Below, piece after piece: positions 1 through 64,000 of a DNA stretch of 64,000 bases (position 1 is the stretch's first letter; each line of letters opens with the position of its first letter). The DNA is taken from contig JAFKKG010000011.1 of NCBI GenBank assembly GCA_017305715.1, forward strand, positions 290,950 to 354,949, given 5' to 3'. The translations under genes and the position numbers were made by a program. The notes below the pieces were generated by a model that saw nothing but the letters and a program-made list of their open reading frames with translations, did not search any database and was not told the origin of the DNA. This DNA comes from Hyphomicrobiales bacterium (GTDB lineage Bacteria; Pseudomonadota; Alphaproteobacteria; Rhizobiales; Xanthobacteraceae).

Positions 1-12
1 GCTCGTTCGGCC

Positions 13-1359
13 TTACCGGTCCTGACGCCGGAAGTACCGCTTCGCGCGCTGCTCGGCCTCCGCGGCGGCAGCCTCCGGCGTCGAGGCGCCGGTCGCAACC
101 GCAGCGCACATCTGCACCAGCACGTAGTCGGCACTGACGGCCCCGGTTGCGGTCGAGATCGGACCCTTGTAGCCGTCGTAGTAAGTGCTGTTCATGGTGT
201 CCTTGAAGATCTTGACCTTGGGATCTTCGCTCCAGACCTTGGCCTCCGCGTAGGCCGCGAGCGGCTGGGCCCAATAGCCCGAGTTGGCGTTGAGCCAGGG
301 CTCGTACTGGTCTTTTTCGAGCAGGTAGGTCAGCAATGCCTTGGAGGCATTGGGATACTGGCTGTGCTTGAACAGCATCGCGTTCAGCGTCAGTCCCGCC
401 ATCGGCGAGATCTTCGCGGAGCCCTTGGGCAGCAGCTGATGTTCGCTGTCCTCGGCGATCGCCTTGGTCTTCTCATCGTTCTTGAGTGAGAAGTACAGCG
501 AGACGCCATTGGCGGTCAGCGAGATTTCCTGCGCGGAGTAGGCGCGGTTGTTGCTGACGTCGTTCCACGACGGTGTACCGGCGATGAAGGTCGGGTACAG
601 ATCCTTGACCCATTTCAACGCCGCGATGGTCTCCTTGCTGTTGATGGTGATATTGCCGGCTTCATCGAGCAGGGACGCGTTGTGGGACCACAGCGCCCAG
701 TTGGCAAAACCGTTGCCGTCGCCCTTGGCGTTGCCGAGCGCGAAGCCGGCCGGCTTGCCCGCCTTGTGAAGCTTCTGGCACAGGTCCAGGAATCCGGCGC
801 TGTCGTCCGGCACGGTGTCGAAACCGACCGATTTCAGGATCGATTTGCGATAGATCAAGGGGCCGGCGGTCGCGCCGAACGGCAACCCGATCCAGGTGTT
901 GCTCTTGCTCTTTTTGCCGTAGGTCTGCGCCAGCGGCAGCCACCCGCCGTACTTCTTGCCGACGTAATCGGCGACGTCGGTCAGTTCGACCAGCTTGTCG
1001 ACGTAGATGTGCGGCGCGTCCGAGAAGCCGATGATGATGTCGGGACCGGCGCCGGAATTCGAGGTCACCGCGGTCTGCTGGTTGATGTCCTCCCAGCCGA
1101 CGAAGTCGACCTTGACCTCGACCCCGGTATCCTTGGTGAATTTGGCGCAATTGGCGCGGAACACGTCCTCGTCGGCCTGCACGAAGCGCACCGGGCGCAG
1201 CATGCGCAAGGATGCGCCCTTCTCGATCGCGAATTTCGGCGTCGGGACATCGGCGGCCTTGATGGCGGATTGCGCCGAAGCGGTGCCGCCGGTGGCAGCG
1301 AGCGCAGCGGCAGAGACGCCCAGAGCCAGCGCGTCGCGACGGGTGATGTCGTTCTTCAT
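13..1359 (-). CDS. ABC transporter substrate-binding protein, extracellular family 1 (sugar-type), Tat-exported
   Basis: A 448-residue periplasmic binding protein, probably delivering a sugar or polyol to an ABC importer. The N-terminus has a Tat-like signal (TRRDALALG followed by an alanine-rich core ending in ASAQ, about residues 6-30). The body has the look of family 1 extracellular solute-binding proteins: a first lobe with GVEVKVDFVGW and GPDIIIGFSD, and an aromatic-rich second lobe. The C-terminus is basic (RAKRYFRRQDR). No permease or ATPase follows inside the window, because the gene ends 13 bases from the edge; cognate membrane genes may lie just outside. A hydroxyacid dehydrogenase lies upstream on the same strand. 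The class is confident, the ligand is unknown. Confidence 0.88.
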   Translation of the reverse strand: MKNDITRRDALALGVSAAALAATGGTASAQSAIKAADVPTPKFAIEKGASLRMLRPVRFVQADEDVFRANCAKFTKDTGVEVKVDFVGWEDINQQTAVTSNSGAGPDIIIGFSDAPHIYVDKLVELTDVADYVGKKYGGWLPLAQTYGKKSKSNTWIGLPFGATAGPLIYRKSILKSVGFDTVPDDSAGFLDLCQKLHKAGKPAGFALGNAKGDGNGFANWALWSHNASLLDEAGNITINSKETIAALKWVKDLYPTFIAGTPSWNDVSNNRAYSAQEISLTANGVSLYFSLKNDEKTKAIAEDSEHQLLPKGSAKISPMAGLTLNAMLFKHSQYPNASKALLTYLLEKDQYEPWLNANSGYWAQPLAAYAEAKVWSEDPKVKIFKDTMNSTYYDGYKGPISTATGAVSADYVLVQMCAAVATGASTPEAAAAEAEQRAKRYFRRQDR

Positions 1360-1410
1360 TGTCTTCTCCCTTTTTTCTGTTCCCGGCGTTGACCCGCCCG
1401 GTGAACGTAC

Positions 1411-1438
1411 GCCTTCGGTTCCGGCCGGAATCGAAGGC
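1411..1438. repeat. 28-bp near-perfect palindrome between two minus-strand genes
   Basis: The segment reads GCCTTCGGTTCC, then GGCC, then GGAATCGAAGGC. Only one of the 14 base pairs is mismatched, and it becomes a G-U pair in RNA. It lies about 50 bases upstream of the family 1 binding protein gene and about 75 bases past the dehydrogenase stop. It could be an operator for a dimeric regulator or an RNA hairpin. There is no U-tract on the minus strand, so it is not a classical terminator for the dehydrogenase. Confidence 0.5.
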
Positions 1439-1514
1439 TTTCGCCTTTAGTCGTAGTACGCTGTTGCGGGCGCGGACCGTTCTCCGCTTCGCCCGAAAGC
1501 GCTTTTTCGCCGTC

Positions 1515-2558
1515 CTAGCTGTTGGGGCCGCGATCCATGCTGACGGGTTGCCAGCGACGAAGCGAGGTGTTTTGCAGCACCGACGGATTGACGCAGCTTA
1601 CCGGCCACATTCCCGAGAGCACCAGTGACAATTCGTAGCCCACACGGCGCTTGCGCGCTTCGTCGAAACGTGCCGATGCCGAGGCGACATGGGCCGTCAG
1701 TGTGACGTTTTCCATCGAAAGCATCGGGTTGTTGTGCGACGGCGGTTCGGTCTCCAGCACGTCGAGGGCGGCGTGCGCGATCCAGCCCTCCTGCAGCGCC
1801 TTGATCAGCGCTTCCTCGTCGACGGTGGCGCCCCGGCCGGTATTGATGAAGATCGCGCTCTTCTTCATCTGCCTGAAATGCTTCTCGCCGAGCATATGGT
1901 GCACCTCGGGCCGCGCCGGGGCGTGCATCGACAGGAAGTCCGACTGCGACAGCACCTCCGACAGCGTCGCCGGCAGTACGCCATGGTCGGAAATCAGGGT
2001 TTCCTGGATGAAGGGATCATAGGCCATCATCCGCAAGCCGAACGGCGCGGCGCGTTTGGCGACCGCGCGCGCGACCCGGCCGAACGAGATGAAGCCGAGC
2101 GTCTGCCCCATCAGCCGCGGAATTTTCAACAGTTGTGGGCGGCCCTCGGACCAGCGGCCGGTGCGCACCATCTTGTCCTGCTCGACCAGCCGCCGGAAGC
2201 CCGAGAGCAGCAGCATCATGGCGTGGTCGGCGACCTCCTCGATGAACGTATCGGGGATGTTGGTGACGGGGATGCCGCGGGCGGTGGCGGCCTTGACGTC
2301 GACGCTGTCGACCCCAACGCTGCCGAGGGTGATGACCTTGCAGTTTTGCAGGCTGTCGATGACGGTTTTGGAGATCCGCATGCCCTTGGCGTAGATGGCG
2401 TCGGCATTCTTGGCGGCGGCGATAAATTCGGCCTCATTGGCCGGCGCCTCGATGATCTCGGCGCCGATCGGGTCCAGCGCCTCCATTTCATAATCGTAAC
2501 CGCCGCCGGCGACGGTGAAACTCGCGCCCTTCGGCGTCAGAATCCTGAATTTCGACAT
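1515..2558 (-). CDS. D-2-hydroxyacid dehydrogenase (C-terminal-binding-protein-like)
   Basis: A 347-residue NAD(P)-linked dehydrogenase that would reduce 2-keto acids or oxidise D-2-hydroxyacids. I chose the ATG at 2558 because GGAG and AGGAAA lie just upstream and the protein then begins MSKFRILTP; a longer reading adds 50 low-complexity residues. The catalytic Arg (INTGRG), Glu (ETEPP) and His (TAHVAS) of the family are present in order. The dinucleotide-binding loop is odd: where relatives have GxGxxG this protein has SFGRVA, with both the first and last glycines replaced. It lies upstream of and on the same strand as the family 1 binding protein, so the two may share a catabolic role. The substrate cannot be told. 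Confidence 0.88.
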   Translation of the reverse strand: MSKFRILTPKGASFTVAGGGYDYEMEALDPIGAEIIEAPANEAEFIAAAKNADAIYAKGMRISKTVIDSLQNCKVITLGSVGVDSVDVKAATARGIPVTNIPDTFIEEVADHAMMLLLSGFRRLVEQDKMVRTGRWSEGRPQLLKIPRLMGQTLGFISFGRVARAVAKRAAPFGLRMMAYDPFIQETLISDHGVLPATLSEVLSQSDFLSMHAPARPEVHHMLGEKHFRQMKKSAIFINTGRGATVDEEALIKALQEGWIAHAALDVLETEPPSHNNPMLSMENVTLTAHVASASARFDEARKRRVGYELSLVLSGMWPVSCVNPSVLQNTSLRRWQPVSMDRGPNS

Positions 2559-2782
2559 TTGCTGTTTCCTGCTCCGATTTGCTTCTTCGGTCTTGTTTGG
2601 ACCGCGCGCATGCGCAGTCATGTGTTGTTTGATGTGTCCCCAAAGATCCCCGCCGCCTGGTCCGGGCCCGCCGCCGTCCGGTTTTCTACGGGGGAACGCC
2701 GTAACCAAGCGCTAAAGGTCTCACACTATCGTGATGCGAATCAATCCCGCCAATTGCATCGCTCGCGCCCGGAGATCCCCCC

Positions 2783-4468
2783 GTGAAGCTGACCAACCTC
2801 AAGATTACCCCCAAACTCGGCATTTTGGTGGGGGTGACGCTCCTCGGACTGTGTGCCGCCGGCGTGCTCGCCGGTTATCTGATGCAGCGCGAGATGCTCA
2901 ATGCGCGGATCGACCAGACCAGGTCGATCGTGGAGATGGGCCTCAATCTGGCCGCCGGCCTGAAGAAGCAGGTCGACGCCGGCGAGATGACCAAGGAAGC
3001 GGCTCTCAAGGAATTCGGCAAGCGCGCCAATTCGATGACCTACGACAAGGGCGCCGGCTATTTGTTCGGCACCGGCTATAACGGCATCACCATTCTGGCG
3101 CCCGACCCGAAACAGGTCGGCACCAACCGCATGGACGTGGTGACCAACGGCCGCAAGCTCTCGCAGGAATTGATGGATGGCGTCAAAGCCAACGGCTCGA
3201 TCCTGCTGACTTATGAATACGTCAAGCCCGGCGAGGAGAAGCCGATCCGCAAGATCGGCTATGCCGTGGCGGTCCCCGGCTTCGACATGTATGTCGGCAC
3301 CGGCGCCTATCTCGACGATCTCGACGCCAGGCTGAAGCCGATCGCGTGGCTGCTGGCGCTCGCCATTCTCGGCATCGCCGTGATTTCGGGCAGCATCGCC
3401 TGGCTGATCGGCCGCAGCATCGCCAGGCCGCTCAATCAGCTCGGTGCCAGCATGCAGTCGCTGGCCGACGGCAAGCTCGACGCTGATATTCCCGGCCTTG
3501 GCCGCGGCGACGAGATCGGCGCGATGGCGGCGACCGTCCAGATCTTCAAGGACAATGCGATACGCATCCGCGGCCTCGAACAGGCTGAAGCGGCGAGCCA
3601 GGCCCGTGCGTCGGCCGAACGCCGCTCGGCGATGGAGAGCATCGCCAGCGACTTCGAGCGCAGCGTCAACGGTATCGTCCGCACGGTGTCGACGGCTGCC
3701 GCCGGCATGCAGACCACGGCGCAATCGATGACGGCGACCGCCAGCGACGCCAGCGCCCGTGCCGCCACGGTCGGAGCTGCCTCGGAAAGCTCGTCGAACA
3801 ATGTCGGCACGGTCGCGGCCGCCGCCGAAGAGCTGTCGAGCTCGGTGGCCGAGATTTCCCGCCAGGTGGCGCGCTCCAGCGAGATCGCCAGCAAGGCGGT
3901 CGGCGATGCCGAACGCACCAATTCGACTGTTCAGGCGCTCTCCACCGGCGCCGAGAAGATCGGCGAGGTCGTCAAGCTGATCCACTCGATCGCGGCCCAG
4001 ACCAATCTTCTGGCGCTCAACGCCACCATCGAAGCGGCGCGCGCCGGCGAATCCGGCCGCGGCTTTGCGGTGGTCGCCTCTGAGGTGAAGGCGCTGGCCA
4101 ACCAGACCGCGAAGGCGACCGAGGAAATCTCGGCCCAGGTCGCGGCGATGCAGGCCTCCACCAGCGAGGCGGTCTCCTCGATCGGCGGCATCACCGAGAC
4201 CATCACGCAGATGAGCGAGATCACGGTCTCGATCTCCACCGCGATCGACCAGCAGGGCGACGCCACGCGCGAGATCGCGCGCAACATCCAGTCGGTGGCG
4301 GCGGGATCGAGCGAGATCAGCGCCCATATCGGCGGCGTCACGTCGGCGGCGTCGGCGACCGGCAAGGCGGCCTCCGATGTGCTGTCGAATGCCCGCGAGC
4401 TCGACAATCAATCCGGCATGCTGCGCAGCGCGGTCGACGAATTCCTGGCAAAAGTCCGCGCGGCGTAA
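2783..4468 (+). CDS. methyl-accepting chemotaxis protein with a single Cache sensor domain
   Basis: A 561-residue transmembrane chemoreceptor. It starts at GTG (2783), preceded by a GGAG motif. Order of parts: a first membrane helix (about residues 12-32); a periplasmic sCache_2-like domain (about 40-185) with the characteristic [10 protein letters not shown] and [14 protein letters not shown] stretches; a second membrane helix (about 190-212); a HAMP linker (about 213-265); and a long coiled-coil signalling domain. The conserved hairpin tip for CheA/CheW contact is visible ([18 protein letters not shown]). There is no C-terminal pentapeptide for CheR/CheB tethering; the protein ends FLAKVRAA. 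Cache domains of this type often bind small carboxylates directly, but the ligand here is unknown. It is monocistronic. Confidence 0.93.
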
Positions 4469-4521
4469 TTGGCGGGAGCGGTGGCCTCCTGGTTCGCCGG
4501 GGCGATGTGCAATATCGTCCG

Positions 4522-4616
4522 GAGACGCGCGCAAGAGCGCGCTCCTCACCATGAGGGTTTGAGGCCTCTGCCGCTCCAAGACCTCATCCTGAGGAGCGCG
4601 CTCTTGCGCGCGTCTC
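4522..4616. repeat. intergenic palindromic repeat, 27-bp perfect arms
   Basis: Left arm 4522-4548 and right arm 4590-4616 are exact reverse complements over 27 bases (GAGACGCGCGCAAGAGCGCG at the left end), separated by 41 bases. The flank GAAGGATGAAG and the loop recur at 7180-7277. I recall this element as a common dispersed repeat of Bradyrhizobium genomes. It lies between convergent genes, where it could also stop transcription from both sides, although no T-tract follows. Confidence 0.8.
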
Positions 4617-4660
4617 GAAGGATGAAGCCACCGAAAGCCCGGCCATGATCGAGAGCGTGC

Positions 4661-5638
4661 CTACTGCTTCTCGATCCCGGCGTCCGCGATCAGCTTTTCC
4701 CACAGCACGAGCTGCTCCTTCAGGAACGCGTCGAATTCTTCCGGCGTGCCTGAAAATGCCTCCATGCCGCGCTCGGCGAGCTGGCTCTTGATATCCGGCC
4801 GCTCGACGATCTTGCGGATCTCCGTGTTCAGCCGGGCGACGATGTCCTTCGGCATGTTGGCCGGGCCGAGATAGCCCTGCCAGGAGGTGATATCAAAACC
4901 CTTCACGGTGGCGTCCATGGTCGGAAGGTGCGGCAGCAGCGCCGAGGGCCGTTTGGTCGTGACGGCGAGCGCCTTCAGCGCCTTCGCATTGACGTGGGGC
5001 AGGCCGGTGGGGACGTCGATGAACATCATGGTGATGCGGCCGGCGATCACGTCGGTCAAGGCGGGCGGTGAGCTCTTGTAGGGAACGTGCAGCAGGTCGA
5101 TGCCGGCGAGCCGGGCGAAGGTGGCGCCCGAAACGCTCGCCGACGAGCTGCCGCTGGCGTAGGTGTATTTGCCCGGCTCCTTCTTGGCCAGCGCGATCAG
5201 TTCGGCGACCGAATTGGCGGGAACGTCCGGATGGATCACCAGCATGAACGGCAGGTCGCCGGTCCGTGCGATCGGCGTGAAATCCTTCACCGGATCGTAG
5301 CTCATGGTCTTCAGCAGATAGGGATTGGCCGAATGCGTCGTGTTGGTGGTCACGAACAGCGTGTAACCGTCCGGCGCCGAGCGGGCGACGTAGCTTGCGG
5401 CGATCGAGCCGTTGGCGCCCGCCTTGTTGTCGATGACCGTGCTCACGCCGAGCGCGACGCCGAGCTCCTTGCCGATCAGGCGCGTCGTGGTGTCGGTGCC
5501 GCTGCCGGCCGCGAACGGCAGCACCAGCGTGATGTTGCGGTTCGGATAGGGGGCCTGCGCGGACGCCGCTGATGCCAGCGCCAGCAGCAGGGATGTCGCC
5601 GCTGCCAGGCACCGGTATCGTCTTGCGAATGCGATCAT
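4661..5638 (-). CDS. Bug-family tripartite tricarboxylate transporter receptor (TctC-like)
   Basis: A 325-residue periplasmic receptor of the Bug/TctC family. These bind carboxylates and are found in large, mostly orphan, expansions in beta- and alphaproteobacteria. I chose the ATG at 5638 because GAGGAAACG precedes it; an upstream in-frame start adds only 15 residues. A Sec signal covers about residues 1-28 (cleavage after SAQA). Hallmarks seen: PYPNRNITLVLPFAAGSG at the mature N-terminus, VIDNKAGANGSIAA, DGYTLFV, and the domain-2 sequence YLGPANMPKDIVARLN. No TctA or TctB membrane genes are nearby, so it is an orphan receptor. Confidence 0.92.
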   Translation of the reverse strand: MIAFARRYRCLAAATSLLLALASAASAQAPYPNRNITLVLPFAAGSGTDTTTRLIGKELGVALGVSTVIDNKAGANGSIAASYVARSAPDGYTLFVTTNTTHSANPYLLKTMSYDPVKDFTPIARTGDLPFMLVIHPDVPANSVAELIALAKKEPGKYTYASGSSSASVSGATFARLAGIDLLHVPYKSSPPALTDVIAGRITMMFIDVPTGLPHVNAKALKALAVTTKRPSALLPHLPTMDATVKGFDITSWQGYLGPANMPKDIVARLNTEIRKIVERPDIKSQLAERGMEAFSGTPEEFDAFLKEQLVLWEKLIADAGIEKQ

Positions 5639-5741
5639 GGGGGTCGTTTCCTCGATGGGGTTTGTTGGCGGATTGGCCGGCAAGCTAGCCTGCCCGGAAT
5701 GAAAGCGGAAGCCGCCAAAAGGCTACATCCCGCCGCATCGA

Positions 5742-6677
5742 TTACGCCCGCGCCGAACCCCGCCGCGACGCGATGATGACGCCGGCCAGCACCAGCGCAT
5801 AGCCGACGAGGTGAAATCGCCGCAACTGCTCGCCGAGCAGCAGTATCGCCATCGCCGAGCCGAACACCGGCACCAGATGGAAGAACGGCGCGGCGCGGTT
5901 CGGTCCGATCAGCGCCAGACCGCGGTTGAAGAACAGATAGGCCAGCGTCGACGGGAAGATGATCGAATAGCCGAGCGTCGCCATCGTCAGAAAATCGAAT
6001 TTCAGCGTTGCGCCGCCGGAAAATTCCCAGACCGAGAACGGCACCAGCATCAAGGCGCCGCAGCAGGTGGTGAATGAGATCAGCGACAATTGGTGCGTCA
6101 CCGGCCGGCGCAGCAGCAGCGCCGAATAGAGCGCGAATGCCAGCAACGAACTGCCGAACATCAGGTCGCCCCGGTTAAGGCTGATGCCGGCCAGCGCGCT
6201 GAAATCACCGCGCAGGATGATGATGAGCACGCCCGCCAGCGAGAGCGCAATGCCGGCGAGCTGGGCGCCGGTCAGCCGTACGCCGAACAGCACCAGCGAC
6301 CACACCGCCACGAACAGCGGGCCGGCGGACTGGATCAACAGCGCGTTCAGCGCCTCGGTATACTGCATGGCCCAGTAGGAAATCGCGTTGTTGTACGCAA
6401 ATCCGAGCACCGACAGCAGCGCCATCAGCGGTAAATGCGCCCGCAGCACCGGCCAGTCCCGCTTCAGATGCGGCCAGGCAAAGGGCAGCAGGATGAGAAA
6501 CGTCGCAAACCAGCGGATGCAGGACAGCGTGATCGGCGGCACATGGTTGCCAACATGGCGCGCCAGCACGATATTGCCGGCCCAGAACAGCGAGGTCAGG
6601 GTCAGCAAAACATAAGGCTGGTTGTTGAGCCACCCGACGGGATCGGGGGCAGGCGGCGGAGCAGCGGGATCAGTCAT
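5742..6677 (-). CDS. EamA/DMT-family inner-membrane transporter
   Basis: A 311-residue membrane protein with ten predicted hydrophobic helices and two tandem EamA repeats. The first starts around PYVLLTLTSLFWAGNIV; the second includes TLAYLFFNRGLALIGPN, AAPFFHLVPVFGSAMAI and the terminal LLGEQLRRFHLVGYALVL. Family members export amino acids or other metabolites. A close paralogue lies at 14036-14965. The gene is alone, followed at its 3' side by the Bug receptor on the same strand. Substrate unknown. Confidence 0.9.
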   Translation of the reverse strand: MTDPAAPPPAPDPVGWLNNQPYVLLTLTSLFWAGNIVLARHVGNHVPPITLSCIRWFATFLILLPFAWPHLKRDWPVLRAHLPLMALLSVLGFAYNNAISYWAMQYTEALNALLIQSAGPLFVAVWSLVLFGVRLTGAQLAGIALSLAGVLIIILRGDFSALAGISLNRGDLMFGSSLLAFALYSALLLRRPVTHQLSLISFTTCCGALMLVPFSVWEFSGGATLKFDFLTMATLGYSIIFPSTLAYLFFNRGLALIGPNRAAPFFHLVPVFGSAMAILLLGEQLRRFHLVGYALVLAGVIIASRRGSARA

Positions 6678-6776
6678 GGTATTTGACGATCTGTGCCGGA
6701 TTTGCGCCGCGCGACAAGTCCCATCGCTGCAATGCTACAATGTGCCGAATTCGTCTGGTCAGGTCAGGAGCAGGGT

Positions 6777-7178
6777 ATGGGCGTCGATCTGTTGAATGTC
6801 AGGGGTCTCCGGGAGATCGCGCATCAGGGGCCGATCGTGATGGTCAATCTGATGCGGTTCCGCGAACGCTCGCTCGATGGCGATGGATCGGGGTGGGATG
6901 CTTATCTGCGCTACAGCGCGTTGACCGTGCCGATGATCAAGGCGCGCGGCGGCACGCTGTTATGGACCGGCGACGCCAAGGCGGTCGCGCTTGGGGCGCA
7001 GGAGGGCAATCAGTGGGACTATCTGGCGCTGGTGTATTACCCGGATGTCGCCGCCTTCATCGACATGATGACGTCGCCCGATTACGAAGCGAACTGCGAC
7101 CCGCACCGTACCAATGGCTGCGAAGAGCATGTGATCATTTGCACCAGCGAGGCGTACAGCAAGTTCAAGATCGGGTAG
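6777..7178 (+). CDS. DUF1330-like dimeric alpha-beta barrel protein
   Basis: A 133-residue soluble protein. The ATG at 6777 is set by the upstream AGGAGCAGG ribosome site. Motifs typical of the DUF1330 / ferredoxin-like dimeric barrel group are visible: GPIVMVNLMRFR near the start, ARGGTLLWTGDA in the middle, and YYPDVAAFIDMMTSPDYEA. No catalytic assignment is safe for this group. It is divergent from the EamA transporter gene, with about 100 bases between the two starts, so the promoters probably share this gap. Confidence 0.75.
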   Translation: MGVDLLNVRGLREIAHQGPIVMVNLMRFRERSLDGDGSGWDAYLRYSALTVPMIKARGGTLLWTGDAKAVALGAQEGNQWDYLALVYYPDVAAFIDMMTSPDYEANCDPHRTNGCEEHVIICTSEAYSKFKIG

Positions 7179-7179
7179 G

Positions 7180-7277
7180 GCTTGGCCTCATGGTTCGCGA
7201 CGGCGCAAGCGCGCCTCCTCACCATGCGGATTTTAGGCCTCGTCCTGCGAAGCGATGCGTCTCGAAGGATGAAGGCC
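7180..7277. repeat. second, degraded copy of the 4522-4616 palindromic repeat
   Basis: The stretch shares GGCCTC, CTCCTCACCATG, TTAGGCCTC and CGTCTCGAAGGATGAAG with the element at 4485-4625, in the same order and spacing. The two arms no longer pair well (GGCGCAAGCGCGCCTCCTCA against TGCGAAGCGATGCGTCTCG), so this copy has decayed. It lies between the convergent ends of the DUF1330-like gene and the TetR gene. Confidence 0.7.
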
Positions 7278-7287
7278 GCCGACCGCT

Positions 7288-7896
7288 CTACCCCGTCAGC
7301 CCCTCCAGCGCCGCGCGGCTGGCCGACCGGATCAGACGGCAGACCTCTTCCGCCGAGCGTCCCTGATGCAGCATCGCGAACACCGGGTAGCTGGTGAGCG
7401 CGAAGATGGTATCGACCGCATCCTGCCGCTGCTGCCGTGACGCGCTGTTGACGGCGATGCGATCGACCAGCGCGGAGAGGCCCTTTCGCCGCCGCTCGTT
7501 GCGCTCGATCAGCGCTTCGGCGAATTCGGGATCGGTCGCCATCGCGTCGTGCAGCCGGCCGATCGCGGGATCCCTGTTCCAGAAGGTGCAGAAAATCTCC
7601 ACCAGGCGATCCAGCGCGTCGCGCGGGTCCGCCATCGCCATCGCGTCGGCGATTCCGTGCAGCCCGCCCTGGCGTGCGATGCCGTCGAACACCGCCTCCA
7701 GCAGGCCGCGCCGCGATCCGAACTGGTTGTAGACGGTCAATCGCGTCACCCCGGCTGCCTTCGCCACGGTGTCCAGCGAGAAGCGCGCGATGCTGGCGTC
7801 CTCGCGCAGCAATGTCGCCGCGGCTTCGAGCACGCGCTCGCGCTTCTCCGCCGCGGCGGCGGTGCGAACGGAACTCACATACGTGCGCGGCGGCAT
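7288..7896 (-). CDS. TetR/AcrR-family transcriptional regulator
   Basis: A 202-residue one-component repressor. The N-terminal helix-turn-helix is clear at about residues 18-65 (REDASIARFSLDTVAKAAG then VTRLTVYNQFGSRRGLLEAV). The remaining ~135 residues form the helical ligand-binding and dimerisation domain, with no recognisable effector motif. It is divergent from the small membrane protein gene at 7972. The 75-base gap holds a perfect inverted repeat (7925-7939) that is the obvious candidate operator, so it probably controls itself and that neighbour. Confidence 0.9.
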   Translation of the reverse strand: MPPRTYVSSVRTAAAAEKRERVLEAAATLLREDASIARFSLDTVAKAAGVTRLTVYNQFGSRRGLLEAVFDGIARQGGLHGIADAMAMADPRDALDRLVEIFCTFWNRDPAIGRLHDAMATDPEFAEALIERNERRRKGLSALVDRIAVNSASRQQRQDAVDTIFALTSYPVFAMLHQGRSAEEVCRLIRSASRAALEGLTG

Positions 7897-7924
7897 CCGC
7901 AGGCCTTCCTGTTGACTAATTTAC

Positions 7925-7939
7925 TATACATATTGTATA
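7925..7939. promoter_or_regulatory. candidate TetR operator (perfect 6-3-6 inverted repeat)
   Basis: TATACA-TAT-TGTATA is a perfect inverted repeat in an AT-rich island between the divergent TetR gene (start 7896) and membrane protein gene (start 7972). Its position 29 bases from one start codon and 33 from the other suits autoregulation plus control of the neighbour. Confidence 0.6.
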
Positions 7940-7971
7940 TCTAATTATCCATCCGCTTTGGAGCCGTTTTC

Positions 7972-8376
7972 ATGCAGATTCCGCTCATCATAGTCTTGTC
8001 GCTTCATGTCCTGTCATCGGTGTTTTGGGCAGGGTCGAGTTTCACGCTGGCGCGTACCGGCGGTCTCGGCGGCGAAAAGCTGTTTCGCCCGCAAATGGGC
8101 GCCGCTGTCGTCGCGATCCTGACCGGCGCCTATCTCGGACATCTGGTCCACTCCGGCTCATTCGGTATCTCCGAAACGATCCTGGCCATTGGCGCTTTCG
8201 CCGCGCTGGTCGCCGCCGGCGTGCAGGGCGCTGTCGGCGGCCGTGCGGTCCGAAGCCTCGGCGGCGGAACCGCCGACGAGGCCGGCGCGCGCTCGCGCAT
8301 CGCCATGGCGCAGCGCGTCGCGGCCGGGCTGCTCGCGGTGACGGCGTTGTGCATGGGCGCGGCGCGCTATGCGTGA
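7972..8376 (+). CDS. small integral membrane protein, putative TetR target
   Basis: A 134-residue protein with about four hydrophobic helices (near residues 4-20, 42-58, 66-88 and 112-130) and no recognised domain. The second helix begins GAAVVAILTGAYLGH; the C-terminus is MGAARYA. It may be related to small CopD/DUF-type membrane families, but I cannot name one. Its last 10 bases overlap the convergent acyltransferase gene. The divergent TetR gene and the operator between them suggest it is induced by the regulator's unknown ligand. Confidence 0.75.
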   Translation: MQIPLIIVLSLHVLSSVFWAGSSFTLARTGGLGGEKLFRPQMGAAVVAILTGAYLGHLVHSGSFGISETILAIGAFAALVAAGVQGAVGGRAVRSLGGGTADEAGARSRIAMAQRVAAGLLAVTALCMGAARYA

Positions 8377-9395
8377 GCGACGTTGCGTCGAGGCGGGCCG
8401 CCAAGGCGCCGACAGAGCCCGAGTAACGGCCGCTCGACGACGATGTTGAGCGCGAGGCCGAGCGCCACGACGATGCTGCTTGTGACGACGATCAGCAGCA
8501 CGGGCGAAATGCCTGGTACCAGGCCCGCGATGAAGCGGCTCGCCAACGACACCGTCTCCACCTGCGCGAGATAGATCGAATAGGACGCATCCCCCAGCCG
8601 CCCCATTGCCCGCTCCAGCCATGACGGATCAATGCGCCGGCGGCTGACAAAGGCGGCCGCGGCAACCAGGCCGGCCGAAGGGAGCCCGAATACGATGACG
8701 CGGTTGGCGGGGTCCGTTGCCAGCAACGCCGCGATCGCACAGACCACGGCAACCGCCATCGGCCGGCTGACCCTGCCGTTAACGAACACCCCGCCCATGA
8801 TGACCCCGAGCACGAATTCGAGAATCATCGGATCGGTAAAGAATGCGTAATTTCCGAGCGCCGCCTCAACGCCGGGAATTCGTCCGGCTATCGCGAGCGC
8901 GCAAAAGACCACGACGGTGTTGCGCCACACATCGCGCGTCAGCGCCATGAGCAACGCCACGACGAGATAGAAATACATCTCATATTCGAGCGACCAGCCG
9001 ACATAGACGACCGGCATTTCGCCGTCCGTGAAGGCGATGAACGCCAGCGATTTGAGGATATGGCGGGGCGTGAACCAGTCCGGCGCGCCGAATGTGGCGG
9101 GAAGCGTCAAGGCCAGGATCGTGGCCGTGGCGATCACAAAAAAATACAGCGGCACGATGCGCTCGACGCGGCGGCGCAGGAACTCCGCCGGCGTCAAGCT
9201 CGAGGAGTGGGTTGCATAAAAAATGATGAAACCCGAAATCACGAAAAAGAGGTCGACGCCGTGGCCGCCGTGGGACAGGGCAAACGCGATGGCGCTCTCG
9301 GGAACCTTGAAACCGTCAGGCGCGACGCCCCAGACATGAAAGGCAACGACCGCAAGCGCCGCGAAAAACCGCAAAACCTGGATATGGACAAGCAT
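8367..9395 (-). CDS. acyltransferase family 3 (OafA/YrhL-like) membrane protein
   Basis: A 342-residue polytopic membrane protein that would O-acylate an extracytoplasmic sugar (lipopolysaccharide, exopolysaccharide or a glycan). Family signatures are present: the N-terminal IQVLRFFAALAVVAFHVWG with its catalytic-site His, DLFFVISGFIIFY, the RRRVERIVPLYFF arginine cluster, and VYVGWSLEYEMYFY. About ten hydrophobic segments follow. No SGNH domain is attached and no polysaccharide cluster is nearby, so the substrate is unknown. Confidence 0.9.
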   Translation of the reverse strand: MLVHIQVLRFFAALAVVAFHVWGVAPDGFKVPESAIAFALSHGGHGVDLFFVISGFIIFYATHSSSLTPAEFLRRRVERIVPLYFFVIATATILALTLPATFGAPDWFTPRHILKSLAFIAFTDGEMPVVYVGWSLEYEMYFYLVVALLMALTRDVWRNTVVVFCALAIAGRIPGVEAALGNYAFFTDPMILEFVLGVIMGGVFVNGRVSRPMAVAVVCAIAALLATDPANRVIVFGLPSAGLVAAAAFVSRRRIDPSWLERAMGRLGDASYSIYLAQVETVSLASRFIAGLVPGISPVLLIVVTSSIVVALGLALNIVVERPLLGLCRRLGGPPRRNVAHA

Positions 9396-9525
9396 CCCGC
9401 CTCATAAACTGCGACGACGGCGGTTCAAACAAGAATCGCTCCATCGCTAACAAGGCGCACGAATTCCTGTTCCACGGCGTGGCAGCGCCGGGCCGCCGCC
9501 GGTTCCGATTCGGACAGGGCGGGCC

Positions 9526-10743
9526 CTAGAACTTCCGCACCAGATCCGGCGTGATCTCGCCGATGGAGCGAATGCCGAGCAGCGCCAGGTCGCGGTCGAT
9601 CTCGGCATGGAGCAGGCTGATGGCGCGCGCGACGCCGGCTTCGCCGCCGGCAATCGCCGCATAGAGGAACGGCCGCCCGATCCAGACGAAATGCGCGCCG
9701 AGCGCCAGGGCCTTGATCACGTCGGTGCCGCGGCGGATGCCGCCATCGACCATGATGGTCATGCCCTTTGCCTCGGCTGCGATCTCCGGCAGCGTGCGCA
9801 GGCCCGACATCGTGTAATCGAGCTGGCGGCCGCCATGGTTGGAGAGCATCACGCCGTCGACGCCGCTCTCGCGCGCGATGCGGGCGTCCGCGGGCGAGAC
9901 CAGTCCCTTGACGACGAGCTTGCCCTTCCAGCGCTTGCGGATCAGCTCGACATGCTTCCAGGCGAGCTGGTCGCGGGCGCCGATATTGCGCATCAGATTC
10001 TTGGCCAGCACCGGCGGGCCGCGCTGCGCATCCATGTTCTCGAAATGCGGCATGCCGTGATTCTTCACGGTGCGCAGCCAGGTGCCGAACAGCCAGTGCG
10101 GATGGGTCAGCGTATCCCAGGCGACCTGCGGCGTGATGGCGAGCGGCACCTGAAAGCCGTTGCGGATGTTGTTCTCGCGGTTCGGCGGCACCGGCACGTC
10201 GGCGGTGACGACGAACGTGTCGTAGCCGGCGGCGGCCACCCGGTCCACCAGCGGCTCGATGCGCGCCGGCAGGCCGGCCAGATAGGCCTGGTACCAGGCC
10301 GCCTGATTCTCGCGGCGCACGTCTTCCAGCGTGATTAGCGAGGAAGCGCTGAGGATCATCGGCACGTTGGCGGCCGCCGCCGCCCGCGTCAGCACGATGT
10401 CTCCGCGATAGGCGCACAGTGCCGACGAGCCCATCGGCGGAATGCCGAACGGCGAGGCGTAGGTCTTGCCGAACAGCGTCGTGGTCTGGTCGCGGCCGGA
10501 GACGTCGTTGAGCACGCGCGGCACGAAACCATATTCGTCGAAGGCCTTGCGGTTGTCGCGGACCGCAGCATCGCTCTCGGCGCCTCCAGAGATATAGCCA
10601 TAGAGGAATTTCGGAATCCGCCGCTGCGCCGTCGCCTCGAAATCGTCGAGTGCCAGATAGCGCTTCATCGCGCGCGGAACCGCGTTGGCGGCGCGGGTCA
10701 CGGTCGCGGGCGGGGCGGTCAGGCCTATCGACTTATCGAGCAC
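9526..10743 (-). CDS. FMN-dependent alpha-hydroxy-acid dehydrogenase (L-lactate dehydrogenase / glycolate oxidase family)
   Basis: A 405-residue TIM-barrel flavoprotein oxidising an L-2-hydroxyacid. Start taken at GTG 10743; an ATG at 10668 gives a protein beginning MKRYLALDDF, which matches the usual family start better, but neither has a good ribosome site. Family motifs: the FMN-binding GIPPMGSSAL, the catalytic signature SNHGGRQLD with its His and Arg, and the phosphate-binding DGGIRRGTDVIKALALGA and GRPFLYA. No membrane anchor or quinone partner is visible. It may act in the same substrate space as the hydroxyacid dehydrogenase at 1515, but no linkage shows this. Confidence 0.92.
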   Translation of the reverse strand: MLDKSIGLTAPPATVTRAANAVPRAMKRYLALDDFEATAQRRIPKFLYGYISGGAESDAAVRDNRKAFDEYGFVPRVLNDVSGRDQTTTLFGKTYASPFGIPPMGSSALCAYRGDIVLTRAAAAANVPMILSASSLITLEDVRRENQAAWYQAYLAGLPARIEPLVDRVAAAGYDTFVVTADVPVPPNRENNIRNGFQVPLAITPQVAWDTLTHPHWLFGTWLRTVKNHGMPHFENMDAQRGPPVLAKNLMRNIGARDQLAWKHVELIRKRWKGKLVVKGLVSPADARIARESGVDGVMLSNHGGRQLDYTMSGLRTLPEIAAEAKGMTIMVDGGIRRGTDVIKALALGAHFVWIGRPFLYAAIAGGEAGVARAISLLHAEIDRDLALLGIRSIGEITPDLVRKF

Positions 10744-10789
10744 GGCGGAGCATTCCCTGTTGTTGTTATTATCGGGGGCAACAAGCTAC

Positions 10790-10837
10790 AGCATGATCCG
10801 GAAAAGTGTGAAGCGGTTTTCCGAAAAAGATCATGCT
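10790..10837. repeat. dispersed palindromic repeat (AGCATGATCC family)
   Basis: AGCATGATC at 10790-10798 pairs with GATCATGCT at 10829-10837, and inside these CCGGAAAA pairs imperfectly with TTTTCCG. I recall this as one of the most frequent intergenic palindromes in Bradyrhizobium and relatives. A 14-base half copy (GCATGATCCGGAAA) occurs at 20642-20655, upstream of purA. Here it separates two minus-strand genes. Confidence 0.75.
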
Positions 10838-10852
10838 CAGACAAAGAGCGCT

Positions 10853-11656
10853 TCAGCGCCGGGCGGGGCGTGCGCCAAACTTGCTCGTGTTGATGGACTG
10901 GCTGAGATCGCCCAGCATTTTCCGTGCTTCGTTCAACGCCGTGTCGGACTTCTTGTCGAAACTCTGGATCAGTTCGCGCAGCGAGATCACGGTCGGCAAC
11001 AGGTCGCCGCCATATTTGTCGCTGGCGAGGCCGCCGAGGAAATCCCTGGTCTTGTCCAGCGCGCCGTCGACGGAGCTGATGCCGGCGTCCGCGGTGCTGA
11101 TGATGCTGCTGATCCGTTCCCCATTGCCCGATAGCGAGGCGGTGAACGTCTCGAAGTTGCGCAGCGTGTCCTTTACCGCGACCTCATTGTCTGAAATCAC
11201 CTTGTCGACATTGCGCAGCGCGACGCGGATTCGCTCCTGCATGTCCAGCAGTCCCTCGGGATCGGCGGTCAGCTCGGGAATGCCGTCGGCCCCCAGCGGC
11301 GGCGGGTCGACCGTGCCGCCGGTAAAGGAGATCGCGGCGATGCCGGTGAGGCCCTGGAATTCGAGGCCGACCTGGGTGTCCCTGCGCACCGGGGTGTTGC
11401 CGTCGATCATGGTGAGCACGACGACGCGGCGCGGATTGTCCAGCTTCAGCGACACCACCTCGCCGACCCGCACGCCCGCGAAATTCACGCTGCCGCCCTG
11501 GCGCAGGCCGGAGGCGCCGCCTTCGAAAATCACCCGGAACGGCGTCTTCTGCTTATTGCTGGCGAATTTCTGATAGCCGAGGAACGCGCCGAGCGACCCG
11601 GCGATCAATGCCAGGGTCAAGGTCCCGATCATCAGATTGCTGGCGCGCGCCATCAT
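10853..11656 (-). CDS. MlaD/MCE-family lipid-transport substrate-binding protein
   Basis: A 267-residue protein with an N-terminal membrane anchor (about residues 8-28), an MCE domain (about 38-115, with VIFEGGASGLRQGGSVNFAG and VRVGEVVSL), and a helical C-terminal tail rich in heptad-like stretches. MCE proteins hold hydrophobic lipids between the inner and outer membranes as part of MlaFEDB-type ABC systems. No permease (MlaE) or ATPase (MlaF) gene is adjacent, so it is an orphan here. The ORF opens with two Met codons and either could be used. Confidence 0.9.
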   Translation of the reverse strand: MMARASNLMIGTLTLALIAGSLGAFLGYQKFASNKQKTPFRVIFEGGASGLRQGGSVNFAGVRVGEVVSLKLDNPRRVVVLTMIDGNTPVRRDTQVGLEFQGLTGIAAISFTGGTVDPPPLGADGIPELTADPEGLLDMQERIRVALRNVDKVISDNEVAVKDTLRNFETFTASLSGNGERISSIISTADAGISSVDGALDKTRDFLGGLASDKYGGDLLPTVISLRELIQSFDKKSDTALNEARKMLGDLSQSINTSKFGARPARR

Positions 11657-11861
11657 CGAAATCCTGCGAAGCAGGCCCAGAGATAGCGGATTTGCCGGGT
11701 CAAGTCACCGCGGCGATCCCGCCCAAAACCAGCGGGGGTACTCATAAGTACGATTGATCCCCACCAGGGCTTGTCACGTCCGCTTTGTCCCCGAAGCAGG
11801 CGCGTCCAAGCGCGTCGACCCCGTGCCAACCCGGAGGCGGGCGGATTGGCCACCTAAGGAA

Positions 11862-11881
11862 AAGCCGCCCGAAGGCGGCTT
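11862..11881 (-). terminator. intrinsic terminator of the PEP-CTERM gene
   Basis: On the minus strand AAGCCGCC-TTCG-GGCGGCTT forms an 8-bp stem with a stable tetraloop, followed by TTTTCC. It lies 27 bases past the stop codon of the PEP-CTERM gene, which it should terminate. Confidence 0.75.
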
Positions 11882-11907
11882 CAGAATTCATACCTGACGT
11901 TTGCGGA

Positions 11908-12570
11908 TCAGGCACGGATCATCGAAACGCTCTTCGACTTCCGACGATAGGCCATGAAGCCGACGCCCACGAAGCCAAGAATCATCATTGCCCACGTCGA
12001 GGGCTCGGGGACGGCGGCGACCCGGAACTCAATTTCTGGAATATTGAAAGTCGATATTGCGTTCTGGGACGTGAACGTAGCTGAACTAAATGGCGTGGCT
12101 GAGGTTATGCCAAAAAAGCCGAATGTGCTTGTGTCATAAGCGTTGATCGTCTGCGCCAGCGAACCGGCCGTCGTGCTCAACACGAAAGATGTGCCGAGAT
12201 TGACGTTAGCGAAAAGTCCAAACGCCGTTACCGCAGAAGCGAAAGTAACGGTGAAGCCCTCATTGCCGAAGAAGAATTGAGCTCCGTTCTGGCTGGCGCC
12301 GAGGCTGGTTCCAGTAAAGGAGTTAAACTGGTTAGTGATGATGCCACCCAGACCGGAGGCGGTATTAAATGAATAGGTGAGCCCACCCAATGTTGATCCC
12401 GAGGGCACGAGTGTTCCGGCCGAATAGGAGCCGTAGTTCTCGACGGTCAGTCCTGACGTGGCCGATGCGAATGCTGAGGAACTGGTGTAAGTGGCGGCAT
12501 GCGTTTGGTTGCCGACCGATAGAATTCCAAACAGTGTTGCCGCCAAAAAGAGACGCCAATTTCCGTTCAT
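11908..12570 (-). CDS. PEPxxWA-CTERM sorting-domain secreted protein
   Basis: A 220-residue exported protein. The ATG at 12570 is set by AGGAG six bases upstream. A signal peptide spans about residues 1-25 (ends THAA). The body is rich in Ser, Thr, Gly, Asn and Phe, low in charge, and looks like a beta-sandwich. The last ~30 residues carry the tripartite sorting signal: [10 protein letters not shown], a hydrophobic helix ([12 protein letters not shown]), and the basic cluster RRKSKS. Such proteins are cut and processed by an exosortase. No exosortase or exopolysaccharide gene lies in the window. Base composition is noticeably lower in GC than the neighbours. Confidence 0.88.
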
Positions 12571-12909
12571 TCGACGCTCCTGCCAGTTGGTAAAAACCTC
12601 GAACAAGCTGACTAAAGTCTGGATATGGTGTCAACCCCGGCACTACCGGACGGTGCGTGCATTTTCCATTGCCGGCGTTGCAATTCGTTTGACTTCCTGA
12701 AAGTGCTGGACGCACAGGCCAATTCAGGGCCGTTTCTTGTCGATCGTGGTTTTCCTCCCCGATTGGCCCATGTGCCGTCGCCGCCAGCCGCTCAAATCCC
12801 GCTTCTCCAACGCGCGGCGTTTGTTATGCTGTCTGACGGGAAGGCTGCCGGCATCAGTCAAAAACAAGAAACGCTGGCTCGTAGCCGCCCGCAGGTCAGG
12901 GAGGGCCGC
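12571..12909. other. divergent intergenic region, 339 bp
   Basis: It separates the PEP-CTERM gene (minus) from the TRAP receptor gene (plus) and must hold both promoters. In-frame codons run through much of it ahead of the TRAP receptor start, but they look non-coding: no ribosome site at the far start and no sensible signal peptide. I see no repeat or clear operator. Confidence 0.5.
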
Positions 12910-13998
12910 ATGACGATCTCGCGCCGGAACTTCGCTCGTCTCGCCGTAACGAGCGGGGCTGTTGCTGCAATTGCCTCGCCCGCGATTGCGCAAGGTGTAA
13001 TCAAGTGGCGGCTCGCGTCGAGCTTTCCGAAGAGTCTCGAAGGTCTGTGGGGAGCGAGTCCGACGCTCGCCAGATACGTGAACGAGATGAGCGACGGCAA
13101 GTTCACCATCGATCCCTTTGCGGCGGGAGAGATCGTGCCCGGGCTGCAGGTGCTCGATGCCGTCGCGAACGGCACGGTCGAGTGTGGGCACTCCTATGGC
13201 GGATACTACATCGGCAAGAATTCCGCCTTGATCTTCGACGGCTCGCTCCCCTTTGGGCTGACCCCGCGCCAGCAGAATGCCTGGTACCTTTACGGCGACG
13301 GCAAGAAGCTGATGGACGAGGTCTATGACGGCATGGGCGTGGTCAGCATTCCGATGGGAAATACCGGCGGGCAGACCTTCGGCTGGTTTCGGAAGGAGAT
13401 AAAGTCACCGGCCGATTTCAACGGCCTCAAGATGCGGGTTGCGGGCTTCGGCGGCAAGGTCCTGTCGAAGCTCGGCGTGGTCCCGCAGCAGATCGCGGCC
13501 GGTGACATCTATCCGGCGCTCGAGAAAGGCACGATCGACGCCGCCGAGTGGGTCGGACCTTATGACGACGAGAAGCTCGGCTTCCACAAGGTCGCGAAGT
13601 ATATGCACCTTCCGGGCGTGCTCGAGTTGGAGGCCAATACCGGCCTCTACGTCAACAAGTCGAAATGGGCCGAATTGCCGGTGGCCTATCAGGCGATGCT
13701 GAGGGCGGCTTGCGCCTACACGATGATGGAGATGCTTGCGGGTTATGATGCGAAGAACCCCAAGGCGCTCAATCGTCTCGTCGCGGCCGGCGCGCAACTC
13801 GTCCTGCTCAACCCGGACATCCTGAAGGCGCTACGCACTGCGCTCGAGCAGGTGCTCGACGAGGAGGGCGCGAAAAGCGAGCAGTTCAAGCGCGTACTCG
13901 AGAATTGGCGCGCCTTCCGCGCCGAGCAGCACCGCTGGTTCCTGCTCGCCGACGCCCGCACCGAAATGTCGGTGTACGGGCTGACGACCGCGCCGTAG
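12910..13998 (+). CDS. TRAP transporter substrate-binding protein (DctP family), Tat-exported, orphan
   Basis: A 362-residue periplasmic receptor. I chose the ATG at 12910 because GGGAGG precedes it and it starts exactly at a Tat signal (TISRRNFARLA, cleavage after AIAQ). DctP-family features: IKWRLASSFPKSL at the mature start, SDGKFTIDPFAAGEIVPGLQ, the conserved Arg in LKMRVAGFGGKVLSKLG that binds the ligand carboxylate, and GTIDAAEWVGPYDDEKLGF. These resemble the group annotated for mannitol, chloroaromatic or 2-keto acid uptake. No DctQ/DctM membrane genes are in the window, so its partner is encoded elsewhere. Confidence 0.92.
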   Translation: MTISRRNFARLAVTSGAVAAIASPAIAQGVIKWRLASSFPKSLEGLWGASPTLARYVNEMSDGKFTIDPFAAGEIVPGLQVLDAVANGTVECGHSYGGYYIGKNSALIFDGSLPFGLTPRQQNAWYLYGDGKKLMDEVYDGMGVVSIPMGNTGGQTFGWFRKEIKSPADFNGLKMRVAGFGGKVLSKLGVVPQQIAAGDIYPALEKGTIDAAEWVGPYDDEKLGFHKVAKYMHLPGVLELEANTGLYVNKSKWAELPVAYQAMLRAACAYTMMEMLAGYDAKNPKALNRLVAAGAQLVLLNPDILKALRTALEQVLDEEGAKSEQFKRVLENWRAFRAEQHRWFLLADARTEMSVYGLTTAP

Positions 13999-14035
13999 AG
14001 GGATCCTGATGGGGATGGCCCGATGATCGGATGGC

Positions 14036-14965
14036 CTAACCTGTCGCCGGCTTTCGCGACGCCACAAAAACCCCGATCAGGACCAGCGCAAAGCCCAGAA
14101 AGTGGAACGATTGCGGGTGCTCGCCGAGGAACACGATCGACATCACGGTTCCGAATACCGGCACGACGTGAAAGAACGGCGCGGCGCGGTTGGCGCCGAT
14201 CAGCTGCACGCCGCGATTGAAGCAGAGATAGGCCAGCGTCGAGGGAAACACCGCCACATAGAACACGCTCAGCAAATTGGCGCTGTCGATCCGCATCAGG
14301 GGTTGCGTTGACAGCTCCCAGATGAACAGCGGGACCAGGCAGGCCGCGCCGGCGCCGAAGGTAAAGGCGACGAACGACAGGCCGTGAATGGCGGGGCGCT
14401 TCAGCGACAGCACCGAATAGAGGCCGAAGATCGCCAGCGCCATCGTGAAGATGAGGTCGCCCTTGTTGAACTCGATGCTCTTCAGCGTGGTGAGGTCGCC
14501 GTGCAGCAGGATCACCAGCACGCCGGCCAGCGACACCGCAATCCCGCAGGCCTGGGCCCACGTCAAACGGACGCCGAGCAGGATCAGCGACCAGCTGGCG
14601 ATGAACAGCGGGCCGGCCGATTGCAACAGCAGCGTGTTCAGCGCCTGGGTGTGTTCGAGCGCCCAATATTGCATCGTGTTGAAGGCGCTGATGCCGATGA
14701 CCGAAAGAAAGATCATGATGCCGAGACGGCCGCGGATCGCGGCCCAATCCCGCACCAGATGTTTCCAGGCAAAGGGGAGGATGATCAGGAATGCGATCGA
14801 CCAGCGCAGGAACGACAGCGTCACCGGCGCGATATGGCCGGCGGCCAGCCGTCCGACGATGGCGTTACCGGCCCAGCACAGCGCGGTGATGCTGAGCAGC
14901 AAATAAGGCTGGTTGACGATCCAGCCCGCGGGATTCGCAGGCGCATTGGGTTCGGCGGCAGACAT
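14036..14965 (-). CDS. EamA/DMT-family inner-membrane transporter (paralogue of 5742-6677)
   Basis: A 309-residue protein with ten hydrophobic helices and two EamA repeats. Alignment by eye with the paralogue is good over its whole length (GWIVNQPYLLLSITALCWAG against GWLNNQPYVLLTLTSLFWAG). That alignment supports the internal ATG at 14965; an upstream in-frame ATG at 14989 adds eight residues, and neither has a strong ribosome site. Conserved TLAYLCFNRGVQLIGAN and AAPFFHVVPVFGTVMSI mark the second repeat. Probably an exporter of amino acids or metabolites. It is convergent with the TRAP receptor gene. Confidence 0.9.
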   Translation of the reverse strand: MSAAEPNAPANPAGWIVNQPYLLLSITALCWAGNAIVGRLAAGHIAPVTLSFLRWSIAFLIILPFAWKHLVRDWAAIRGRLGIMIFLSVIGISAFNTMQYWALEHTQALNTLLLQSAGPLFIASWSLILLGVRLTWAQACGIAVSLAGVLVILLHGDLTTLKSIEFNKGDLIFTMALAIFGLYSVLSLKRPAIHGLSFVAFTFGAGAACLVPLFIWELSTQPLMRIDSANLLSVFYVAVFPSTLAYLCFNRGVQLIGANRAAPFFHVVPVFGTVMSIVFLGEHPQSFHFLGFALVLIGVFVASRKPATG

Positions 14966-15125
14966 TGGTAAGAACAAGGCCCGGTTCATGATGCCGCGGC
15001 CCGCCCGGCGAAGCCGGGCCGGAGAGATCGCCCGGCTCGGTCACAGACACCGATTTGCAGCGTCCATCAATGGGGCAGATGCATCGCGACCATGCGCGGA
15101 AAGAACCCGCGGCGGCGACCAGTCG

Positions 15126-15512
15126 TCAGCCGGCGTTGTCGGGCGGCGCCGCCTGACGCTTGACGATCTGCTCGGCGAGCTGGATCAGCATCCGCTTGGC
15201 ATTATGGTCCTGCATCTCGCGAAACAGCCGCAGCAGGCGCAACTCGAGCAACGCCTGCATCGTTTCGGTTTCGACCGGCGAACAGGCGGTCTTGCGGGTC
15301 GCAGGCGCCAGCCCCTGGAACAGATCATGGGAAACGCCGAGCGCGTCCGCCACCTGCATCAGGCGGCCGACATCGGCGCGGCCCGACCCGTTGGTTGGTT
15401 TCGGCGCCGGCTGGCCGGGCGCGCCGAGCACTTCCGCAAGGTCGTCTTGCGAAAGTCCGAGCGCAAGCCACCTTGCTTTCACCAGCTGATCGATCTGCCC
15501 GTCGGTGCTCAT
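15126..15512 (-). CDS. XRE-type helix-turn-helix regulator, co-translated with the LysR gene
   Basis: A 128-residue protein. Its N-terminal ~70 residues look like a Cro/CI-type helix-turn-helix: VKARWLALGLSQDDLAEVLG, then a Pro/Gly-rich loop, then MQVADALGVSHDLFQG. The C-terminal half is helical and leucine-rich (MQALLELRLLRLFREM). Its ATG overlaps the LysR stop in an ATGA arrangement (15509-15512), so translation is probably coupled. The loop inserted between recognition helices is longer than usual. The target is unknown; the facing operon at 16690 is the natural candidate. Confidence 0.8.
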   Translation of the reverse strand: MSTDGQIDQLVKARWLALGLSQDDLAEVLGAPGQPAPKPTNGSGRADVGRLMQVADALGVSHDLFQGLAPATRKTACSPVETETMQALLELRLLRLFREMQDHNAKRMLIQLAEQIVKRQAAPPDNAG

Positions 15513-16597
15513 CGATCGGTCCCGCTGGTTCGGACGGGCAACATCGGCACGACTTTCGCTCGCGACGGCGTCTTGAAGCCGGCGAACAGATTGACCAGCG
15601 GCTCGGCGTCCTTGTACGCCTTCTGAAAATCGTTCGGATGCACGAACTCGTCGCGGAACCACGGGTATTTGCGCCCGTCGAACGACTGCACGATCCAGTC
15701 GATCAGATGGCGGACGCGCTGAATTTTCTTGGCGTCCGGATGATAGGCGAGCCAGATGTCGAGATCGAACTTGACGCCGAGGTCCAGCGCGATCAGCGGA
15801 TCGCCGAGTGCCGGCACATAGGTTGGGAGCCAGCCGATACCGGCGCCCTTCGAGACGGCCCAGACATGCGCGCTCGAGACGTTGTTGCGCATGGCGACGA
15901 AGCCGACCTGGCCGCGCACGGCGTGCTTGTCATACATCTCCTTGCCGCGGGTCTGGTCAGCTTCCTGTATCACCATGCGGTGGTTTTGCTGCAAGTCGCT
16001 GATGTCCTTTGGCATGCCGTAGACTTCAACATAGGACGGGCTGACGAACGGCATGACGTGAAGCCGGCCGATCTTGACGCACATGAGGTCGGGGTTGGCG
16101 GGCCGCTCGAGCTGCACGGCGACGTCGGCTTCGAGCCGCAGAATGTCGGCCGAGCGCATCTCGCATTTCAGGTCCACCAGCAGTCCGGAATAGACCCGCT
16201 GGAATTCGACCAGCCGCGGCGCCAGCCAGAAGGTGCCGAGACCTTCGGTCACCGCGATCTTCACCTCGCCGTTCAGCGCGGGCGTGGCCTCGTTGAGCGT
16301 CCGGTCGAGACCGAAGGAGGCTTCCTCCATCCGCATGGCGGCCTCGAACACCTTGTGCCCTTCCGGCGTCAACCTGATGCCGTCGACATGGCGGGTCATC
16401 AATGTCGTTCGGTAGGCGCTTTCCATCGCCGTAATCCGCTTGCTGAGAAAGTTGGCCGACATGTTGAGCTGCCCGGCGGCAGCCCGAAAACTGCCGGTTC
16501 GGGCCACGGCCAGGAAAATCCGGACCAGATCCCAGTTGGCCATTCGGCCGGGCGTGTGCGCGCCGCTGTGCGCGCCCCTGCGCTCATCTGAGTGCAT
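15509..16597 (-). CDS. LysR-family transcriptional regulator
   Basis: A 362-residue regulator. The ATG at 16597 has GAGG eight bases upstream, so I keep this start although LysR proteins usually begin nearer MANWDLVRIF (residue 19). The winged helix is at about residues 20-80 (FLAVARTGSFRAAAGQLN, NFLSKRITAMESA). An effector domain follows from about 105 (NGEVKIAVTEGLGTFWLAP). It is about 60 residues longer than typical, with a distinct tail that includes KYPWFRDEFVHPND. It is divergent from the GNAT-hydrolase-MFS operon across a 92-base gap, the classical LysR layout, and most likely controls that operon. Confidence 0.9.
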   Translation of the reverse strand: MHSDERRGAHSGAHTPGRMANWDLVRIFLAVARTGSFRAAAGQLNMSANFLSKRITAMESAYRTTLMTRHVDGIRLTPEGHKVFEAAMRMEEASFGLDRTLNEATPALNGEVKIAVTEGLGTFWLAPRLVEFQRVYSGLLVDLKCEMRSADILRLEADVAVQLERPANPDLMCVKIGRLHVMPFVSPSYVEVYGMPKDISDLQQNHRMVIQEADQTRGKEMYDKHAVRGQVGFVAMRNNVSSAHVWAVSKGAGIGWLPTYVPALGDPLIALDLGVKFDLDIWLAYHPDAKKIQRVRHLIDWIVQSFDGRKYPWFRDEFVHPNDFQKAYKDAEPLVNLFAGFKTPSRAKVVPMLPVRTSGTDR

Positions 16598-16689
16598 ACA
16601 AATCGCCTCGTTTATCGCCTTCTAACTTAACGGAACCGATCTTCTATTCTTGGCAGAAATCTGCGTCCCGCACAATCAAGAGACGATCC

Positions 16690-17913
16690 ATGAATGCGCT
16701 CGACATCGATCTAATCAGGAAATCCGCTCGGGAACGTGCGCCTGCCAGCCGTTCCACGGCCCATTCCCTGGCCCGTATGACGTCCCTCGAAGTGGCCAGA
16801 CGCACAGTCATTTTCAATGTCGGGGCGGCCGGCATTTCGGCGCTGGTGGACCGGGCCCGCATCGACATCCCGGGATTAACCTCAAACAACATTCTTTATG
16901 CGGCCGCCAACCACAACCCCGATATTTTCTGGGCGATCGCCCGGCGCGACCGGTTCGACATCAGCGATCCGCAGGGCGAGGGGTTTCTGGCGGTGCTGCC
17001 ATTGACCCATGAGGGCATGCGCCGGCTGATCGACGGCCGGCTCAACACCAAGGATCCGGAGCTGTGCTATGTGGCGCGGCAATCGGAGCGCCCTGCCGGC
17101 ATCTATGTCTGGGCGATCCACGCCAAGGGTACGCTGGCGGCCGCGATCCCGCTGGTGCTGGAGAAAATCTCCTCGCCGCTTTACCGTGGCGTCAACCTGT
17201 ACTCGCGCCCCATCACCAAGGGCGGCTTGCGGGTGCTGGAGCCGCTCGGCTTCGAACCGGGCGCGAGCTACGAGGAATTGTTCACGCCGCATCTGCAGAT
17301 GTTCGACCGCTCCGGCGATCTGCCGCGCGCGAAGCCGGTGCCGCCGGACCCGGTCACGGTCGAGGTGGTGCGATCGATGGACGAGATGGCGCGCGTGATC
17401 GCGATCCGCGGCGCCGTGTATATGGGCGAGCAGCATTGCCCGTTCGAGGAGGAGTTCGACGGCAATGATTTTTCCGCCACCCATCTGATCTGCCACAAGT
17501 ACGGCGAGCCGGTCGGTTGCATGCGGATCCGCTATTTTGCGGACTTCGCCAAGTTCGAGCGGCTGGCGGTCCGCAATGAGAGCCGCAACGCCGGCCTCGC
17601 CGGCAAGATCGTCGATACGGCGATCGAGCTGTGCCGGAAAAAGGGCTATCGAGTCATGTACGCGCATGCGCAGACCCGGCTGCTCTCGTTCTGGGAACAA
17701 CGCGGCTTCAAGCGCGCGAATGGTACCCGTAATTTCGTGTTCTCCGATTTCGACTATGTCGAAGTCAGGCTCGATACCGAAAAGCATCCGCAGAGCATCA
17801 CGCTGAACGACGATCCCTATGTGCTGATTCGTCCCGAGGGCCATTGGGATACGCCTGGCATCCTGGAAAAATCCATCGGCAGGGGCGTTTGCGAAACCGG
17901 GAACGTGCGATGA
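16690..17913 (+). CDS. two-domain GNAT N-acetyltransferase-like protein
   Basis: A 407-residue protein, first gene of a four-gene operon. The C-terminal ~190 residues contain a GNAT fold: ICHKYGEPVGCMRIRYF, KFERLAVRNESRNAGLAGKI with an RxxGxA acetyl-CoA loop at NESRNAGLAG, and FWEQRGFKRANGT. The N-terminal ~200 residues (FNVGAAGISALVDRARID, FLAVLPLTHEGMRRLIDG, GVNLYSRPITKGGLRVLEPL) resemble a second, degenerate acyltransferase-like domain. This is about twice the usual GNAT length. Its stop overlaps the next start (ATGA). The substrate is unknown; context suggests a small amine or amide handled with the hydrolase and the transporter. Confidence 0.82.
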   Translation: MNALDIDLIRKSARERAPASRSTAHSLARMTSLEVARRTVIFNVGAAGISALVDRARIDIPGLTSNNILYAAANHNPDIFWAIARRDRFDISDPQGEGFLAVLPLTHEGMRRLIDGRLNTKDPELCYVARQSERPAGIYVWAIHAKGTLAAAIPLVLEKISSPLYRGVNLYSRPITKGGLRVLEPLGFEPGASYEELFTPHLQMFDRSGDLPRAKPVPPDPVTVEVVRSMDEMARVIAIRGAVYMGEQHCPFEEEFDGNDFSATHLICHKYGEPVGCMRIRYFADFAKFERLAVRNESRNAGLAGKIVDTAIELCRKKGYRVMYAHAQTRLLSFWEQRGFKRANGTRNFVFSDFDYVEVRLDTEKHPQSITLNDDPYVLIRPEGHWDTPGILEKSIGRGVCETGNVR

Positions 17914-18506
17914 GCTCCGTCATCGATTTGCGCACCTATGTCGGTGCATCGAGCCGCCGCCTGCTGGTCATGGTCGATCTGCAGGAAAAAAACTACGACG
18001 AACTGGCCAAGGACAACGCGCCGGATCTGCGGCGCGCGCTGGACAATTGCATGGCCGCGATCCGCCATGCCCGTGACTTCGCCATTCCGATCGCATTCAC
18101 GCGGCATGGCGGCGATGGCCCGGGCGTGCTCGAGAGGTCGAGCCCGTCGGCATGGATTTCCGGCCTCGAGCCGCGACGCTCGGACATGGTGTTCGAGCGG
18201 CCGCAGCCGTCCTGCTACAGCAACCACCTGTTTGAAAACGTGGTGTCACAGGCCGGCAGCTTCGCGATTGCCGGCCTCACCGCCGAGGAAACCTGCCTTG
18301 CGACCGCGATCGATGCCGCGCGCCGCGGCCATCACGTCACGTTTCTGGGCGATGCGTCGGCGAGCCGCGGCCGGCGCAATAGCGATGCCGCCGCGGTGCA
18401 TCTGCTGGCCACAAGGGCGATCGAACTCTTTGCCGACGTCGCCTCGACCGGCCAGTGGCAGATCGCGACGTCGCAGCGACCTCTCAAAGGGCATCGCTAT
18501 GGATGA
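17910..18506 (+). CDS. isochorismatase-family cysteine hydrolase
   Basis: A 198-residue hydrolase of the isochorismatase/nicotinamidase superfamily. The start at 17910 overlaps the GNAT stop (ATGA), which fixes it. The catalytic Asp is in LLVMVDLQEKNYD near residue 24, and the nucleophilic Cys is in AGLTAEETCLATAIDAARRG near residue 126. The usual catalytic Lys position is less clear: the segment around AWISGLEPRRSDMVFERPQ gives Arg-rich alternatives. Members hydrolyse amides such as nicotinamide, N-carbamoyl compounds or biuret. Translational coupling suggests one pathway with the GNAT protein and the MFS carrier. Confidence 0.87.
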   Translation: MSSVIDLRTYVGASSRRLLVMVDLQEKNYDELAKDNAPDLRRALDNCMAAIRHARDFAIPIAFTRHGGDGPGVLERSSPSAWISGLEPRRSDMVFERPQPSCYSNHLFENVVSQAGSFAIAGLTAEETCLATAIDAARRGHHVTFLGDASASRGRRNSDAAAVHLLATRAIELFADVASTGQWQIATSQRPLKGHRYG

Positions 18507-18714
18507 GTTGAGTGCGCGCCGTTTGCGTAACGTGGTTCCGGTGCTGGTGGAGCAGCGCAATATTCTGGTCGCCGGCGGCGTATCCTTTGCAGGCCATTTG
18601 CTCGATCTGGCGATCATGCAGTTGCGCCTGACGCTCAACGAGATTTCCGACGACGAATTGTCCGAATTCTCCAACGCGCTCAGCGTCGGCGTGAGTAGCG
18701 AATCGACGGATTGA
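18499..18714 (+). CDS. 71-aa protein of unknown function, translationally coupled
   Basis: Begins at an ATG inside the end of the hydrolase gene (8-base overlap), so it is very likely translated by coupling. The 71 residues start MDELSARRLRNVVPVL and end in a Ser-rich tail. The middle (ILVAGGVSFAGHLLDLAIMQL) is amphipathic and could be a helical bundle; the end is acidic (NEISDDELSEFSNAL). I recognise no family. Its place between hydrolase and transporter suggests an accessory subunit or small regulator. Confidence 0.65.
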   Translation: MDELSARRLRNVVPVLVEQRNILVAGGVSFAGHLLDLAIMQLRLTLNEISDDELSEFSNALSVGVSSESTD

Positions 18715-18742
18715 TCCCGCTCGCCCTTGTAGGAGTCCAGGC

Positions 18743-19942
18743 ATGCCGGAACGCAGGTGGATCATCCTCGCGGCGTTATTCGCGTCCCGCGCTGCGATCG
18801 GATTCCAGTTCCAGTCGGTCGGATCGGCTGCCAATCTCCTGATGGCCGATCTCGGCATCGGCTATTCGCAAGTCGGCATGCTGCTCGGCGCCTATATGCT
18901 GCCCGGTGTCATCGTCGCCTTCCCGGCCGGACTGCTCGGCAGCCGGGGCCGCGAAAAGATGCTCGGGATCGCGGGCCTGCTGTTGATGGCTGCATCCGGC
19001 CTCGCCTTGAGCTATTCGGGCGATCTCGCCTTCGCGCTGGTTGCGCGCATCATCGGCGGCGTCGGGGGGACCATCGTGGGCCTGGTCGCGACCAAAATGG
19101 TGGCGGATTGGTTCGAGAGCAGCGAGATGGTGCTGGCGATGTCGCTGCTGCAGATGAGCTGGCCGTTCGGCGCCATGGTCGCGCTGCCGATCCAGGCCCT
19201 GATCGGGCAATCGTTCGGCTGGCATGGCGTGATGGCGTCGGGCGCGATCTGCTCGGTGGCGGTGCTGCTCGCATTTGCGATGATTCCGCGCGCCGCCCAG
19301 CCGATCCAGGCGGTCGCCGTCGGCCGAGGCCGGCTGGCCCGTGCGGCGCGGCTGCCGGTGATCGTATCGGGCGTCATCTGGGGCGCGATGAATCTCGCCG
19401 GCGTGCTGTTCTTCAGCTACGCGCCGCTGTTGATGGTGGCGCAGGGTTCCTCGCCGACGATCGCGGCGTCGCTCACCAGCCTCGCGATCTGGTGCATCAT
19501 TCTCGCCATTCCGGCCGGCGGCTACCTGGTCAACCGCTCGGGCCGGCCGATCAGCGCGATCGTCGGCTGCAGCCTGATCGGAGCCGCGGCATTGCTGCTG
19601 TTCGTGGCGGATTTCCACCCGACGATTTCCTGCCTGATCTTCGGCCTCTCGATTGGTCCGATGTCGGGCGCGATCCTGTCGCTGCCGACACGGGTGCTCG
19701 AACCGGTCGACCGGTCGGTGGGTTTTGGCCTGTTCTATACCTGCTTCTACGTGCTGATGGCGGCAGGACCCCTGGCCGCCGGGCGCCTGCAGGACGCCTT
19801 CGACTCGCCCTCGGCGGCGCTGGTCGCCGGTGCCGCGCTGCTGGCATCGATGGTGCCGCTGCTCGCGCTGTTCTGGTCGGTGTCGAGGCGCCGCGAAGAC
19901 GCCCAGGCCGGCCACCCGGCAAAGCTACGCGCGGTGTCGTAG
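18743..19942 (+). CDS. MFS transporter (CynX/NimT-like)
   Basis: A 399-residue carrier with about twelve hydrophobic helices, last gene of the operon, with GGAG upstream of the ATG. The start FASRAAIGFQFQSVGSAANL and the loop GLLGSRGREKMLGIAG with its Gly-Arg pattern match the major facilitator fold. MADLGIGYSQVGMLLG and SGAILSLPTRVLEPVDR also fit the CynX/NimT (cyanate or nitroimidazole carrier) side of the superfamily. It probably imports the substrate of, or exports the product of, the upstream acyltransferase and hydrolase. Confidence 0.9.
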   Translation: MPERRWIILAALFASRAAIGFQFQSVGSAANLLMADLGIGYSQVGMLLGAYMLPGVIVAFPAGLLGSRGREKMLGIAGLLLMAASGLALSYSGDLAFALVARIIGGVGGTIVGLVATKMVADWFESSEMVLAMSLLQMSWPFGAMVALPIQALIGQSFGWHGVMASGAICSVAVLLAFAMIPRAAQPIQAVAVGRGRLARAARLPVIVSGVIWGAMNLAGVLFFSYAPLLMVAQGSSPTIAASLTSLAIWCIILAIPAGGYLVNRSGRPISAIVGCSLIGAAALLLFVADFHPTISCLIFGLSIGPMSGAILSLPTRVLEPVDRSVGFGLFYTCFYVLMAAGPLAAGRLQDAFDSPSAALVAGAALLASMVPLLALFWSVSRRREDAQAGHPAKLRAVS

Positions 19943-19981
19943 CGCGGCCTCGGCATCATTGATCTCTGATTGACGCCGGTT

Positions 19982-20455
19982 TCACGCCGTCAGCGCCTGC
20001 GCGATCGCGCCCAGCGCTTTCACCGCGGCGCCCGGATCGAGTTCGATCTGCAATCCGCGCTGCCCGCCATTGAGGAAGACGGTGGCGTGGCCGAGCGCCG
20101 ACGCCTCGATCGCCACCGGCACGCGCTTCTTCTGCCCGAACGGCGAGATGCCGCCGACATGATAGCCGGTGAGGCGTTCGGCATCGGCCGGGCGCATCAT
20201 CTTCGCCGCCTTGCCGCCGAAGGCTGCCGCCAGTTTCTTCATGCTGACTTCGCCGTCGGACGGCACCACGACGCAGACCGGCTTGCCGTCGATTTCGGCC
20301 ATCAGCGTCTTGAGCATCCGCGCAGGCTCGACGCCGAGCGCTTCGGCTGCCTGCAGGCCGATGCTCTCCGCGCCGGAATCATAGACGTAAACATGCAGCG
20401 CGAATTTCACGCCGAGCTTTTCCAGCGCCTTGGTCGCAGGGGTGGTTTTCGACAT
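19982..20455 (-). CDS. ybaK: Cys-tRNA(Pro)/Cys-tRNA(Cys) deacylase, YbaK/EbsC family
   Basis: A 157-residue trans-editing protein that removes mischarged cysteine from tRNA(Pro). The fold signature is clear: VKFALHVYVYDSGAESIGLQAAEALG, ARMLKTLMAEIDGKPVCVVVPSDGEVSMKKLAAAFG, then LTGYHVGGISPFGQKKRVPV with the invariant GGISPFG loop, and the terminal FLNGGQRGLQIELDPG. Length matches the family. It stands alone, convergent with the MFS gene. Confidence 0.93.
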   Translation of the reverse strand: MSKTTPATKALEKLGVKFALHVYVYDSGAESIGLQAAEALGVEPARMLKTLMAEIDGKPVCVVVPSDGEVSMKKLAAAFGGKAAKMMRPADAERLTGYHVGGISPFGQKKRVPVAIEASALGHATVFLNGGQRGLQIELDPGAAVKALGAIAQALTA

Positions 20456-20641
20456 CCGAAAAGATTACTCCGAATTCACCCGATCGCCTTGCCGCGGCCA
20501 CAAATTTTCCGGGGATATCAATGGCTTGGATGCAGTCTAAGATGCCATAATACTCCCTTCTTGCTTGCGTCGGTAGCTCGCATCCTTTATCCGGTGGTAT
20601 GCCTCGCATCCGAGCGGCCCTGGCCGCGCTTTAGGCTGGGC

Positions 20642-20655
20642 GCATGATCCGGAAA
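20642..20655. repeat. half copy of the AGCATGATCC-family repeat
   Basis: GCATGATCCGGAAA matches the left arm of the element at 10790 exactly over 14 bases. The right arm is missing, so it cannot form the full hairpin. It lies about 90 bases upstream of purA, in the 287-bp gap between purA and ybaK, where I see no riboswitch-like structure. Confidence 0.5.
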
Positions 20656-20742
20656 GCACGCCCTTGGGTCCATCCAGGGGAGGGTGCGTTATCGAACGGG
20701 CCATGCTCGAACCATGAGATTTGCAGAGGGAATACCTTAGAA

Positions 20743-22035
<1,293 letters not shown>

Positions 22036-22072
22036 CGAATTGTTACCCATAAGTCCGCATTGTTGAGTCGAA

Positions 22073-23668
22073 ATGGCTGATTACTACCCGCTGATCGCCC
22101 GCGCCATTGCCGGACTGGACCCCAGTGCTCCCGGCGAGAGCCGTCGTGCGCTCTATGAGCGGGCGCGCTCCGCGCTGATCGCGCAACTGCGCAGCGTGCA
22201 GCCGCCGCTCAGCGAATCCGAGATCACCCGCGAGCGGCTGTCGCTGGAAGAGGCCGTCCGCAAGGTCGAGTCCGAGGCTGCCCAGCGCGCCCGCGAGGCT
22301 TCGCGGTCCGGCGGGGCTGCCCGCAGCAGCAGCGGCGATGCCTTCCGCCGCGCCAATGCCCGCCCGCCGGAAGCCGGCTCCCCGCCGCCATCCGCCCCAA
22401 ATTCTGCCGCTCGTCCGCCGCGGGGTGCGACGCCGGCCCCATCCGATTCCCCGCGCCCGCCGCGCAATCTGAGGCCCGATGCGCCGCCACCGCCGCCCGC
22501 CCCGCGTCCGCCGCAGGCTCCGGGGCAGGAACCGCCGCTGCCGCCGACCCGTGAACGGTCGGGTGCGGCGCGTCGCGGCCCCGACAGTGCGCCGCCGCAG
22601 ATGCCGCAGTCGCCCGGCATGCGCGGTTTTCGCGATATCGCCGCCGACGCCGACGATCTCGGCCGCGCCGCAGCGCAGGCCAGCCGTTCGGCGCGAAAGA
22701 CCTATGCCAACGTGCCATCGCCCTCGCCGGAATTCGACCGGCTCGAGCCGAGCATGGAAAACCGCGGCGCCGATCCCGAGACGCCCTATTCCTACGACGA
22801 GTCGCTGGAAGAGGCCGACCGCTATTCGCCGCAGGCCGCCCCGATGCAGCCGCCGCCGCAGCGTTCGCGGCTGTCGCAGGATCGCGACCGCGAGCCGAAC
22901 AAGGTGCGCCGGGCCGGCGCGGTATTCCCGTTCAGAAGCGCGATCGCGATCGGCATCGTCCTCATTCTGGTCGGCGCCGGCATTCTCTGGGGCAAGCAGG
23001 CATTGACGACCGTGAGCGGCCTGTTCAAATCCTCACCGGTCGCCGAGGCGCCGAAGGATCCTTCCGCGCCGCAGTCCAAACCGAAGATCCCCGACCGCGT
23101 CGGGCAGTCGTCCGAACAACTCGCCCCGGTGGCGCAGCGCGTGGTGCTGTATGACGAGGATCCGTCCGACCCGAAGGGCAAGCAATATGTCGGCTCGGTG
23201 ATCTGGCGTACCGAGCCGATCAAGGCGACCGGCAACCAGAAGCCCGATATCGCCGTGCGCGCCGACATCGACATTCCCGACCGCAAGTTCAAGATGACGA
23301 TGTCGTTCCGCCGCAACTCCGACACCTCGCTGCCCGCGAGCCACACCGCCGAACTGACCTTCCAGCCGCAGGATGCCGCCGGCGGCGGCGGCGTCAGCAA
23401 TGTGCCGGGCATCCTGATGAAGTCGAACGAGCAGGCGCGCGGCACGCCGCTGGCGGGGCTCGCGGTGAAAGTCACCGACGGGTTCTTCCTGGTCGGCCTC
23501 TCCAACGTCGATTCGGACCGCACCCGCAATCTGCAGCTCCTCAAGGAGCGTTCCTGGTTCGACATTCCGCTGGTCTATGCCAACCAGCGCCGCGCCATCA
23601 TCGCGATCGAAAAGGGCGCGCCGGGCGAACGCGCCTTCAACGAGGCGTTCATGGCCTGGGGCGAGTAG
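22073..23668 (+). CDS. proline-rich single-pass membrane protein of unknown function
   Basis: A 531-residue protein in three parts. Residues 1-85 are charged and helical (DYYPLIARAIAGLDPSAPGE, SESEITRERLSLEEAVRKVE). Residues 85-290 are low-complexity, very rich in Pro, Ala and Arg, and likely disordered. One hydrophobic helix at about 292-312 (AIAIGIVLILVGAGILWGK) is followed by a folded domain of about 200 residues presumably in the periplasm (VLYDEDPSDPKGKQYVGSV, ADIDIPDRKFKMTMSFRR, GTPLAGLAVKVTDGFFLVGL, FDIPLVYANQRRAIIAIEKG). No named domain is recognised. Its position 37 bases after purA may be conserved in Bradyrhizobium. Confidence 0.85.
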   Translation: MADYYPLIARAIAGLDPSAPGESRRALYERARSALIAQLRSVQPPLSESEITRERLSLEEAVRKVESEAAQRAREASRSGGAARSSSGDAFRRANARPPEAGSPPPSAPNSAARPPRGATPAPSDSPRPPRNLRPDAPPPPPAPRPPQAPGQEPPLPPTRERSGAARRGPDSAPPQMPQSPGMRGFRDIAADADDLGRAAAQASRSARKTYANVPSPSPEFDRLEPSMENRGADPETPYSYDESLEEADRYSPQAAPMQPPPQRSRLSQDRDREPNKVRRAGAVFPFRSAIAIGIVLILVGAGILWGKQALTTVSGLFKSSPVAEAPKDPSAPQSKPKIPDRVGQSSEQLAPVAQRVVLYDEDPSDPKGKQYVGSVIWRTEPIKATGNQKPDIAVRADIDIPDRKFKMTMSFRRNSDTSLPASHTAELTFQPQDAAGGGGVSNVPGILMKSNEQARGTPLAGLAVKVTDGFFLVGLSNVDSDRTRNLQLLKERSWFDIPLVYANQRRAIIAIEKGAPGERAFNEAFMAWGE

Positions 23669-23770
23669 CGCGCCTGCGCGCTTCGTCCTGCTCGGCAAAG
23701 TTTCGTTCGGGGCGCTTGTCCGAAGGAACCCGGCTTTGCCCCGATCGTTGCCATGGTGGAGGACACCACC

Positions 23771-23905
23771 ATGCGCAAAGCCCTCGCAGCACTGGACGAT
23801 GAACAGCGGGCCGTCCTTCTCGAGGTCGCCGATTTCGGCACCGCGGTTTTCTCGTCCGGGCTCTTCGTTGCGATCCTCAAAAGCGTCGTCGACCTGTTTG
23901 TTTGA
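23771..23905 (+). CDS. possible 44-aa small protein
   Basis: An ATG at 23771 with a strong GGAGG eight bases upstream opens a 44-codon frame: MRKALAALDDEQRAVLLEVA, then a hydrophobic amphipathic half ending DLFV. The ribosome site is better than that of many longer genes here. It looks like a small helical, possibly membrane-associated, peptide. There is no family evidence. Confidence 0.4.
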   Translation: MRKALAALDDEQRAVLLEVADFGTAVFSSGLFVAILKSVVDLFV

Positions 23906-23917
23906 GGCCGGCCCGAT

Positions 23918-23970
23918 AGCGTTTTCGAGCGAAGTGGATACCGCTTCGCGTGAAGCAGACGCGTCAGAAC
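23918..23970. repeat. dispersed intergenic repeat (GTTTTCGAGCGAAGTGGA family)
   Basis: The sequence GTTTTCGAGCGAAGTGGATA followed by CCGCTTCGCGTGAAGCAGAC and GCGTCA matches a repeat I recall from many Bradyrhizobium intergenic regions. Internal CGAAG and CTTCG give it weak fold potential. Only one copy is in this window. Confidence 0.45.
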
Positions 23971-24015
23971 GCGAAGCCCGCAGGGAACTTTCGACGTCAT
24001 AAAACGTTGGCGGTT

Positions 24016-24204
24016 ATGGCTTACGAAACCCAAGAGAAGCAGCCGCCCACCAAGCAAGAGCGTGAGGCAAAGAAAGAGCTGGCCCGCAAGGACGCCGAAC
24101 AGGCGCTGATTGCGCGCAAGAAAGAAGACGACGCCTTCCGCGCGAATTTCGAGCGGCTCAAGGCTGAACGGCTGGCCCGCGAGGCGGCCGAGACGAGTTC
24201 ATAG
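24016..24204 (+). CDS. small highly charged protein, 62 aa
   Basis: A 62-residue hydrophilic protein starting MAYETQEKQPPTKQEREAKK, almost entirely Lys, Arg, Glu, Asp, Ala and Gln, ending AAETSS. It is predicted to be one long charged helix. No weak-composition shadow gene would give this, and the codon pattern matches its neighbours. An intrinsic terminator follows 60 bases downstream. Function unknown. Confidence 0.65.
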   Translation: MAYETQEKQPPTKQEREAKKELARKDAEQALIARKKEDDAFRANFERLKAERLAREAAETSS

Positions 24205-24264
24205 CGCATTTGCTGCGCTTCAGTGGTGTCACCCAGGGCGGATGTACCCCTTCGTGACAGTGAA

Positions 24265-24300
24265 GGCCTCCAGCTTCGGCTCGGAGGTCTTTTGCGTTTT
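24265..24300 (+). terminator. intrinsic terminator
   Basis: GGCCTCC-AGC-TTCG-GCT-C-GGAGGTC forms a ten-pair stem with one bulge and one G-U pair, followed by TTTTGCGTTTT. It lies downstream of the small charged protein gene and should end its transcript. The rest of the 24205-24635 gap holds the promoter at 24535 and nothing else I can recognise. Confidence 0.7.
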
Positions 24301-24534
24301 GGGGGCTGATGGCTCGGACGTCGTAGCTCGGTTTTGATGATGTCGGCTTTTGACCGGCTTCGTTGAAAAGCTTGACTGCTGAAAGCGAGCGGGATTCCCG
24401 GCCGGTTGGCTGACAATATCCCTTGTCTTACGGCGCCGACTGCAGACTTCGCTTTGTCTTGCGAAGTCTGGACGGTCGCTTCCGGCGTTCCTCACTCATC
24501 GGCGAGCGGCGCCGGTCAGTGCGGTCCAGGTGAC

Positions 24535-24576
24535 AATTATACCGGGTTGACTGAAATTATACCAAATAGTATAAAT
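24535..24576 (+). promoter_or_regulatory. sigma-70-like promoter overlapped by a palindromic operator
   Basis: TTGACT (24547-24552) and TATAAA (24570-24575) are separated by 17 bases, a near-consensus housekeeping promoter. Between and over the -10 box lies the imperfect palindrome AATTATAC-N6-GTATAAAT (24555-24576). AATTATACC occurs twice, at 24535-24543 and 24555-24563, exactly 20 bases apart, so two bound proteins would sit on the same face of the helix. It would drive the binding protein gene at 24636; the TetR encoded at 25834 is the likely binder. Confidence 0.6.
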
Positions 24577-24635
24577 GCCATCTGATGCTGACGAGCTGGT
24601 GAACAAACCGGCCGTGCCCTTGGGGAGGATTGGCT

Positions 24636-25850
24636 TTGAAACGTTTCCAAATGCTTGGAGCGATCGTCGTGACCGCATTGTGCGTCACCGGAAACGCTCG
24701 CGCCCAGATTTCCGACAACAGGGTGCGCATCGGCGTACTCAACGATATGTCCGGTCCCTACAAGGATCTTGCTGGCCCGGGGTCTGTGTTGGCCGCGCAA
24801 ATGGCCGCGGAGGATTTCGGCGGCAAGGTGCGCGGCGCTGCGATCGAGATCATTTCGGCTGACCACCAGAACAAGCCGGACGTGGGTTCTGGCATCGTTC
24901 GGAAATGGTTCGACGAAGACAAGGTCGACGCCGTTGCGGATGTGCCGACGTCGTCGGTGGCAATGACAGTGCAGGATCTGTCGCGGGAGAAGCAGAAGAT
25001 ATTTCTGATTTCAGGCGCTGCCTCGGCGGCTCTGACCGGCAAGGCATGTTCGCCGTTCAGCATTCAGACGGCGGACGATACGACGGCATTGTCTGCCGGC
25101 ACGACCAAGGCGGTGGTGAAGAACGGCGCCGACACATGGTTCTTTTTGACGGCCGACTATGTTTTCGGACATACGATGCAAAAGGAAAGTACCAAAATCA
25201 TCGAAGCCAACGGTGGCAAAGTGCTCGGATCCGTCGCGCATCCGCAGAACGCATCGGACTTCTCTTCCTATCTGCTGACCGCACAAGCCTCGGGCGCCAA
25301 GGCCATCGGCCTTGCCAACGCCGGCAACGATACCACGACGGCGATCAAGCAGGCAGTCGAATTCGGGTTGACCGACAAGGGACAACGTCTCGTCGGCCTC
25401 ATCCTGTTCATCTCCGAGATACATGCGATGGGTCTGCAGAATGCCCATGGCTTGCTGCTGACCGAGGGCTTCTACTGGGACATGGACGAACCGGCGCGGG
25501 AGTGGTCGAAACGCTTCTTTGCCCGATTTGGCAAAATGCCCACCCGCGAACACGCCACGACCTATGCCACCATCCTGCACTATCTGGGGGCGATCGACGC
25601 GGCAAAAACCGACGAGCCCAAAGCGGTCATGGCGATGATGAAGGCAACGCCGATGAAGTTCTTCGGCGCGCAGGGGCATATCCGCGAGGACGGTCGCTTC
25701 GTCCATGATCTGCGGCTTTACGAAGTCAAGAATCCCGCGGAGTCGAAATATGCCTGGGACTATTACAAGCAGGTTGCGGTGATCCCGGGCGATCAGGCTT
25801 TCGGTAGCCTGGAGGAGAGTGAGTGCCCCTTGGTCAAGAAGACGAAGTGA
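24636..25850 (+). CDS. branched-chain-amino-acid-type ABC transporter substrate-binding protein
   Basis: A 404-residue periplasmic binding protein of the LivJ-like peripheral-binding class. I chose the TTG at 24636 because GGGAGGA sits at the right distance; the TTG at 24630 is too close to it. A Sec signal covers about residues 1-24 (ends NARAQ). Family features: VRIGVLNDMSGPYKDLAGPG, KVDAVADVPTSSVAMTVQDL, FFLTADYVFGHTMQKE and GFYWDMDEP. This subgroup is often linked with aromatic or other organic acids rather than amino acids. No permease or ATPase gene is adjacent. It shares its locus with an acyl-CoA ligase and a carboxylase, which suggests uptake of the ligase substrate. Confidence 0.9.
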   Translation: MKRFQMLGAIVVTALCVTGNARAQISDNRVRIGVLNDMSGPYKDLAGPGSVLAAQMAAEDFGGKVRGAAIEIISADHQNKPDVGSGIVRKWFDEDKVDAVADVPTSSVAMTVQDLSREKQKIFLISGAASAALTGKACSPFSIQTADDTTALSAGTTKAVVKNGADTWFFLTADYVFGHTMQKESTKIIEANGGKVLGSVAHPQNASDFSSYLLTAQASGAKAIGLANAGNDTTTAIKQAVEFGLTDKGQRLVGLILFISEIHAMGLQNAHGLLLTEGFYWDMDEPAREWSKRFFARFGKMPTREHATTYATILHYLGAIDAAKTDEPKAVMAMMKATPMKFFGAQGHIREDGRFVHDLRLYEVKNPAESKYAWDYYKQVAVIPGDQAFGSLEESECPLVKKTK

Positions 25851-26478
25851 GGGCTCGGCTACGGCCGGCCTTCCGCGAGGGCCGTCCTACCATCGAGCTT
25901 ACGAGACTGACCATTTCCTCCGCGATCTGGTCCGGCGTCAACGCCCCTGTGGGACGGTACCAATTGAAGACCCAGGTTGTCATGCCGGTGATGGCCTGAG
26001 TTGCAACGGAGACATTTGGGATGTGAAACTCGCCGGCATCCACGCCTTCCCGAAGCAGTTTTGAAAGCGCGGTATCAAAGCGCCTTCGGTTGTTGGAAAG
26101 ATCCCGGAATGCGGATTTAGGAAGATGATTCTCCTCCCTGAAATAAACCGCGAGGTAAACGCGGCCTTCGATGACGCGAAGGCAGAGGTCGCGGACGAGC
26201 GATTGCAGTCGTTCCCAAACGCTGCCCGACCCCGCCGCGGCAACCTCCGCGGACTGGGCGACGAAAGCGGTCGTGCGTCCGCAGACACCCGCAAGAATAT
26301 CGGCTTTGTTTTCGAAGTGGTAGTAGATGAAAGGTTTGGTGACGTGAAGGCGTGACGCGATTGCTTCGACGCTGGTTCCGTTAAAGCCATGCTGGAAGAA
26401 TAATTCGCTTGCGGCGTCGAGAATTCGCTTGCGCTTCAGATCCTTGATCTCGTCCCGGAGGGTGTCGGATTTCTTCAT
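25834..26478 (-). CDS. TetR/AcrR-family regulator of the carboxylase/ligase locus
   Basis: A 214-residue repressor. The start at 26478 gives MKKSDTLRDEIKDLKRKRIL, directly followed by the helix-turn-helix (FNGTSVEAIASRLHVTKPFIYYHFENKADIL), which is the usual TetR layout. A longer reading from 26574 adds 32 atypical residues. The ligand domain includes RVYLAVYFREENHLPKSAF and WVFNWYRPTGALTPDQIAEE, a WY-type pattern seen in regulators of acyl-CoA metabolism. Its last 17 bases overlap the convergent binding protein gene, and it is divergent from the carboxyltransferase gene. It probably senses an acyl-CoA of this pathway. Confidence 0.9.
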   Translation of the reverse strand: MKKSDTLRDEIKDLKRKRILDAASELFFQHGFNGTSVEAIASRLHVTKPFIYYHFENKADILAGVCGRTTAFVAQSAEVAAAGSGSVWERLQSLVRDLCLRVIEGRVYLAVYFREENHLPKSAFRDLSNNRRRFDTALSKLLREGVDAGEFHIPNVSVATQAITGMTTWVFNWYRPTGALTPDQIAEEMVSLVSSMVGRPSRKAGRSRALTSSS

Positions 26479-26612
26479 GCGACTCTTGTCGGTAAGGGGA
26501 GATACGTTGGTGAACCGGTCGTAGGACACGGTATTCGCCAAGGAAGCGAAACTCAAGGAACTCGGCCGATCCATCGACCACCAAGCAGCCTCACTGGAAA
26601 ATTGGTATTTAC

Positions 26613-28154
26613 ATGAAGATGTCAGACGGACTAGCGAAGCTCGACGAACGGCGGCGCCGTGCCCTCGATATGGGTGGTGAGTTGCGCGTCGGGCGCCAGA
26701 TCGCGCAGGGCAAGCTCACGGTGCGCGACAGGGTGGACCAGCTGCTCGATGCGGGATCATTTCAGGAGTACGGCCAGCTTTGCTCGCACGTATCGGAGAT
26801 GGCGCAACAGACCGCCGAGATCACTCCTTCCGACGGCGTCGTCAGTGGCTTTGGCAAGATCGATGGACGGTTCGTCGCCGTGGTGGCCGAGGATTTCACG
26901 GTCAAGGGCGGATCCCATGGCGTGATCAACGCGAAGAAGAAGCTGCACATGGTGCAGATGGCGCGCCGCGAACGCGTGCCGCTGATCTGGATGGTCGACG
27001 GAGCGGGCGCCCGCGGCCAGGAATTGATGAATGATGGTCTTCCGGACGTCACGCATTTTCTGGAGATCGCGCGGCTCTCTGGAACTGCGCCGCAGGTCTC
27101 GCTGGTGCTCGGGCCATGTGCGGGTGACTCGGCGCTTGTCGGAGCAGCCACCGAATTCATCGTGATGCGCGAGGGCACGGGCATGATGGCCGCCGGCGGA
27201 CCGCCCGTCGTGAAGGCAGCGACCGGTATCGAGATCACGAAGGAAGAACTCGGTGGTTCGGAAATCCACGCCAGGGCCTCGGGGATCGTCGACCGCGTGG
27301 CGAAGACCGACGAGGAAGCGCTCAGGCTGGCGCGGGCCTTTCTGTCCTATCTGCCTGGCAACGCCTGGTCATATCCGCCGCGCTCGGATCCGGCCGACCC
27401 CGAGGCGATCGACCTCGATTCTGTTCTGCCGGACTCGCTGCGGCGGTCCTACGACGTCAAAAAGGTAATTCGCGGAATTGTCGACGCGGAGAGCTTTCTG
27501 GAAATCAAGCCCGAGTGGGCCAAGATGCTCATAACGGGGCTTGCGCGCATAGACGGACATCCGGTCGGGATCATCGCCAACCAGCCGATGGTTTTCGCCG
27601 GTGCGCTGACCAGCGCTGCCGGTCGAAAAGCGCGCCGGTTTATCGATCTCTGTTCGGCCTATCATATTCCGCTGGTTTCATTGCAGGACGTCCCGGGTGT
27701 CATGACCGGCCCGCAGGCGGAGAAGGAAGGTACCCTTCGGGAAGGCCTTGCGGTCGTGTATGCGCTGGCATGGGCAGATGTGCCAAAAATCACGATCGTA
27801 CTGAGAAAGGCTTTTGGGTTCGGTGCATGCGCGATGGGCGGTTGGGGCGGTGAGCAAAGTCTCGTCGTTGCGTGGCCGACTGCCGACTTCGCCTCATTGC
27901 CGGTGTCGGGCGGCGTCGCTGCTGCCTTCAAGACCGAGATCGACCAGGCCGCCGATCCCGAAGCCAAGAGGCAGGAAATTGAGGCACGTTTCAAGGATGG
28001 AACCGATCCATTCAACGCCGCCGCACGGTTTACGGTGCACGACGTTGTCAAGCCGAACGAAACCAGAAGGCGCATCATGCATGCGCTTGAGCTTTCAAGG
28101 AGCCGCCGGAGCCAATCGCCGGCGCCCGTGCCACGCTACGGTGTGATGCCCTAA
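26613..28154 (+). CDS. acyl-CoA carboxylase carboxyltransferase subunit (PccB/MmdA family)
   Basis: A 513-residue crotonase-fold carboxyltransferase that would move CO2 from carboxybiotin to an acyl-CoA. Family features: KLDERRRRALDMGG, AGSFQEYGQL, the N-domain ATEFIVMREGTGMMAAGGPP and ELGGSEIHARASGIVD, and the C-domain SLQDVPGVMTGPQAEKEG. The active-site loop differs from typical propionyl- and methylcrotonyl-CoA enzymes: where those have an AYxxM- or AYDP-type segment this reads GACAMGGWGGEQSLVVAWP. It is followed by an acyl-CoA ligase and a biotin carrier. The matching biotin carboxylase is not in the window. The acyl substrate is unknown. Confidence 0.9.
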   Translation: MKMSDGLAKLDERRRRALDMGGELRVGRQIAQGKLTVRDRVDQLLDAGSFQEYGQLCSHVSEMAQQTAEITPSDGVVSGFGKIDGRFVAVVAEDFTVKGGSHGVINAKKKLHMVQMARRERVPLIWMVDGAGARGQELMNDGLPDVTHFLEIARLSGTAPQVSLVLGPCAGDSALVGAATEFIVMREGTGMMAAGGPPVVKAATGIEITKEELGGSEIHARASGIVDRVAKTDEEALRLARAFLSYLPGNAWSYPPRSDPADPEAIDLDSVLPDSLRRSYDVKKVIRGIVDAESFLEIKPEWAKMLITGLARIDGHPVGIIANQPMVFAGALTSAAGRKARRFIDLCSAYHIPLVSLQDVPGVMTGPQAEKEGTLREGLAVVYALAWADVPKITIVLRKAFGFGACAMGGWGGEQSLVVAWPTADFASLPVSGGVAAAFKTEIDQAADPEAKRQEIEARFKDGTDPFNAAARFTVHDVVKPNETRRRIMHALELSRSRRSQSPAPVPRYGVMP

Positions 28155-28179
28155 CCCCTGGCGCTGAAGAGGATTCGAC

Positions 28180-29787
28180 ATGACGAGGGCCCAAGACAAG
28201 AGGATACCACCCGCGGAATCGTGCGTCGTACGCTCGATGCTCGAAAAGTGGTCTGCGTCGCAGCCTGACAAGGTATTCGTCAAGGTCTCGACGACCGAAG
28301 AAGTGACCTACCGGCAAATGCGCGATCTCACGGCTTCTGCTGCCGCAGGACTCGCCCGGCTCGGCGTCGGGCAGGGTGATAATGTAATTGTCTGGATGCC
28401 GAACACCGTCGACTGCATGCGGGTTTGGTTTGGCATTAATTGGCTCGGCGCGACCTATGTTCCGATCAATACGGCCTACAAGGGACATTTGCTGGAGCAC
28501 GTTCTGGAGAATGCAGGCGCTCGGATCATTGTGGCGCATGCCAGCCTGGCCGGACTGTTGGCCCAAGTCGATACCGCGAAGATCGAGACGGTCGTTATCT
28601 TTGGTGGCGATCCGATCGCCATCAAGGATCTGCGGGTTGTCCCCTCGAACGTGCTGGATAACGGCGAGGCTTCGAGTCTGCCCGACGTCGACGTGAGGCC
28701 GTGGGATCTGCAGTCGATCATCTATACCTCGGGTACGACGGGTCCGTCCAAGGGCGTCATGTCCTCCTATGCCCACCTTCATGCCATGTCCGGCGCCGAG
28801 GGCTTCTACATGCTGGCGCCGGAAGACCGCTACATGTGCAATCTGCCGCTTTTTCACGTCGGAGGAACCATTCCGGTCATGGGAATGCTGTCGCGGGGCG
28901 GCTCGATCTCGCTCGTCTCGTCGTTCTCCACGGAGGAATTCTGGCCGAAAATCCGGGAGACCGAAACGACGGTCGTATTGTTGCTCGGTGCAATGACGAA
29001 TTTCATCACCAAGCGTCCGCAGGGTCCGGAAGACAGGGATCATCCGTTGAAGAAGGTGATCATCGTTCCGCTATCGGAAGATGCACCCGCGTTCGCCGCC
29101 CGATTCGGTGTCGAGACCTACACGCTTTACAACATGACCGAAATATCGACGCCTCTCGTTTCGGAGCTCAACCCGGGCAAGATAGGATCATGCGGGCGAG
29201 CGAGGGCGGGCGTCGAACTCAGGCTCATCGACGAGAACGACTGCGAAGTTGCCCAAGGCAGCGTCGGAGAGCTCATCGTTCGAACCGACGCGCCGTGGGC
29301 CTTGAACAGCGGCTACTACAAGAATGCAGAAGCCACCGTAGTGGCGTGGCGCAACGGCTGGTTTCACACCGGCGATGCTTTTCGCATGGATGCCGATGGC
29401 ACTTTTTTCTTTGTCGACCGAATGAAGGATGCGATTCGCCGGCGAGGGGAGAATATTTCTTCGTTCGAGGTGGAAGCGGAAATTGCGGCGCACCCGCTGG
29501 TGAACGAGGTTGCCGTCGTCCCGGTGCCGAGCGAATTTGCCGAGGAGGAGGTGATGTGCGTTGTCGCCTCGGTTCAAGGGCAAGCCATCGATCCAAGGGA
29601 ACTTATCGAGTTTCTGATCCCGCGTCTGCCGCATTTCATGGTCCCCCGCTATGTGCGGATCGTCGAAAGCCTTCCGAAAACGCCGACGCAAAAAATACAG
29701 AAGCACCTGCTTCGATCAGCAGGTGTGACCGATGACACCTGGGACCGCGAGCGGGCCGGCATCAAGATCAGACGGCAGCAACTTTAA
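28180..29787 (+). CDS. AMP-forming acyl-CoA synthetase (CaiC-like)
   Basis: A 535-residue ligase activating a carboxylic acid to its CoA thioester through an acyl-AMP. Motifs in order: the P-loop IIYTSGTTGPSKGVMSSY (about residues 183-200), the Y-N-M-T-E adenine motif (TYTLYNMTEISTPL), the hinge WFHTGDAFRMDADGTFFFVD, RRRGENISSFEVE, and the catalytic Lys near the C-terminus (LPKTPTQKIQKHLL). It resembles the crotonobetaine/carnitine-CoA ligase group. It lies 25 bases after the carboxyltransferase and 3 bases before the biotin carrier, so it should activate the acid that the carboxylase then uses. Confidence 0.92.
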   Translation: MTRAQDKRIPPAESCVVRSMLEKWSASQPDKVFVKVSTTEEVTYRQMRDLTASAAAGLARLGVGQGDNVIVWMPNTVDCMRVWFGINWLGATYVPINTAYKGHLLEHVLENAGARIIVAHASLAGLLAQVDTAKIETVVIFGGDPIAIKDLRVVPSNVLDNGEASSLPDVDVRPWDLQSIIYTSGTTGPSKGVMSSYAHLHAMSGAEGFYMLAPEDRYMCNLPLFHVGGTIPVMGMLSRGGSISLVSSFSTEEFWPKIRETETTVVLLLGAMTNFITKRPQGPEDRDHPLKKVIIVPLSEDAPAFAARFGVETYTLYNMTEISTPLVSELNPGKIGSCGRARAGVELRLIDENDCEVAQGSVGELIVRTDAPWALNSGYYKNAEATVVAWRNGWFHTGDAFRMDADGTFFFVDRMKDAIRRRGENISSFEVEAEIAAHPLVNEVAVVPVPSEFAEEEVMCVVASVQGQAIDPRELIEFLIPRLPHFMVPRYVRIVESLPKTPTQKIQKHLLRSAGVTDDTWDRERAGIKIRRQQL

Positions 29788-29790
29788 AGG

Positions 29791-30021
29791 ATGGTCGAGA
29801 TGGCCCGGAACGAAATTAGAGCCGAAATCACCGGCACCGTCATGTCGGTGCTTGTCAAGTTGGGGGACGTCGTCACGGAAGGCGAGGAACTGGCGTTCAT
29901 CGAAGCAATGAAAATGGAAATACCCGTAACTGCGCCGCTTTCCGGAACGATTATCGAAATTCGAATCGCCGAAAACGAGGCGATCTCTGAAAACGATCTG
30001 AGCTTTATTATCGACGGGTAG
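29791..30021 (+). CDS. biotin carboxyl carrier protein, stand-alone
   Basis: A 76-residue biotinyl domain with the classical EAMKMEIP tetrad; Lys41 should carry biotin. The flanking glycines (ITGTVMSVLVKLGDVVTEGE and APLSGTIIEI) show a complete domain with no extra N-terminal region, far shorter than AccB. It begins three bases after the ligase stop, so translation may be coupled. It should shuttle carboxybiotin to the carboxyltransferase two genes upstream. The biotin carboxylase needed to charge it must come from elsewhere. Confidence 0.93.
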   Translation: MVEMARNEIRAEITGTVMSVLVKLGDVVTEGEELAFIEAMKMEIPVTAPLSGTIIEIRIAENEAISENDLSFIIDG

Positions 30022-30118
30022 TCGTCATTGCCGGACGCGAGGCGCAACAAATCTTGAAACTCCCAAGGGAGAACAAACCACGCTCGTGGCACGAAGTGGA
30101 TAAGCAGACCCGTCCGAC

Positions 30119-30149
30119 GGGTATCGGCCTTTGGGACAGGCCGATACCC
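30119..30149 (+). terminator. strong perfect hairpin after the biotin carrier gene
   Basis: GGGTATCGGCCT and AGGCCGATACCC are exact reverse complements of 12 bases with a 7-base loop. It lies about 100 bases past the biotin carrier stop. There is no T-tract (ATTATCC follows), so termination is inferred; it may also protect the 3' end or act as an operator. Confidence 0.55.
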
Positions 30150-30218
30150 ATTATCCATATTGAGGAACGCGAGCGGGGGCATTAACCTGCACGGCAACTA
30201 CAGACGAGGGGGCCGGGC

Positions 30219-30644
30219 ATGAAACGCTATCTGATCTTCGGAGCCATCGGCCCGTTCATCGGCGGCTTGCTGCTGCTGTTCGCAACCACGGTGGCCTCCG
30301 GCTACTGGGCCGACACCCATTGGTCGGAAGTCAGCAAGTTCTTCGCGACCTTCGTCAAGTCACTGCAATACAGTTATTTGTTCGGCGTCGTGCCGGCGCT
30401 GATGATCGGCGCCATCGACGATATCCTGTTTCACGTGCCGCGCATCCGCCCGGGCTTGCGGATCTGCATCATGGGCGCGATCGGGTTTGCGGTCGCGGAA
30501 CTGATGTACGGCTCGCGCGGTCCCGACTCCGGCGCGATCCAGTTCCTGCTCTATGGCCTGGTCGGCTTCGTGCCCGCCACGCTGTCGTCGTGGCTCACCG
30601 ACAAATATGCCGATGAGCACGCGCCCCCGGTGCATTCGACGTAA
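30219..30644 (+). CDS. four-helix membrane protein (DUF5413-like)
   Basis: A 141-residue inner-membrane protein with four hydrophobic segments at about residues 5-27, 50-70, 82-98 and 108-125. It starts MKRYLIFGAIGPFIGGLLLL, preceded by GAGGGGGCCGGGC. The loop IDDILFHVPRIRPGLRIC and the segment YGSRGPDSGAIQFLLYGL are likely conserved. From memory it resembles DUF5413 proteins of Bradyrhizobium, but I could not check this. Function unknown. Confidence 0.75.
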   Translation: MKRYLIFGAIGPFIGGLLLLFATTVASGYWADTHWSEVSKFFATFVKSLQYSYLFGVVPALMIGAIDDILFHVPRIRPGLRICIMGAIGFAVAELMYGSRGPDSGAIQFLLYGLVGFVPATLSSWLTDKYADEHAPPVHST

Positions 30645-30741
30645 GCCGCGAGGAGCAGGCCACGTCCGGCGAAGCCTTGGCGACTCGGCGGCGGACCTTG
30701 CGATCCGCCGCCGACATGCGAAGTGGTTTACAGGATCAAAC

Positions 30742-30987
30742 TCACGTCCCGTTGGCGCGGCAGCGGCCGTAGGGGCCGAGATACCAGCCGCGCGGGCAGG
30801 CGTGCGCGGCCGGGTTGGCGTAGTTGCGCCGGCAGCCGCCATAGGGGCCGCGGTGCCAGCCCGGGCCGCAACCACCGGCGACCTCGATGACATCGGGGTT
30901 GGACGCCGGCGCGACCGGCGCCAGCGGCATGGCGTTGGCGCTCGCCAGGCTGCCGAGCAGGAAGGCGGCTGCAATCAGTTTCTTCAT
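30742..30987 (-). CDS. small secreted Cys/Gly/Arg-rich protein (GCG_CRPN-type)
   Basis: An 81-residue exported protein. The ATG at 30987 has GGAG upstream and opens on a signal peptide (MKKLIAAAFLLGSLASANAM). The mature part has two imperfect repeats, GCGPGWHRGPYGGCRRN and ACPRGWYLGPYGRCRAN, with paired cysteines. It resembles the GCG_CRPN group of small alphaproteobacterial secreted proteins, for which no function is established. Another small exported protein gene lies just upstream on the same strand. Confidence 0.8.
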   Translation of the reverse strand: MKKLIAAAFLLGSLASANAMPLAPVAPASNPDVIEVAGGCGPGWHRGPYGGCRRNYANPAAHACPRGWYLGPYGRCRANGT

Positions 30988-31026
30988 GACCAGTCTCCGG
31001 TGGGGTTGAGGATCGCGGTTCAACGA

Positions 31027-31266
31027 TTAGCCGCCGGCGAACGCGATGCCGGCGCGGACCTCGCCGATTGCCTGGTCGATCAGCCCGAGGGCGCGTTCGC
31101 GGTGGCCGCCCTTGTTCGGCGTCGCCGCCGCCAGTTCGCCGCGGGCCGACTGCAGCAGGGTGATGGTCTCGGTCATGTGCGGCTGCGCGCCGATCGCGTA
31201 ACCGATGCCCATGGAAGCTGTTATCGCGGCGCCGAGCAGCGCCTTGCGGGCGAAAGATGTGGTCAT
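31027..31266 (-). CDS. small exported protein, 79 aa
   Basis: A 79-residue protein with AGGAG nine bases before the ATG. Residues 1-28 form a signal peptide or anchor (ARKALLGAAITASMGIGYAI). The remainder is a helical segment (HMTETITLLQSARGELAAAT, ERALGLIDQAIGEVRAGIAF) of the kind seen in small periplasmic helical-hairpin proteins. It lies 39 bases before the GCG_CRPN-type gene, probably in one transcript. Function unknown. Confidence 0.75.
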   Translation of the reverse strand: MTTSFARKALLGAAITASMGIGYAIGAQPHMTETITLLQSARGELAAATPNKGGHRERALGLIDQAIGEVRAGIAFAGG

Positions 31267-31526
31267 CTCGTGGTCTCCTCTGACGTTTTTCGGCCGGCCG
31301 CCTGGTCAATGCACCGGCGTGCCGTTGCCGCCGCATCCCTAAGGCCTGGCGGATCAGCCGTCTTGGACTGGCAGGCGCCGGGGAGGCACCGGATTGGACT
31401 GTCCGGCGTCGTTTCCATCACGGACGCGTGTTGCTATTGTCTGATAGCCTTCATCCGGCGTTCAGCCGGGGCGGGCCAGTCTGCCCTGCATTGCCACCAG
31501 ACATTTGCCTGCACCCTTGCCCGCCG

Positions 31527-32489
31527 ATGCAAGTCATCAAGAGAACGCTGTCGACCGACATGCTGCCGCCGGGCCTGAGCGAGCGGCAGCGCTTCATGTT
31601 TTTTGCCGAACTGTTCGAGCATTTCTCCAACACCGGCGAGCTCGATCCGGCCGAAGACGTGCCGTTCCGCGCCGCGATGAATTCGATCCATATCGGCACC
31701 ACCCTGCTCGGCCGCTGCGACGGCACCTTCACGACGGTCCGGCGCGAGAAGCGCCAGGTGCTGGCGACCAATGACGACCGCTATTGCCTCGCCCGCAACA
31801 CCGGCGCGCGCGAGTCCCGGCTCGTGCATCGCGGCCGCGAATTTGTCATGCGGCCGGGCTCGATGGTGCTGCTCAAGCTCGACGAGCCGTTCTTCTCCGC
31901 CGATGGCGCCAATGTCAAACGCTTCACCAATGTGCATCTGCCGATGGCGACGTTGAAGGCGATGGTCGCCGGCGTCGACGACCTGGTCGGCCGCGAATTG
32001 GAGCCGGGCGGCGCGCTGTCGCTGGCGATGGATTACAGCGATCTGCTCTTGAGGCATCCGGGTGCGGTCGACGAGGCCGGCTTTGCCATTGCCGCCCATC
32101 TGCTCGATCTCGCAGCCCTCGGCCTCGGCGCCCGTGGCGATGTCGCGGACGCAGCCCGGCGCGGCGGCGTGCGCGCGGTGCGGCTGAAGGCGGTGCTGTC
32201 GGTGCTCGAACGGCGATTCACCGAGCCGGATTTCTCCGCGCAAAAACTCGCCGCGGCCGCCGGCCTGTCGGAGCGCTATGTCAATGAACTGCTGTATGAA
32301 GCCGGCGCCAGTTTCACGATGCGGCTGCTCGAACTGCGGCTGCGCAAGGCGGCGGATCTGTTGGCGCATCAGGGCGAACGCCGCATCAGCGACGTCGCCT
32401 TCGACTGCGGCTTCAACGATCTGTCCTATTTCAACCGCTGCTTCCGCCGCCGCTTTGGGCTGACGCCGTCAGCGGCGAGGGGGCGGTAG
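31527..32489 (+). CDS. AraC-family transcriptional regulator
   Basis: A 320-residue regulator. The N-terminal ~200 residues form an AraC_binding_2-like sensor (DVPFRAAMNSIHIGTTLLGR, FVMRPGSMVLLKLDEPFF). The C-terminal ~100 residues hold two helix-turn-helix units (FSAQKLAAAAGLSERYVNEL and RRISDVAFDCGFNDLSYFNR, ending FRRRFGLTPSAARGR). I took the ATG at 31527; an upstream in-frame GTG at 31428 would add 33 unlikely residues. No ribosome site is clear. Neighbouring genes give no hint of its target. Confidence 0.9.
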   Translation: MQVIKRTLSTDMLPPGLSERQRFMFFAELFEHFSNTGELDPAEDVPFRAAMNSIHIGTTLLGRCDGTFTTVRREKRQVLATNDDRYCLARNTGARESRLVHRGREFVMRPGSMVLLKLDEPFFSADGANVKRFTNVHLPMATLKAMVAGVDDLVGRELEPGGALSLAMDYSDLLLRHPGAVDEAGFAIAAHLLDLAALGLGARGDVADAARRGGVRAVRLKAVLSVLERRFTEPDFSAQKLAAAAGLSERYVNELLYEAGASFTMRLLELRLRKAADLLAHQGERRISDVAFDCGFNDLSYFNRCFRRRFGLTPSAARGR

Positions 32490-32548
32490 ATGCCGGGGCT
32501 CAGTGATATTTTGACGCAACTTGCACTCGCGTTCTGCGTTACCATCTG

Positions 32549-33088
32549 ATGGCCATGTCAAACGACGACATTTTTGTGCCGCCGCGCCAGCGCACCGAAC
32601 GCCCCTCCGCGGGGCGGGCGCAGGGCCGTGGGCCGGTCATCGACCAGGAAGGGCGGGAAATTCCGGATCCCGGATCGAGCGGCCCGTTCGAGCGTTTCCA
32701 GTTCGATTTCGGGCAATCCAGCGCGAACCCGTTCGGCAACCTGACGCGAGAGCAGCGGATGGCGCGGCTCGATGCGATCGCGAAACTGCTCGACGTCGCC
32801 TTCGTCTTGCCCGGCACCAATATCCGCTACGGCATCGACGGCCTGATCGGGCTGATCCCCGTCGTCGGTGACATCATCACGACCGCGATCTCGTTGTGGC
32901 TGGTGCGCGAGGCGCGCGCGCTCGGCGCGCCCTGGCACATCACGGCGCGAATGCTCGGCAATGTCGCGCTCGATGGCGTGGTCGGCCTGGTGCCGGTCGC
33001 GGGCGACGCCTTCGACGTCATGTTCCGCGCCAATGTCCGCAACGTGCGGATGCTCAAGCGCTGGATGGACAAGCAGCCGCGCCTGTGA
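32549..33088 (+). CDS. DUF4112-family membrane protein
   Basis: A 179-residue protein. The first ~75 residues are hydrophilic and Pro/Arg-rich. The DUF4112-like core follows: RLDAIAKLLDVAFVLPGTNI, RYGIDGLIGLIPVVGDIITT, then NVALDGVVGLVPVAGDAFDV and a basic tail (RNVRMLKRWMDKQPRL). The two G-L-[IV]-P-V-x-G-D motifs are internal repeats, each in a hydrophobic hairpin. The function of this family is not established. Confidence 0.85.
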   Translation: MAMSNDDIFVPPRQRTERPSAGRAQGRGPVIDQEGREIPDPGSSGPFERFQFDFGQSSANPFGNLTREQRMARLDAIAKLLDVAFVLPGTNIRYGIDGLIGLIPVVGDIITTAISLWLVREARALGAPWHITARMLGNVALDGVVGLVPVAGDAFDVMFRANVRNVRMLKRWMDKQPRL

Positions 33089-33110
33089 CGGTCCGCGCGC
33101 ATCCACGCGC

Positions 33111-33143
33111 AAAAAAATGCCCCCGGACATCGCCCGAGGGCAT
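33111..33143 (-). terminator. intrinsic terminator of the 94-aa gene
   Basis: On the minus strand ATGCCCTCGG and CCGGGGGCAT pair over ten bases (one G-U) around a 7-base loop, followed directly by seven T residues. It is 20 bases past the stop of the gene at 33163. Read from the plus strand the A-tract precedes the stem, so it acts on the minus strand only. Confidence 0.85.
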
Positions 33144-33162
33144 CTTGCAACGAAGCGGATGC

Positions 33163-33447
33163 TTACGCGGCGTCGGCGTTGGTTTCGGTCGCGGCGGGCG
33201 CGCGCGGACGACGCGGCAGCGGGAACGCCTCGCTCTCATAGAGCGTGCGGATGCCGCTCTGGTCGAAGCGGGCTTCCTCAACCTGCAGATAGGCGCCGTT
33301 CAGCGAGTCCGCCGGCAATTCCTCGATCGCGAAGCGAACCGCTTCGGCCGCGGTGCCAAAACGCCGATATGCAAAGCCCGCCCGCTTCTTCTTGCGGATC
33401 GCGGCAGGAAACAGTTCGGCAGCGGTATCGTAGCTGAATGGACGCAT
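33163..33447 (-). CDS. conserved-looking hypothetical protein, 94 aa
   Basis: The ATG at 33447 opens MRPFSYDTAAELFPAAIRKK, followed by a compact globular-looking sequence (GFAYRRFGTAAEAVRFAIEE, GAYLQVEEARFDQSGIRTLY) and a Pro/Ala-rich tail. A strong intrinsic terminator directly follows, so this is a complete single-gene transcript. I recognise no family. Confidence 0.72.
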   Translation of the reverse strand: MRPFSYDTAAELFPAAIRKKKRAGFAYRRFGTAAEAVRFAIEELPADSLNGAYLQVEEARFDQSGIRTLYESEAFPLPRRPRAPAATETNADAA

Positions 33448-33684
33448 GGTCTGTGACCTCAATCTTTTTGGCTCTTGCGTTGAGCGAGTGGGGATTGGAT
33501 GACGGTGGGCCGCTATCCCGGGCGGCGCGCCGTGCACGTCATTTCGACCCCCAATATAAGCCTGTTTGACAGAAATGCGACTCCTGATGGCGCGAATCGG
33601 GGGTGATGCTGAATCCGCGCATGGCTCGTTTTTGGGACCGTTTCGGTCCGAAATAAGCCCTGTTATTTCAATGGCCTACGGCGC

Positions 33685-33849
33685 CTAAAGTTTGCCCAGC
33701 AACACCAGGATGAGCAGCACGAGCAGAATCGTGCCGATCAGGCCCATTCCGGAATGGCCGTGGCCATAGCCATAGCCGCCAAAGCGGCCGGAGTAGCCGC
33801 CCAAGAGGATAATAATCAGGATAATGATGAGGATGGTGCCAAGCGACAT
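33685..33849 (-). CDS. DUF3309-like small membrane protein, 54 aa
   Basis: The ATG at 33849 has GGGAGG eight bases upstream. The 54-residue product is two hydrophobic helices (MSLGTILIIILIIILLGG and GLIGTILLVLLILVLLGKL) joined by a Gly/Tyr/His-rich loop (YSGRFGGYGYGHGHSGMG). This is the DUF3309 pattern, common as stress-related small proteins in Rhizobiales. Function unknown. Confidence 0.8.
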   Translation of the reverse strand: MSLGTILIIILIIILLGGYSGRFGGYGYGHGHSGMGLIGTILLVLLILVLLGKL

Positions 33850-34066
33850 CGCGGCCTCCCAGGGGCGCGCCAAACGCCCGTCAAAAACGGCGCGCGGCAG
33901 CGCCCGGCAAAACGCCCCGCCGCCCGGAGCAAAGCATACTCCAGGCCGCGAGTCCTCGCTCCGCCGAAATGGGAAATTGTCAGTCCGCAGCGATGCAAAG
34001 CATCGAACCCGGAATTTCGGAATCCCGGGTCTGGTCCTTCGGACCATCCCGGAATGACGTCGATAC

Positions 34067-34441
34067 TTATCGCTTCGTCTCGTCGATCGGCAGCACCTTC
34101 AGCGGCGTCGCGTAGGGTTCGATGCGCAGCGAGTCCGTCGCGAGAATGCCGATCTTGTGCAGCGGCGCTTGTTCGAGATCGCCGCTCGCCGATTTGTGCA
34201 CGGCGTACTGCCAGACGCTCATCGAGCCTTTGGCGACCAGCATCTTGGCGATGCCGCCGGCATTCCTGCCGTCCATCTGCGCCAGATCGTCCTCGGCCAG
34301 ACCAATGACGATTTCGTCCTTCGCGGTAATGACCTTGAACAGGGACACCTTGTCGGCGGCAAAAGCAGGCTGGATCACGACGCTCTCCATGATGAGGCTG
34401 GCAAGCCCGAGACCGAGCAGCAGGCGTTTGGATATGGGCAT
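34067..34441 (-). CDS. secreted hypothetical protein, 124 aa
   Basis: The ATG at 34441 is followed by a signal peptide (about residues 1-28, ending AFAADK). The mature ~95 residues include VSLFKVITAKDEIVIGLAED, GGIAKMLVAKGSMSVWQYAV and LATDSLRIEPYATPLKVLPI. It is a small soluble periplasmic-type fold that I do not recognise. The terminator of the msrB unit lies just upstream, so this gene has its own promoter in the ~50 bases between. Confidence 0.7.
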   Translation of the reverse strand: MPISKRLLLGLGLASLIMESVVIQPAFAADKVSLFKVITAKDEIVIGLAEDDLAQMDGRNAGGIAKMLVAKGSMSVWQYAVHKSASGDLEQAPLHKIGILATDSLRIEPYATPLKVLPIDETKR

Positions 34442-34489
34442 TGAACGGTTCCTCGTTTGCGCGCCGGGCAAACCGGAAGAAACCTCCAG

Positions 34490-34531
34490 AAAAAGAAAAA
34501 CCCCGCGCGACCAGCTCTTGGTCGCACGGGG
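34490..34531 (-). terminator. intrinsic terminator of the msrA-msrB unit
   Basis: On the minus strand a GC-rich stem (CCCCGTGCGACC with GGTCGCGCGGGG, loop AAGAGCT) is followed by TTTTTCTTTTT. It is the only terminator between msrB (stop 34665) and the secreted protein gene at 34441. Confidence 0.85.
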
Positions 34532-34567
34532 CGGGGAATGCGTTCGAATGACAGGTGAGATTGTTAT

Positions 34568-34661
34568 GTCATCGTCACGGCCGGGCTTGTCTCGGCCATC
34601 CACGTCTTGGTTCGTGCCGCAAAGAAGTCGTAGGTGCCCGGGACAAGCCCGGGCATGACGG
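34568..34661. repeat. dispersed intergenic inverted repeat (GGGCTTGTC/GACAAGCCC family)
   Basis: CACGGCCGGGCTTGTCTCGG near 34575 pairs with CCCGGGACAAGCCCGGGCAT near 34637, about 20 bases per arm with a few mismatches. I recall this as a common Bradyrhizobium repeat that ends in CATGACGG. It fills the gap between the msrB stop and its terminator, so it would be in the msr transcript's 3' end. Confidence 0.6.
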
Positions 34662-34664
34662 AGG

Positions 34665-35069
34665 CTATTTCGGCTGTAGCTTCAGCGCGGCCGAGTTGAT
34701 GCAGTAGCGCAGGCCGGTCGGGCCGGGGCCGTCCTCGAAGACGTGGCCGAGATGGCCGTTGCATTTCGAGCACAACACCTCGGTGCGGATCATGCCGTGG
34801 CTGACATCGCGCTCCTCGTCGACATGGCTGTCCACGGCGGGGGCGGTAAAGCTCGGCCAACCGCAGCCGGAATCGAATTTGGCGTCGGATTCGAACAGCG
34901 TCTGGCCGCAGCCGGCACAGATATAGGTGCCCTTGCGGTGCTCATGCTCGTATTCGCCGGAGAACGGCCGCTCGGTCGCCTTTTCGCGCAGCACCGCGTA
35001 CTGCATCGGCGTCAGCTCGCGGCGCCACTCGGCCTCGCTCTTCTCGACCTTGGTCTTGGTGTCGGGCAT
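34665..35069 (-). CDS. msrB: peptide methionine-(R)-S-oxide reductase
   Basis: A 134-residue enzyme reducing methionine-R-sulfoxide in proteins. Zinc ligands are present as two CxxC pairs (Cys51/54 and Cys100/103), and the catalytic Cys123 is in RYCINSAAL. Other motifs: [10 protein letters not shown] and [19 protein letters not shown]. No signal peptide is visible, so it should be cytoplasmic. It lies 24 bases after msrA on the same strand, in a two-gene operon. Length is normal. Confidence 0.96.
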
Positions 35070-35093
35070 GGACTCTCCTGTAATTTTACGCCG

Positions 35094-35813
35094 TTAGTTG
35101 GTGACTTTGCTCGCGCTCACCAGCGTCGGCTTCTCGATGTAATTTTCCGAAAAGATCTTCTTGAGATTATTGACCTTCGGAATGTCGTTGAACGCTATAT
35201 AGGGCTGGTTCGGGTGCAGCGTCAGGTAGTCCTGATGATAGGCCTCGGCCGGATAGAACGCCTCCAATGGGCCGATCTTGGTCACGATCGGCTTCTTGTA
35301 GACCTTGGCGGCGTTGAGCTGGGCGATATAGGCCTCCGCGACCTTCTTCTGCTCGTCGCTGGTGGTGAAGATCGCCGAGCGATATTGCGTGCCGGTGTCC
35401 GGGCCCTGGCGGTTGAGCTGGGTCGGGTCGTGCACGACCGAGAAGAAGATCTGCAGGATCTTGCCATAGCTGATCTTCTGCGGGTCGTATTTGACCTCGA
35501 CCGCTTCGGCATGTCCCGTGGTTCCCATCGAGACCAGATTGTAGTCGGCGGTGGCCTTGCTGCCGCCGGCATAGCCGGACACCGCATTGACCACGCCGGC
35601 GGTGTGCTGGAACACGCCCTGGACGCCCCAGAAGCAACCGCCGGCAAGGACGGCGGTCTGGACGCCGCCGGCCGGCGTCACATCGGCGGCGGGGGCGGGG
35701 ATGATCACGGCTTCTTCCGCGGCACGCGAGGGGGCCGCGGCAAATGCGGCAATGGCCAGCGCGCCGATGGCGGCGGCGCACAGCGAAAGGCGGCTGGATG
35801 GGCGAGGGGACAT
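35094..35813 (-). CDS. msrA: peptide methionine-(S)-S-oxide reductase, with signal peptide
   Basis: A 239-residue enzyme reducing methionine-S-sulfoxide. The catalytic motif GGCFWG is at Cys60, followed by GYAGG, the TGHAEAVEV acid/His region and FFSVVHDPTQLNRQGPDTGTQYRS. Unlike cytoplasmic MsrA, it begins with a clear export signal (about residues 1-32, LCAAAIGALAIAAFAAAPSR). The mature protein should therefore be periplasmic or membrane-anchored. It is in an operon with msrB, which has no visible signal. Confidence 0.95.
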   Translation of the reverse strand: MSPRPSSRLSLCAAAIGALAIAAFAAAPSRAAEEAVIIPAPAADVTPAGGVQTAVLAGGCFWGVQGVFQHTAGVVNAVSGYAGGSKATADYNLVSMGTTGHAEAVEVKYDPQKISYGKILQIFFSVVHDPTQLNRQGPDTGTQYRSAIFTTSDEQKKVAEAYIAQLNAAKVYKKPIVTKIGPLEAFYPAEAYHQDYLTLHPNQPYIAFNDIPKVNNLKKIFSENYIEKPTLVSASKVTN

Positions 35814-36088
35814 GGTTTCCTCTTGGGGCTGTTGGAAGGCAGTTTAGAGCGGGAGCGGCGTTTCGCAATCGGCGTTGCTCCCTCCGCTACGCCAAAGATA
35901 CGGGCCGGGTCCCGCTTTGTTACGGCGCCGGGCACACGGTTTCGTGACTAAAACCACGACGGCGCAAGGATTTAGGTGGATCGGCCAGACGCGATATCCG
36001 GCCGCGCTTGACCGGGCGTTGCGTCCCTTCCCACAATGAACCGGCGGTCGCCGGCGGCGACCAATCTGTGCCCCGGAGCCTTCTTCGC

Positions 36089-37813
36089 ATGTTGCGCGCG
36101 TGTGTGCTGTCGATCGCCCTGCTAGCCGCTGCCGGTCCCGCGCGCGCCGCGGGCGATATCGACACCTGCCGGAAGCCGGACGCGGAACCGGTGGCAAGGC
36201 TGGCCGCCTGCGAAACCGTTATCGCGGACGACACGATCACCGGCAAACCGCGCGCCGCGGCTTTCTGGATACGCGCGGACGGGCTGATCAAAAAGCGCGA
36301 CTATGACGGTGCGATCACCGCCGTCAACGTGGCGCTGGAGATCGATCCGGAGAATGCCGGCTATCTCAATACGCGCGGCATCGCCTACAAGAGCAAGGGC
36401 GAAGACGACCGGGCGATGGCCGACTACGATCTTGCCACGAAGCTCCGCCCCAAATTTGCCAGCCCCTACAATAATCGCGGGGTGATTTTCCTGCGCAGGG
36501 GCGATTTCGATCGCGCGTTCGCGGAATTCAGTTCAGCGACCAAACTCCCGGACAACAATCAGAACCGCGCTCTGCATTTTTCCAATCGGGCCCGCGCCCA
36601 GACCTTTCGCAAGCAGTATGACGCGGCGATCGCCGATTTCGCCGAAGCCCAGAAACTCAACTCCGACAATGGACTGATTACAAACTACCGCTGCATCACC
36701 TATACCGAGATGAAGAAATTCGACGAGGCATTGGCGGACTGCAACGCGGCATTGGCAAAGACGCCCACGTCGATCTTCACGCTGACCAGCCGCGGCAATG
36801 TCTATCTGGCCAAAGGCGATCTCGCCGCCGCGCTGAAGGACTACAACGAGTCGCTCAAGGTCAATCCGAATTATATCCGGGCGCACGCCTACCGGGGCCA
36901 GCTGTTCGAAAAACGCCGCGACCTGGTCGCCGCACGCGCGGACTATCGATCCGCCAGCGCGGCGTTGACGAAGTTCGACGAGATCGACATCGCCGTCGCG
37001 CGCCGGCTCGCCAAGGAACGCCTCGCGGCGCTGACGGCGGGGGAGCCGCCGATCGCTGCCGCTGCCAGGCCGGCTCCGGGAAAGACCGCAACACCCGCGC
37101 CGTCCGGCCCGCGCAAGGTTGCCCTGATCGTCGGCAATGGCGCCTACAAGAACGTGCAGCCGCTCGCCAATCCGCCGCGCGACGCCAAATTGATCGCCTC
37201 CACGCTGCGCGATATCGGCTTTGCGACCGTGACGCTGGCGCCGGACCTCACCCGCGACAAGTTCTTCGCCGCCCTGCACGAATTCGGCGCCGAGGCCGAA
37301 AAGGCCGATTGGGCCGTGGTCTATTATGCCGGCCACGGCATGGAGATCGGCGGCGTCAATTACCTGATCCCGACCGACGCCAGGCTCGCCGCCGACCGCG
37401 ATGCCGAGACGCAGGCGGTGGCGCTCGAACAGTTGATCGCCGCGGTTTCGGGCGCGCGCAAGCTGCGGCTGGTGATACTGGATGCCTGCCGCGACAATCC
37501 GTTCCAGAAGACCATGCAGCACACCATCGCGCTGAAGCTGGTCAACAAGGGCTTTTCCAACATCGAGCCGGAGGCGGGCTTCATGGTGGTCTACGCCGCC
37601 AAGCACGGCGAGACCGCGCTCGATGGCGATACCGTCAACAGCCCGTTCGCGACCATCCTCGCCCGTGAAATCAGGCAGCCCAGGGTGGAGGTGCGAAAAC
37701 TGTTCGATATCGTCCGCGACGACGTCTGGACGATGACCAAGCACGCACAGCAGCCGTTCACCTACGGCTCGCCGCCCGGAAGGGAAGACTTTTATTTCGT
37801 CGCGGAGAAATGA
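36089..37813 (+). CDS. exported TPR-caspase (peptidase C14) fusion protein
   Basis: A 574-residue protein with two parts. After a signal peptide (about residues 1-22, ending ARAAG), roughly seven tetratricopeptide repeats fill residues 55-330 (for example YDGAITAVNVALEIDPENAG, DDRAMADYDLATKLRPKFAS, GDLAAALKDYNESLKVNPNY). A Pro/Ala linker leads to a caspase-fold domain (about 345-574) beginning RKVALIVGNGAYKNVQPLAN. The catalytic pair is visible: His416 in YYAGHGME and Cys467 in LDACRDNPF. Start chosen at ATG 36089 because it begins exactly at the signal. Proteolytic activity and target are unproven. It is convergent with the helicase gene. Confidence 0.9.
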   Translation: MLRACVLSIALLAAAGPARAAGDIDTCRKPDAEPVARLAACETVIADDTITGKPRAAAFWIRADGLIKKRDYDGAITAVNVALEIDPENAGYLNTRGIAYKSKGEDDRAMADYDLATKLRPKFASPYNNRGVIFLRRGDFDRAFAEFSSATKLPDNNQNRALHFSNRARAQTFRKQYDAAIADFAEAQKLNSDNGLITNYRCITYTEMKKFDEALADCNAALAKTPTSIFTLTSRGNVYLAKGDLAAALKDYNESLKVNPNYIRAHAYRGQLFEKRRDLVAARADYRSASAALTKFDEIDIAVARRLAKERLAALTAGEPPIAAAARPAPGKTATPAPSGPRKVALIVGNGAYKNVQPLANPPRDAKLIASTLRDIGFATVTLAPDLTRDKFFAALHEFGAEAEKADWAVVYYAGHGMEIGGVNYLIPTDARLAADRDAETQAVALEQLIAAVSGARKLRLVILDACRDNPFQKTMQHTIALKLVNKGFSNIEPEAGFMVVYAAKHGETALDGDTVNSPFATILAREIRQPRVEVRKLFDIVRDDVWTMTKHAQQPFTYGSPPGREDFYFVAEK

Positions 37814-37844
37814 GAGCTCCTCAGGATGAGATCTGAGAATATCC

Positions 37845-38960
37845 CTACACCACCACGCTCAGCCGCTTCGCCGCCCGCGTGATGCCGGTGTAGAGCCATC
37901 GGGCGCGGCTGTCCTGGAACGCGAAGCTCTCGTCGAACAGCACCACGTCGTCCCATTGCGAGCCCTGCGATTTGTGCACGGTCAGCACATAGCCATAGTC
38001 GAACTCGTCATAGGGCTTGCGCTGTTCCCACGGGATGGCCTCGATGCCGCCTTCGAAGCAGTCCTGGCGCACCGAAACCTTGGTGACCTTGTGTCCGAAC
38101 TCCTCGTCCGGCGAGAGCCGCATGCTCAGGATCTGCGATTTCGAGCGCGGCTGGGTCCGCGACTTCACCCGCCACAGCCCGCCGTTGAACAGGCCTTTCT
38201 TGCGGTTGTTGCGCAGGCACACCAATTTATCGCCAGCCACCGGCAAGGGATCCTCGATGTTCTGTTTCTGCCGCACCCGCATGTTGTAGGCGCGGCGGGT
38301 ATTGTTGCGTCCGACCAGCACCTGGTCGGCGCCCATCACGCGGTCGGGGTCGAGTTCACTGCGCGACACCACTTCGCTTTCGCCATGGCGGCCGATCTCG
38401 AGTTCACGGCCCTCGCGGATATCCATCGACATCCGCACGATCGGATCGTCCTGGGCCTGGCGATGCACCTCGGTCAGCATGGCGTCGGGCTCGCAGTCCG
38501 TAAAGAACCCGCCGCCCTGGATCGGCGGCAATTGTGCGGGGTCGCCGAGCACCAATAGCGGACAGTCGAACGACATCAGGTCGCGGCCGAGTTCCGCATC
38601 GACCATCGAGCATTCGTCGATCACGATCAGTTTCGCCTTCGAAGCCGGCGCGTCGTCCCAGAGTTCGAAACTGGGCTGCTCGACGCCGGATTCGCGGGCG
38701 CGATAGATCAGGGAATGAATGGTGGAGGCGTTGTCGCACCCCTTGTTGCGCATCACCAGCGCCGCTTTGCCGGTGAAGGCCGCGAATTTCACCTCGCCAT
38801 CGACGCCGTCGGCGATGTGCCGGGCCAGCGTGGTCTTGCCGGTTCCGGCATAGCCGAACAGCCGGAACACCGGCGGCGTGCCGTTCTTGCCCGGCTTGGC
38901 CTTCAGCCAATCGGCAACGGCCTTCAGCGCTGAATCCTGATGCGGTGTAAAGCTGGTCAT
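37845..38960 (-). CDS. RecD/Dda-like ATP-dependent helicase, stand-alone
   Basis: A 371-residue superfamily 1B helicase. The start at 38960 gives MTSFTPHQDSALKAVADWLK. Motifs: Walker A LFGYAGTGKTT, Walker B IVIDECSMVD, motif III LGDPAQLPPI, and the C-terminal motif VLTVHKSQGSQWDDVVL followed by WLYTGITRAAKRLSVV. It resembles phage T4 Dda and the C-terminal half of RecD2. No RecB or RecC gene is adjacent and no phage genes surround it. It probably acts in replication or repair. Confidence 0.92.
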   Translation of the reverse strand: MTSFTPHQDSALKAVADWLKAKPGKNGTPPVFRLFGYAGTGKTTLARHIADGVDGEVKFAAFTGKAALVMRNKGCDNASTIHSLIYRARESGVEQPSFELWDDAPASKAKLIVIDECSMVDAELGRDLMSFDCPLLVLGDPAQLPPIQGGGFFTDCEPDAMLTEVHRQAQDDPIVRMSMDIREGRELEIGRHGESEVVSRSELDPDRVMGADQVLVGRNNTRRAYNMRVRQKQNIEDPLPVAGDKLVCLRNNRKKGLFNGGLWRVKSRTQPRSKSQILSMRLSPDEEFGHKVTKVSVRQDCFEGGIEAIPWEQRKPYDEFDYGYVLTVHKSQGSQWDDVVLFDESFAFQDSRARWLYTGITRAAKRLSVVV

Positions 38961-39142
38961 GGGGTCTCGGCGAGGGCGAGCGGGCCGTGACCGGCCGCGA
39001 CTCAAACGGACCCCCAAGCTAACCATTCGCGCGTTCCATGCAAGATGACTTCCGCGGCGCGGAATTGCGGTTTCATGGCCGAGGCTGGACTCGGCTCCCA
39101 TGGGGAATACACTGCCGCAAAACAACAATCGGGAGCGACGTC

Positions 39143-40354
39143 ATGAAATTCGGCATCTTTTACGAGCTGCAGCTGCCGCGCCCGTGGGAAGAGGGCGATG
39201 AGCTCCGGCTCTACCAGAATGCCCTGACGCAGCTCGAGACCGCCGATCGCTGCGGCTACGATCACGCCTGGGTGGTGGAACATCATTTCCTTGAGGAATA
39301 TTCGCATTCGCCGTCGCCCGAGTCGTTTCTCGCCGCGGCCTCCCAGCGCACCAAGAAGATCAGGCTCGGCCACGGCATCTTCCAGCTCACCACCAACCAT
39401 CCCGCGCGCGTCGCCGAACGTATCGCGGTGCTCGACCTGCTGAGCAACGGCCGCTGCGAATTCGGCATGGGCGAGAGTGCCTCGATCACCGAACTGACGC
39501 CGTTCGGCCGCGACATGGAAACCAAGCGCGAGGTGTTCGAGGAGGCCGTGCAGGCGATCTTTCCGATGTTCACCAAGATCGGCACCGAACATCACGGCAA
39601 ATATTTCGACATTCCGCTGCGCAACGTGGTGCCGAAGCCGGTGCAGAAGCCGCATCCGCCGCTGTGGATGGCCTGCTCGCAACTGCCGACCATCGAACGC
39701 GCCGGCGAAAACGGCTTTGGCGCGCTCGGCTTCCAGTTCGTCAGCGCCGATGCGGCGCATGCCTGGGTGCATGCCTATTACAACGCCATTACAAAACGGC
39801 TGAAGAAGCTCGCCGACTACGAGATCAACCCGAACATGGCGCTGGTGTCGTTCTTCATGTGCGCCAAGACCGACGAGGAAGCCCGCGCCCGCGCCGACGG
39901 CGCCACCTTCTTCCAGTTCGCGCTGCGCTATTACGGGCAGGGACAAAACCGGGCGCGTCCGGCGCCGGGCACCGTCAACATGTGGGACGAATACAACAAA
40001 TGGAAGCGCGACAATCCGGAGGCGCAGGAGGCCGCGTTGCGCGGCGGCCTGATCGGCTCGCCGGAAACCATCCGCAAGAAATTGCGCCGCTTCCGCTCCT
40101 CGCATATCGATCAGGTGATCCTGCTCAACCAGGCCGGCAAGAACACCCACGAGCACATCTGCGAATCGCTGGAACTGTTCGCCCAAGAGGTGATGCCGGA
40201 GTTCCAGCACGATCCCGAGCACGAGGCCTGGAAGGCCGGCGTGATGAGCGGCGCGATCCAGCTCGAGGAAATCGACACCGAGGCGTTCAAGGACCGCTAC
40301 GGCAAGCTGGCGGTCAGCGTTGCGCCGACTTCGAAGGTTGCGGCGGCGGGGTAG
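39143..40354 (+). CDS. LLM-class flavin-dependent oxidoreductase (bacterial luciferase-like)
   Basis: A 403-residue TIM-barrel flavoprotein. The ATG at 39143 has GGGAG seven bases upstream. Family features: MKFGIFYELQLPRPWEEGDE, the conserved VVEHHFLEEYSHSPSPESFL, IRLGHGIFQLTTNHPARVAE and LLSNGRCEFGMGES. It belongs to the luciferase-alpha-like rather than the SsuD-like side. It uses reduced FMN and O2 or coenzyme F420 on an unknown substrate. It is monocistronic, one gene away from the sulfonate cluster, and not clearly part of it. Confidence 0.9.
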   Translation: MKFGIFYELQLPRPWEEGDELRLYQNALTQLETADRCGYDHAWVVEHHFLEEYSHSPSPESFLAAASQRTKKIRLGHGIFQLTTNHPARVAERIAVLDLLSNGRCEFGMGESASITELTPFGRDMETKREVFEEAVQAIFPMFTKIGTEHHGKYFDIPLRNVVPKPVQKPHPPLWMACSQLPTIERAGENGFGALGFQFVSADAAHAWVHAYYNAITKRLKKLADYEINPNMALVSFFMCAKTDEEARARADGATFFQFALRYYGQGQNRARPAPGTVNMWDEYNKWKRDNPEAQEAALRGGLIGSPETIRKKLRRFRSSHIDQVILLNQAGKNTHEHICESLELFAQEVMPEFQHDPEHEAWKAGVMSGAIQLEEIDTEAFKDRYGKLAVSVAPTSKVAAAG

Positions 40355-40385
40355 AGCCCCGCCATGTCGCCCGGCGGCGTCTCGA

Positions 40386-40625
40386 TCAGGAGGCGTCGAA
40401 CAGTTCTATCGCGCGTTCCCTGACGGTGCCGCCGCTATCCTCGCGCGCGATGAGCACGTAGTCCGGGCACGGCGCGCCCGACTTTGCGGTGGTGAAGCGT
40501 CGGCGGAATTTCGCGCCGTGGACGATGTTGAAATACAGCGCCGCGCTTTCGTCCTCGAGCTGCCCGAAGCAGGAGAGTTCTTCGTGCGCGCCGGCCAGAT
40601 GCCGGATGGTGTAATGCGGGATCAT
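40386..40625 (-). CDS. hypothetical protein, 79 aa
   Basis: A 79-residue soluble protein: MIPHYTIRHLAGAHEELSCF, then LEDESAALYFNIVHGAKFRR and CPDYVLIAREDSGGTVRERA. The composition and absence of stops suggest a real gene, but I see no good ribosome site and no family. A 31-codon membrane ORF lies 22 bases upstream on the same strand. Confidence 0.5.
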   Translation of the reverse strand: MIPHYTIRHLAGAHEELSCFGQLEDESAALYFNIVHGAKFRRRFTTAKSGAPCPDYVLIAREDSGGTVRERAIELFDAS

Positions 40626-40647
40626 GTCGCAGGCGGCTCGGCGCGTT

Positions 40648-40743
40648 TCATTGAAAGCCCCAGACGATCACGGTCAGCAACGCGGCCTGGCAGATGATCG
40701 CTGCCGCCATTTTGATCGGATAGAGGGTGCTGCGTTGAATCAT
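40648..40743 (-). CDS. possible 31-aa single-helix membrane protein
   Basis: The ATG at 40743 has GGGAG nine bases upstream and opens 31 codons: MIQRSTLYPIKM followed by a hydrophobic helix (AAAIICQAALLTVIVWGF) and a terminal Gln. The pattern (short basic N-terminus, one membrane helix, strong ribosome site) is that of bacterial small membrane proteins. There is no family evidence. Confidence 0.5.
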   Translation of the reverse strand: MIQRSTLYPIKMAAAIICQAALLTVIVWGFQ

Positions 40744-40789
40744 CGGTGACACTCCCGCTGATATGACGAGGCATCTCGAACACCGCTGA

Positions 40790-40990
40790 TTATTCTCCCG
40801 GCGCGTTGCCTTTTGAATTCCAAAATTGGGCAGGTTCCTCGCACAACATTCTCTGCATGGGGCTGACCATAGATGAAACTTTGGTGGTCAGCCCGGCCGC
40901 CGCTGCAAAACTGCGATCGACGGACTTGCTGACATCGAAAGGTGCCGTAACGTCGTTGTGCATCTCGTAAGCGTGCAAAAACCGTTTCAT
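40790..40990 (-). CDS. low-confidence hypothetical ORF, 66 aa
   Basis: A 66-codon frame (MKRFLHAYEMHNDVTAPFDV and following) in the otherwise empty 40744-41228 gap. The composition is plausible but there is no ribosome site and no recognisable motif. This gap is lower in GC than the surroundings. I list it because it is the longest open frame on this strand here; it may be a remnant. Confidence 0.25.
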   Translation of the reverse strand: MKRFLHAYEMHNDVTAPFDVSKSVDRSFAAAAGLTTKVSSMVSPMQRMLCEEPAQFWNSKGNAPGE

Positions 40991-41228
40991 CGCGTGGTGA
41001 TATCAGCGTGGAGATAATCTCTCCGTTCGCTTTCACATTCAAAATTCCATTTCATTGACGATGGCGTTGCTGCCGCGCATCATTTGAACGTCAAATCAAC
41101 GAAGCGAGATGGATGTCTCGCCGGGATTGAACCGGATAACCGATCGCCAGTGTGGAACATAACGGGCCGCAGCATCGACGTGCTGCGCCGACGGCGGCGC
41201 CATGCCGTTCGAATGCAGGAGTGCAGGG

Positions 41229-42329
41229 ATGTCACGAAACGATAACGACAACACAGCGCGGCTGGATCGCCGCAAACTATTGGTCGGCGGGGCCGCGGCG
41301 GCTCTGGCGGCGCCGCTGGGTATGTTCGGCGCGCAGGCCTTTCCGTTTCGTCCGGCGGCGTCCGGCATCGATTTCTCGCAATTCCCGATCTGCAAGACCG
41401 CATCCGACGCGCCGGCGCTGACAGGCGCGCCACGAAAACTGAAATTGTCGTGGAATGCCGGCGCGGTCTGCCTCGTGCCGGTTCCGGTCGCCATCGACCA
41501 CGGCTTCTTCAGGAAACACAATCTCGACGTCGAGCTGATCAATTACAGCGGCTCGACCGACCAGTTGCTGGAGGCGATCGCGACCGGCAAGAGCGACGCG
41601 GGGCTCGGCATGGCGCTGCGCTGGCTGAAGCCGCTGGAGCAGGGGTTCGACGTCAAGATCGCGGCCGGCACCCATGGCGGCTGCATGCGCGTGCTGTCGC
41701 GCACCAATTCCGGCGTCGACAGACTGGCCGACCTCAAGGGCAAGATCGTCGCGGTCGGCGATCTCGGCGGCCCGGACAAGAATTTCTTTTCGATCCAACT
41801 CGCCAAGCAGGGCATCGATCCCAACAAGGATGTCGACTGGCGCGCCTATCCCGGCAATCTGCTGCAGCTTGCCGTCGAGAAGGGCGAGGTCCAGGCGTTC
41901 CTGGCCTCCGATCCGATCGCCCATATCTGGCTGAAGGACACCGCCTACAAGGAGGTTGCGTCCAATCTGGACGGCGAATACAGGGACAAGACCTGTTGCA
42001 TCCTCGGACTGCGCGGCAGCCTCGTCCGCGAAGAGCCGCAGGTCGCGCGCGCCATCACGCAGGCGCTGCTCGACGCGGCGATGTACACCGCGCAAAATCC
42101 CGACATTGCCGCGGCCTCGTTCCAGCCTTACGCGCCCAAGGCGGCGAGCCTGCAGGATCTGCAGGCCATGGTCCGCTACCACACCCACCATCACCATCCC
42201 GTCGGCGAAGTGTTGAAGCGCGAGCTGAAGGCCTATGCGGACGATCTGAAGAGCGTTTCGGTCTTCAAGGCCAGCACCGACACGGCGAAATTTGCGGAGC
42301 GGATCTATGTCGACGTATTCGGTGTCTAA
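41229..42329 (+). CDS. nitrate/sulfonate-type ABC substrate-binding protein (divergent SsuA/NrtA-like)
   Basis: A 366-residue binding protein, first gene of the first organosulfur operon. The ATG at 41229 follows GCAGGAG. The N-terminus holds a Tat-like signal (LDRRKLLVGGAAAALAAPLG). The mature part has an NMT1/SsuA fold: KLKLSWNAGAVCLVPVPVAI, NLDVELINYSGSTDQLLEAI, DLKGKIVAVGDLGGPDKNFF. A histidine-rich patch, HTHHHHP, lies near residue 328. It is the most divergent of the six binding proteins in this cluster. Its 3' end overlaps the permease start by 23 bases, so the pair is surely matched. Confidence 0.9.
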   Translation: MSRNDNDNTARLDRRKLLVGGAAAALAAPLGMFGAQAFPFRPAASGIDFSQFPICKTASDAPALTGAPRKLKLSWNAGAVCLVPVPVAIDHGFFRKHNLDVELINYSGSTDQLLEAIATGKSDAGLGMALRWLKPLEQGFDVKIAAGTHGGCMRVLSRTNSGVDRLADLKGKIVAVGDLGGPDKNFFSIQLAKQGIDPNKDVDWRAYPGNLLQLAVEKGEVQAFLASDPIAHIWLKDTAYKEVASNLDGEYRDKTCCILGLRGSLVREEPQVARAITQALLDAAMYTAQNPDIAAASFQPYAPKAASLQDLQAMVRYHTHHHHPVGEVLKRELKAYADDLKSVSVFKASTDTAKFAERIYVDVFGV

Positions 42330-43347
42330 GGCGGTCGCACTGGCGCAATCGGCGGAGGAGGGGGCCGCACTTGTGGGACGGCCACCGTCGCTGTCGTTCT
42401 CCTTTCCGGCCGGCGGCACCGGCGTGTTCGCCAGCCTGGCATGGATCGGCTTCGGCATATCCTGCCTGTGGTGGCCGGATATCGGCGACTGGACGCGCAC
42501 CCATCAACTCGCGGCGGCGGCGTTTGTCATCGCGGGCGCCATTTTCCTGGCCACCGTGGCGGGCAGCCGGCTCGGGCGTTTCAATGCGGGTCTGCAGAAG
42601 CGCGCACCGTGGCTATTGGTTTCGGCGCTGTTCCTGACGCTGTGGGAAGTCGCGACCGCGAAGTTCGCGTGGCTGCCGCTGCCGTTCTTCCCGCCGCCGC
42701 AGTCGATCATCGAGGTCTACACCGATGATCTGCCGAAATTGCTCGACAGCATCTTTGCTTCGGTCAAACTTCAGCTCGGAGGCTATGTCATCGGCGCCGC
42801 CGTCGGCTTCCTCACCGGCGTCTCGATCGGCTGGTCGCGCAGCGTCGGTTACTGGGTGCATCCGGTGCTGCGGTTCATCGGTCCGCTGCCGGCGACGGCA
42901 TGGCTGCCGATCGCGTTCTTTACGTTCCCGTCGAGCTGGAGCGCCTCGACGTTCCTGATTGCGCTCGCGACCGGGTTTCCGGTCACGGTGCTGACCTGGT
43001 CCGGTGTCGCGAGCGTCAGCAATGCCTATTACGACGTGGCGAGGACACTCGGCGCCAAGCCGTCGTTCCTGGTGCTGAAGGTCGCCATCCCCGCCGCATT
43101 GCCGCACGTGTTCGTCGGCCTGTTCATGGGCCTCGGCTCGTCGTTTGCGGTGCTGGTGGTGGCCGAGATGATCGGGGTCAAGGCCGGGCTCGGCTGGTAT
43201 CTGCAATGGGCGCAGGGCTGGGCGGCCTATGCCAACATGTATGCCGCCTTGATCGTGATGTCGCTGCTCTGCTCCGGCGCGATCACGCTGCTGTTCAGGA
43301 CCCGCGACCGGCTGCTGATCTGGCAGAAGGGGGTGGTCAAATGGTAG
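42307..43347 (+). CDS. ABC transporter permease (SsuC/TauC family) with extended N-terminus
   Basis: A 346-residue inner-membrane permease. The ATG at 42307 overlaps the binding-protein gene. The conserved cytoplasmic EAA-type loop for ATPase contact reads YYDVARTLGAKPSFLVLKVA followed by IPAALPHVFVGLFMGLG. It is about 80 residues longer than the SsuC-like permease at 53741. The extra N-terminal part has two additional hydrophobic helices (FASLAWIGFGISCLWW and LAAAAFVIAGAIFLATVAG). The ATPase gene follows with a 7-base overlap. Confidence 0.92.
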   Translation: MSTYSVSKAVALAQSAEEGAALVGRPPSLSFSFPAGGTGVFASLAWIGFGISCLWWPDIGDWTRTHQLAAAAFVIAGAIFLATVAGSRLGRFNAGLQKRAPWLLVSALFLTLWEVATAKFAWLPLPFFPPPQSIIEVYTDDLPKLLDSIFASVKLQLGGYVIGAAVGFLTGVSIGWSRSVGYWVHPVLRFIGPLPATAWLPIAFFTFPSSWSASTFLIALATGFPVTVLTWSGVASVSNAYYDVARTLGAKPSFLVLKVAIPAALPHVFVGLFMGLGSSFAVLVVAEMIGVKAGLGWYLQWAQGWAAYANMYAALIVMSLLCSGAITLLFRTRDRLLIWQKGVVKW

Positions 43348-44138
43348 CCCATGCGCTTGCCGAAGCCGTCACCTATCCGGCCGTCGGCGCTTCGCTTGAT
43401 GTCGAACGCATCAGCCACGCCTTCGATATCGACGGCAACGTCTTGCCGGTGCTTGACGATGTGAATTTCAGCGTCAAGCCCGGCGAGTTCATCGCCCTGC
43501 TCGGGCCATCCGGCTGCGGCAAGTCGACCTTGCTGCGGCTGGTCGCGGGCCTCGAAGCTCCCCGATCCGGCGTGCTGCGCGAGGACGGCGATCCCGTCAC
43601 CGGACCGTTTCCGTCACGCGTCGTGGTGTTCCAGGACCCGACATTGTTTCCGTGGCGAACCGTCTGGAACAACGTCGCGCTCGGGCTCGAGGCGCAGGGC
43701 ATCCTCAAAACCCAGCGGCAACGCGTTGATGCCGCGCTCGAGCTCGTCGGGCTGTCGCAGTTCCGCAATGCCTATCCGCATCAATTGTCCGGCGGCATGG
43801 CGCAGCGCGTCGCGTTGGCACGGGCGCTGGTGAACGATCCGAAGATCCTCATCCTCGATGAACCGCTTGGCAAACTGGATTCGCTGACGCGGATCACGAT
43901 GCAGGCGGAGATCGTCGCGCTGTGGCAGCGCAAGGGATTCACCACGCTCCTGGTCACGCATGACGTTGAAGAAGCCTTGTTCCTCGCCAACCGCGTCATC
44001 GTGTTCAGCGACCGTCCCGCGCGCATCAAGGCGGATATCGCGGTCGATCGTCCCTATCCGCGGCACCGCGGCGATCCCAGACTGGCGGAATTGCGGCGGA
44101 ACATCCTTGGCCTGCTCGGACTGGACGCCACATGGTGA
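43341..44138 (+). CDS. ABC transporter ATPase (SsuB/TauB family)
   Basis: A 265-residue ATPase that powers the upstream permease. Walker A is GPSGCGKST, the signature is [15 protein letters not shown], Walker B is ILILDEPLGKLD, and the switch His is in LLVTHDVEEALFLA. A short N-terminal extension (about 20 residues) precedes the domain. The ATG overlaps the permease stop, and the next gene overlaps this stop by 7 bases, so translation is coupled across the operon. Confidence 0.95.
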   Translation: MVAHALAEAVTYPAVGASLDVERISHAFDIDGNVLPVLDDVNFSVKPGEFIALLGPSGCGKSTLLRLVAGLEAPRSGVLREDGDPVTGPFPSRVVVFQDPTLFPWRTVWNNVALGLEAQGILKTQRQRVDAALELVGLSQFRNAYPHQLSGGMAQRVALARALVNDPKILILDEPLGKLDSLTRITMQAEIVALWQRKGFTTLLVTHDVEEALFLANRVIVFSDRPARIKADIAVDRPYPRHRGDPRLAELRRNILGLLGLDATW

Positions 44139-45316
44139 GCGCAAGCAGCATTTCGGCGCGCCAGGAGTCGCCCGTGGTGGCAGCGTCGGTGCCGTATGAT
44201 TGCGCGCGGGCGCTCGCATCGGAATTTGCGGCACGCGCGGCGCAGCACGATCGCGACGCCAGCTTTCCGCACGAAAACTTCAAGGAGCTTGCGGAAGCAG
44301 GGTTGTTGGCGCTGACCGTGCCGACGGCGCTGGGCGGCCATGGCGCCGGTGCGCTCGACACCGCGCGCATCCTCGGCATCTTCGGCAAGGCCGATCCGTC
44401 GACCGCGCTGGTGCTGTCGATGCATTACATCCAGCATCTGGTGATGGCGCGCAGCACCCGCTGGCCGGCGCGTCTGTCGCGCAAGCTGGCGCGCGAAGCG
44501 ATCGACGGCGTGGCGCTGATCAATGCGCTTCGGGTCGAGCCTGATCTGGGCTCGCCCGCGCGCGGTGGGCTGCCCGCAACGATCGCGCGGAGGACCGATA
44601 CCGGCTGGCGGCTTTCCGGCCGCAAGATCTATTCGACCGGCGCGCCGATCCTGAAATGGTATGCGGTGTGGGCGAAGACGGACGAACCCGAGACGCGCGT
44701 CGGCCTGTTCCTGGTGCCGGCGGGATTGCCGGGCACCCGGATTGAAGAGACGTGGAATCATCTCGGCCTGCGCGCCAGCGGCAGCCATGACATCATTTTC
44801 GAAGACGTCGTGTTCCCGCTCGACCATGAAGTCGATGTTCGCAGGCCCGAGGAATGGCAGGTGCCGGATTTCACCCAGTCCGTGGTGCATGCGATCTTCG
44901 TCGCCGCGATCTATGACGGCGTCGCGCGGGCCGCGCGCGACTGGCTGGTCGAGTTTCTCAGGAATCGCAAGCCATCCAATCTCGGCGCGTCGCTGGCGAC
45001 GTTGTCGAGGGTGCAGGAGGTCGTCGGCGGCATCGAGGCGCGGCTCGCGGTCAATGCGCGTCTGATCGACAGCTTTGCCGGCGATTTCGACGATGGCGTA
45101 CAGCTCAGCGCCTCCGAATCCAGCATCGTCAAGCTCACCGTCACCAACAATGCGGTCGCGATCGTCGAAGACGCGCTGTCGCTGACCAGCAATCACGGCC
45201 TGACCCGCGCCAATCCGCTGGAGCGGCATTTTCGCGACGTGCTGTGCGGGCGGGTCCACACCCCGCAGGACGATGCGACGCGGGTCAACGCCGGGCGTCT
45301 GGCGCTCGGTGTCTGA
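44132..45316 (+). CDS. acyl-CoA dehydrogenase-like flavoprotein (SfnB/DszC-like monooxygenase)
   Basis: A 394-residue acyl-CoA dehydrogenase-fold protein. Features: LTVPTALGGHGAGALDTARI, WRLSGRKIYSTGAPILKWYA, NHLGLRASGSHDIIFEDVVF, and a C-terminal helical domain ending LERHFRDVLCGRVHTPQDDA. The terminal RDVLCGRVHTPQDD motif is the one seen in SfnB, DszC and related desulfurisation enzymes rather than in beta-oxidation dehydrogenases. It overlaps the ATPase gene and precedes an SsuD-like monooxygenase. It probably uses reduced flavin from a reductase to oxidise an organosulfur compound before C-S cleavage. Confidence 0.88.
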   Translation: MVSASSISARQESPVVAASVPYDCARALASEFAARAAQHDRDASFPHENFKELAEAGLLALTVPTALGGHGAGALDTARILGIFGKADPSTALVLSMHYIQHLVMARSTRWPARLSRKLAREAIDGVALINALRVEPDLGSPARGGLPATIARRTDTGWRLSGRKIYSTGAPILKWYAVWAKTDEPETRVGLFLVPAGLPGTRIEETWNHLGLRASGSHDIIFEDVVFPLDHEVDVRRPEEWQVPDFTQSVVHAIFVAAIYDGVARAARDWLVEFLRNRKPSNLGASLATLSRVQEVVGGIEARLAVNARLIDSFAGDFDDGVQLSASESSIVKLTVTNNAVAIVEDALSLTSNHGLTRANPLERHFRDVLCGRVHTPQDDATRVNAGRLALGV

Positions 45317-45349
45317 ACGAATCACGAAACGAAACTCTGGAGTTAGTCC

Positions 45350-46450
45350 ATGTCTGTGGAATTCATCGGATACATCAGCAACAACAATTCATCCGAAAGC
45401 ATCGTGCGCAGCGGCCCGGTGCTCGACCGCTATCATATCGAGACCGTGGCGAAGGCGCATGAGAACGCGGGCTTCGATCGCGTCCTGCTGGCGTTTCACT
45501 CGACGACGCCGGACGGATTGCAGATCGGCCAGCATGTGCTCGGCGTGACCGACAGGCTCAATGTCCTGATTGCGCAGCGGCCCGGCTTCACCGCGCCGAC
45601 ATTGCTCGCGCGGCAATTGGCGACCGTCGACCAGCTCTCCGGCGGCCGCGTCGCGCTGCATGTCATCACCGGCGGCAACGCAACCGAACTGAAGCAGGAC
45701 GGCAATGTCATCGACGACAAGGACGAGCGCTACGCCCGGACCAGCGAGTTCCTCGACGTGGTTCGCGCCGAATGGACCAGCGAAAAGCCGTTCGCCTATG
45801 AGGGAAAGTATTACCAGGTGCAGAACGGCTTCTCGCAGGTGAAGCCCTATCGCAGCGAGGGCATTCCGATCTTCGTCGGCGGCGGCTCGGATGCCGCGAT
45901 CGAGGTCGCGGGCAAGCATGCCGATACCTTTGCGCTGTGGGGCGAATCCTATGCGCAGGTACGCGATGTGACGTCGCGGGTTCGCGCCGCCGCCGCAAGG
46001 CACGGCCGGCCGACGCCCCGCTTCAGCCTTTCGGTGCGCCCCATCCTCGCCGATACCGAGGAGAAGGCCTGGGCCAGGGCCGATGAAATTCTGACGCGCG
46101 CCACCGCGCTGCAGGACAAGACCGGATACCGCAAACCCGCGGACGGCCATGCCACCGCCGGGGCGCGGCGCCTGCTGGCGCTGGCCGAGCAGGGTTCAAG
46201 GATCGATAAGCGTCTGTGGACCGAAATCGCAAAACTCACGGGGGCCAACAGCAACACCACGGCGCTGGTCGGAACACCCGAACAGGTCGCCGAGGTGTTT
46301 GGCGATTATTATGATCTCGGCATCAGTCATTTCCTGATTCGCGGCTTCGATCCCCTGATCGAGGCCATCGACTATGGCCGCGAACTGATCCCGCTGACGC
46401 GGCAGTTGATCGCCGGACGCGGCGCCGCGAGGGGAGTGGCGGCGGAATGA
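45350..46450 (+). CDS. LLM-class FMNH2-dependent monooxygenase, SsuD-like
   Basis: A 366-residue luciferase-like enzyme that would cleave C-S bonds of alkanesulfonates to an aldehyde and sulfite. Family features: MSVEFIGYISNNNSSES, LLAFHSTTPDGLQIGQHVLG, LIAQRPGFTAPTLLARQLAT, SGGRVALHVITGGNATELKQ, PYRSEGIPIFVGGGSDAAI and TALVGTPEQVAEVFGDYYDL. It begins 33 bases after the SfnB-like gene and its stop overlaps the next start (ATGA). It differs clearly in sequence from the SsuD-like protein at 52572, so it probably has a different substrate. Confidence 0.92.
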   Translation: MSVEFIGYISNNNSSESIVRSGPVLDRYHIETVAKAHENAGFDRVLLAFHSTTPDGLQIGQHVLGVTDRLNVLIAQRPGFTAPTLLARQLATVDQLSGGRVALHVITGGNATELKQDGNVIDDKDERYARTSEFLDVVRAEWTSEKPFAYEGKYYQVQNGFSQVKPYRSEGIPIFVGGGSDAAIEVAGKHADTFALWGESYAQVRDVTSRVRAAAARHGRPTPRFSLSVRPILADTEEKAWARADEILTRATALQDKTGYRKPADGHATAGARRLLALAEQGSRIDKRLWTEIAKLTGANSNTTALVGTPEQVAEVFGDYYDLGISHFLIRGFDPLIEAIDYGRELIPLTRQLIAGRGAARGVAAE

Positions 46451-47388
46451 TGCGCGCTGTTCTCATTGCGAGCCTGCTGCTGGGGGCGGTCGCCTCGGCG
46501 GAGGCTCAGACCACGCTGCGCGTCGGCGATCAAAAGGGAAATTCGCAGGCCGTGATGGAAGCGGCCGGCGTCCTGAAAGACCTTCCGTATAAGATCGAGT
46601 GGAAGGAGTTTCCGGCCGCGGCGCCGCTGCTGGAGGCGTTGAGTGCGGGGGCGATCGAAACCGGTCTGGTCGGCGACGCGCCCTTCACCTTCGCTGCGGC
46701 CGCCAACGTTCCGGTCAGGGCGATCGCGGCGATCCGGCAGAGCCGCGAGGGTCTCGCGGTGCTGGTTCAGAAGGACTCGGCCGTCCGCGACTTCGAGGGC
46801 CTGAAGGGAAAGAAGATCGCAACCGGGCGCGGCTCGATCGGCCATCAGTTGATTCTGGCCGCCCTTGAAGCGAGGGGCTGGTCGACCAGTGATGTCCAGA
46901 TCGTGTTCCTCGCGCCATCGGATGCCAAGGTCGCCTATACGCAAGGCTCGGTCGATGCCTGGTCGACATGGGAGCCCTATGTCAGCCAGGAGGAAGTCCT
47001 GTTCCAGTCGCGGCGGGTGATCACGGCCGAGGGCATCACGCCGGGGCTTGGATTCCAGGTCGCCACGCCGAATGCGATCCGCGACAAGCGTCCGGAACTG
47101 GAAGACTTCGTTCGCCGGCTGACGGCGGCGCGGGCGTGGTCGCAGACCAATGTCAATGCCTATGCCGAGACATGGGGCAAACTGATGAGCATTCCGCCTG
47201 CGGTGCCGCTCAACTGGCTGAGCCGGGCGAAAATCCGCGTTGCCCCGATCGACGACAGTGTCGTCGCCGACGAGCAGCAAACCATCGATCTCTATTTTCG
47301 CTCCGGCCTGATCAAACAGAAACTCAACGCGGCCGACATCGTCGACCGTTCGTTTTCCGGAGCGATCGGCAAGGGGGCGGGCCTTTAG
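46447..47388 (+). CDS. sulfonate-type ABC substrate-binding protein (SsuA-like), operon-terminal
   Basis: A 313-residue binding protein, last gene of the first organosulfur operon. Start fixed by the ATGA overlap with the monooxygenase. It has a Sec signal (MMRAVLIASLLLGAVASAEA) and the SsuA motifs LRVGDQKGNSQAVMEAAG, FPAAAPLLEALSAGAIETGL and FEGLKGKKIATGRGSIGH. It is a second binding protein in an operon that already begins with one (41229), so one permease-ATPase pair seems to have two receptors. Confidence 0.92.
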   Translation: MMRAVLIASLLLGAVASAEAQTTLRVGDQKGNSQAVMEAAGVLKDLPYKIEWKEFPAAAPLLEALSAGAIETGLVGDAPFTFAAAANVPVRAIAAIRQSREGLAVLVQKDSAVRDFEGLKGKKIATGRGSIGHQLILAALEARGWSTSDVQIVFLAPSDAKVAYTQGSVDAWSTWEPYVSQEEVLFQSRRVITAEGITPGLGFQVATPNAIRDKRPELEDFVRRLTAARAWSQTNVNAYAETWGKLMSIPPAVPLNWLSRAKIRVAPIDDSVVADEQQTIDLYFRSGLIKQKLNAADIVDRSFSGAIGKGAGL

Positions 47389-47519
47389 GCTGCAACAGCG
47401 GGTCCACGCAGCAAGTCTTTCTCCGCCAGCCGCTGTTTTCGAAACAGCAGCCGGCTTGCGTAGAATGATTTCCTGATTACCATTGATCACAACACTGTAT
47501 TTGGAAGAAAGTTCTGCAA

Positions 47520-48029
47520 ATGACCGACGTCGTCACCCTTACCTCCGGACCGGTCCGGCGCATCGATGCAATCGACCGCAAGATCCTGCGGGTTCTTCAG
47601 GAAGATGCCTCGCTGTCGGTGGCCGAGATCGGGGAACGCGTCGGGCTTTCCTCCACGCCCTGCTGGAAGCGCGTCCAGCGCATGGAGAACGAAGGCATCA
47701 TCACCGGCAAGGTCGCGCTGGTCGACCAGAACAAGATCGGTCTCGGGCTGTCGGTGTTCGTCTCGGTCGAGAGTGACGATCATTCCGATGCGTGGCTGAA
47801 GAAATTCGCTGCCGCCGTCAGCGCCATGCCTGAAGTGATCGAGTTCTACCGCATGGCCGGCGACGTGGACTATGTGCTGCGCGTGGTCGTCGCCGACATG
47901 CGGAGCTATGATCTCTTCTACAAGAAGCTGATCGGTGCGGTCGCGCTGAAGAACGTGACCTCGCGGTTCGCCATGGAGAAGATCAAGTCGGTGACCGCAT
48001 TGCCGGTTCCGGCGTTCGAGGCGGCATAG
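47520..48029 (+). CDS. Lrp/AsnC-family transcriptional regulator
   Basis: A 169-residue regulator. An N-terminal helix-turn-helix (about residues 15-65: DAIDRKILRVLQEDASLSVA, VGLSSTPCWKRVQRMENEGI) is followed by a RAM ligand-binding domain (VALVDQNKIGLGLSVFVSVE, DVDYVLRVVVADMRSYDLFY). A GGAAG ribosome site lies upstream. It is embedded between two sulfonate binding protein genes. Lrp-type proteins commonly respond to amino acids; here sulfur amino acids such as cysteine or methionine are a plausible signal. Confidence 0.93.
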   Translation: MTDVVTLTSGPVRRIDAIDRKILRVLQEDASLSVAEIGERVGLSSTPCWKRVQRMENEGIITGKVALVDQNKIGLGLSVFVSVESDDHSDAWLKKFAAAVSAMPEVIEFYRMAGDVDYVLRVVVADMRSYDLFYKKLIGAVALKNVTSRFAMEKIKSVTALPVPAFEAA

Positions 48030-48067
48030 CCGCCGCCTCGCTTGGTATCCGCCGGCACTTGGCTCCA

Positions 48068-49036
48068 TCAATCGCGCTTCGGCGCCCAGATCTTCGCATC
48101 GCCGGCATTGACCTTTACCGGCAGCAATCCTTCCGCGAAGAACGCATCCGCGATGCGCTGCTGTTCGGACAGGCCGGGCGCCGTGACGACACCGACCTTG
48201 TAGGAGCGATGGCTATTGGCCTCCTTCACCGTCGCCGCATCGATACTCCAAAGGCCCGACAACAAGGTCGCCGCGTCATCCGGATGCGCCTTGACCCATT
48301 TGCCGGTCTCGTCGAGCTTGCCGAAGATGGCATTGAGCACGTCACCGCGCCGATCCGCAAACGCGGCCGACGACAGATAGTAGCGCTTGTAGCTCGCAAG
48401 GCCGTTGCTGCCGTCGGACAGCACCCGCGCGTTGGACCGGCGCTGCGCGCTGGTCAGGAACGGATCCCAGGCCACCCACGCATCGACGTTGCCGCCGATG
48501 AAGGCGGCGCGGCCGTCCGCCGGCGTAAGATAGGCCGGCGAAATATCCTTGAAGCCGAGGCCTGATTTGGCGAGTGCGGCCAGCAGCAGGAAATGACTGC
48601 CGGCGCCCTTTGTCACCGCGACCTTCTTGCCCTTCAGGTCGGCCAGCGTCTTGATCGGCGATTCCGCGCCGACCAGAATGGCCTGTGCCGAGGGTGAAGC
48701 GGCTTCTTCCGCGATGTAGGCGAGCTTGGCGCCGGCGGCCTGCGCGAACAGCGGCACGGTATCGGCGACATCCGCGCCGAAATCGATGTTGCCGGTATTG
48801 ATCGCTTCCAGCAGCGGCAGGCCGCTGGTGAATTCATGCCAGGAAATGCGGACGCCGAGCGGTGCGAGCACCTTTTCCAGCTCGCCATTGGTCTTCAGGA
48901 TGGCCGTCAGCGTCGAGGATTTCTGATAGCCGATCCGGATCGTATCGGATGGCGGGATCTGCGCACCCACGGATGTTACTGAAACGATCGCGATCGCCGC
49001 GATGGCTCCGATGATTGATGCGGTGCGGTTGCCCAT
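48068..49036 (-). CDS. sulfonate ABC substrate-binding protein (SsuA-like), reverse orientation
   Basis: A 322-residue binding protein and the only gene of this cluster on the minus strand. Start 49036 gives MGNRTASIIGAIAAIAIVSV, a Sec signal ending VGAQ. SsuA motifs: IRIGYQKSSTLTAILKTNGE, FTSGLPLLEAINTGNIDFGA, KTLADLKGKKVAVTKGAGSH and DAWVAWDPFLTSAQRRSN. It is convergent with the Lrp gene and divergent from the next binding protein gene. It has no permease of its own. Confidence 0.93.
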   Translation of the reverse strand: MGNRTASIIGAIAAIAIVSVTSVGAQIPPSDTIRIGYQKSSTLTAILKTNGELEKVLAPLGVRISWHEFTSGLPLLEAINTGNIDFGADVADTVPLFAQAAGAKLAYIAEEAASPSAQAILVGAESPIKTLADLKGKKVAVTKGAGSHFLLLAALAKSGLGFKDISPAYLTPADGRAAFIGGNVDAWVAWDPFLTSAQRRSNARVLSDGSNGLASYKRYYLSSAAFADRRGDVLNAIFGKLDETGKWVKAHPDDAATLLSGLWSIDAATVKEANSHRSYKVGVVTAPGLSEQQRIADAFFAEGLLPVKVNAGDAKIWAPKRD

Positions 49037-49361
49037 GAGATTGCTCTGCCTGAAATGTAAGAGATCAAGCAAAGCTAAAGATCAGGCGACCTCAGTCAAT
49101 AGAATCGCCATCCGTTGTTGTCATGCGATCCGTACGACGATGCTGCGCCGGCCGGCGTTCGCAGAGATAAATTCCATGCGGCACGTTCCGGTGACCGAAT
49201 TGCTGCTTCCTGCAGAGATGAAGTCATTTGCCGAGTACCCGGCCGTGCCGGAAATCTTGCGCGCTTGAATTCATCTTTGAAACAACAATCCGGAAAAACC
49301 GGCGTAGCGTTTTGGGTTCGCGATCCAGCATCGCCAACACAAAACGGAGCAAAGCCAAGAC
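49037..49361. other. divergent intergenic region, 325 bp, between two binding-protein genes
   Basis: The gap must hold promoters for the genes at 48068 (minus) and 49362 (plus). I see no consensus sigma-70 pair and no long palindrome beyond a short GCCGGCCGGC. There is no coding potential that I trust. Confidence 0.5.
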
Positions 49362-50324
49362 ATGTCACAGACCAGACGGACCCTGATTGCCGGCGCAGCG
49401 CTCGCCCTGCTGGGGTCGATCGCGATCGCCCCATCGCCTGTCGCCGCGCAGCAGTTGAAGGAGGTTCGAATCGGATTTCAACGCGCCGGGCTGTTTCCCG
49501 CGGTCAAGCAGCGGCGCACGGTCGAAGACGTGCTCAAGCCGCGCGGCGTCGACGTGAAGTGGGTCGAGTTTTCGTTCGGGCCGCCGCTGCTCGAAGCGCT
49601 GAACACCGGGAATATTGATTTCGGCTATACGGGCGATGCGCCGCCGATCTTCGCGCAGGCGGCCCGTGCCAACTTGCTCTATGTCGCGGCACTGCCGACC
49701 TCGGGGGGCAACGAGGCGATCGTGGTGCCTGCGGACTCGCCCATCAAGACGCTGGCCGATCTCAAGGGCAAGAAGGTGGGATTTGCCAAGGGCTCCAGCG
49801 CCCACAACACGACGGTGGCGGCGCTTGAAAAGGCCGGCCTTTCCTATTCCGACATTACTCCCGTCTATCTCGCGCCGGCTGACGCCGCTACCGCCTTTGC
49901 CGGCGGCAGCCTGGATGCGTGGACGATCTGGGATCCCTACCTTGCGCTCACCGAGAAGGGAAAGGTGCGCGTGCTGGCTTCAGCCAAGGATGTCCACGCC
50001 ACCAACGCCTTCTTCCTCGCCAACAAGGATTTTACCGGAGCGCACCAGGACATCGTGGCGCTGCTGAACCAGACTTTTGCGCAAGAGTCGAAATGGGCGG
50101 ATCAGCATCGCGCAGAAATCGTGAAGACCCTGCGTGAGGCAACCAGTTTTGACACGGAGGCGCTTGACCGCGCGGTTAGCCGGTCGCAGTTCCTGGTCAC
50201 GCCGCTGACGGACAAGATTATCGCGAGCCAGCAGGCGACCGCCGATCGGTTTCTGAAGCTTGGTCTCATTCCCAAGGCGATCAACGTCAAGGATATCGTC
50301 TGGAACTGGACGCCGGGGTCTTAG
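49362..50324 (+). CDS. sulfonate ABC substrate-binding protein (SsuA-like), monocistronic
   Basis: A 320-residue binding protein with a Tat-like start (SQTRRTLIAGAALALLGS, signal ends VAAQ). SsuA motifs: [80 protein letters not shown] and DAWTIWDPYLALTEKGKV. A strong intrinsic terminator follows at 50357, so it forms its own transcript. It must share a permease with its neighbours. Confidence 0.94.
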   Translation: MSQTRRTLIAGAALALLGSIAIAPSPVAAQQLKEVRIGFQRAGLFPAVKQRRTVEDVLKPRGVDVKWVEFSFGPPLLEALNTGNIDFGYTGDAPPIFAQAARANLLYVAALPTSGGNEAIVVPADSPIKTLADLKGKKVGFAKGSSAHNTTVAALEKAGLSYSDITPVYLAPADAATAFAGGSLDAWTIWDPYLALTEKGKVRVLASAKDVHATNAFFLANKDFTGAHQDIVALLNQTFAQESKWADQHRAEIVKTLREATSFDTEALDRAVSRSQFLVTPLTDKIIASQQATADRFLKLGLIPKAINVKDIVWNWTPGS

Positions 50325-50356
50325 CGGGTTCGACCGAATCTGCTGCCCAATCAACT

Positions 50357-50387
50357 AACGCCCGCCGATTTCATCGGCGGGCGTTTT
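50357..50387 (+). terminator. intrinsic terminator after the 49362 binding-protein gene
   Basis: AACGCCCGCCGA and TCGGCGGGCGTT are exact reverse complements of 12 bases with loop TTTCA, followed by TTGA. It lies 33 bases past the stop. The rest of the 50325-50632 gap holds a short direct repeat, TGCTGCCCAATC, at about 50341 and 50412, with nothing else I can name. Confidence 0.88.
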
Positions 50388-50632
50388 GACTCCAGGCCTT
50401 CGGGTTCCGTTGCTGCCCAATCGAAGATTAACGAATCTGGGCGGCATGATGGCCGAGAAAAATGCGTCATTGCCTATCCTGTTTCGACAATAAACGCGTC
50501 GTCATGAGTTGGCTCGGCAGTACCGTCATTGCTATTTTTGCGGAGCACTCGACACCCTTCGAAAGCAGCACCATCATCTCTCGCATCGCATGATCGCGCC
50601 GTGTTGCGATCGTGATCGTTCAGGAGAATGTG

Positions 50633-51580
50633 ATGAAGCGTCGGGATTTTCTCAAGGTGTCGGTGGGCGGTGCGGCCATCGCGCTGTCGCCTCGGGCGCG
50701 CGCGCAGGCGCCGGTCAAGGAAATCCGGATCGGCTATCAGAAAACCGGCGTGCTTGTGATCACGCGGCAGCAGGCCATTCTCGAAAAGCACTTCGCCGCG
50801 AAACAAATTTCCATCAAATGGATCGAGTTCACGTCGGGACCGCCGATGATGGAAGCGATGAGCACCGGCAGTGTCGATCTTGGCGCGGTCGGCGACGCGC
50901 CGCCGGTCTTTGCCCAGGCCGCGAATGCCAACGTCGTCTATGTGGCGGGTTCGCCGATTACCAACGGGCAGGGCATTCTGGTTCCGGCCAACTCCGCCAT
51001 TCGCACGATTGCGGATTTGAAGGGCAAGCGAATCGGGTTCGGCAAGGGCACCAGCGCGCATAATGTTCTGATTGCGACGCTGGAAAAAGCCGGCCTCACC
51101 TATGAGGATATCACGCCGGTCTACCTGTCGCCGCCCGATGCGGGGCCGGCCTTCGCCAATGGCAGCATCGACGCATGGGCGATCTGGGATCCCTATTTCG
51201 CAATTGGCGAGAAGCGGCAGAACGGCCGGATCCTGGTCAACGCCTACGAAGTCGCCAAGACCAATTCGTTCTATCTCGCCAACCGCGATTTTGCGAACGC
51301 CAACGTTCAGCACACCCGCGACCTCATCTTGGGCCTGACGCAAGCTGCGCGGTGGGCGGAGGCGAACCGCGACGCGGTGGCCACTTCGCTCGCCGCGGTG
51401 ACGGGCGTGCCGCTGGAAGTGCAGACGGTGGCGGCCAACCGTGCGTCGTTCGCGATCGGCCCGGTGACGGAAGAGATCATCGATACCCAGCAGGCCGTCG
51501 CCGACCGCTTCTTCAAGCTCGGCTTGATCCCGAAGCGGATCGCGGTTCGCGACATCGTCTGGCGCCACACCCAGACCTGA
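50633..51580 (+). CDS. sulfonate ABC substrate-binding protein (SsuA-like), Tat-exported
   Basis: A 315-residue binding protein. The ATG at 50633 follows AGGAG and opens on a canonical Tat signal (MKRRDFLKVSVGGAAIAL, ends ARAQ). SsuA motifs: IRIGYQKTGVLVITRQQAIL, FTSGPPMMEAMSTGSVDLGA, VGDAPPVFAQAANANVVYVA and DAWAIWDPYFAIGEKRQNGR. It begins the second sulfonate operon, with the next binding protein 42 bases downstream. The use of Tat export distinguishes it from its Sec-exported neighbour at 51622. Confidence 0.94.
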   Translation: MKRRDFLKVSVGGAAIALSPRARAQAPVKEIRIGYQKTGVLVITRQQAILEKHFAAKQISIKWIEFTSGPPMMEAMSTGSVDLGAVGDAPPVFAQAANANVVYVAGSPITNGQGILVPANSAIRTIADLKGKRIGFGKGTSAHNVLIATLEKAGLTYEDITPVYLSPPDAGPAFANGSIDAWAIWDPYFAIGEKRQNGRILVNAYEVAKTNSFYLANRDFANANVQHTRDLILGLTQAARWAEANRDAVATSLAAVTGVPLEVQTVAANRASFAIGPVTEEIIDTQQAVADRFFKLGLIPKRIAVRDIVWRHTQT

Positions 51581-51621
51581 GTTTCCAAAAAGCATTCCAT
51601 TCAACGCAGAGGATTTTCAAC

Positions 51622-52575
51622 ATGAAGCGTTTCGTCAAACGCCTGATCGCGAGCGCGGTGCTGTCGCTCGCTATTGTCGGCTCCACGGTTGGCCTCAGCT
51701 ATGGCCAGGACAAGGTCGTGCGGATCGGCTTCCAGAAATACGGCAAGCTGGTGCTGCTCAAGAGCAAGGGTACGCTCGAAGGCAGGCTGAAGGCCGCCGG
51801 CTATCAGGTGGTCTGGACGGAGTTTCCATCCGGGCCGCCGCTGCTCGAGGCGCTCAATGTCGGCGCCATCGATTTCGGCAACACCGGCGAAGCGCCGCCG
51901 ATCTTCGCGCAAGCCGCGGGCGCGCCGCTCCAGTATGTCGCCTATGAGCCGCCGGCGCCGAAAGGCGAGGCGATCCTGGTGCCAAAGGACAGCAAGATCG
52001 CCTCGGTCGCCGAGCTGAAAGGCAAGAAGGTCGCGCTCAACAAGGGCTCCAACGTCCACTATCTCCTGGTGAAGGCGCTGGAGAAGGCCGGTATCAAATA
52101 TTCCGACATCGAGCCGGTGTTTCTCGCGCCGGCCGATGCCCGCGCGGCCTTCGAGCGCGGTGCGGTCGACGCCTGGGTGATCTGGGACCCGTTCCAGGCC
52201 GCCGCCGAAGCCGCCACCGGCGCGCGCACGCTCGCCGACGGCACCGGCATCGTCTCGAACTACCAGTTCTACTTCGCCTCGAAGAAGTTCATCGCGGCCG
52301 ATCCCAAGATCGTCGATCTCGTGCTCGCGCAACTCAGCGAAGTCGACGATTGGGCCAAGGGCGATATCCACACCGTCGCCGAGCAACTGGCGCCCACCAT
52401 CGGCCTGCCGGTCCCGGTCGTCGAAGTCGCCTTGAAGCGGCAGTCCTACGGCATCAAGCCGATCACCGATGCGGTGATCGCGGATCAGCAGCAGGTCGCC
52501 GACACCTTCTTCGCGCTCGGCCTCATTCCCAGACAGATCAAGATTTCCGACGCGGCACGGAGGCCGGGTTCATGA
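51622..52575 (+). CDS. ssuA: aliphatic sulfonate ABC substrate-binding protein (SsuA)
   Basis: A 317-residue binding protein with AGAGGA upstream and a Sec signal (about residues 1-28, ends LSYGQ). SsuA motifs: [80 protein letters not shown] and [19 protein letters not shown]. Its stop overlaps the ssuD-like start (ATGA), and permease and ATPase follow. This is the standard ssuA position, so I use that symbol. Confidence 0.95.
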
Positions 52576-53744
52576 GCAGCCTTCCATCATCCAACGCCAA
52601 CATCCTCTGGTTCCTGCCGACCCATGGCGACGGCCGCTATCTCGGCACCACCACCGGCGGGCGCGAAGTGAACTTCAATTATCTGCGCCAGATCGCGCAG
52701 GCGGCGGACCAACTCGGTTATTACGGCGTGCTGCTGCCGACCGGGCGAAGCTGCGAGGATTCCTGGGTGGTGGCCTCCGCCGTCGCGCCCTGGACCGAGC
52801 GGTTGCGGTACCTCGTGGCGGTGCGGCCCGGCCTGCAATCACCCAGCGTCGCCGCGCGCATGACCGCGACGCTCGACCGGCTGTCGAGCGGGCGTCTCCT
52901 GGTCAACGTCGTCACCGGCGGTGATCCCGTCGAGAACAAGGGCGACGGGATTTTCCTCGACCACGATCAGCGTTACGCCGTGACGCGCGAGTTCCTCAAC
53001 ATCTATAGCGACCTGCTCGCGGGCAAGACCGTCAATGTCGAAGGCAAGCACATTCGGATCGAGGATGGCCGCCTGCTGTTTCCGCCGGTGCAGTCGCCGC
53101 GGCCGCCGCTGTATTTCGGCGGATCGTCGGATGCCGGCATCGATGTCGCCGTCGATACCGTCGACAAATACCTGACCTGGGGCGAACCGCCGGCGCAGGT
53201 CGCCGACAAGATCAACCGGGTCAAAGCGGTCGCCCACTCCCGCGGGCGAAAACTTTCCTTCGGCATCCGGCTGCATGTGATCGTTCGCGAGACCAATGCG
53301 GAAGCGTGGCGGGCGGCGGACGAATTGATCCAGCACGTCACCGACGAGACCGTGGCCTCGGCGCAGAAGATCTTTTCGCGGATGGATTCGGTCGGGCAGC
53401 AGCGCATGGCGCAGTTGCATGGCGGGCGCCGCGACAAGCTCGAAATCAGCCCGAATCTCTGGGCCGGTGTGGGCCTCGTGCGCGGCGGGGCAGGGACCGC
53501 GCTGGTCGGCGATCCCCACACCGTGGCGGCGCGGATCAAGGAATATCAGGATGTCGGCATCGATACTTTCATCATGTCGGGCTATCCGCATCTCGAAGAA
53601 GCCTATCGCTTCGCCGAACTGGTGTTTCCGTTGCTGTCGCTCAAGCAGCCGAACAACGTGACGCCGCTCCGCGTCAACACCGGACCGTTCGGCGAGACCA
53701 TCGCCAATGAGCATCGTCCCCTCGCCAAGGCCTCGCAGTCATGA
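52572..53744 (+). CDS. ssuD: FMNH2-dependent alkanesulfonate monooxygenase (SsuD)
   Basis: A 390-residue luciferase-family enzyme cleaving alkanesulfonates to aldehyde and sulfite in the cytoplasm. Features: [20 protein letters not shown] at the N-terminus, [60 protein letters not shown], the mobile-loop region near [15 protein letters not shown], and [20 protein letters not shown]. These match characterised SsuD proteins along the whole length. Start and stop are translationally coupled to ssuA and ssuC by 4-base overlaps. Confidence 0.96.
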
Positions 53745-54547
53745 GTCTGATCGATAGTCTGCCACGGGTCCGAAGCCTGCGCCTGCCGCGCGCCGACGGG
53801 CTGATCCCCTGGATCGTGCCGCTCGTGATCATCCTGGTCTGGCAGGTCGCCTGCGTCACCGGCTTCGTCTCGGCGCGGGTATTGCCGGCGCCGAGCGACG
53901 TCGCGCTGGCGGGCTGGAAGCTGTTGCTGTCGGGCGAACTGGTGCGCAACATCTGGGTCAGTTTCTGGCGCGCCAGCGTCGGCTTCCTGATCGGCGGCAG
54001 CATCGGCTTTGCCTTCGGCCTCGCCAACGGCCTGTCGCAACTGTCCAGCAAGCTCACCGATACGACCTTGCAGATGGTGCGCAACATCCCGCATCTGGCG
54101 CTGATCCCGCTGGTCATCCTGTGGTTCGGCATTGATGAATCGGCAAAACTGTTCCTGGTCGCGCTCGGGGTGTTCTTCCCGATCTACCTGAACACGCTGC
54201 ACGGCATCCGCACCGTCGATCCGCAGTTGATCGAGATGGGGCGCATCTACGGCATGACCGACGGCGAGTTGTTCCGCCGGGTCATCTTTCCAGGGGCGCT
54301 GCCGTCGATCTTCGTCGGACTGCGCTTTGCGCTCGGCATCATGTGGCTGACCTTGATCGTGGCGGAGACCATCGCGGCCTCCTCCGGCCTCGGTTACATG
54401 GCGATGCAGGCGCGCGAGTTCATGCTGATCGACGTGGTCGTGCTCTCCATCCTGATCTATGCGCTGCTCGGCAAGCTGGCCGACAGCGCGTCGCGTGCGC
54501 TGGAGCGGCTGACGCTGTCCTGGCATCCGGCCTTCCAGAAACATTGA
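53741..54547 (+). CDS. ssuC: sulfonate ABC transporter permease (SsuC)
   Basis: A 268-residue inner-membrane permease with about six helices. The cytoplasmic ATPase-contact loop reads [20 protein letters not shown] then [16 protein letters not shown]. It begins with an ATGA overlap with ssuD. The length is standard for SsuC, unlike the longer permease at 42307. It probably serves ssuA and the extra receptors at 48068, 49362 and 50633. Confidence 0.95.
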
Positions 54548-54555
54548 GGATTGAA

Positions 54556-55401
54556 ATGCAGGAAGCTCTTCGTTTTCGTGCGGTGGATGCCGAGGCTGTG
54601 GAAAGTCCGGATTTCGTCAAGCGCGCGCAGCTATCACGGCGCGGCGCGGGAGCCCCGACGCGCGGGCTTTCGCTGACGATCCGGGGGCTGCGCAAATCCT
54701 TCGGCGATAACGAGGTGCTGCGCGGCATCGACCTGCACATCCCGGCGGGCCAGTCCGTCGCCATCGTCGGCCGCAGCGGCTGCGGCAAGAGCACGCTGCT
54801 GCGGCTGATCGCGGGCCTTGAAACGGTCACCGCGGGCAACATCAGTTTCGGCGAGGAAACGCGCGCCGAAGACGTCCGGGTGATGTTCCAGGAGCCTCGG
54901 CTATTGCCGTGGGCGCGGGTGCTCTCGAACGTCGAGGTCGGCCTCGGGCGCGAGCGCCATTCGGCGGATGCGCAGGCCCGCGCCGATAGCGCGCTGGTCG
55001 AAGTCGGCCTGGACGACAAACGCGGGCAATGGCCGGCGGTGCTTTCCGGCGGTCAGAAGCAGCGCGTGGCGCTGGCGCGGGCCTTGGTCAGCCGGCCGCG
55101 CGTGCTGGCGTTCGACGAGCCGCTCGGTGCGCTGGACGCCTTGACGCGGATTTCGATGCAGCGGCTGCTGGAGCGGGTCTGGCAGGATCAGGGCTTTACC
55201 GCGATCCTGGTGACGCATGACGTGGCCGAGGCGGTCGCGCTCGCCGACCGCGTCCTCGTGATCGAGGACGGCCGCATCGCGCACGACATCAACGTCGATA
55301 TCCCGCGCCCGAGGCGGCGAGGGTCGGCCGAGCTCGCCGCACTCGAAGGCTCGATCCTGAAGAACCTGCTGCAAGGCACCGAGGACACTTCCGACCTGTG
55401 A
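54556..55401 (+). CDS. ssuB: sulfonate ABC transporter ATPase (SsuB)
   Basis: A 281-residue ATPase. The ATG at 54556 lies 8 bases after ssuC with TTGAGGATTG upstream. Walker [10 protein letters not shown], signature [15 protein letters not shown], Walker [13 protein letters not shown], and switch His in [16 protein letters not shown]. An N-terminal extension of about 38 residues, basic and Ala/Arg-rich, precedes the ATPase fold. The flavin reductase gene follows after 7 bases. Confidence 0.96.
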
Positions 55402-55408
55402 GGCCATC

Positions 55409-56005
55409 ATGAACTCCATTGTCCGCCATATTGCGATCGAGCGTCAGGTTCCCAAGGAAGTCTCGCAAGGCGACTTTCGCGGCGCCATGCGCCAGTTGAC
55501 GGGCGGCGTGAGCGTCATCACGGCCGGGATGGCTAAGGACATTTCGGGCATGACCGTGACCTCGGTGTCGTCGCTGTCGGTCGATCCGCCGGCATTGATC
55601 GTCAGCGTCAACCGCAGCGCCTCGTCCTGGCCGCTGCTGAAGCGCTACGGCTTCTTCGGCGTCAATATCCTGACATCGGACCAGATCGATATCGCCGAGC
55701 GCTTTGCCGGCAAGGACGGCCTCAGGGGCGCCGAGCGTTTTACCGGCGCTGAATGGACGACGCGGATCTCGGGCGTGCCGCTGCTCTCGGGCGCGCTGGC
55801 CGCGATCGATTGCGAGATCGAGGAAATCGTCGAGCGGCATTCGCATGCGATCCTGATCGGCCGGGTGCTGGACGTCCAGCTCTCGACGCGCACCGCGGCG
55901 TTGGCCTATTGGCACGGGCAATATGTCGCGATCGACCGCGACGAGGACGCGGTCCGGCTGGCGGAGGTCAGCGTGCCGGCGCCGCGGGCGGCACGAAAGG
56001 CCTGA
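55409..56005 (+). CDS. flavin reductase family protein (FMN reductase partner of SsuD)
   Basis: A 198-residue flavin-reductase-like (FMN-binding split-barrel) protein that should supply FMNH2 to the SsuD and SfnB-like oxygenases. Features: FRGAMRQLTGGVSVITAGMA, GMTVTSVSSLSVDPPALIVS, NRSASSWPLLKRYGFFGVNI, and HSHAILIGRVLDVQLST. This is the DIM6/NTAB/HpaC type, not the flavodoxin-like SsuE of enterobacteria. It lies 7 bases after ssuB, so it is the last enzyme of the operon. Confidence 0.92.
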   Translation: MNSIVRHIAIERQVPKEVSQGDFRGAMRQLTGGVSVITAGMAKDISGMTVTSVSSLSVDPPALIVSVNRSASSWPLLKRYGFFGVNILTSDQIDIAERFAGKDGLRGAERFTGAEWTTRISGVPLLSGALAAIDCEIEEIVERHSHAILIGRVLDVQLSTRTAALAYWHGQYVAIDRDEDAVRLAEVSVPAPRAARKA

Positions 56006-56056
56006 GTCCCGGCCAGCGCGCTGGCCTTTCGCGGGCAGGCGTTCTAGAAGTTTGCG

Positions 56057-56248
56057 ATGAAACGGATCGCGGCTTCGGTATTGCGCTTTGCATTCTACGG
56101 CGTCGGCGCGCTGGCGATCGGCTATCTCGCGCTGTACGCCTACGCCATGTTCACCGGCCGCGATTTGCAGCCCGGCGATCCCATCCGGATTTTCCGCAAA
56201 CCCGACGCGCCGACTTACTCCGTCATCTCGACGTCATTGCGAGCGTAG
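56057..56248 (+). CDS. small membrane protein, 63 aa, ending inside a repeat
   Basis: A 63-residue protein with one or two hydrophobic stretches (VLRFAFYGVGALAIGYLALY and YAYAMF). The following GRDLQPGDPIRIFRKP looks conserved-like, but the last residues (SVISTSLRA and stop) come from the repeat that begins at 56232. The original C-terminus may have been replaced by the repeat. Function unknown. It may be co-transcribed with the flavin reductase gene 51 bases upstream. Confidence 0.55.
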   Translation: MKRIAASVLRFAFYGVGALAIGYLALYAYAMFTGRDLQPGDPIRIFRKPDAPTYSVISTSLRA

Positions 56249-56316
56249 CGAAGCAATCCATAGCGCCGCTTGGGACCACATGGAATGCTTCGTCGCTATC
56301 GCTCCTCGCAATGACG
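56232..56316. repeat. dispersed inverted repeat (GTCATTGCGAGCG family)
   Basis: GTCATTGCGAGCGTAGCGAA at the left pairs with GCTATCGCTCCTCGCAATGAC at the right; the inner GCAATCCA and TGGAATGC also pair, giving a long imperfect hairpin. I recall it as a very common Bradyrhizobium intergenic element. A decayed left half, TTGCGAGCGAAGCGAAGCAA and following, recurs at 62091-62120. It lies between the convergent small membrane gene and flbD and may end both transcripts. Confidence 0.75.
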
Positions 56317-56326
56317 GAAGGGCCAT

Positions 56327-57706
<1,380 letters not shown>

Positions 57707-57754
57707 GTTAATCTCCTGTGCGTCTGTTCGCGCCTGACCTGCGCGTGCGGTCGT

Positions 57755-58105
57755 TTAGTTGCGTTCCGTCTTGATGATTTCCGTCATGGTGACGCCGAGC
57801 TTGTCTTCCACCAGTACGACTTCGCCGCGCGCCACCAGGCGGTTGTTGACGTAGATGTCGATCGCTTCGCCGACCCGGCGGTCGAGTTCGAGCACGGTGC
57901 CGGGACCGAGCTTCAGCAGCTCGCCGACGTCCATCTTGGAGCGGCCGAGCACCGCCGAAACCTGTACCGGCACGTCGAACACGGCCTCCAGATCAGCGGC
58001 GATGCGCGAGGCCTGTTCGTCTTCATGGTAGGCCAGGTCGTCCGCAGGGTCCGCGGCGGCGGAATTGAGGTCTTGCAGCGGGACCTGGGTGTCGGTGTCG
58101 CTCAT
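57755..58105 (-). CDS. fliN: flagellar motor switch protein FliN
   Basis: A 116-residue C-ring protein. The FliN/SpoA core is clear: LEAVFDVPVQVSAVLGRSKM, VGELLKLGPGTVLELDRRVG, EAIDIYVNNRLVARGEVVLV, EDKLGVTMTEIIKTER. The N-terminal ~30 residues are acidic and variable, as usual. It lies 10 bases after the FliH gene and 48 bases before flbD, and acts with FliG and FliM at the base of the flagellum; FliM is not in this window. Confidence 0.97.
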   Translation of the reverse strand: MSDTDTQVPLQDLNSAAADPADDLAYHEDEQASRIAADLEAVFDVPVQVSAVLGRSKMDVGELLKLGPGTVLELDRRVGEAIDIYVNNRLVARGEVVLVEDKLGVTMTEIIKTERN

Positions 58106-58115
58106 GGGTCAGTCC

Positions 58116-58745
58116 TCATGGCCTTCCGGCCTGATCGCGGGACGCCATGTAGCGCCCGACAAGTTCGTTGATCTTGGCTTCGATGGCGGCCCGCTCCAGC
58201 ACCACGCCGCCGTCGGCCCATTCGATCCGGCAATCCCCGGTGGCGATGCCGGGCTCGGCCAGGATCACCAGCCGGCCCTGGAAGCCGCTCTGGGCGGCCT
58301 GCCGTTCGATCAGTTCGCGCGCGGCTTCGTACAGCGCGTCGTTGATGCGGACCACGAGGTGCGGCGTCGAGACCAGATGCGAGAAACAGTCGCTGACCAG
58401 GCCGGTGATCTCGCCGAGCGGCTCGGCGGCGATCAGTTCGCTGCACAGTTTGCGGGCGACCGCGACCGCGACGTCGACCGCTTCGGTCTCCATCCGTGTC
58501 TCGATGCCGGAAAACCGCGCGGCGATGCCCTTGATGGCGATGCCGATCTCCTCCAGCGCCAGCGCGGCGCGGCGGTCGCTTTCCGCCTTCGCCTCGCGCT
58601 GCGCGGCCTCGTAGCCGTCGCGGTAGGCGCGGGCTTCGGCGGCGGCGATCTTCTGGGTGATCTCGGCAGGCGTGGCGGCCCGCTCGCGCGCCTTGTCCGG
58701 CGCGCCGAAGTCCATGTCGAATAGGAATTTTGCGGGCGCGGCCAT
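58116..58745 (-). CDS. fliH: FliH-like export-ATPase regulator (FlbE)
   Basis: A 209-residue protein in the FliH/FlbE position. Features: KFLFDMDFGAPDK at the N-terminus, a long helical stretch rich in Ala, Arg and Glu (ITQKIAAAEARAYRDGYEAA), and a C-terminal globular part (LVVRINDALYEAARELIERQ, GRLVILAEPGIATGDCRIEW, ADGGVVLERAAIEAKINELV) with the conserved WADGG motif. It would tether FliI to the export gate. Its start shares one base with the fliG stop (TGATG), so translation is coupled. Confidence 0.93.
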   Translation of the reverse strand: MAAPAKFLFDMDFGAPDKARERAATPAEITQKIAAAEARAYRDGYEAAQREAKAESDRRAALALEEIGIAIKGIAARFSGIETRMETEAVDVAVAVARKLCSELIAAEPLGEITGLVSDCFSHLVSTPHLVVRINDALYEAARELIERQAAQSGFQGRLVILAEPGIATGDCRIEWADGGVVLERAAIEAKINELVGRYMASRDQAGRP

Positions 58746-59830
58746 CAGTACACCAGCTCGTCGTCGGCGCGGTTCTTGGTCAGGGTGATTTCGCCCTTGG
58801 CGGCCATGTCCTTGGCGAGGTTGACGAGCAGCGCCTGCGCTTCGTCGACGTCGCGCAGCCGCACCGGCCCCATCGCGGCCATGTCGTCCAGCAGCATCTT
58901 GCCAGCGCGGGACGACATGTTGCCGAGGAAGAAGCTGCGCACTTCCTCATTGGCGCTCTTCAGCGCGATGCCGAGCTTGTCCTTGTCGATATTGCGCATC
59001 AGGGTCTGTGCCGAACCGGAATCGAGCTTGATCAGGTCGTCGAAGGTGAACATCAGCGCCTTGATCCGCTCGGCGGATTCGCGGTTTTCCTCTTCCAGCG
59101 AGGTGATGAAGCGGGTTTCGGTCTGACGGTCGAAATTGTTGAAGATTTCGGCCATCACCTCGTGGGCGTCGCGGCGGCGGGTCTGCGACAGGTTGGACAT
59201 GAATTCGGTGCGCAGCGTCTGTTCGACGCGCTCGATCACTTCCTTCTGCACCGCTTCCATCTTCAGCATGCGGCCGATCACGTCGAGCGCCAGGTCCTCG
59301 GGCAGGATCGCCAGCACGCGGGCGGCGTGTTCCGGCTTCAGTTTCGACAGCACCACCGCGATCGTCTGCGGGTATTCGTTCTTGAGGTAGTTGGCGAGCA
59401 CCTCTTCCTGCACGTTGGAGAGCTTCTCCCACATGTTGCGGCCGGCCGGGCCGCGGATTTCGTCCATGATGCCGCTGACGCGCTCGCTCGGCAGATATTG
59501 CTGCAGCAGCCGCTCGGTGGCGTCGAACGTCCCCATCAGGGCGCCGGAGGCCGACATCCGGGAGACGAATTCGAGCAGCAGGTCTTCGACCACGTCGGCC
59601 TCGACGGTGCCGAGCGTCGACATGTGGATCGACAATTCGCGCACCTCGTCGTCATCGAGCAGCGCCCAGACCTTGCCGCCATATTGTTCGCCGAGCGCCA
59701 GCATCAGGATGGCGGCGCGCTTGGGGCCGCTGAGCGGTTTGCCCTTGGGCCTCGTGGCCTGACGGCTCGCCAGCGCCGAGATGACGGTGGTGATGTCGTT
59801 GGCGTTGGTGGTTTGCGGTACGGCGGCCAT
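58745..59830 (-). CDS. fliG: flagellar motor switch protein FliG
   Basis: A 361-residue rotor protein that contacts the stator. Features: an N-terminal ~30 extra residues; [20 protein letters not shown]; the middle-domain [20 protein letters not shown]; the C-terminal torque helix region [40 protein letters not shown] and [20 protein letters not shown]. The charged torque residues in [10 protein letters not shown] are present. It lies 6 bases after fliF. Confidence 0.97.
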
Positions 59831-59836
59831 GTCAGG

Positions 59837-61453
59837 TCACTCGACGGGTTCGGTAAGCCATTGACGAACAATGGAGGCGGTCTCGTTCGGATTTCGCTCG
59901 GCGAGTTCGCCGACCCGGTGTACGGCCTGGGCGTGGACCTGGCCCTGAACCTGGGCGACGTCGATCAAGGCGGCGGCGCCGCCGGCGGGCAGCAGGGCCT
60001 GGCCGGATCCGCCTTCGGCGCTGCCGTCGGCCAGCGCCGGCGCCGCGCCGCCCGCGAGCGCGGGAACGATTTCGGCGGCGAGGATGCGCTTGACCAGCGG
60101 GCGGATCACCATGAACAGCACGACAAGGCCGAGCAGCATCATGACGCCGAGCTCGATGACGTACATGACGTCATCCTTGGTGAACTGGAACATGCCGAGC
60201 AGGCCGGTCGGCTCGGCCACCGGCGGCACGGCGGGCGCCTCGGCGAAGCGGAGGTTGACGACCTCGACCTGGTCGCCGCGCTTCTGGTCGAAGCCGATCG
60301 CGGAACGAACCAGCGTGGCGATGCGGTCCAGCATTTCCTTGCTGCGGTCCTGATAGACCATCTCGCCTTTTTCGTTCTTGGTATAGGCGCCGTCGACCAG
60401 CACCGCGACCGAGATCCGGTTGACCCGGCCGGCCTCGGTGACTTCGGTCTTGGTGGTGCGGGAAATCTCGTAATTGTTGGTCTCTTCGCTCTTCTTGCTC
60501 TGGTCGCGGGCGGTGGCAGCGCCGTTATTGGCCTGGTTGCCGGGCAGCTCGTTGTTGACCGTGACCTGGCCGCCGTCGCCGGCGCTGGCGGAGGATTCCT
60601 CGCGGGTCTGGCTGGAGCGCAGCACCCGGCCTTCCGGATCGAACTTGTCCGAGGTCTGGGTGATCTTGTTGTAGTCGAAATCGGCGGTGAGCTGGACGCG
60701 GGCGCGGCCCTGGCCGACCACCGAGGAGACGATCGCCTCGATCTCGTTGCGCATCCGCTTCTCGAAGGCGGTGCGGCGCTCGTCGCCGGCCGCGTTCTCG
60801 GGATCGGTGTTGGCGCCGTCGGCGAGCAGGCGGCCGCTCTCGTCGACGATCGACACCCGCTGCGGCTTCAGCCCGTTGACGGCGGAGGCGACCACGTGGC
60901 GGATGGCGCGGATCTGCTGCGGTTCGAGGCTGCCGCGGACCCGGACCACGATCGATGCCGACGGCTCCGGCGCTTCGCGAGAGAACAGCGGCCGCTCGGG
61001 CAGCACCAGATGGACCCTGGCGGCCTGAATGCGGTCGATGGCGCGGATGGTGCGGGACAGTTCGCCCTCCAGCGCGCGCAGATGATTGATGTTCTGAACG
61101 AAGCTCGTGGTGCCGAGCGCGTCGGATTTGTCGAAGATCTCATAGCCGACCCCGCCGCCCTTGGGCAGGCCGCCTTCGGCCAGCTTCATCCGCAGCCGCG
61201 TCACCCGGTCCTTCGGCACCATGATGACGGCGCCTTCATTGCGGATTTCGAACGGGATCGCCTGGCGTTCCAGGTCCTTGATGATGCTGGAGGAGTCTTC
61301 GGCCGTCAGGTCGGTGAACAAAGTGGTCATCTGCGGCGTCGTGACGCGCATGATGACGAACGCGAAGAAGCCGATCAGGGCGGCGGTGACCGCGACCATC
61401 GCCATCAGCCGGGACGCGCCCAGGCCTTTCAGGAAAGCAACGAGACTTTGCAC
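59837..61453 (-). CDS. fliF: flagellar MS-ring protein FliF
   Basis: About 538 residues if it starts at GTG 61453, giving VQSLVAFLKGLGASRLMAMV, which resembles typical FliF beginnings in this group and follows TGGGGGCGG. An in-frame TTG at 61507 would add 18 residues of unlikely sequence. Features: first membrane helix (MAMVAVTAALIGFFAFVI); the periplasmic ring-building region with EGELSRTIRAIDRIQAARVH and LVLPERPLFSREAPEPSASI; a second helix (VIELGVMMLLGLVVLFMVI); and a C-terminal tail for FliG binding. First gene of the operon. Confidence 0.95.
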   Translation of the reverse strand: MQSLVAFLKGLGASRLMAMVAVTAALIGFFAFVIMRVTTPQMTTLFTDLTAEDSSSIIKDLERQAIPFEIRNEGAVIMVPKDRVTRLRMKLAEGGLPKGGGVGYEIFDKSDALGTTSFVQNINHLRALEGELSRTIRAIDRIQAARVHLVLPERPLFSREAPEPSASIVVRVRGSLEPQQIRAIRHVVASAVNGLKPQRVSIVDESGRLLADGANTDPENAAGDERRTAFEKRMRNEIEAIVSSVVGQGRARVQLTADFDYNKITQTSDKFDPEGRVLRSSQTREESSASAGDGGQVTVNNELPGNQANNGAATARDQSKKSEETNNYEISRTTKTEVTEAGRVNRISVAVLVDGAYTKNEKGEMVYQDRSKEMLDRIATLVRSAIGFDQKRGDQVEVVNLRFAEAPAVPPVAEPTGLLGMFQFTKDDVMYVIELGVMMLLGLVVLFMVIRPLVKRILAAEIVPALAGGAAPALADGSAEGGSGQALLPAGGAAALIDVAQVQGQVHAQAVHRVGELAERNPNETASIVRQWLTEPVE

Positions 61454-61532
61454 CAACCGCCCCCAGGGGATTCGGCCCGGGATTCGTATCCCGGGACGAC
61501 TGGGCAATTATTGCCTAGGGGATGGTTTCCAT

Positions 61533-61550
61533 ATGGTTAACAAAGGTTAA
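61533..61550 (-). promoter_or_regulatory. tandem CtrA-like half-sites upstream of fliF
   Basis: On the minus strand TTAACC-TTTG-TTAACCAT is present, about 80-95 bases upstream of the fliF start. TTAACCAT matches the half-site described for the master regulator CtrA in alphaproteobacteria. The two TTAA cores are separated by six bases rather than the seven of the full Caulobacter consensus. This fits CtrA control of the fliF operon, as in Caulobacter. Confidence 0.55.
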
Positions 61551-61581
61551 GACAGCCGAAGATAGTTTCGGGCATGAAAAA

Positions 61582-61608
61582 AACCAGCTTCGCAAAGCGA
61601 AGCCGGTT
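61582..61608 (-). terminator. intrinsic terminator of sciP
   Basis: AACCAGCTTCGC and GCGAAGCCGGTT pair over 12 bases (one G-U) with an AAA loop. On the minus strand the stem is followed by TTTTTTC. It lies 28 bases past the sciP stop and isolates sciP from the fliF operon. Confidence 0.85.
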
Positions 61609-61635
61609 TTCATCAAATCTTCCGGGTTGACGGGT

Positions 61636-61911
61636 TTATTGCCGGTATTGCTGGATGCGGGTGGTCCGCAAGCCGGCCAGGCCGTGCTGGTCGATGGAGA
61701 ACTGCCAGGACAGGAACTCGTCCACCGTCAGCGTGTAGCGGCTGCAAGCCTCCTCGAGGGAGAGCAGGCCGCCGCGAACCGCGGCAACGACTTCGGCCTT
61801 GCGGCGGATCACCCACCGTTTGGTTCCGGGCGCGGGCAGATCTGCAATCGTCAACGGACTGCCGTCAGGCCCGATGACGTATTTTACCCTCGGGCGATGG
61901 GGTTCTGTCAT
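61636..61911 (-). CDS. sciP: SciP-type CtrA-inhibitor protein (DUF1153)
   Basis: A 91-residue protein of the same length as Caulobacter SciP, which binds CtrA and blocks transcription of CtrA targets. The start at 61911 gives MTEPHRPRVKYVIGPDGSPL. Characteristic DUF1153 segments follow: TIADLPAPGTKRWVIRRKAE, VVAAVRGGLLSLEEACSRYT, LTVDEFLSWQFSIDQHGLAG, LRTTRIQQYRQ. It lies immediately upstream of the fliF operon with its own terminator. This places a CtrA antagonist next to a probable CtrA-regulated operon. Confidence 0.93.
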   Translation of the reverse strand: MTEPHRPRVKYVIGPDGSPLTIADLPAPGTKRWVIRRKAEVVAAVRGGLLSLEEACSRYTLTVDEFLSWQFSIDQHGLAGLRTTRIQQYRQ

Positions 61912-62507
61912 GGCGTACTCACAAACTCTCAACCACTGAACTCACGGTAATAACCTACGCCCGCCGACTTAAAATTTGCCTAAGCCCAAGGGTTCAATAC
62001 GAATCTCGTTGGAAATGGCGGGAACTGGCTTCGGGCAGGGCCGGGGTGGACGGATGGGAGCCGGGCGGGCGGCATGACGTCTCCGCGTCCTTGCGAGCGA
62101 AGCGAAGCAATCCATGGCGCGCTCCGCCCGAGGAATCGATTGCTTCCGCCTCCGCTCGTTGAGCTACGGCGGACGAGTCGTCGCTTCGCTTTCGTGCGCG
62201 CAAACGCTGTGCATTTGTCGCAGGCAATTGACGGCCGAGAGATGCGAACAGGTTTCGCCGGAGGTCGCCAATCCGGCGGACTGGAGCCGACGATCTCGGC
62301 GGTAACGCCAAGAGCGGCTTGTCTCGCCGTAGCTCGTTGAGCTACCGCGGACAAGTCGGCTCAATCCGTCCTACGAACCGGCGCTTCGCCCCACAGACGC
62401 GGACGAAAACATTTACCAATGTCCTGAACGGATCAAAAACCACTCTTGGTAAGTCGAGGAAAAGGACTGTCTGCTAGTCTGTTTCCATAGCAAGCAAGAG
62501 GCAAACA
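61912..62507. repeat. gene-free, repeat-derived stretch of about 600 bp
   Basis: No credible gene. It contains a decayed copy of the GTCATTGCGAGCG repeat (62091-62120), CTCGTTGAGCTACGGCGGAC at about 62156 with a related CTCGTTGAGCTACCGCGGAC at about 62332, and CGGCTCAATCCGTCCTAC (62357-62374), which recurs with one change at 62651-62668. The promoter of sciP must lie in its first ~100 bases. Open frames here are short and run across repeat copies, so I reject them. Confidence 0.65.
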
Positions 62508-62621
62508 ATGTCCACTATGATCCGTATCGCGTTCGTGGTCCTGTGTGCGTATGCCGGCTCGGTCGCTGGGGGCATACCGTTTCACGAACCGGCGGGCTCC
62601 TCCCAGTCAACGATGCAATAG
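62508..62621 (+). CDS. possible 37-aa exported peptide or gene remnant
   Basis: The ATG at 62508 has AGAGG upstream and opens MSTMIRIAFVVLCAYAGSVA, a signal-peptide-like start, followed by only about 17 more residues before a stop. The stop precedes a repeat fragment. It may be a short exported peptide or the 5' end of a gene whose remainder was lost to repeat insertion. Confidence 0.35.
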   Translation: MSTMIRIAFVVLCAYAGSVAGGIPFHEPAGSSQSTMQ

Positions 62622-62654
62622 GGCGCAGCGCGTTGGGCTGATGACGCCTTCGGC

Positions 62655-63524
62655 TCAATCCGCCCTACCGGGCTGGACCTCTGCGATCTTCAATCCAGAT
62701 GACGGCATCTGTGCGTTAGTCGACGCCGACCGGTTCGACGGCGATGCCGGATTGGAGGATCGGAAAGCGGCGTCGGGCGGCACTCCCTGGGATGGTCGAC
62801 GTGCAGCGGATGCTGGAAGCACGATCACTTTCGCTCCAACTTTGACCCGCTCATAAAGGTCCACGACGTCCTCGTTGGTCAGCCGGATGCAGCCGGACGA
62901 AACCCGCTTCCCGATCGTATCGGGCTTGTTGGTGCCGTGAATTCGATATTCGGTCTCGCCCAGATACATCGCCCGGGCGCCGAGCGGGTTGCCGGGACCG
63001 CCTGCCATGAACCGCGGCAGATAAGGCTGACGGACAAGCATATCTGCAGGCGGACGCCAATCCGGCCATTCTGTCTTTCGGGCCACCGTCTGTTCACCGG
63101 ACCACGCGAAACCTTCGCGGCCAACGCCGATCCCGTAGCGCATCGCTTGCGCGTCGTTCAAAACGAAATAAAGGAATGTGTTTTTGGTATCGATGATCAC
63201 GGTGCCCGGAGTCTGGTGACTGGCATAGTCAACCACCTGCCGAACAAATGCTCCGGGAGCGTCAGCGGCCTTTGGTGTTTCGAACGGAGGCGGCGGGGCC
63301 TGAATCGGAACTGGCGGTGATGCATGAACTGGAGTTGACACGTAAACCGGCGTTGACGACGCCATGGCTTGATGCGCGGACGGCTTCCGTATCGGTTGCA
63401 CGCTCGTCTGCCGGGGCCACAAACTGTACCCCAGTGCGGCGACGACCACGGCGCCAATTGCCACTCTCCCGGCCATCGGGAGTACGAGCGTCTCTGCCTT
63501 TCCACGTTTGGCCCGCTTACTCAT
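62655..63524 (-). CDS. L,D-transpeptidase (YkuD domain), membrane-anchored
   Basis: A 289-residue periplasmic peptidoglycan cross-linking enzyme or lipoprotein-anchoring transpeptidase. GGAG precedes the ATG at 63524. Parts: one membrane helix (about 18-36, VAIGAVVVAALGYSLW), a Pro/Ser-rich linker (about 40-90), and a YkuD domain with His196 in YRIHGTN and catalytic Cys212 in SSGCIRLTNEDV. A Ser/Pro-rich tail follows. The last codons and stop lie inside a repeat fragment (62651-62668), so the C-terminus may have been reshaped. It is alone. Confidence 0.92.
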   Translation of the reverse strand: MSKRAKRGKAETLVLPMAGRVAIGAVVVAALGYSLWPRQTSVQPIRKPSAHQAMASSTPVYVSTPVHASPPVPIQAPPPPFETPKAADAPGAFVRQVVDYASHQTPGTVIIDTKNTFLYFVLNDAQAMRYGIGVGREGFAWSGEQTVARKTEWPDWRPPADMLVRQPYLPRFMAGGPGNPLGARAMYLGETEYRIHGTNKPDTIGKRVSSGCIRLTNEDVVDLYERVKVGAKVIVLPASAARRPSQGVPPDAAFRSSNPASPSNRSASTNAQMPSSGLKIAEVQPGRAD

Positions 63525-63639
63525 ATCCCACTCCAGGTCACGATGCCCCGAAGAGGTACCCAGCAAAATTTAAGAAACTTCGAAGCGATTTCGCTCAGGA
63601 TGGAACCGTTGGCGGTGGTTAACGCCGATGTGGGCGCGA

Positions 63640-64000
63640 GCGAGTGCGTCAAATTGACCCGACGCGCAAATCACTTCCGATTTACGGAAATCGTGTCAAG
63701 CCTCAAAATAAAAAATATTTCTGTTTTAGAGAAGTCAAATCACTGGCACATATTGGCCCATCCCGCCCTGGTCAGAAGGGCGTCGGCCGTCGTCACGGAC
63801 GTTGGGCGGGGAGCGGTGGACGTGGAGGTTGTCGCTTGACGAGCGCGGCTGAAGCGTACGGTGAAGACGTGTGGTCCTGACGCCGCGTTGCTGGCGTCCA
63901 TGCACCTGGGAGGCGTCTGACTTCCCAGGGCGCGACGGAGGCAAAAGAGCCGTTCTCCGGGGAGAGCACGTTATAAGCCGTAAAGCCATCGCGCAGGGAA
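63640..64000. repeat. probable large Bradyrhizobium-type intergenic repeat, running off the window
   Basis: No gene. The run CGCAAATCACTTCCG, an AT-rich patch AAAATAAAAAATATTTCTG, GTGTGGTCCTGACGCCGC, and CTCCGGGGAGAGCACG with TATAAGCCGTAAAGCC match, from memory, a long repeat found many times in Bradyrhizobium and relatives. It also holds a local hairpin CCTGGGA-N10-TTCCCAGG at about 63904. The 63525-63640 part is the upstream region of the transpeptidase and shows nothing else. Confidence 0.45.

Follow-up and report, generated by a model that had tools for sequence, protein, structure and literature searches.

Multiple receptor classes beside an ssu operon in Bradyrhizobium and their possible use of one importer

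Within the window, the 64,000-nucleotide stretch of DNA analysed here, 15 kb of the genome of a Bradyrhizobium soil bacterium hold genes for six periplasmic receptors and for two permease-ATPase pairs. Two monooxygenases of the luciferase-like kind, a flavoprotein with the acyl-CoA-dehydrogenase fold and a flavin reductase are encoded there as well. All of these genes are intact, which bears out the first-pass annotation for the six receptors, both permease-ATPase pairs and the flavin reductase. What had been called a single supercluster is, however, two separable modules that adjoin here. Module I (R1-P1-A1-DH-LLM1-R2) occurs widely across the genus, mostly away from ssu, while module II (R5-R6-SsuD-SsuC-SsuB-flavin reductase) is a true ssu operon. 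The receptors R3 and R4 lie between the modules, and neither has a dedicated importer at the locus. The full six-receptor set occurs at only 5 of 72 ssu loci (the window and four relatives), and this juxtaposition is lineage-specific.

Two adjoining modules

41229..42329, + strand: R1, Tat-type NMT1-fold receptor (Pfam NMT1, 61.6 bits; Tat motif)
42307..43347, + strand: P1, ABC permease (best NCBIfam matches SaoP and NtrB, both below cut-off)
43341..44138, + strand: A1, ABC ATPase (best match SaoA, below cut-off)
44132..45316, + strand: DH, acyl-CoA-dehydrogenase-fold flavoprotein (best match SfnB, 127 against a cut-off of 431)
45350..46450, + strand: LLM1, luciferase-like monooxygenase, SsuD-related (TIGR03565, 205 against 518)
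46447..47388, + strand: R2, SsuA-family receptor (SsuA_fam 204.8; 4-nt overlap with LLM1)
47520..48029, + strand: LRP, Lrp/AsnC-type regulator (below equivalog cut-offs)
48068..49036, - strand: R3, SsuA-family receptor, Ala86/Gly141 class, divergent from R4 (SsuA_fam 208.9)
49362..50324, + strand: R4, SsuA-family receptor, Ser141 class (SsuA_fam 240.5; Tat-type motif)
50358..50387, + strand: candidate terminator just after R4, a 12-bp perfect GC-rich hairpin followed by TTTT, read from the sequence
50527..50577, + strand: conserved promoter-like block of the ssu operon, CATTGCTATTTTT-N8-CTCGACA-N17-CATCAT
50633..51580, + strand: R5, SsuA, Ser141 class (PRK11553, 302.5 against 299; Tat-type motif)
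51622..52575, + strand: R6, SsuA, Asn141 class (PRK11553, 315.8 against 299; no Tat motif; 4-nt overlap with ssuD)
52572..53744, + strand: SsuD alkanesulfonate monooxygenase (TIGR03565, 640 against 518)
53741..54547, + strand: P2, SsuC-like permease (PRK11365, 346.0 against a cut-off of 347)
54556..55401, + strand: A2, SsuB-like ATPase (best match PRK11247, 334.6 against a cut-off of 395)
55409..56005, + strand: FR, flavin reductase in place of SsuE (PF01613, 130 bits; best NCBIfam match RutF, below cut-off)

The receptor at 48068 is a real open reading frame, but it lies on the minus strand, with its ATG at 49036. The hairpin after R4 was missed by the terminator scan, its T run being too short, and the window gave no hits in a tRNA scan or in an Rfam search run at gathering scores.

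The six receptors had been grouped as SsuA/TauA-like, and this holds for R2 to R6, which pass the SsuA_fam model (TIGR01728, cut-off 163.5; 242.9 for R5 and 250.1 for R6), but not for R1, which scores 70.2 and is therefore a related but different receptor. R2 (163.1), R3 (256.6) and R4 (272.1) fail the narrower SsuA subfamily model (PRK11553), and R2 to R6 all fail the TauA model (TIGR01729, cut-off 304; best score 80.6, for R5), among whose matches R1 does not appear. In module I, P1 scores 76 against SsuC (PRK11365) and A1 scores 228.9 against SsuB (PRK11247). The flavoprotein described as SfnB/DszC-like has the expected fold and its best match in SfnB, but falls below the curated cut-offs of both SfnB (TIGR04022) and DszC (NF043015, 37 against 850). 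Likewise, both monooxygenases annotated as SsuD-like are present, but only the one at 52572 passes the SsuD model. A relative of LRP adjoins R4 elsewhere in G163 (locus L070).

In the whole genome six genes pass SsuA_fam, and five of these are R2 to R6; moreover, all six receptors of the locus are under purifying selection (pN/pS 0.08-0.19, one relative per receptor; 0.04-0.19 across the 11 genes tested), so the clustering of receptors is not a matter of chance. The strongest form of the first-pass proposal, in which the six receptors form a common array that supplies both importers, could draw on this physical clustering, here and in four six-receptor relatives. We nevertheless consider it very improbable, since R1 belongs to a different family and has its own adjoining permease-ATPase, R1-P1-A1 stay together in 72 of the 76 loci long enough to judge, P1 and P2 are only 30% identical, and in the tree R0 and R2 group together, separately from R3-R6 (support 99/95).

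Receptor classes and receptor sets

Receptor labels were assigned by best BLAST hits and checked against trees of 89 and 62 sequences, in which the classes are old lineages in separate clades; recent tandem duplication is thereby ruled out. In Xanthomonas citri SsuA the sulfonate site is described as Gln36, Gly68, Gly86 and Ser141, with Ser141 as a sulfonate contact (PMC3839906). R4 and R5 match all four residues (Q/G/G/S), while R6 (Q/G/G/N), R3 (Q/G/A/G), R2 (Q/A/G/I) and R1 (N/T/M/P) differ. R1 lacks the sulfonate-contact residues and therefore may not bind a sulfonate. Position 141 marks the classes, with Ser in R4 and R5, Asn in R6 (53/53) and Gly in R3 (9/9), and the residue of each class is unchanged in other families (Asn in 9 of 9 there). 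The five ligand loops quoted in the first-pass annotation all occur in the translated R2-R6 sequences, and none lies in R1. AlphaFold models of R1 (mean pLDDT 54) and R2 (mean pLDDT 43) were too poor for use.

These residues bear on whether the receptors are redundant in function, retained as extra copies for dosage and binding the same ligand. All four contact residues are common to R4 and R5, and an R4-type gene replaces R5 in some loci, as redundancy would have it; however, R2-R6 are only 30-50% identical in pairs, they form old separate clades, and apart from R4 and R5 their fixed contact residues differ by class, so we regard redundancy as improbable. A difference in export route had also been claimed, and a simple Tat-motif pattern is indeed present in R1, R4 and R5 of the window and absent from R2, R3 and R6, but the motif occurs in 23 of 53 R6 orthologues, and the route is therefore not fixed in the R6 class.

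We compared 72 ssu loci, from the window and 71 genomes of the genus, counting receptors up to 4.5 kb upstream of ssuD. One SsuA-family receptor was found at 18 loci, two at 34 and three at 20, and the sets were R5+R6 (31 loci), R5 alone (14), R0 with R5+R6 (11), R3 with R5+R6 (7), R4-type alone (4), R4-type+R6 (2) and three other sets at one locus each. These overall frequencies are biased because 31 of the 71 related loci came from nearest relatives or were fetched for R1, R3 or R4 matches. The other 40 were hand-picked along the ranked SsuD list, minus genomes already fetched, and among them 11 had one receptor, 21 two and 8 three. Two receptors are thus the commonest number at the ssu locus of the genus, and the statement that an ssu cluster normally has a single receptor, true of E. 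coli, does not describe this genus, where 29 of the 40 sampled loci have two or three.

Proposed importer sharing and its alternatives

Soil sulfur is mostly organic. We think it probable that the locus is a composite one for organosulfur scavenging, in which several receptor classes work in turn with a single P2-A2 importer. SsuA-type receptors would bind alkanesulfonates in the periplasm for import through SsuC-SsuB (P2-A2), and SsuD would desulfonate them with reduced flavin supplied by the flavin reductase. R5 and R6 would dock on P2-A2 from inside the operon, and R4 and probably R3 would do so as products of separate transcription units, so that the choice of receptor would broaden the range of sulfonates. 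Module I would form a second import-and-oxidation set (R1 with P1-A1, the flavoprotein DH, the monooxygenase LLM1 and the receptor R2), kept as a block that adjoins ssu at this locus and at a minority of those compared. Over time, receptors would be gained, lost and exchanged among strains around a fixed importer and oxygenase. The gene content, the receptor classes and their swaps, the conserved block and the purifying selection are observed; docking on P2-A2, the binding of different ligands and control by sulfur starvation are what we infer.

That R5, R6 and R4-type receptors have one importer in common is supported, because one core goes with different receptors across the 72 loci, R4-type genes replace R5 behind the same promoter block, operons of family f42 carry several receptors with one core, and the contact residues are class-specific. 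R5 and R6 are encoded with a single permease-ATPase, P2-A2, and the two f42 loci (L240 and L242) have three receptors with one core in the order R4/R5-type receptor-P2-A2-SsuD-R6-type-R3-type, all on one strand. Sharing by R3 can be proposed less firmly, and whether R1 and R2 share the ssu importer is uncertain. The proposed array on shared importers may therefore apply to R5, R6 and R4-type receptors with SsuC/SsuB and, through the two f42 loci, to R3-type receptors, but not readily to R1 and R2, which sit in a separable module with its own permease-ATPase.

Our motif search over receptor promoters returned a single strong block, upstream of the ssu operon. When as many as 6 mismatches in 16 were allowed, a permissive setting, 72 of the 75 upstream regions passed, and among the 70 passing rows listed one, the R4-type gene of L169, is not convincing as a match. 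The block is retained in five of the six operons with an R4-type first receptor (L174, L205, L216, L217 and L219) and was not seen ahead of the R4-type gene in L169. Its absence there and ahead of R1, R3 and R4 of the window, which leaves common control no more than a possibility, counts against the shared-importer reading, as does the finding that 2 of 13 loci outside the genus with both P2 and A2 have no strong SsuA-type receptor match nearby. A genome-wide pattern search found no sulfur regulon defined by the block, only two near-misses (2 and 3 mismatches), one of which adjoins TetR-like and FAD-enzyme ORFs, as judged from their translations.

Alternatively, two independent one-importer systems could adjoin by chance, with R3 and R4 serving importers elsewhere in the genome or acting as sensors. 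Consistent with this, SsuD lies in the flanks of only 12 of the 80 LLM1 loci compared, module I being mostly away from ssu, and 6 of 11 fetched R3 genes away from ssu have a further permease-like and ATPase-like gene no more than 5 kb away (L162, L163, L166, L167, L170 and L177). These six may serve the neighbouring transporters, and we count them against importer sharing, together with the R4-type genes that adjoin TauD-like genes (L063 and L071). None of the nine fetched R4-type genes away from ssu has a permease-ATPase pair within 5 kb, which we count in favour of importer sharing and which also fits independent systems. On the other hand, 64% orthologues of R3 lie inside the single-core ssu operons L240 and L242, R4-type genes are the sole receptors of the ssu operons L174, L216, L217 and L219, and at 7 of the 72 loci R3 is transcribed divergently from R5-R6-ssu; we therefore judge independent systems unlikely, though less so than redundancy.

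A broader version of receptor sharing on P2-A2, on which we remain evenly divided, is that in this order (Bradyrhizobium and relatives) the Ssu importer serves as a fixed core for interchangeable receptor cassettes, whose three old classes (Ser141, Asn141 and Ala86/Gly141) divide sulfonate space. Strains would tune their organosulfur diet by receptor gain, loss and swap, partly with one promoter left in place, and a fourth class would comprise R0 and R2, with its member R0 beside either of two importers. If receptors are exchangeable on one importer, the sulfonates that a strain can use could be predicted from its receptor set, and specificity could be addressed directly through one residue position. 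Swaps that occur in nature offer matched pairs with which to test how an ABC importer accepts different receptors.

Comparison with known systems

Module II resembles E. coli ssuEADCB in its SsuA-, SsuD-, SsuC- and SsuB-type genes and in the 4-nt overlap of receptor and ssuD, with identities of 63% (SsuD), 61% (SsuC, P2) and 45% (SsuA, R6). It differs in having two receptors in the operon and two outside where E. coli has one, and its flavin reductase, which stands where SsuE would, is from a different family (PF01613).

In Bradyrhizobium diazoefficiens USDA110 the sulfonate genes bll6451, bll6452 and bll7010 have been described (Sugawara 2011, Speck 2019, as cited in PMC11941057), and they are probably orthologues of modules I and II, a gene-by-gene match that we propose. 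The annotations of bll6455 as a substrate-binding protein and bll6449 as a methyltransferase (PMC6515984) agree with the gene order of module I, although the methyltransferase label was not confirmed, as the gene after R2 in L105 had no Pfam family match. According to work cited in PMC11941057, Bradyrhizobium is impaired in symbiotic nitrogen fixation when ssuD is lost.

A single X. citri genome encodes several sulfonate receptors that belong to different groups, ssu1/ssu2 and NrtT (PMC4501297, PMC5623697), but in contrast to the receptors here each is described there with its own permease-ATPase. Our literature search found no description of exchangeable receptors on one importer for Ssu. The multi-receptor principle is itself already known from Pseudomonas aeruginosa, where the paralogous receptors DppA1-A5 are reported to have distinct ligand profiles and to use one ABC importer, DppBCDF (PMC4206461, PMC12728205). 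The arrangement proposed here would be alike in combining several receptors with one importer, while the ligands are peptides in the Dpp system and sulfonates in Ssu.

Two gene modules and their surroundings

The receptor, transporter, and oxygenase genes proposed in the first-pass annotation are real and intact in the window, as judged from ORF coordinates and family searches.

Features of the region in the window
41229-47388: module I, R1-P1-A1-DH-LLM1-R2 (receptor, permease, ATPase, acyl-CoA-dehydrogenase-fold flavoprotein, luciferase-like monooxygenase, receptor), intact
47520-48029: Lrp-type regulator
48068-49036, minus strand: receptor R3, intact
49362-50324: receptor R4, intact
50527-50577: promoter-like block
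50633-56005: module II, R5-R6-SsuD-P2-A2-FR (two receptors, monooxygenase, SsuC/SsuB-like permease and ATPase, flavin reductase), intact

Flagellar genes, flbD and fliG among them, come after FR. In both modules the stop codon of one gene and the start codon of the next either overlap or are separated by about 40 bases at most, which suggests that each is an operon. R4 is probably a transcription unit of its own, since at its end there is a GC-rich hairpin with TTTT behind it, too T-poor to be picked up by the terminator scan, and a separate promoter-like block precedes R5. A further luciferase-like oxidoreductase, LLM0 (39038-40354), lies in the fetched stretch of 56/72 ssu loci and may mark one border of the variable region. 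The host is a Bradyrhizobium: compared with named genomes, LLM1 finds its best matches in records of that genus (92 to 95% identity).

The single "supercluster" originally proposed gives way to two modules, as only 12 of the 80 named LLM1 loci have ssuD within their flanks. Across the genus, 167/265 genomes hold R1 relatives (E <= 1e-80) and 198/265 hold SsuD orthologues (E <= 1e-150). Among the 76 LLM1 loci long enough to tell, R1, P1, and A1 are complete in 72 and R2 is present in 63. In two Tardiphaga loci (L147 and L151) and in Bradyrhizobium sp. NFR13 (L150), DH-LLM1-R2 follows a different receptor-permease-ATPase set, so that P1-A1 is only a possible importer partner for R2.

Receptor classes and the sulfonate site

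According to PMC3839906, sulfonate is held in Xanthomonas citri SsuA by Gln36, Gly68, Gly86, and Ser141. R4 and R5 keep all four residues (with gaps in one R5 row). The others depart from this set: R6 by Asn at 141 (53/53), R3 by Ala at 86 together with Gly at 141 (9/9), and R2 by Ala at 68 together with either Ile or Val at 141 (9/9). The same residues recur in other families: Asn at 141 in R6-type receptors (9/9), Ser at 141 in the R4/R5 group (8/8), and Ala/Gly in the R3 type (2/2). The receptors appear to differ by class. Purifying selection acts on each of the 11 genes tested (pN/pS 0.04 to 0.19, one relative compared per gene).

R0, a divergent SsuA-like receptor not in the window's cluster (for example L059:1533-2774, minus strand, longest open frame), adjoins module I in 58/73 named loci long enough to tell and ssu in 11/72 ssu loci; its residues at 68 and 141 are Ala and Trp (18/18). 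R1 keeps none of the four contact residues. Among solved structures, those nearest to it in sequence are portions of CmpC and of nitrate transporters, weak matches with a best E of 4e-7. R1 (41229-42329) also carries a histidine run, YHTHHHHP (residues 317-324), kept in 15/16 aligned orthologue rows (the exception, L091, diverges at that stretch), besides several invariant cysteines. To our knowledge these features are unusual in a receptor of this fold, and they are perhaps metal-related.

A constant core with changing receptors: a proposed shared importer

Receptors of the SsuA family, counted within 4.5 kb upstream of ssuD (the window's R3 lies just beyond this limit), number one at 18, two at 34, and three at 20 of 72 ssu loci; 40 loci chosen along the ranked list gave 11, 21, and 8. 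Six receptors occur at five of the 72, namely the window, with R4 and without R0, and L031, L058, L059, and L061, with R0 and without R4. Outside the genus (20 fetched loci plus L049), 13/21 loci have relatives of both P2 and A2 (identity 50% or higher), and their fetched stretches hold no receptor (2 loci), one (7), two (2), or three (2), matches below 110 bits being left out.

Within the genus, SsuD is 83 to 97% identical, except for a copy seemingly split in two frames (G005, locus L051; pieces 88% and 76% identical), and P2 is 82 to 98% identical. Around this constant core the receptor sets vary (R5; R5+R6; R4-type; R4-type+R6), with R0 or R3 divergently placed ahead of some. The promoter-like block, with the consensus CATYGCTATTTTT-N8-CTCGACA-N17-CATCAT, precedes R5 and likewise the R4-type gene in 5/6 operons where that gene is first; its core has no further exact copy across the genome. 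In another family, L240 and L242 carry R4/R5-type, R6-type, and R3-type receptors on one strand with a single P2-A2 pair, which in the tree cluster with the R4/R5 group (100/99), R6 (98/98), and R3 (100/100), respectively. Our main explanation, held with moderate confidence, is that different receptors would work in turn on one P2-A2 importer.

R3 and R4 might instead serve other importers elsewhere in the genome, or sense, which we consider unlikely. An R3 orthologue is present in 14 fetched loci, 3 of them at ssu and 11 elsewhere; R3 may serve other importers at six of the latter, because another permease-like and ATPase-like gene lies within 5 kb. This recount slightly lowered our confidence in the shared importer and slightly raised that in the alternative. 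No permease-plus-ATPase pair was found within 5 kb of the nine fetched R4-type genes away from ssu. R4-type genes adjoin a gene for a TauD-like dioxygenase (35% identical to E. coli TauD) in L063 and L071, another receptor-enzyme pairing. In L063 this pairing lies directly behind R1-P1-A1.

Relation to known systems

Among the hits listed from the open-licence literature, no description of multi-receptor ssu loci was found. We infer that modules I and II are very probably the counterparts of sulfonate genes of B. japonicum that PMC11941057 cites. The use of several receptors with one importer is an already known principle, as described for DppA1-A5.
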